Below, in pieces: positions 1 to 12,273 of a stretch of 12,273 bases of DNA. The notes beneath the pieces were generated by a model. That model had not been told where the DNA came from and did no database searches. It saw nothing but the letters and a program-made list of their open reading frames with translations. This DNA comes from Acinetobacter sp. SAAs474 (GTDB lineage Bacteria; Pseudomonadota; Gammaproteobacteria; Pseudomonadales; Moraxellaceae). The translations under genes and the position numbers were made by a program. The first letter of the stretch is position 1; each line of letters begins with the position of its first letter. Location: the NCBI RefSeq assembly GCF_032823475.1, contig NZ_CP127912.1, forward strand, positions 1 to 12,273, read 5' to 3'.

Positions 1-32
1 ATGCAGATGATAACTATAAGAGGGTAAAGTAG
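1..32 (+). CDS. 3' end of the ribbon-helix-helix gene (if the window is circular)
   Basis: The last base of the window (T) plus bases 1-2 makes a TAT codon. The frame continues as ADDNYKRVK and stops at TAG 30-32. The stop shares its final G with the GTG start of the next gene (TAGTG), a typical coupling junction. This is the best internal evidence that the window is a closed circle cut inside this gene. Confidence 0.75.
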   Translation, partial: ADDNYKRVK

Positions 33-205
33 TGTCAGATAATATTATTCAGCTTTCAAAGCCATGTACGCTTTGTGAAAATAGACAAAATGTACAACTT
101 TTTGCAGGATTGATGCTGTGTGGAAGTTGTCAGGAAAATATCAGGCTTACGAATCCAAGTATGTTCTCGGCCAATGATGAGATTGAACAAAAAGCCCAGG
201 ATTAA
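32..205 (+). CDS. 57-residue CxxC...CxxC mini-protein (zinc-ribbon-like)
   Basis: This is a GTG-started reading frame of 57 codons ending in TAA at 203-205. A good ribosome site (AGAGGG, 19-24) lies 7-8 nt upstream, inside the end of the preceding gene. The protein has two cysteine pairs, CTLC at 12-15 and CGSC at 30-33, spaced as in a small zinc ribbon. After these comes a short polar tail (NPSMFSANDEIEQKAQD). I do not recognise a named family. The 1-nt overlap with the ribbon-helix-helix gene means both are made from one transcript, so a joint role in regulation or plasmid maintenance is plausible but not shown. Confidence 0.65.
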   Translation: MSDNIIQLSKPCTLCENRQNVQLFAGLMLCGSCQENIRLTNPSMFSANDEIEQKAQD

Positions 206-211
206 CCTGGG
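195..211. other. small inverted repeat around the mini-protein stop codon
   Basis: CCCAGG (195-200) and CCTGGG (206-211) are perfect complements with the 5-nt loop ATTAA, which contains the TAA stop. The last G is also the first base of the pdif site at 211. There is no long T-run after it, so it is at best a weak terminator. It marks the boundary between the backbone and the first pdif site. Confidence 0.45.
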
Positions 212-238
212 TTTCGCATAAGAGATTTTATGTTAAAT
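211..238 (+). repeat. pdif (XerC/XerD) site 1, C-to-D orientation
   Basis: The XerC-like arm is GTTTCGCATAA (211-221), the spacer GAGATT (222-227) and the XerD-like arm TTATGTTAAAT (228-238). The 11-6-11 layout matches chromosomal dif and the plasmid pdif sites of Acinetobacter. It lies 29 bp from site 2 in the same orientation and has a different spacer. Confidence 0.85.
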
Positions 239-267
239 AGACTCTCGATCAGGAGCTATTTTTTGAA

Positions 268-295
268 GTTTCGTATAACGTGTATTATGTTAATT
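268..295 (+). repeat. pdif (XerC/XerD) site 2, C-to-D orientation
   Basis: The arms are GTTTCGTATAA (268-278) and TTATGTTAATT (285-295) around the spacer CGTGTA. All 28 bases are identical to the inverted site at 8307-8334. Near-identity continues on the XerD side: TAGAAAATCTTAA here against TTAGAAAATCTTAA there. This site bounds the left end of the endonuclease III module. Confidence 0.93.
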
Positions 296-448
296 TAGAA
301 AATCTTAACCAGAGCTTGTAAACTATTTGTGTAAGTTCAATTTTTTATAAATGATCTTTTATCTACTAATAAAAATAAAAAGTAATACTGACATTTTTTC
401 TTAAATTTTTATAAAGTTAAAGCACTTTTAATAGTTTAGATTTCTTTC

Positions 449-1105
449 ATGACTACAAATCCAGAAAAAATTTCGAAAATTTACTTAATCTTAAGCCAGA
501 CCTATGAAATTTTCGAGAATACAGATGATCCATGGATGACCAATGGATTATCAAGCAATCCTTTTAAAAGCCTGGTTTCTGTCTGCTTATCAACTATGAC
601 TACGACTAGCAGAGTTGTAAAAGCATGCGTTCCGTTATATGAAAAGGTATCAACATTTGAGGAACTATTAAAACTAGAGGATGAAGAATTAAGAGAAATA
701 ATTAAACCTGTAGCACATTACAATCGTAAAACTAAAAACCTAAAAGTTATGGCTCATCAGATTATTACTAAGTTTAATGGTGAGATACCAAGCAACAAAA
801 AAGACTTACTCTCATTGCAAGGAGTTGGGCCAAAGGTTGCAGATATTATGATGAATTTTGTATTCGACACCCCTAGTATCGCTGTAGATACGCACATTTT
901 AAGACTACTAAATAGGCTAGGTATCGTGAAAACATCTTCGGCTGAAATTGCAGCTGAGACTATAAATACCATCACACCAATTGAATTTAAAAAGCATGCT
1001 CACGAATGGTTAATTCAACATGGCATGAAAGTATGTCATGCAAGAAAACCTAAATGTGAAGAATGTGTCATATGTAATTATTGTTCTTATAAAACCATCG
1101 GATGA
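449..1105 (+). CDS. endonuclease III-like DNA glycosylase/lyase (HhH-GPD, 4Fe-4S)
   Basis: The 218-residue protein has the family's full layout and usual length. The helix-hairpin-helix is LSLQGVGPKVAD (121-132), with K129 at the catalytic lysine position. D147 in AVDTHI (145-150) matches the catalytic aspartate. The C-terminal iron-sulfur loop has C196-X6-C203-X2-C206-X5-C212, the exact endonuclease III spacing. The family excises oxidised pyrimidines from DNA and nicks the abasic site. One oddity is the usual LSAQATD motif, which here reads LSTMTTT (48-54), so the DNA-intercalating Gln is a Met and the Asp a Thr. Substrate preference may therefore differ from the chromosomal Nth. The start at 449 aligns with the family N-terminus although no good ribosome site precedes it. 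It is the only gene of its pdif module. A plasmid copy beside the chromosomal gene could aid DNA repair under stress (inference). Confidence 0.9.
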   Translation: MTTNPEKISKIYLILSQTYEIFENTDDPWMTNGLSSNPFKSLVSVCLSTMTTTSRVVKACVPLYEKVSTFEELLKLEDEELREIIKPVAHYNRKTKNLKVMAHQIITKFNGEIPSNKKDLLSLQGVGPKVADIMMNFVFDTPSIAVDTHILRLLNRLGIVKTSSAEIAAETINTITPIEFKKHAHEWLIQHGMKVCHARKPKCEECVICNYCSYKTIG

Positions 1106-1192
1106 TGTTTTATATCTACTTCATTAATACTAAACTGATTGAATTATTCTATACAGTAGAAATTAGAGAGGAATGACGTATGTAAGTACCTC

Positions 1193-1220
1193 ATTTAACA
1201 TAATGGCGCTTATACGAAAC
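1193..1220 (-). repeat. pdif site 3, D-to-C orientation
   Basis: The XerD-like arm is ATTTAACATAA (1193-1203), the spacer TGGCGC (1204-1209) and the XerC-like arm TTATACGAAAC (1210-1220). It is inverted relative to sites 1 and 2 and closes the endonuclease III module. No other site in the window shares its spacer. Confidence 0.88.
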
Positions 1221-1285
1221 GTTTTATAGAAATACTTTGTTTTTCATACAGTTAAAAATTTTCACCCACCCCAAAAAATAGCAAA

Positions 1286-1317
1286 AAGCCAATCTGGAAA
1301 CATGTTGGCTGTTTTTT
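1286..1317 (+). terminator. possible rho-independent terminator
   Basis: AGCCAA (1287-1292) pairs with TTGGCT (1305-1310) across a 12-nt loop, and a G plus six T follow. The stem is short, so termination is likely but weak. It could end read-through from the endonuclease III gene. Confidence 0.4.
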
Positions 1318-1409
1318 AAACCAATTTGTCACTTTTTGCCCATAAAATCGGTTAAAAAAACGTCTAAAACAGTAATTCCCTAATCAATATAGGCCTTTCA
1401 TCCTCTAAT

Positions 1410-1444
1410 TTGTCCACATTTTCTGCGGATAAATATATGGATAA
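1410..1444. promoter_or_regulatory. cluster of DnaA-box-like nonamers
   Basis: Three sequences lie within 35 bp: TTGTCCACA (1410-1418), TGCGGATAA (1424-1432) and TATGGATAA (1436-1444). Each differs by one base from the DnaA box TTATCCACA or its complement TGTGGATAA. A fourth (TGTGGATAG, 1741-1749) lies over the higB start. They sit far from repB and the iterons, so their role is uncertain. Confidence 0.35.
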
Positions 1445-1529
1445 AATTCACACAATTTTGTACGCCTAAGCGCACAGCAATTTAAGGATTTTACCCATAT
1501 ACACTCTGTAACAAATCTCCTATGATGAA

Positions 1530-1661
1530 CTCATGCAGGAACAGGATGTTCCAGAACACAAAACAACGATAAGACGTTCATACACCAGGAATGTGAAGCT
1601 CAACAGGAGTTAGGCTTAACCAACCAATACGAAAAACCCCGACAGGATGTCGGGGTTTTTT
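1530..1661 (+). ncRNA. possible small RNA ending in a strong terminator
   Basis: The strong terminator at 1632-1661 has no protein gene upstream of it on the + strand, so something noncoding may end there. The stretch contains a perfect hairpin, GGAACA (1538-1543) with TGTTCC (1547-1552). This hairpin and the terminator share the nonamer ACAGGATGT (1541-1549 and 1642-1650 core). Multi-copy small RNAs with two GGA-loop hairpins are known in Acinetobacter, and this layout is reminiscent of them, but I cannot confirm identity. The 5' end is a guess, and TATGAT (1521-1526) is only a candidate -10. Confidence 0.4.
1632..1661 (+). terminator. strong rho-independent terminator
   Basis: A 13-bp perfect stem (1632-1644 with 1648-1660; core CCCCGACA / TGTCGGGG, loop GGA) is followed by T. 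The A-run and T-run on either side let it work on both strands. It isolates higBA from transcription coming from the left. Confidence 0.85.
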
Positions 1662-1704
1662 ATTGCCTATTATTTCTCATTTGCAAAACAAGCATAATGC
1701 TCCT

Positions 1705-1730
1705 AAAATATAGACTATAATCTATATTTT
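1705..1730. promoter_or_regulatory. higBA operator/promoter, perfect palindrome
   Basis: AAAATATAGA (1705-1714) and TCTATATTTT (1721-1730) are perfect 10-bp inverted arms around a 6-bp centre. An exact -10 box, TATAAT, occupies 1716-1721, so a protein bound here would block RNA polymerase. It lies 9 bp before the higB start, as expected for autorepression by the HigA antitoxin. No good -35 is seen, and the leader would be very short. Confidence 0.75.
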
Positions 1731-1739
1731 GGTTGTGGT

Positions 1740-2096
1740 ATGTGGATAGTCATTACGACAGATCTATTTAATGAATGGCTTGAACAGCAAGATGAATCGA
1801 CACAAGAGAAGGTCTTAGCTGCTTTGGTTGTTCTGCAACAACAGGGACCGAGCTTAGGCCGCCCTTTAGTAGATACCGTGTATGACTCTAAATTTACCAA
1901 CATGAAAGAGCTTCGTGTTCAACATCGTGGTAAACCACTCCGGGCTTTTTTTGCATTTGATCCTTTACGTCAGGCTATTGTGCTATGTATCGGAGATAAA
2001 AGTGGTAAAAAGCGTTTTTATACAGAGATGTTAGCAATTGCAGATGAGCAATACGAACTTCATCTCTCAACTTTAGGAGATCAATTAGATGGCTAA
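1740..2096 (+). CDS. higB: HigB-like toxin (phage Gp49-like, RelE superfamily)
   Basis: The 118-residue protein matches the Gp49-like/HigB family over its length. The signature KELRVQHRGKPLRAFFAFDP (57-75 region) is followed by GDKSGKKRFYTEMLAIADEQY (85-105 region), where the basic and tyrosine residues of ribosome-dependent mRNA interferases lie. Known members cleave mRNA on the ribosome and stop growth until bound by the partner antitoxin. Toxin-first gene order is the HigBA hallmark. The stop overlaps the higA start by 8 nt (ATGGCTAA), so the two are translationally coupled. The ribosome site is poor (GGTTGTGG), which may keep toxin output low. The pair probably stabilises the plasmid by killing or arresting cells that lose it. 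Confidence 0.9.
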   Translation: MWIVITTDLFNEWLEQQDESTQEKVLAALVVLQQQGPSLGRPLVDTVYDSKFTNMKELRVQHRGKPLRAFFAFDPLRQAIVLCIGDKSGKKRFYTEMLAIADEQYELHLSTLGDQLDG

Positions 2097-2391
2097 GACC
2101 CTACAAGAATTATTAGCTAGTCGCTCTCCAGAGAGCCAAACTCGTATTCAACAAATGGCTGATGAATTGTTATTGAAAAATCAGCTTTATTTGATTCGTG
2201 AAGAATTAGAGATTTCTCAAAAAGAATTGGCTGAAACCCTTGGTATTAAACAACCTTCTCTTTCAGCAATTGAAAATCGTGGGAATGATCTTAAGATTTC
2301 AACCATGAAAAAGTATGTCGAAGCAATGGGCGGAAAACTGCGTATTGATGTAGAGCTTCCAACAGGAAAGCATATAGGATTCAATGTATAG
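2089..2391 (+). CDS. higA: HigA-like antitoxin (XRE helix-turn-helix)
   Basis: The 100-residue protein has a Cro/C1-type helix-turn-helix at about 41-65 (EISQKELAETLGIKQPSLSA then IENRG). A helical N-terminal segment (1-40) is typical of antitoxins paired with Gp49-like toxins, and the tail is a short beta segment (GGKLRIDVELP). It should neutralise HigB by direct binding and repress the operon at the palindrome 1705-1730. Translation starts inside the end of higB. The operon ends at the bidirectional terminator 2429-2459. Confidence 0.9.
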   Translation: MAKTLQELLASRSPESQTRIQQMADELLLKNQLYLIREELEISQKELAETLGIKQPSLSAIENRGNDLKISTMKKYVEAMGGKLRIDVELPTGKHIGFNV

Positions 2392-2397
2392 CAATCA

Positions 2398-2412
2398 AAA
2401 TGGGTTCTAACA
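2398..2412. repeat. 15-bp direct repeat, copy 1
   Basis: AAATGGGTTCTAACA occurs here just after higA and again at 3409-3423, just before pdif site 4. The two copies bracket hdeA and the transposase remnant, about 1 kb. They may be a scar of an insertion or a duplicated module end. Confidence 0.6.
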
Positions 2413-2428
2413 TCCAAATTTCAGACAT

Positions 2429-2459
2429 AAAAAAGCCCAACATATTGTTGGGCTTTTTT
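2429..2459. terminator. bidirectional terminator between higA and hdeA
   Basis: AAAAAAGCCCAACA (2429-2442) and TGTTGGGCTTTTTT (2446-2459) form a 14-bp perfect stem with a 3-nt loop. The T-run on one strand and A-run on the other serve higA from the left and hdeA from the right. The hdeA stop codon begins 2 bp away. Confidence 0.9.
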
Positions 2460-2460
2460 A

Positions 2461-2769
2461 TTATTTAATTTTGTTCCACTCTTTAGCTAATACTTGTTTA
2501 AAACTTTGCTTTTTATTTTTAGTACATTCCCGAACAACAATAGGTGTAACTGTATCAATACCTTGCATATTGATAACTTGATTTTCTACCCCTTTATTAT
2601 TCATATTTAAAGCAATATTGACTCCAATAGCTGTTGGCTGAAATTTTTGATCAATCATTAAGAAGTCCTCACATGTCCATTTATTGACTGGTTTCTTTGA
2701 AGGAGCAGCATTTGAGAACATTGGTGTTAATGCGATAAAAGATAGGATAGCAATCGATAGCTTTTTCAT
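2461..2769 (-). CDS. hdeA: HdeA-like periplasmic acid-stress chaperone
   Basis: The 102-residue protein closely follows enterobacterial HdeA. Shared stretches include KPVNKWTCEDFL (26-37), FQPTAIGVNIALN (43-55), VINMQGIDTVTPIVV (65-79) and EWNKIK at the end. A signal peptide with a hydrophobic core (SIAILSFIALTPMF) and a likely cut after SNA (19-21) sends it to the periplasm. C33 and C82 match the conserved disulfide pair. HdeA is an acid-activated chaperone that unfolds at low pH and stops periplasmic proteins from aggregating. AAGAGT lies about 10 nt before the ATG as a ribosome site. It is convergent with higA through a shared terminator. It sits next to a decayed transposase, so it may have arrived with that element (inference). 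Confidence 0.9.
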   Translation of the reverse strand: MKKLSIAILSFIALTPMFSNAAPSKKPVNKWTCEDFLMIDQKFQPTAIGVNIALNMNNKGVENQVINMQGIDTVTPIVVRECTKNKKQSFKQVLAKEWNKIK

Positions 2770-2960
2770 TTTAATTAGACTCTTATTTAGTAAATAATAG
2801 AGTATTTATATCGATTCTTGTCTGGTGTAATTCTTTGTTGAATAAATGTTTCTCAATCTTAATCAACCAAAATATTTCAAGTATTATTCTTTCATTCTAA
2901 TTTCTATTAGGAAGCTATTTTTTCTTACCAAATAGTTAAATGGATCTGCATAAAGTCATG

Positions 2961-3341
2961 AATCAAGTCACCAAAGCAATCACGGTTATATCGAGGCTGA
3001 TATGAACGTTTTTGTCATTTGAATCGAGGAATCTAGCGCCGAACCGTTTCTACCGGGATATTCAAGCCAAACATGCTGATGAGCTTATCATGAGCCAAGG
3101 TTGGACCAAAGCCAAGCAAATGTTCAGAAATAATGGAAAGGCATTCTGATTTTAACAAATCGTTATGGCGACGATGACCAGGTTGATCACGGCTGGCATG
3201 TGCTAGACCTGAAACACCATTTTGATTGAGCTTCTGTAACAATTGGGTAATTTGACGAGTTGAAAGATTTAGAATTTCAGCAGAACGGACTTATATAATA
3301 TGTTGATCTCGAACATCTTGTAGAACAGCATCTCGATTCAT
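2961..3341 (-). pseudogene. decayed ISNCY-like transposase fragment
   Basis: Read in one frame from an ATG at 3341, this resembles the N-terminal half of ISNCY/integrase-core transposases. It has a helix-turn-helix stretch (RSAEILNLSTRQITQLLQKL), then a linker (RDQPGHRRHNDLLKS), then EHLLGFGPTLAHDKL and IPVETVRR. Past that it still reads KRSYQPRYNRDCFGDLI-like in the same frame (to about 2961). Three in-frame stops break it, at 3291-3293, 3033-3035 and 3015-3017. The DDE core that should follow is missing, replaced by unrelated sequence. It cannot make an active transposase. The exact family is from memory and should be confirmed. Confidence 0.7.
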
Positions 3342-3408
3342 ATCCAGTCCATGATGTTGATGTGCATCATAGATCAGACATTTTTATTGTTGAGAATACA
3401 AACACTTT

Positions 3409-3423
3409 AAATGGGTTCTAACA
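3409..3423. repeat. 15-bp direct repeat, copy 2
   Basis: Second copy of AAATGGGTTCTAACA (see 2398-2412), ending 5 bp before pdif site 4. Confidence 0.6.
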
Positions 3424-3428
3424 AGGGT

Positions 3429-3456
3429 ATTTCGCATAAGGTGTATTATGTTAATT
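3429..3456 (+). repeat. pdif site 4, C-to-D orientation
   Basis: The XerC-like arm is ATTTCGCATAA (3429-3439), the spacer GGTGTA (3440-3445) and the XerD-like arm TTATGTTAATT (3446-3456). The spacer differs from that of sites 2 and 5 by one base. It forms the left border of the sugar module. Confidence 0.9.
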
Positions 3457-3881
3457 TCAAGTGAAATATGCAATTTTAAACCACTTAAAAAATCAATTTT
3501 TTAACTACATTATCTTAATGCGACAAAACCCATTATTGTATATACAAATTTGAATGTTTTTTATAGAACTGTATTTCGAATAGATTGAGGCTAAAAACCA
3601 AAAGAATCAGAAAAAATATGATATATCTTTTGAAACAATAAACGTCTGTTCTCCTTGATACTGATGTACTTATATGGTTAAAATCTCAAGGGAGAGGTTA
3701 TTAGACTCGCATGAATAAAATTCTGAGTGAAGCTATGTTACAAAATTTTAAAAATAATTAATATAAAAAATAACTTATTGAGATATATCATAAAATCTTG
3801 ATACTCTTAGTCTAATTTGAGGTGTCTTTTTCTATAGTAAAAAATAAATAGACAACAAATAGTAGAAACATAATTTAAATT
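3457..3881. other. AT-rich stretch with one gene remnant
   Basis: No intact gene is seen on either strand. The only recognisable item is the antitoxin remnant at 3645-3761. The last 120 bp before the lactonase stop (3762-3881) is plain AT-rich DNA with no clear terminator hairpin. Confidence 0.5.
3645..3761 (+). pseudogene. remnant of a BrnA-like antitoxin, C-terminal part
   Basis: One frame reads TSVLLDTDVLIWLKSQGRGY, a stop (TAG 3702-3704), then TRMNKILSEAMLQNFKNN and a TAA at 3759-3761. This is the closing motif of BrnA-type antitoxins (D-DVL-WFKSQG-GYQTRMN-LR-YM), with the expected Gln codon (CAG) changed to TAG. Nothing upstream in this frame matches the rest of a BrnA, and no BrnT-like toxin is seen. 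It is most likely a dead fragment of a former toxin-antitoxin pair. Confidence 0.6.
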
Positions 3882-4787
3882 TTACCAAGCTAGTGCTAAA
3901 CTTTTAACACCTTGTAATGATGTTTCTGCCATAAGTAATTTACCAGAATCTGGAAATTGAGCTATATCATTGTGTTGAACTGAAGCAGTCGTTACAAAGA
4001 GTATATTCATATTCTTTCCCCCAAAAATAATTTTAGTTGGATGTTGAGCACTTAGCTTATATTTAAGATGAATATTCTGATTAATATCCATACATAAGAT
4101 AGTACTCTGATTATATTGTGCAGACCAGTAATTATTTTGTGTGTCAAATGTTGCTCCATCAGGAGCATCAATATAAGCTAAGTTTGAATAATTTGCTTGA
4201 TGAGTATACTTATAGTTTGACAATAACTCCTTATTTGAAATAATATTTCCTGTCGATGAATCTAACTTATAGCGATAAATATGTTGATATTTAGAATCAC
4301 TAAAATATAACCATTTCTTATCTGATGAAAATGCTATTCCATTCGTGATGCATAATTTATTTTCAAGAATAATCACTTGCTGATTTTGATCTATACATAA
4401 TAATATTGCTTTATTTTGATTGTCCCTCTCCCAAATACTACCACACCAGAATCGTCCCCACGGATCAATACATCCATCATTAAAACGACTAAAATTTGGA
4501 TCAGTAGGATTAGAAATTATTTTTTTTTCAATTCGTCCATCTGGAGATAATAAGAAAATTCCTGTTCTCATTCCTGCAATAAATCCACCATTTCTTCTTA
4601 ATCCAATACATCCAATATGTTCCTCCACAGGAATACATTGATGTTTATCTAAATAAGGGTCATAGCGGTGAATTTTTGCATCTAATATATCAACAAAATA
4701 AAGACATTGTTCAAAAGATGACCAAACCGGTGACTCACCTAGTTGTGTCAGATTAGGTATACAATCAACAGAATCAAATGTAAGCAT
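3882..4787 (-). CDS. SMP-30/gluconolactonase family sugar lactonase
   Basis: The 301-residue protein has the usual length of the six-bladed propeller lactonases (SMP-30/LRE). The metal and active-site residues are visible in order: E18 in LGESPVW, R101 and N103 in SRFNDG, N149 in TNGIAFS, and D210 in DAPDGAT. GRFWCGS (111-117) is another family motif. There is no signal peptide, so it acts in the cytoplasm. Members hydrolyse aldonolactones (glucono-, xylono-, arabinono-lactone) or act as regucalcin-like enzymes. It is divergent from a sugar-type dehydrogenase, which fits an oxidation-then-ring-opening pathway. The sugar cannot be read from the sequence. The start at 4787 puts E18 at the normal distance from the N-terminus. 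Confidence 0.88.
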   Translation of the reverse strand: MLTFDSVDCIPNLTQLGESPVWSSFEQCLYFVDILDAKIHRYDPYLDKHQCIPVEEHIGCIGLRRNGGFIAGMRTGIFLLSPDGRIEKKIISNPTDPNFSRFNDGCIDPWGRFWCGSIWERDNQNKAILLCIDQNQQVIILENKLCITNGIAFSSDKKWLYFSDSKYQHIYRYKLDSSTGNIISNKELLSNYKYTHQANYSNLAYIDAPDGATFDTQNNYWSAQYNQSTILCMDINQNIHLKYKLSAQHPTKIIFGGKNMNILFVTTASVQHNDIAQFPDSGKLLMAETSLQGVKSLALAW

Positions 4788-4955
4788 ACGATCATTTCCT
4801 CTATCTTATATTATTAAGATTTATTTCAATATAATCATCTTAAGCTTATCTAGATAAATTAATTTGTTAAGTGATGTAATTTTTATGAGAAAATATACTG
4901 TTTTTAGATAAAAAAAAGTATAGTTAAACTAATTAAATTATAGAAATAAATTATT
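4788..4955. promoter_or_regulatory. divergent promoter region of lactonase and dehydrogenase
   Basis: These 168 bp of very AT-rich DNA separate two head-to-head genes and must hold both promoters. TATACT (4894-4899) is a candidate -10 for the dehydrogenase, without a good -35. No regulator gene lies in the module and no clear palindrome was found. Confidence 0.5.
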
Positions 4956-5756
4956 ATGAAAAGTATATATCAACAAGTAGAATATTTATCATTAAAAAAT
5001 AAAGTTATTCTCATTACAGGTGGTGCATCAGGTATTGGTGCTGCATTTGTAGAAGCATTTGTGTGTCAGGATGCAAAAGTTGCTTTTTTAGATATTAATG
5101 AAGATGATGCATTGCTATTACAAAAGAAGTTTAATAAGAAAAAATATAAAAATATTTTTTATCAGTTTTGTGATGTCACAGATATTAACATGCTAAAAAA
5201 TTGTATTAAAAATATAGAAGATAAATGGAGTGGTATAGATATTTTAATTAATAATGCTGCTAGTGATATTCGTCATGATTTTATAGATATTACTCAAGAT
5301 GATTGGGATGAAAGTATTAATTTAAATTTAAGACACTATTTTTTTGCTATACAATCCGTAGTAGATAGTATGGAAAAAAGAGGAGGTGGTAGTATTATAA
5401 ATGTAGGCTCTATTTCCTGGATGCAAGGTATCTCAAACTTAATATGTTATACAACAGCTAAAGCTGCAATACATGGTATGACGAGATCATTAGCTCGTCA
5501 ATTAGGTGAAAAAAATATTCGTGTAAATAATTTAATACCAGGAGCAATAAAAACACCTAAACAAGATAAAATGTGGGAAGAAGATAAAAAAGGATTAAAA
5601 GCTAATAATTCTTTATTTATTAAAAAACAAATGCTTAAATCTAGATTAATTCCTTCAGATTGCGCACGTTTAGCTCTTTTTTTAGCATCAGATGAAAGTT
5701 ATGGATGTACTGCACAAGACTTTATTATTGATGCTGGTTTACTATTTCAAGATTAA
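4956..5756 (+). CDS. short-chain dehydrogenase/reductase, probably sugar dehydrogenase
   Basis: A classical SDR of 266 residues. The cofactor loop is TGGASGIG (21-28). D46 at the end of the second strand (FLDIN) favours NAD over NADP. NNAA is at 99-102 and the structural Asn is N124 (NLRHYF). The catalytic set is S152, Y165 and K169 (YTTAK), followed by the family's IPG motif (194-196). The C-terminal IIDAGL corresponds to the usual V-DGG end. The paired lactonase suggests that the product is a lactone, as with SDR-type xylose, arabinose, galactose or fucose dehydrogenases (inference). No Shine-Dalgarno is obvious before the ATG. The following gene begins 31 bp downstream on the same strand. 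Confidence 0.88.
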   Translation: MKSIYQQVEYLSLKNKVILITGGASGIGAAFVEAFVCQDAKVAFLDINEDDALLLQKKFNKKKYKNIFYQFCDVTDINMLKNCIKNIEDKWSGIDILINNAASDIRHDFIDITQDDWDESINLNLRHYFFAIQSVVDSMEKRGGGSIINVGSISWMQGISNLICYTTAKAAIHGMTRSLARQLGEKNIRVNNLIPGAIKTPKQDKMWEEDKKGLKANNSLFIKKQMLKSRLIPSDCARLALFLASDESYGCTAQDFIIDAGLLFQD

Positions 5757-5787
5757 GTTTTTTTAAATAAACATAGGATTATGCAAA

Positions 5788-6093
5788 ATGAAAACAAAAA
5801 AAATATTTTTAATTATATTCATATTTTTCATTCTAGGTATTTTTATTGGATATTTAATAAGTACTAAATTAATTGGACGCTATAATATAGTAAATGCGAC
5901 TTGTACAACAATAAATGTTGCTGTTGAAAATAAAATGTTAAACCCTAATGAAATTAGAAAACTAGGAATGTTAACTAAAGAATCTTTAGGTGATAGTCAA
6001 TCAAAAAATGCATTTAAAATCAATAATAAAAGAATAAATTCAGCTTCTGAATATTCTAATTGCTCTCAATTTATAGTTGGTATGAATCAATAA
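5788..6093 (+). CDS. small membrane-anchored protein of unknown function
   Basis: This 101-residue protein has one strong N-terminal hydrophobic helix (IFLIIFIFFILGIFIGYLI, about 6-24) after a lysine-rich start, so it is an inner-membrane anchor or an uncleaved signal. The remaining 75 residues are polar, presumably periplasmic, with two cysteines (C39 and C92) that could pair. I recognise no family. AGGA (5775-5778) is a fair ribosome site. Only 13 bp separate it from the DUF421 gene, so the two are probably co-transcribed and may work together. Confidence 0.7.
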   Translation: MKTKKIFLIIFIFFILGIFIGYLISTKLIGRYNIVNATCTTINVAVENKMLNPNEIRKLGMLTKESLGDSQSKNAFKINNKRINSASEYSNCSQFIVGMNQ

Positions 6094-6106
6094 AAGGTAT
6101 TTATTT

Positions 6107-6757
6107 ATGTTTTATACATTCTTATTAATTAAATTAATAATCGGTTTTATTATTGTAATTTTTCATTTAAGTATATCAGGTAAAACTCAGCTTTCACAAT
6201 TAACACCTATAGATTTTGTTGGAAATTTTATATTAGGAGGAATAATAGGAGGAATAATATATAATGATAATATTTCTTTTTTACAATATATTTTAGTTCT
6301 TATTATTGGAGTATTCTTAATTTCATTATTTAACTATTTAACCAGAAAATTTGATATATTACAAAAAATTGCTGTTGGTGATCCTATACCAATTATAGAA
6401 AATAAAAAATTTATTATTTCAAATATTAATAAAAATAAAAATAAAATTGATATATTAAATATTAGTTCATTAATACACATTCAAGGAATTAATTCTTTTA
6501 ATCAAATATATTATGCTCAAATTGAACCAAATGGTCAATTAAGTGTTATTTTAAACCCAAATGAAAAGCCATCAAAAATATTAATAAATAATGGATGTAT
6601 CAAAAGTACATCTTTAAATCAAATTTATAAAGATGAAGATTGGCTAATAAGTAAAATTAAAGATATTAATTTAGATATTAAGGATATCTATTTATTAGAA
6701 TATAGTGAAAACGGAATATTTATTGTTGATCAAGACGGAGAAACATACTTTATCTAA
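6107..6757 (+). CDS. DUF421 (YetF-like) inner-membrane protein
   Basis: The 216-residue protein has three N-terminal membrane helices (about 4-22, 36-52 and 58-78) and a cytoplasmic C-terminal domain. Family signatures are ISGKTQLSQLTPIDFVGNF (23-41), GDPIPIIENKK (91-101) and the YYAQIEPNGQLSVIL stretch (135-149). The length is normal for DUF421. The biochemical role of the family is poorly known; the soluble domain has been linked to membrane and stress functions in other bacteria. It is very rich in Ile, Asn and Lys, like its neighbours. It lies between the small membrane protein and the MscS channel, suggesting an envelope-stress group. Confidence 0.82.
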   Translation: MFYTFLLIKLIIGFIIVIFHLSISGKTQLSQLTPIDFVGNFILGGIIGGIIYNDNISFLQYILVLIIGVFLISLFNYLTRKFDILQKIAVGDPIPIIENKKFIISNINKNKNKIDILNISSLIHIQGINSFNQIYYAQIEPNGQLSVILNPNEKPSKILINNGCIKSTSLNQIYKDEDWLISKIKDINLDIKDIYLLEYSENGIFIVDQDGETYFI

Positions 6758-6808
6758 AATTAATTTATTATATGAAGATATAAATTTTTCATTAAAAAAG
6801 GATTAATA

Positions 6809-7774
6809 ATGTCTGAAGAACAAGAAATGTTAACTAACCAAACATCTCAATTATTACATAATGCTAGTGATAAGACTGTAAGTAAAATTACTGAAAACAT
6901 AAATAAATATAACGATGCTTATGTAGCTATTGACAATATAATTAATGGATTTTGGGAGCGCTTACCATATTTTATTATAGCTTTAACTATATTTATTATT
7001 TTTTATTTAATTTCAAAACTATTTAAGTTTTTTATACGAAAAAGTCTGATTGAGCATTCATATAATAAAAAGAATTTAATTTTAGTTTTGAATAGAGTAG
7101 GAAGCTCTATAATTATTTTCTTCGGTTTTTTAATTGCTATGGTAATTTCTGTTCCTGGATTTACACCAGGACAATTAATAGGGGCATTAGGAATAGGTTC
7201 GGTAGCAATAAGTTTTGCATTTAAAGATATTTTTCAGAATTTGCTTTCAGGTATTCTCATTCTACTTAGTGAACCGTTTAAAATTGGCGATAATATTATT
7301 GTTAATAGTATGGAAGGTACTGTTGAAGATATTCAAATTCGTGCTACCTTTTTACGGTCTCCTGATGGTAGACGTTTAGTTATCCCTAATGCTACCGTAT
7401 ATACTAGCCCTATAACAGTTAATAGCGTACAAAATCGTCGCTGTGAGTTTACTATTGGTGTAGGATATGAAGTCGATCTACAAAAGGCACAGAATATTAT
7501 TCTTAATCTTTTAAATAATGATCCAAATATCCTAAAAAAACCTAATTTTACTGTAGATATTACAACTTTAGAGAACTTTTCAATTAACTTAACTGTACGT
7601 TGGTGGGTTGATACTACTAAAATATCTACAGCAGCATCTACGAGCTATATACAACAATCAGTAGTGAAAGCATTCCATACCAAATCAATTTCAATCCCTT
7701 ATCCTATTCAAGAGATAAAGTTATATGATGCATATCATCAGTTAAATACTAATAATAGCTCATCTGATAAATAG
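6809..7774 (+). CDS. MscS-family small-conductance mechanosensitive channel
   Basis: The 321-residue protein has two outer helices (about 53-75 and 92-114) and the Gly/Ala-rich pore helix GQLIGALGIGSVAISFAF (121-138), continuing as KDIFQNLLSGILILLSEPF (139-157). The pore is followed by the beta-domain motifs KIGDNIIV (158-165) and VIPNATVYTSPITV (191-204), all diagnostic of MscS. The length is close to that of classic MscS. These channels open under membrane tension and release ions and small solutes on osmotic downshock. An N-terminal 50-residue polar extension precedes the first helix. The AAGGA ribosome site stands 7 nt before the ATG. In this cassette it might vent sugar or sugar acid (inference). 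Confidence 0.92.
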   Translation: MSEEQEMLTNQTSQLLHNASDKTVSKITENINKYNDAYVAIDNIINGFWERLPYFIIALTIFIIFYLISKLFKFFIRKSLIEHSYNKKNLILVLNRVGSSIIIFFGFLIAMVISVPGFTPGQLIGALGIGSVAISFAFKDIFQNLLSGILILLSEPFKIGDNIIVNSMEGTVEDIQIRATFLRSPDGRRLVIPNATVYTSPITVNSVQNRRCEFTIGVGYEVDLQKAQNIILNLLNNDPNILKKPNFTVDITTLENFSINLTVRWWVDTTKISTAASTSYIQQSVVKAFHTKSISIPYPIQEIKLYDAYHQLNTNNSSSDK

Positions 7775-7806
7775 ATATTTTGAATAAAATTAATTTAAGG
7801 ATAGAT

Positions 7807-8070
7807 ATGAAAGAAAAACAAAATAATCATACTATTAAAATTTTAGGTTGGTTAGCAACTATAATGACTATTGGTATGTATGTCTCTTATGTCCCACAAA
7901 TTATAAATAACTTGAATGGTATCAAAGGAAGTCCTATTCAACCTTTAGTTGCTGTACTAAGTTGTAGCTTATGGGTACTTTATGGCTTAAAACGTAAAGA
8001 CTACCCTATTTTTGTAGCTAATATTCCTGGGATTATTTTTGGAATTATAGCATTTTTAACTGCTTTATAA
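7807..8070 (+). CDS. SemiSWEET sugar transporter
   Basis: Starting at ATG 7807 the protein has 87 residues, the normal SemiSWEET size, and the start follows a good AAGGA (7797-7801). An upstream TTG at 7780 adds nine residues but has no ribosome site. There are three membrane helices (about 12-35, 46-60 and 67-86), with the PQ motif at P30-Q31 (YVPQI). W56 (LWVLYG) and N72 (ANIPG) match the substrate-binding Trp and Asn of the family. SemiSWEETs dimerise and carry mono- or disaccharides down their gradient. Placed with a sugar dehydrogenase and a lactonase, it is the probable uptake step. It lies about 30 bp after the MscS gene. Confidence 0.87.
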   Translation: MKEKQNNHTIKILGWLATIMTIGMYVSYVPQIINNLNGIKGSPIQPLVAVLSCSLWVLYGLKRKDYPIFVANIPGIIFGIIAFLTAL

Positions 8071-8072
8071 TT

Positions 8073-8288
8073 AATGAGAAATTGAATAGCCACTACTCTT
8101 CTAGACAAATTATAGATAATATAGCTAATGAGTTGAAAGAAAAGGGTTTCAAATCAATCATACTTAGTTGTGCTTCAACTAATAAAGCTTCTCTAAGTTT
8201 CTGGGAGAAAAATGATTTCTTTAAAGCTGAAGACAATGAAGTTTATGATGACATTGAACTAGTAATTATGGAGAAAAACTTAGAATAA
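8073..8288 (+). pseudogene. C-terminal fragment of a GNAT acetyltransferase
   Basis: The frame carries a GNAT end: LKEKGFKSIILSCASTNKAS (about 18-37 from TTG 8082) followed by LSFWEKNDFFKAED. This matches the usual 'N..a..fy.k.GF' strand-helix-strand close. The N-terminal half, including the acetyl-CoA loop (Q/R-x-x-G-x-G), is absent, and the frame runs back into the SemiSWEET gene with no good start. About 70 residues remain, against about 150-170 for a whole enzyme. It ends 18 bp before pdif site 5, so truncation may date from assembly of the module. Confidence 0.65.
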
Positions 8289-8306
8289 TAAATTAAGATT
8301 TTCTAA

Positions 8307-8334
8307 AATTAACATAATACACGTTATACGAAAC
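8307..8334 (-). repeat. pdif site 5, D-to-C orientation
   Basis: The arms are AATTAACATAA (8307-8317) and TTATACGAAAC (8324-8334) around TACACG. On the complementary strand it equals site 2 (268-295) in every base, including the spacer. It closes the sugar module. Confidence 0.93.
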
Positions 8335-8375
8335 GTCCTTTAAAAATCCTTTTAAAACAATATCTTATTGATGTA

Positions 8376-8409
8376 AAAACAGCCTAAGCAGTCACGCTCA
8401 GGCTGTTTT
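8376..8409. terminator. rho-independent terminator, likely bidirectional
   Basis: AAAACAGCCT (8376-8385) pairs with AGGCTGTTTT (8400-8409), a 10-bp stem that can extend through AGC/GCT in the loop. It ends + strand transcripts leaving the sugar module and can also serve mazF from the other side. Confidence 0.8.
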
Positions 8410-8420
8410 AGTTATTTTTC

Positions 8421-8455
8421 ATGTTCCACGCTTAATTCTTGAGCAATGTTCCACG
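8421..8455. repeat. ATGTTCCACG direct repeat pair
   Basis: ATGTTCCACG occurs at 8421-8430 and 8446-8455, with starts 25 bp apart, between the terminator and the mazF stop. TGTTCCACG resembles half of a ParB parS palindrome, but no complementary half follows and no ParB gene is present. Confidence 0.5.
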
Positions 8456-8481
8456 ATTTTCTTTAGATTAAATTTAAAGTA

Positions 8482-8811
8482 CTACTCTTCAAAGATCGCT
8501 GTAAAACGTGCCATAACTTCATCTAAAACATCGGTATTGACTGATTCTAAAAATTTGGCATGTCGAGCATCAAAATCTAAAGCTCTAGGTTGATCACAAC
8601 GAACAACTCCAGTTGTTTTACAGTCAGTGATTTCAACTGCAAAGCCTAAGTTTCGTGCGAATTTTCCACCTGATGTAATAGGAAGAACGATTGGCATTTT
8701 AGTCACTAAATTAAAGGATTTTGGTGAAATTACTAGAACAGGTCGCTTACCTTGTTGTTCATGGCCTAAAGTTGGGTCTAAAGAAATTAAATAAATATCA
8801 CCTCTATGCAT
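8482..8811 (-). CDS. mazF: MazF/PemK-type toxin (mRNA interferase)
   Basis: The 109-residue protein has the MazF/PemK/ChpB layout. GDIYLISLDPTLGHEQQGKRP (4-24) contains the loop and catalytic Arg region, then VLVIS (25-29), LPITSGG (43-49) with the Ser/Thr of the active site, and VRCDQPRALD (70-79). The family cuts single-stranded mRNA at short sequence motifs and arrests growth until bound by MazE. It is downstream of the antitoxin with a 1-nt overlap (TAATG), so it depends on mazE translation. It is likely a plasmid-stabilising toxin. Confidence 0.92.
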   Translation of the reverse strand: MHRGDIYLISLDPTLGHEQQGKRPVLVISPKSFNLVTKMPIVLPITSGGKFARNLGFAVEITDCKTTGVVRCDQPRALDFDARHAKFLESVNTDVLDEVMARFTAIFEE

Positions 8812-9059
8812 TAGATTTCTTCTCTACCTACAGGTTTCATACCTTTCCATGCATCTTGTTCGAGATCCATTGATTGATGTTCAGCAAGAAGATCCTCTAA
8901 TTTATAAGATGGCTTCTTTTTAGGCTCAACTAATAGCTTTCCATTTTGAACATCAAGAGAAACACTTTTTCCAGCATCTAAACCAAGTTTCTTTAAGATT
9001 GCAGGAGGTACAGCTAACATGACTGAGCCACCAACTTTACGTAGATTTGTATGTAGCAT
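8811..9059 (-). CDS. mazE: MazE/PemI-type antitoxin (AbrB/SpoVT fold)
   Basis: The 82-residue protein has an N-terminal swapped-hairpin DNA-binding domain, LRKVGGSVMLAVPPAILKKL (6-25), then GLDAGKSVSLDVQNGKLLVEP (26-46). An acidic flexible tail (KLEDLLAEHQSMDLEQDAW) wraps the toxin in known complexes. It should neutralise MazF and repress the operon at the palindrome 9074-9103, which lies 15 bp upstream of the start codon. As is usual in this family, the antitoxin comes first. Confidence 0.9.
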   Translation of the reverse strand: MLHTNLRKVGGSVMLAVPPAILKKLGLDAGKSVSLDVQNGKLLVEPKKKPSYKLEDLLAEHQSMDLEQDAWKGMKPVGREEI

Positions 9060-9073
9060 ATTTAGCTCTTTAG

Positions 9074-9103
9074 TTAAAAGTTATATAAAAGTATAACTTT
9101 TAA
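9074..9103. promoter_or_regulatory. mazEF operator, perfect palindrome
   Basis: TTAAAAGTTATA (9074-9085) and TATAACTTTTAA (9092-9103) are perfect 12-bp inverted arms with a 6-bp centre. Read on the mazE strand it includes TATACT and TATATAA, candidate -10 boxes. It lies directly upstream of mazE, as expected for an autorepressed toxin-antitoxin operon. The 6-bp centre equals that of the higBA operator, but the sequences differ. Confidence 0.78.
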
Positions 9104-9222
9104 TTGAGTGTAAGAGAATACATGAAAGCTTCATTGGCCAAAATTGTTTCTATTTATTGTGCTGTATGAATTTGATATGGTTATTTAATTATTACCAATT
9201 AAAACTCAATTGATGAACTTTT

Positions 9223-9777
9223 ATGGCATTACTTACAATAGTTGAAGCTTCAAAGCAATTTAAGGTTGCACGAAGTCACCTTTATAAAAAAATAAATGAT
9301 GGTGAATTATCAACACAGCTTAATGAAAATGGAACTAAAGTCATTCAATATGTCGATTTGGTTAGAGTTTTTGGTGAGAGCAGTACCAACAGCTTTAAAA
9401 CAACTGAGGACAGTCCTCAAGTTGTCGTTGAGGACAAGATAGGACAGCCTTTGAGATCAAGTGAGGACATCATATTTTTATTAAAAGAACAGATTTCAGA
9501 GTTAAAAAAAGATAAAGAAGAAATGTCTAAAAGGCTTGATGATATGTCTTCTAAGCACGATAAACTTTTATTATTAATTGAACATAATGCTTTTGCTAAC
9601 AAAGACAATAAGGACAGTCCTCAAGTTGTTGTTGAGGACAAGATAGGACAGCCTTTGAGATCAAGTGAGGACAAGCGAAAAACAAGTTTATCGCTTGTTA
9701 TTTTTAGTATTTTTATCTGTCTGGTATTACTAGGTACAATTACTGCTCTGTATCTAAGATATATAGAAGTAATTTAA
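9223..9777 (+). CDS. plasmid helix-turn-helix protein with duplicated block and membrane segment
   Basis: The N-terminus (MALLTIVEASKQFKVARSHL then YKKINDGELST) is the excisionase/MerR-like helix-turn-helix typical of the DNA-binding protein that accompanies repB on Acinetobacter Rep_3 plasmids (sometimes called RepA). Residues 85-118 are coiled coil (KEQISELKKDKEEMSKRLDD). Two unusual traits follow. A 21-residue block, E/KDSPQVVVEDKIGQPLRSSED, appears twice (62-82 and 130-150). Residues 155-178 form a hydrophobic helix (SLVIFSIFICLVLLGTITAL), predicting a C-tail membrane anchor. Unlike the common arrangement, it is not downstream of repB on the same strand but faces it, with 17 bp between the two ends. 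It is dispensable for replication in related plasmids, and its function is unclear. There is no strong ribosome site. Confidence 0.75.
   Translation: MALLTIVEASKQFKVARSHLYKKINDGELSTQLNENGTKVIQYVDLVRVFGESSTNSFKTTEDSPQVVVEDKIGQPLRSSEDIIFLLKEQISELKKDKEEMSKRLDDMSSKHDKLLLLIEHNAFANKDNKDSPQVVVEDKIGQPLRSSEDKRKTSLSLVIFSIFICLVLLGTITALYLRYIEVI
9407..9469 (+). repeat. 63-bp in-frame repeat, copy 1
   Basis: This copy matches 9611-9673 at 62 of 63 bases (one C/T difference). The offset of 204 bp is a multiple of three, so the protein repeat stays in frame. Each copy starts with AGGACAGTCCTC, whose GGACAGTCC core is palindromic, and contains further AGGACA motifs. Confidence 0.9.
9611..9673 (+). repeat. 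63-bp in-frame repeat, copy 2
   Basis: Second copy, directly before the hydrophobic tail of the protein. Near-identity at silent positions indicates a recent duplication or gene conversion. Confidence 0.9.
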
Positions 9778-9794
9778 AAGTTTTTTCTCGTTAA

Positions 9795-10718
9795 TTAGGA
9801 CATATATCCAGCTTTCTTAAGATATGGGGAAAGCTCTTGTAATTTAATAGGATCTTCTAACATTTCAGCTATGCGAAGAGCAAACTGTTCAAAGCTTTCA
9901 GTTCCTTGGGAATAACTACTCATTTCAGGCATTTCAGAAAGTTTTTGTGCAAAAAGGTGGCGTTGAGCAACGCTCATTTTTTTAATGATGATTTGAGAGT
10001 CATGAGAATGATCTTTTTTACTTTCTTTCTTCTCTTTAAAGGTAAATGAAAATCCAGAAATAATACGTCCTTCCTTATGTTGATTATATGAGGCTTTAAT
10101 ATCTGTGTACTCATTAATTTGTGCTATAGCACTATCTAAGACCCTACTTTTAAAATGATGCATACGTTGATATTCATTATTTTCTACACCTAAATTATTT
10201 CGTAGATCTTGCAAAGGAATAAATGGAGTTTTACCTACTTCACGCCAAGCTATTAAGAGCTCATAAAGCCTAGTTGAATATTTGCTAGTTAAGTGAGATA
10301 CCTGTTTTAGTTGATAACTCGTAAAATGCTTTTCTAATTTTGTAATTAATGGAACAACATCTGGAGCAAAAGTAATTTGTAGAATTGCTAGCTCATCAAC
10401 ATAAAAAATATCACTAACCCATCTAGTCTTTTTAATACCTATTTTCCCTGTTTTCTTATATTCCTTTGTATAGCTAAATTGGCGATTAAATAAATTATTT
10501 ACAGCATCTTTTAACGCTTTATATGAGGCATCAATTGAAACATTAAAGTGTTTTGCATATTCACTAGCATGTATATCTAGAGCTTCAGTGGCACTTAGGC
10601 CTTGTCCTGTTTCTCTAGCATTAATAATGGCTAATAGTATTAAACGCTGCTCAGTTAATTCTAAATTGTAGCTAGCATTTATTAGTGCATTATCTTTAAC
10701 AACTAAACCATTTTTCAT
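9795..10718 (-). CDS. repB: RepB, Rep_3-family replication initiator
   Basis: The 307-residue protein is of the standard Acinetobacter RepB type. The N-terminus KDNALINASYNLELTEQRLI (8-27) opens the first winged-helix domain. LTSKYSTRLYELLIAWREVG marks the join to the second winged helix, and a basic tail follows (KEKKESKKDHSHDSQIIIKK). Rep_3 initiators bind iterons as monomers, melt the origin and recruit the host helicase; dimers shut replication off by handcuffing iterons and repressing their own promoter. The iterons lie 38-150 bp upstream of the start on the same transcription axis. No clear Shine-Dalgarno is visible. Its stop faces that of the helix-turn-helix gene across 17 bp. Confidence 0.95.
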   Translation of the reverse strand: MKNGLVVKDNALINASYNLELTEQRLILLAIINARETGQGLSATEALDIHASEYAKHFNVSIDASYKALKDAVNNLFNRQFSYTKEYKKTGKIGIKKTRWVSDIFYVDELAILQITFAPDVVPLITKLEKHFTSYQLKQVSHLTSKYSTRLYELLIAWREVGKTPFIPLQDLRNNLGVENNEYQRMHHFKSRVLDSAIAQINEYTDIKASYNQHKEGRIISGFSFTFKEKKESKKDHSHDSQIIIKKMSVAQRHLFAQKLSEMPEMSSYSQGTESFEQFALRIAEMLEDPIKLQELSPYLKKAGYMS

Positions 10719-10756
10719 TTCATAAATTTCTAATTATGACCCCATTTAAACACTAC

Positions 10757-10866
10757 ATAAATTATGTGTGCTTATCAAGAGAATTTGTGTGTTTATATAA
10801 GAGAATTTGTGTGTTTATATAAGAGAATTTGTGTGTTTATATAAGAGAATTTGTGTGTTTATACGA
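10757..10866. repeat. iterons of the replication origin (four 22-bp copies plus one degenerate)
   Basis: Three identical 22-bp units (10779-10800, 10801-10822, 10823-10844) and a fourth differing at the end (10845-10866, ..ATACGA for ..ATATAA) stand head to tail, with core TTTGTGTGTTTATA. A poorer 21-22-bp copy (about 10757-10778, TGTGTGCTTATC) lies nearest repB. The 22-bp period is two helical turns, placing RepB on one DNA face. This is the likely origin of replication and copy-control site. Confidence 0.93.
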
Positions 10867-10949
10867 AGTTAAACCCTTAATTTATAAGGCTTACAGAGGG
10901 GCTAAAAGCATTTAAAAGCATTAAAATATATTAAAAGCCTTTTTTCTTT

Positions 10950-11023
10950 AAAATTGCCCTTGGTTTTCGCTTCGCTCAAACTCTATTGAACTTCGCTTTC
11001 GCTCAGTTCGGCGGGGCAATTTT
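10950..11023. other. long imperfect hairpin enclosing TTCGCTTCGCTC repeats
   Basis: AAAATTGCCC (10950-10959) pairs with GGGCAATTTT (11014-11023), and a T-run follows. Inside, GAACT (10988-10992) pairs with AGTTC (11005-11009). Two of the four TTCGCTTCGCTC-like repeats lie within. It may be a terminator for a + strand transcript or a structured single-strand signal. Confidence 0.5.
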
Positions 11024-11523
11024 TTGGTGAATACTTGCGTGACTTTCAGAAAAAGCAAAAGCAACTCGGAATTCGCTTCGCTCATAAAGCTTTTTTCTCG
11101 CTACGCTCGGTCCAGGAGCAAATATCTGCATATAATCTAATTTCTCTTAGGTTCACAAAATTCAAAAGCTGTTTTTCAGAAGGATCTAGGCGCAAATTTT
11201 GTTAGTTCACTCGTAGACACTCGTTCTATGAATCTGTCTTGATCCCAAATATCCCTTTATTTCGCTCTCATTTGCGTTTTTTGAGCTGTTTTCTATTTTT
11301 TACTATGTGACCCTATGTTTTTTAGTTAAAGGTTCTTAAATTGCTTCTAAATGCGCTCTATGAACTTTTTATTATTATTAAAATTTTATCTTGAAGTTCT
11401 TAGCCTGAATGAACAGACAAGAAGTCAATTTCTTGCGGTTTTCTAAAGCAAGAAATACATAAACCGTTCTCTACAAAACCAAGCACCGGCCCTACGTCAC
11501 TTTAGCCAATTTTCCAATCCAAG

Positions 11524-11548
11524 ATCCGGCACATGCCGGGATTTTTTT
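11524..11548 (+). terminator. rho-independent terminator without an upstream gene
   Basis: CCGGC (11526-11530) and GCCGG (11535-11539) form a GC-rich stem with loop ACAT, followed by GA and seven T. No protein gene precedes it on the + strand, so it may end an untranslated RNA made from the origin region. Confidence 0.65.
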
Positions 11549-11631
11549 GTCACACACCACGCATCTAACGATGACAACCTTCAAAGCCTTATGTGGTAAG
11601 GGTTTCAGCATTTTTTTAATGTCTTGAAAAC

Positions 11632-11904
11632 GTGTACAGAAAAAAGGTCTTTTTTTAGAATAAGTAATTGAATTATCTATTTTTTATACTGTGCACATAC
11701 TTGTACATGAAAATCATACTTTTTTTAGATAAGATATTGATAAATATAATAAAAATTGTGTACTCTTGGTTGTACATAAAAAAAGCATTATATTTGAATA
11801 AGTTTTTGTTTTATAATAAAAAAATTCCGTACAAACTTATTTGTACGGAATTTTTTTATAATTTTATTTTAATTTATTGAATTATATACATTTAATTGTG
11901 TACA
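11632..11904. promoter_or_regulatory. cluster of spaced TGTAC motifs upstream of the ribbon-helix-helix gene
   Basis: GTGTACA (11632-11638), TGTGCAC with TTGTACAT (11690-11708), TGTGTAC with TTGTACAT (11757-11777), the arms of the terminator at 11818-11857 (CGTACAA/TTGTACG), and TGTGTACA (11897-11904) share a GTAC core. Two of them are paired half-sites 4-6 bp apart. The last overlaps the candidate -10 of the downstream gene. They look like binding sites for a dimeric repressor, possibly that gene's own product (inference). Confidence 0.5.
11818..11857. terminator. strong bidirectional terminator-like hairpin
   Basis: AAAAAAATTCCGTACAA (11818-11834) and its exact complement (11841-11857) form a 17-bp perfect stem around ACTTAT, with A-run and T-run at the edges. 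It insulates the ribbon-helix-helix promoter from transcription out of the origin region. Its arms also contain the GTAC motif of the surrounding cluster. Confidence 0.85.
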
Positions 11905-11933
11905 AAATCTAATTTTTATAAGAGATGTAATTT

Positions 11934-12273
11934 ATGGGCGAAAAAGTCAAAACTTATGCAGTCAGATTGGATCCACAAGTGGCCGAATTTTATGATCAAT
12001 TGGCTAATTCAGAAGGAATCAGAACCAGTAAGTTATTCAGTAAGATTTTGACCAATGATTTTCAATCTATTGCTGTTAAGCATCAGGCAGATCGTATTGA
12101 GGATCTGGTGAATCGATTAGAAAAGCGAATAGATGACTTTGAGGAAGATAATAATTTTTCTGAAAAATACTATGAAGATTTTTCTGGACTCTATTTCATG
12201 ATGTTATGGACATTAATGAAAAATGGGGCCTCTAAAGATGAGGTTCGAATGATGCAAGCTAAAGGTTATTCAT
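11934..12273 (+). CDS. ribbon-helix-helix DNA-binding protein, continues across the end of the window
   Basis: The frame is open to the last base. Joined to base 1 it runs nine more complete codons to a TAG at 30-32, giving 123 residues. Residues 6-43 look like a ribbon-helix-helix fold: a short strand (KTYAVRLD), helix PQVAEFYDQLANSEG, then a helix beginning RTSKLFSKIL. Residues 46-72 are charged and probably coiled coil (ADRIEDLVNRLEKRIDDFEE). The C-terminal third (FSGLYFMMLWTLMKNGASKDEV) is not recognised. Such proteins on plasmids act as autorepressors, copy-number or partition factors, or relaxosome accessory proteins; no relaxase gene is present here, so the first possibilities are more likely (inference). 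A possible promoter TTGAAT (11877-11882), 18 nt, TACAAA (11901-11906) lies upstream, and spaced TGTAC motifs in the leader could be its operators. The ribosome site is weak (AAGAG at 11920). It is translationally coupled to the mini-protein gene at 32. Confidence 0.75.
   Translation, partial: MGEKVKTYAVRLDPQVAEFYDQLANSEGIRTSKLFSKILTNDFQSIAVKHQADRIEDLVNRLEKRIDDFEEDNNFSEKYYEDFSGLYFMMLWTLMKNGASKDEVRMMQAKGYS

Follow-up and report, generated by a model that had tools for sequence, protein, structure and literature searches.

The plasmid p11SAAs470 is a small replicon from the lake bacterium Acinetobacter sp. SAAs470. The window, that is, the whole stretch of DNA analyzed here (12,273 nt), contains five pdif-like sites, one of them at 268, compared with none in 200 shuffles. 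Two of the sites enclose the region described in this work, which comprises the following features:

3429..3456, plus strand: left pdif site (one mismatch; spacer GGTGTA; XerD arm toward the module interior)
3531..3636, plus strand: 5′ part of a brnT-type gene (94% identity with plasmid CP014655.1)
3631..3762, plus strand: 3′ part of a brnA-type gene (80% identity with plasmid CP014655.1)
3882..4787, minus strand: SMP-30/gluconolactonase-type lactonase, 301 aa (Pfam SGL, 215.7 bits, above the cut-off)
4956..5756, plus strand: 266-aa SDR belonging to the sulfoquinovose dehydrogenase family (assigned by alignment, PDB, and fold comparison)
5788..6093, plus strand: protein of 101 aa whose N-terminal part includes a hydrophobic stretch; C39 and C92 are conserved (64% identity with the strain's copy on the 135-kb contig C7)
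6107..6757, plus strand: YetF/DUF421 protein (71% identical to the strain's chromosomal copy)
6809..7774, plus strand: MscS-type channel (75% identical to the strain's chromosomal copy)
7807..8070, plus strand: SemiSWEET-type transporter, 87 aa (77% identical to the strain's chromosomal copy)
8108..8288, plus strand: remnant (3′ part) of a GNAT acetyltransferase gene (similar to an A. variabilis plasmid)
8307..8334, minus strand: right pdif site (three mismatches; spacer CGTGTA)

The two pdif sites are inverted with their XerD arms inside, which is the arrangement of a D-type dif module (arm order read from the sequence; arm and spacer nomenclature as in PMC13141974). A sequence-only reading of this DNA had already placed a lactonase, an SDR, a small membrane protein, DUF421, MscS, and SemiSWEET between inverted pdif sites, and both the positions of the sites (3429–3456 on the plus and 8307–8334 on the minus strand) and the frames with their Pfam matches agree with it. 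It had also described the cassette as more AT-rich than the backbone, which was confirmed when GC was computed across the pdif borders (26.0% within the module vs. 33.0% in the rest of the plasmid); GC3 is low in all six cargo genes (8–17%). All six cargo frames are intact, and those from the SDR to the SemiSWEET share one orientation, with gaps of 31, 13, 51, and 32 bp. Neither predicted promoters (33 vs. a shuffle mean of 40.3) nor predicted terminators (0 vs. 1.1) were in excess, and PADLOC gave no match to a defense function at 1e-5 for five of the seven cassette frames (all but the SemiSWEET and the GNAT remnant).

The gene remnants at the module ends had escaped the sequence-only reading, as had the strain's own copies of four cargo genes. 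In CP014655.1, about 380 bp lie between the brnT and brnA pieces; this stretch is missing from the module of p11SAAs470, so the brnTA pair is broken. At the other end, the GNAT remnant and its flank up to position 8332 are 97.8% identical to the A. variabilis plasmid NZ_CP083660.1. Because its ends thus consist of brnTA and GNAT remnants known from other Acinetobacter plasmids, the module looks like a composite (fused) module of the D type.

The domain assignments of the membrane proteins were clear for YetF/DUF421 (YetF_N 100.2 and DUF421 100.3 bits, both above cut-off), for the β domain of MscS (MS_channel_2nd, 73.2 bits vs. a cut-off of 20.2), and for the SemiSWEET (MtN3_slv, 40.4 bits vs. 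23.7), which contains the PQ motif (YVPQI) and scored below the cut-offs of the two listed NCBIfam SemiSWEET models. Among 171–173 genomes, each of the four membrane genes was closest to the strain's own copy, and these copies sit at four unlinked places; in the tree check of this relationship, the plasmid MscS and 101-aa rows formed long branches, and their placement was flagged as unsure. dN/dS was low in the four testable genes, although dS exceeded 1.3 in three of them. As each is closest to the strain's own copy, the four membrane genes did not come from outside Acinetobacter; such a donor, proposed earlier for the whole cassette, is rejected for these four of the six genes and consequently not supported for the block.

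In the lactonase, E18, R101, N103, N149, and D210 were invariant in an alignment of 18 rows; we take E18, N149, and D210 to be metal ligands by comparison with human SMP30. A quick lactonase tree without bootstrap gave the four-row branch a value of 89, three rows having an odd letter make-up. Among the matches listed, homologous SDR and lactonase genes adjoin in other bacteria, and in Rhizobium WSM4643 the homologous pair lies within a sulfo-ED-like cluster; a citrate-lyase-type aldolase family was also seen in Rhizobium. The two genes diverge in the module, whereas they run in the same direction in the 17 plasmid records used for comparison.

The SDR matched Pfam adh_short_C2 with 179.6 bits. 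Its nearest solved relative, and the top match both in the PDB and in fold comparison (by VIA-align), was sulfoquinovose dehydrogenase (SQDH; 55% identity), with L-arabinose dehydrogenase close behind among the nearest sugar 1-dehydrogenases. D-xylose 1-dehydrogenase XylB (NF053674), the best NCBIfam match, was rejected as an assignment, the score of 306 bits lying below the curated cut-off of 400; because the P. putida SQDH (P0035) outscores the cassette SDR on this model (326 bits), NF053674 cannot separate XylB from SQDH.

Alignment with SQDH showed the tetrad N124-S152-Y165-K169 to be intact, which, like the invariant lactonase residues and the PQ motif, agrees with the earlier statement on intact active-site residues. 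The NAD-selecting Asp (Asp45) and the sugar contacts of SQDH are likewise retained. The sulfonate-binding Arg152 and the water-bridged Arg154 of SQDH, however, are replaced by Gln157 and Ile159, and Gln265 is followed by Asp266, whereas Gln260 is the final residue of SQDH. Both replacements and the acidic residue after the C-terminal Gln are common to three further aligned relatives. Arg152 is retained in 139 of the 171 aligned rows, that of Rhizobium included; only 44 of these 139 proteins end in Gln (78 in Asn, 16 in Leu, and one in Ser), which makes the C-terminal Gln a weak family feature. The solved L-arabinose dehydrogenase (7wwx) also carries Gln at the position of the sulfonate arginine, and it shares D104, R106, and Q203 with the cassette SDR, which are uninformative on sugar identity. 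Because the sulfonate arginines are replaced and 7wwx has Gln there too, a neutral aldose is favored over sulfoquinovose (SQ) as the substrate; SQ may nevertheless be accepted, as Gln is able to hold sulfonate via water in IsfD (PMC12133307). The earlier idea of a sugar-oxidizing SDR thus stands as regards an aldose dehydrogenase and is refined in that the closest characterized enzyme is SQDH, with its sulfonate arginines replaced. The best reading of the enzyme pair is a predicted NAD-dependent aldose 1-dehydrogenase with its lactonase.

This type of SDR was not found in the other sampled Acinetobacter genomes (best 7–14 candidates scored per genome; the samples overlap, each being a draw from a larger group), and none of 60 pattern-matched stretches on viral contigs encoded a relative. 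A scan of genome contigs returned three remote SDRs (28–30%). In a FastTree phylogeny rooted on Catenovulum (outgroup drawn from 19 order-level loci, of which only the plus strand was read and 10 gave open frames), the four Gln proteins did not form a clade, their common ancestor spanning 144 rows; L035, a wrong-strand reading, was among the 171 rows of this tree and was left out of later trees and tail counts. When the motif and tail columns were removed, IQ-TREE kept the Gln proteins inside the Arg + Gln group (100/99) without deciding between a position nested among the Arg proteins and one next to them. The AU test was compatible with either group as one clade (P = 0.288 for Arg, 0.241 for Gln; representative sets under 85% identity of 74 and 73 rows, without out_L025 in the IQ-TREE and AU sets). 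We infer that the SDR is either a descendant or an early sister of SQDH, the sulfonate arginines having been lost or never present.

As to physiology, the SDR would use NAD+ to oxidize C1 of an unsulfonated aldose of the glucose, galactose, or L-arabinose type, yielding a lactone that the lactonase would open to an aldonic acid. The module contains no dehydratase or aldolase frame. The only PF00920 (ILVD/EDD family) gene in the strain's genome is ilvD according to NCBIfam, and sulfogluconate dehydratase, the member of this family expected of a sulfo-ED pathway, is absent from both module and genome; a search for two dehydratase families yielded only ilvD and one catB-like gene, and PF01081, the model searched with regard to the KDSG aldolase of the sulfo-ED pathway, gave no match in the strain. 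As no ED-type dehydratase was found, the acid would exit the cell or enter an unrecognized route; with ilvD alone in its family and PF01081 aldolase lacking, it is probably an end product, which fits the earlier proposal. The SemiSWEET may admit the sugar, and MscS and YetF may add envelope or osmotic tolerance, adjacency being what ties each of them to the enzymes.

Taken together, we give an even chance to the view that this is a composite D-type dif module with brnTA and GNAT remnants at its ends, a pair of dehydrogenase and lactonase for an unsulfonated aldose, and four strain-like membrane genes. XerC/XerD may invert or move it through the pdif sites. Among 622 and 874 plasmid records with a match, only its own record covers 80% of the query, which lowers the claim of observed mobility but not that of the module structure. 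The expected co-occurrence held for the enzyme pair, which recurs elsewhere, and not for the six-gene set, which appeared in no other plasmid record searched. In the literature, within the limits of differing wording, no pdif module with SDR/SMP-30 or mechanosensitive cargo was found in Acinetobacter, in keeping with the sequence-only reading, which knew of no such described set; no report on SAAs470 and none on sulfoquinovose in Wohlfahrtiimonas was found either.

Lake water should contain photosynthetic sulfolipid, and the pair could still act on SQ or some other sulfosugar, serving as the front end of a truncated sulfo-ED pathway and converting SQ via sulfogluconolactone to sulfogluconate, which would be excreted or passed to neighbors. 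The closeness to SQDH in identity and fold and the Rhizobium cluster speak for this, but the replacement of both sulfonate-contacting arginines, one of them so widely retained, and the lack of a dehydratase or aldolase frame in the module, with ilvD as the sole PF00920 gene of the genome, make it improbable. Somewhat less doubtful, though still unlikely, is a cargo without joint function, in which the membrane genes were caught by chance beside an unrelated enzyme pair: decayed remnants at the ends and a gene set without parallel in the plasmid records would fit, whereas six intact frames, low dN/dS, and the tight, uniform gene order argue against it. Acquisition of the whole block from an unsampled AT-rich sister lineage that already carried the six genes together, on chromosome or plasmid, would account for the low GC3 throughout and for the membrane genes being nearest to SAAs470; the four unlinked counterparts and the absence of the block from other plasmid records are weak evidence to the contrary, and we regard this origin as a tentative possibility. 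Returning to the composite module with an aldose-oxidizing pair, we would equally tentatively extend it to an unrecognized branch of the SQDH family whose substrate changed from a sulfosugar to a different compound through the loss of both arginines and the gain of an acidic tail residue at the pocket, the lactonase co-evolving. The dif module on which this branch now resides would, in addition, have brought diverged duplicates of four unlinked host-lineage genes together in one operon.

Such a branch would represent a natural case of substrate switching in a recently solved enzyme family, and because two arginines and one tail residue set it apart from the sulfosugar enzymes, sulfonate recognition becomes directly testable. 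The module further suggests that dif modules, besides the resistance and toxin–antitoxin cargo usual for them, can hold enzymes of catabolism and additional copies of chromosomal genes, and it illustrates how remnants of other modules' genes can survive around new cargo.

The cassette SDR resembles PpSQDH of Pseudomonas putida SQ1 (PDB 9gwu, 9gwv, and 9gww) in fold, NAD-selecting Asp, tetrad, C2/C3-OH contacts, and the Gln at the C-terminal position, and relatives also adjoin an SMP-30 lactonase. It differs from PpSQDH by Gln and Ile in place of Arg152 and Arg154, by one additional acidic residue after the Gln, by the divergent gene pair, and by the absence of sulfo-ED genes nearby. L-arabinose 1-dehydrogenase from Herbaspirillum huttiense (PDB 7wwx) agrees with the cassette SDR in fold and in one site residue but lacks the Gln-acid tail and is less similar (44% identity, vs. 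55% for PpSQDH). Compared with the dif (pdif) modules of Acinetobacter Rep_3 plasmids, fusion modules included (PMC13141974), the module shares the inverted pdif flanks, reported spacers, a RepM plasmid as carrier, and remnants of genes from other such plasmids; it differs in its cargo, since it carries sugar enzymes together with duplicates of membrane genes of the host, a block that recurred in no other plasmid record searched.

The window is the entire circular plasmid p11SAAs470 (NZ_CP127897.1; 12,273 bp; contig C6 of the strain's genome) of Acinetobacter sp. SAAs470 from a South Australian lake. It contains five pdif-like sites, compared with none in 200 shuffles:

211, + strand: pdif-like site
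268, + strand: pdif-like site (268-295)
1193, - strand: pdif-like site
3429, + strand: pdif-like site, left border of the cassette
8307, - strand: pdif-like site, right border of the cassette (8307-8334)

The last two bear out the sequence-only reading that inverted pdif sites enclose the cassette. Because the XerD arms of both point inward, the cassette counts as a D module under the nomenclature of PMC13141974. The same paper reports inversion between inverted sites with the spacer pair found here (GGTGTA and CGTGTA), which a single mismatch adjoining the XerC arm did not prevent. Furthermore, the 28-bp sites at 268-295 and 8307-8334 are identical in sequence and inverted; therefore, the segment between them, where the nth module and a toxin-antitoxin pair lie alongside the cassette, is a candidate for a possible larger inversion.

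At 211-1220, a separate pdif-bounded stretch encodes an endonuclease III-like protein; its gene is annotated as nth, although the score of 167.5 bits is under the TIGR01083 cut-off (211.7). Also outside the cassette lies a gene for an hdeA-like acid-stress chaperone (2461-2769; Pfam HdeA, 57.5 bits). A frame bordering the cassette on the left (2940-3420) weakly matched HTH_32 and is probably what remains of an insertion-sequence transposase gene after decay. As pdif-like sequences were also found on contigs C1-C5, C7 and C13 and at two spots of the 3.3-Mb contig C9, the strain seems to host several pdif plasmids.

Within the cassette, six intact frames matched, in order, SGL (the lactonase), SDR, no family over cut-off (a 101-aa protein), YetF/DUF421, MscS and SemiSWEET. 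The genes from SDR to SemiSWEET share one orientation, with gaps of 31, 13, 51 and 32 bp. The cassette is indeed more AT-rich than the backbone, as had been noticed (GC 26.0% inside versus 33.0% outside); GC3 is, in gene order, 17, 11, 11, 8, 17 and 17%.

The SDR could be compared residue by residue with the sulfoquinovose 1-dehydrogenase of Pseudomonas putida SQ1 (PpSQDH), whose numbering the aligned P. putida sequence matched exactly. Roles are those given in PMC12133307:

Asp45, NAD: D46 in the window SDR
Asn119-Ser147-Tyr160-Lys164, catalytic tetrad: N124-S152-Y165-K169
Asp99, Arg101 and Gln198, binding the C2/C3 hydroxyls: D104, R106 and Q203
Arg152, salt bridge to the sulfonate: Q157
Arg154, contacting the sulfonate via water: I159
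C-terminal Gln260, second-shell contact to Arg152: Q265

Thus, the active-site residues are intact, as previously read, and so are the NAD aspartate, the hydroxyl contacts and the Gln260 equivalent, whereas the two sulfonate arginines, replaced by Gln157 and Ile159, are the only changed sites among those mapped. In 171 aligned rows, position 152 was Arg in 139, Gln in four (the window SDR, P0002, P0003 and P0013 from Wohlfahrtiimonas) and another residue in 28 (one of them misread); the 14 representatives of these 28 formed a group apart from the Arg and Gln rows (100/99). One extra Asp or Glu past the C-terminal position was present in all four Gln proteins versus none of the 139 Arg proteins. 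A profile search with the four revealed no fifth Gln protein among the best 120 of 8000 matches, all 120 being already within the aligned rows.

The Gln branch may have lost the sulfonate arginines or may have diverged early. With all columns, IQ-TREE placed the four as one clade (100), nested in successive Arg-containing groups (95, 85, 93, 94); FastTree with all rows and a Catenovulum root did not recover the clade. After removal of the motif and tail columns, three of the four still grouped (100/100), and all four fell within an Arg-plus-Gln group (100/99); neither Arg as one clade (p 0.288) nor Gln as one clade (p 0.241) was rejected. The lactonase, a separate gene, repeated the order of the full-column tree (Wohlfahrtiimonas, P0123, then the window with P0122; SH-aLRT 89, 99, 84), albeit by a quick method and with odd letter composition in the P0123, window and P0122 rows. 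P0003 and P0123 are probably neighbors, since the longest contig of both records is 13,064 bp. On these trees, loss of the arginines is likely, if unproven; an early branch is possible.

The SDR is unusual for Acinetobacter. It was found only in its own genome among 175 Acinetobacter and 299 Moraxellaceae (E up to 1e-60) and 369 gammaproteobacterial genomes (E up to 1e-70); in an order-level sample of 293 genomes, 29 matched, own included (E up to 1e-55), with at most 47% identity beyond it. Among the protein-database matches listed, the closest SDRs were 73% and 63% identical, followed by a Wohlfahrtiimonas chitiniclastica protein (56%) and by proteins of Pseudomonas that bear the name sulfoquinovose 1-dehydrogenase (∼55%). 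The SDR matched 84 plasmid records; of the best 24 besides its own, at least 17 also matched the lactonase, the two genes being adjacent and co-oriented in these 17. In Rhizobium sp. WSM4643, the pair is accompanied by a dehydratase, an aldolase, an alpha-glucosidase, a TauE exporter and a semialdehyde dehydrogenase, resembling a sulfo-ED cluster (pathway after PMC12890257). In the strain's own genome, the single PF00920 protein is ilvD (NCBIfam models over cut-off), no PF01081 aldolase was found, and the one PF13378 protein is probably catB because the frames on either side look like those of a catechol dioxygenase and a LysR regulator. Hence, no onward route for the acid through a dehydratase of these families is evident.

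All four membrane genes have homologues in the strain's genome, at four separate places.

Plasmid membrane genes and the strain's own copies (location; identity to own copy versus best other, for MscS among the Acinetobacter matches listed; sampled Acinetobacter genomes with a match, own included; support for pairing; dN/dS)
MscS: C9:910776; 75% versus at most 70%; 171/173 (E up to 1e-110); 100/97; 0.136
YetF: C9:2816531; 71% versus 54%; 5/173 (1e-70); 100/100; 0.145
101-aa protein: C7:97980 (135-kb contig); 64% versus 48%; 31/171 (1e-12); 84/83; 0.10
SemiSWEET: C9:1998758; 77% versus 65%; 5/171 (1e-30); 100/100; 0.22

The trees were small (best-hit loci from 11, 4, 11 and 4 other species, in table order), and the plasmid rows of MscS and the 101-aa protein were flagged as long branches. 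dN/dS is the ratio of NG86 values, YN00 having returned none; dS exceeded 1.3 for all but SemiSWEET (NG86). The four thus appear to be old sisters of host genes that have been maintained while drifting toward AT, rather than imports from beyond the genus. This argues against the proposed donor outside Acinetobacter for these four, among the genomes sampled; a closer relative could reside in an unsampled sister species. Proteins of the ∼100-aa family (L013:5981-6286) are hydrophobic at the N-terminus and share two conserved cysteines. A Pantoea plasmid carries a member as well, with 64% identity over 72%; the window copy reached no Pfam cut-off.

The left end of the cassette holds 106 bp of a brnT-type gene start (94%) followed by 132 bp of a brnA-type gene end (80%), ∼380 bp of the module on plasmid CP014655.1 being absent between them. 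At the right end, a 225-bp stretch matches the terminal part of a GNAT gene together with its pdif site on an A. variabilis plasmid (NZ_CP083660.1) at 97.8% identity. The interior is therefore flanked by leftovers of two other gene sets, which would fit the fusion modules described in PMC13141974. Overall, the cassette is a real, composite-looking dif module combining an unusual enzyme branch with a set of host-gene sisters.
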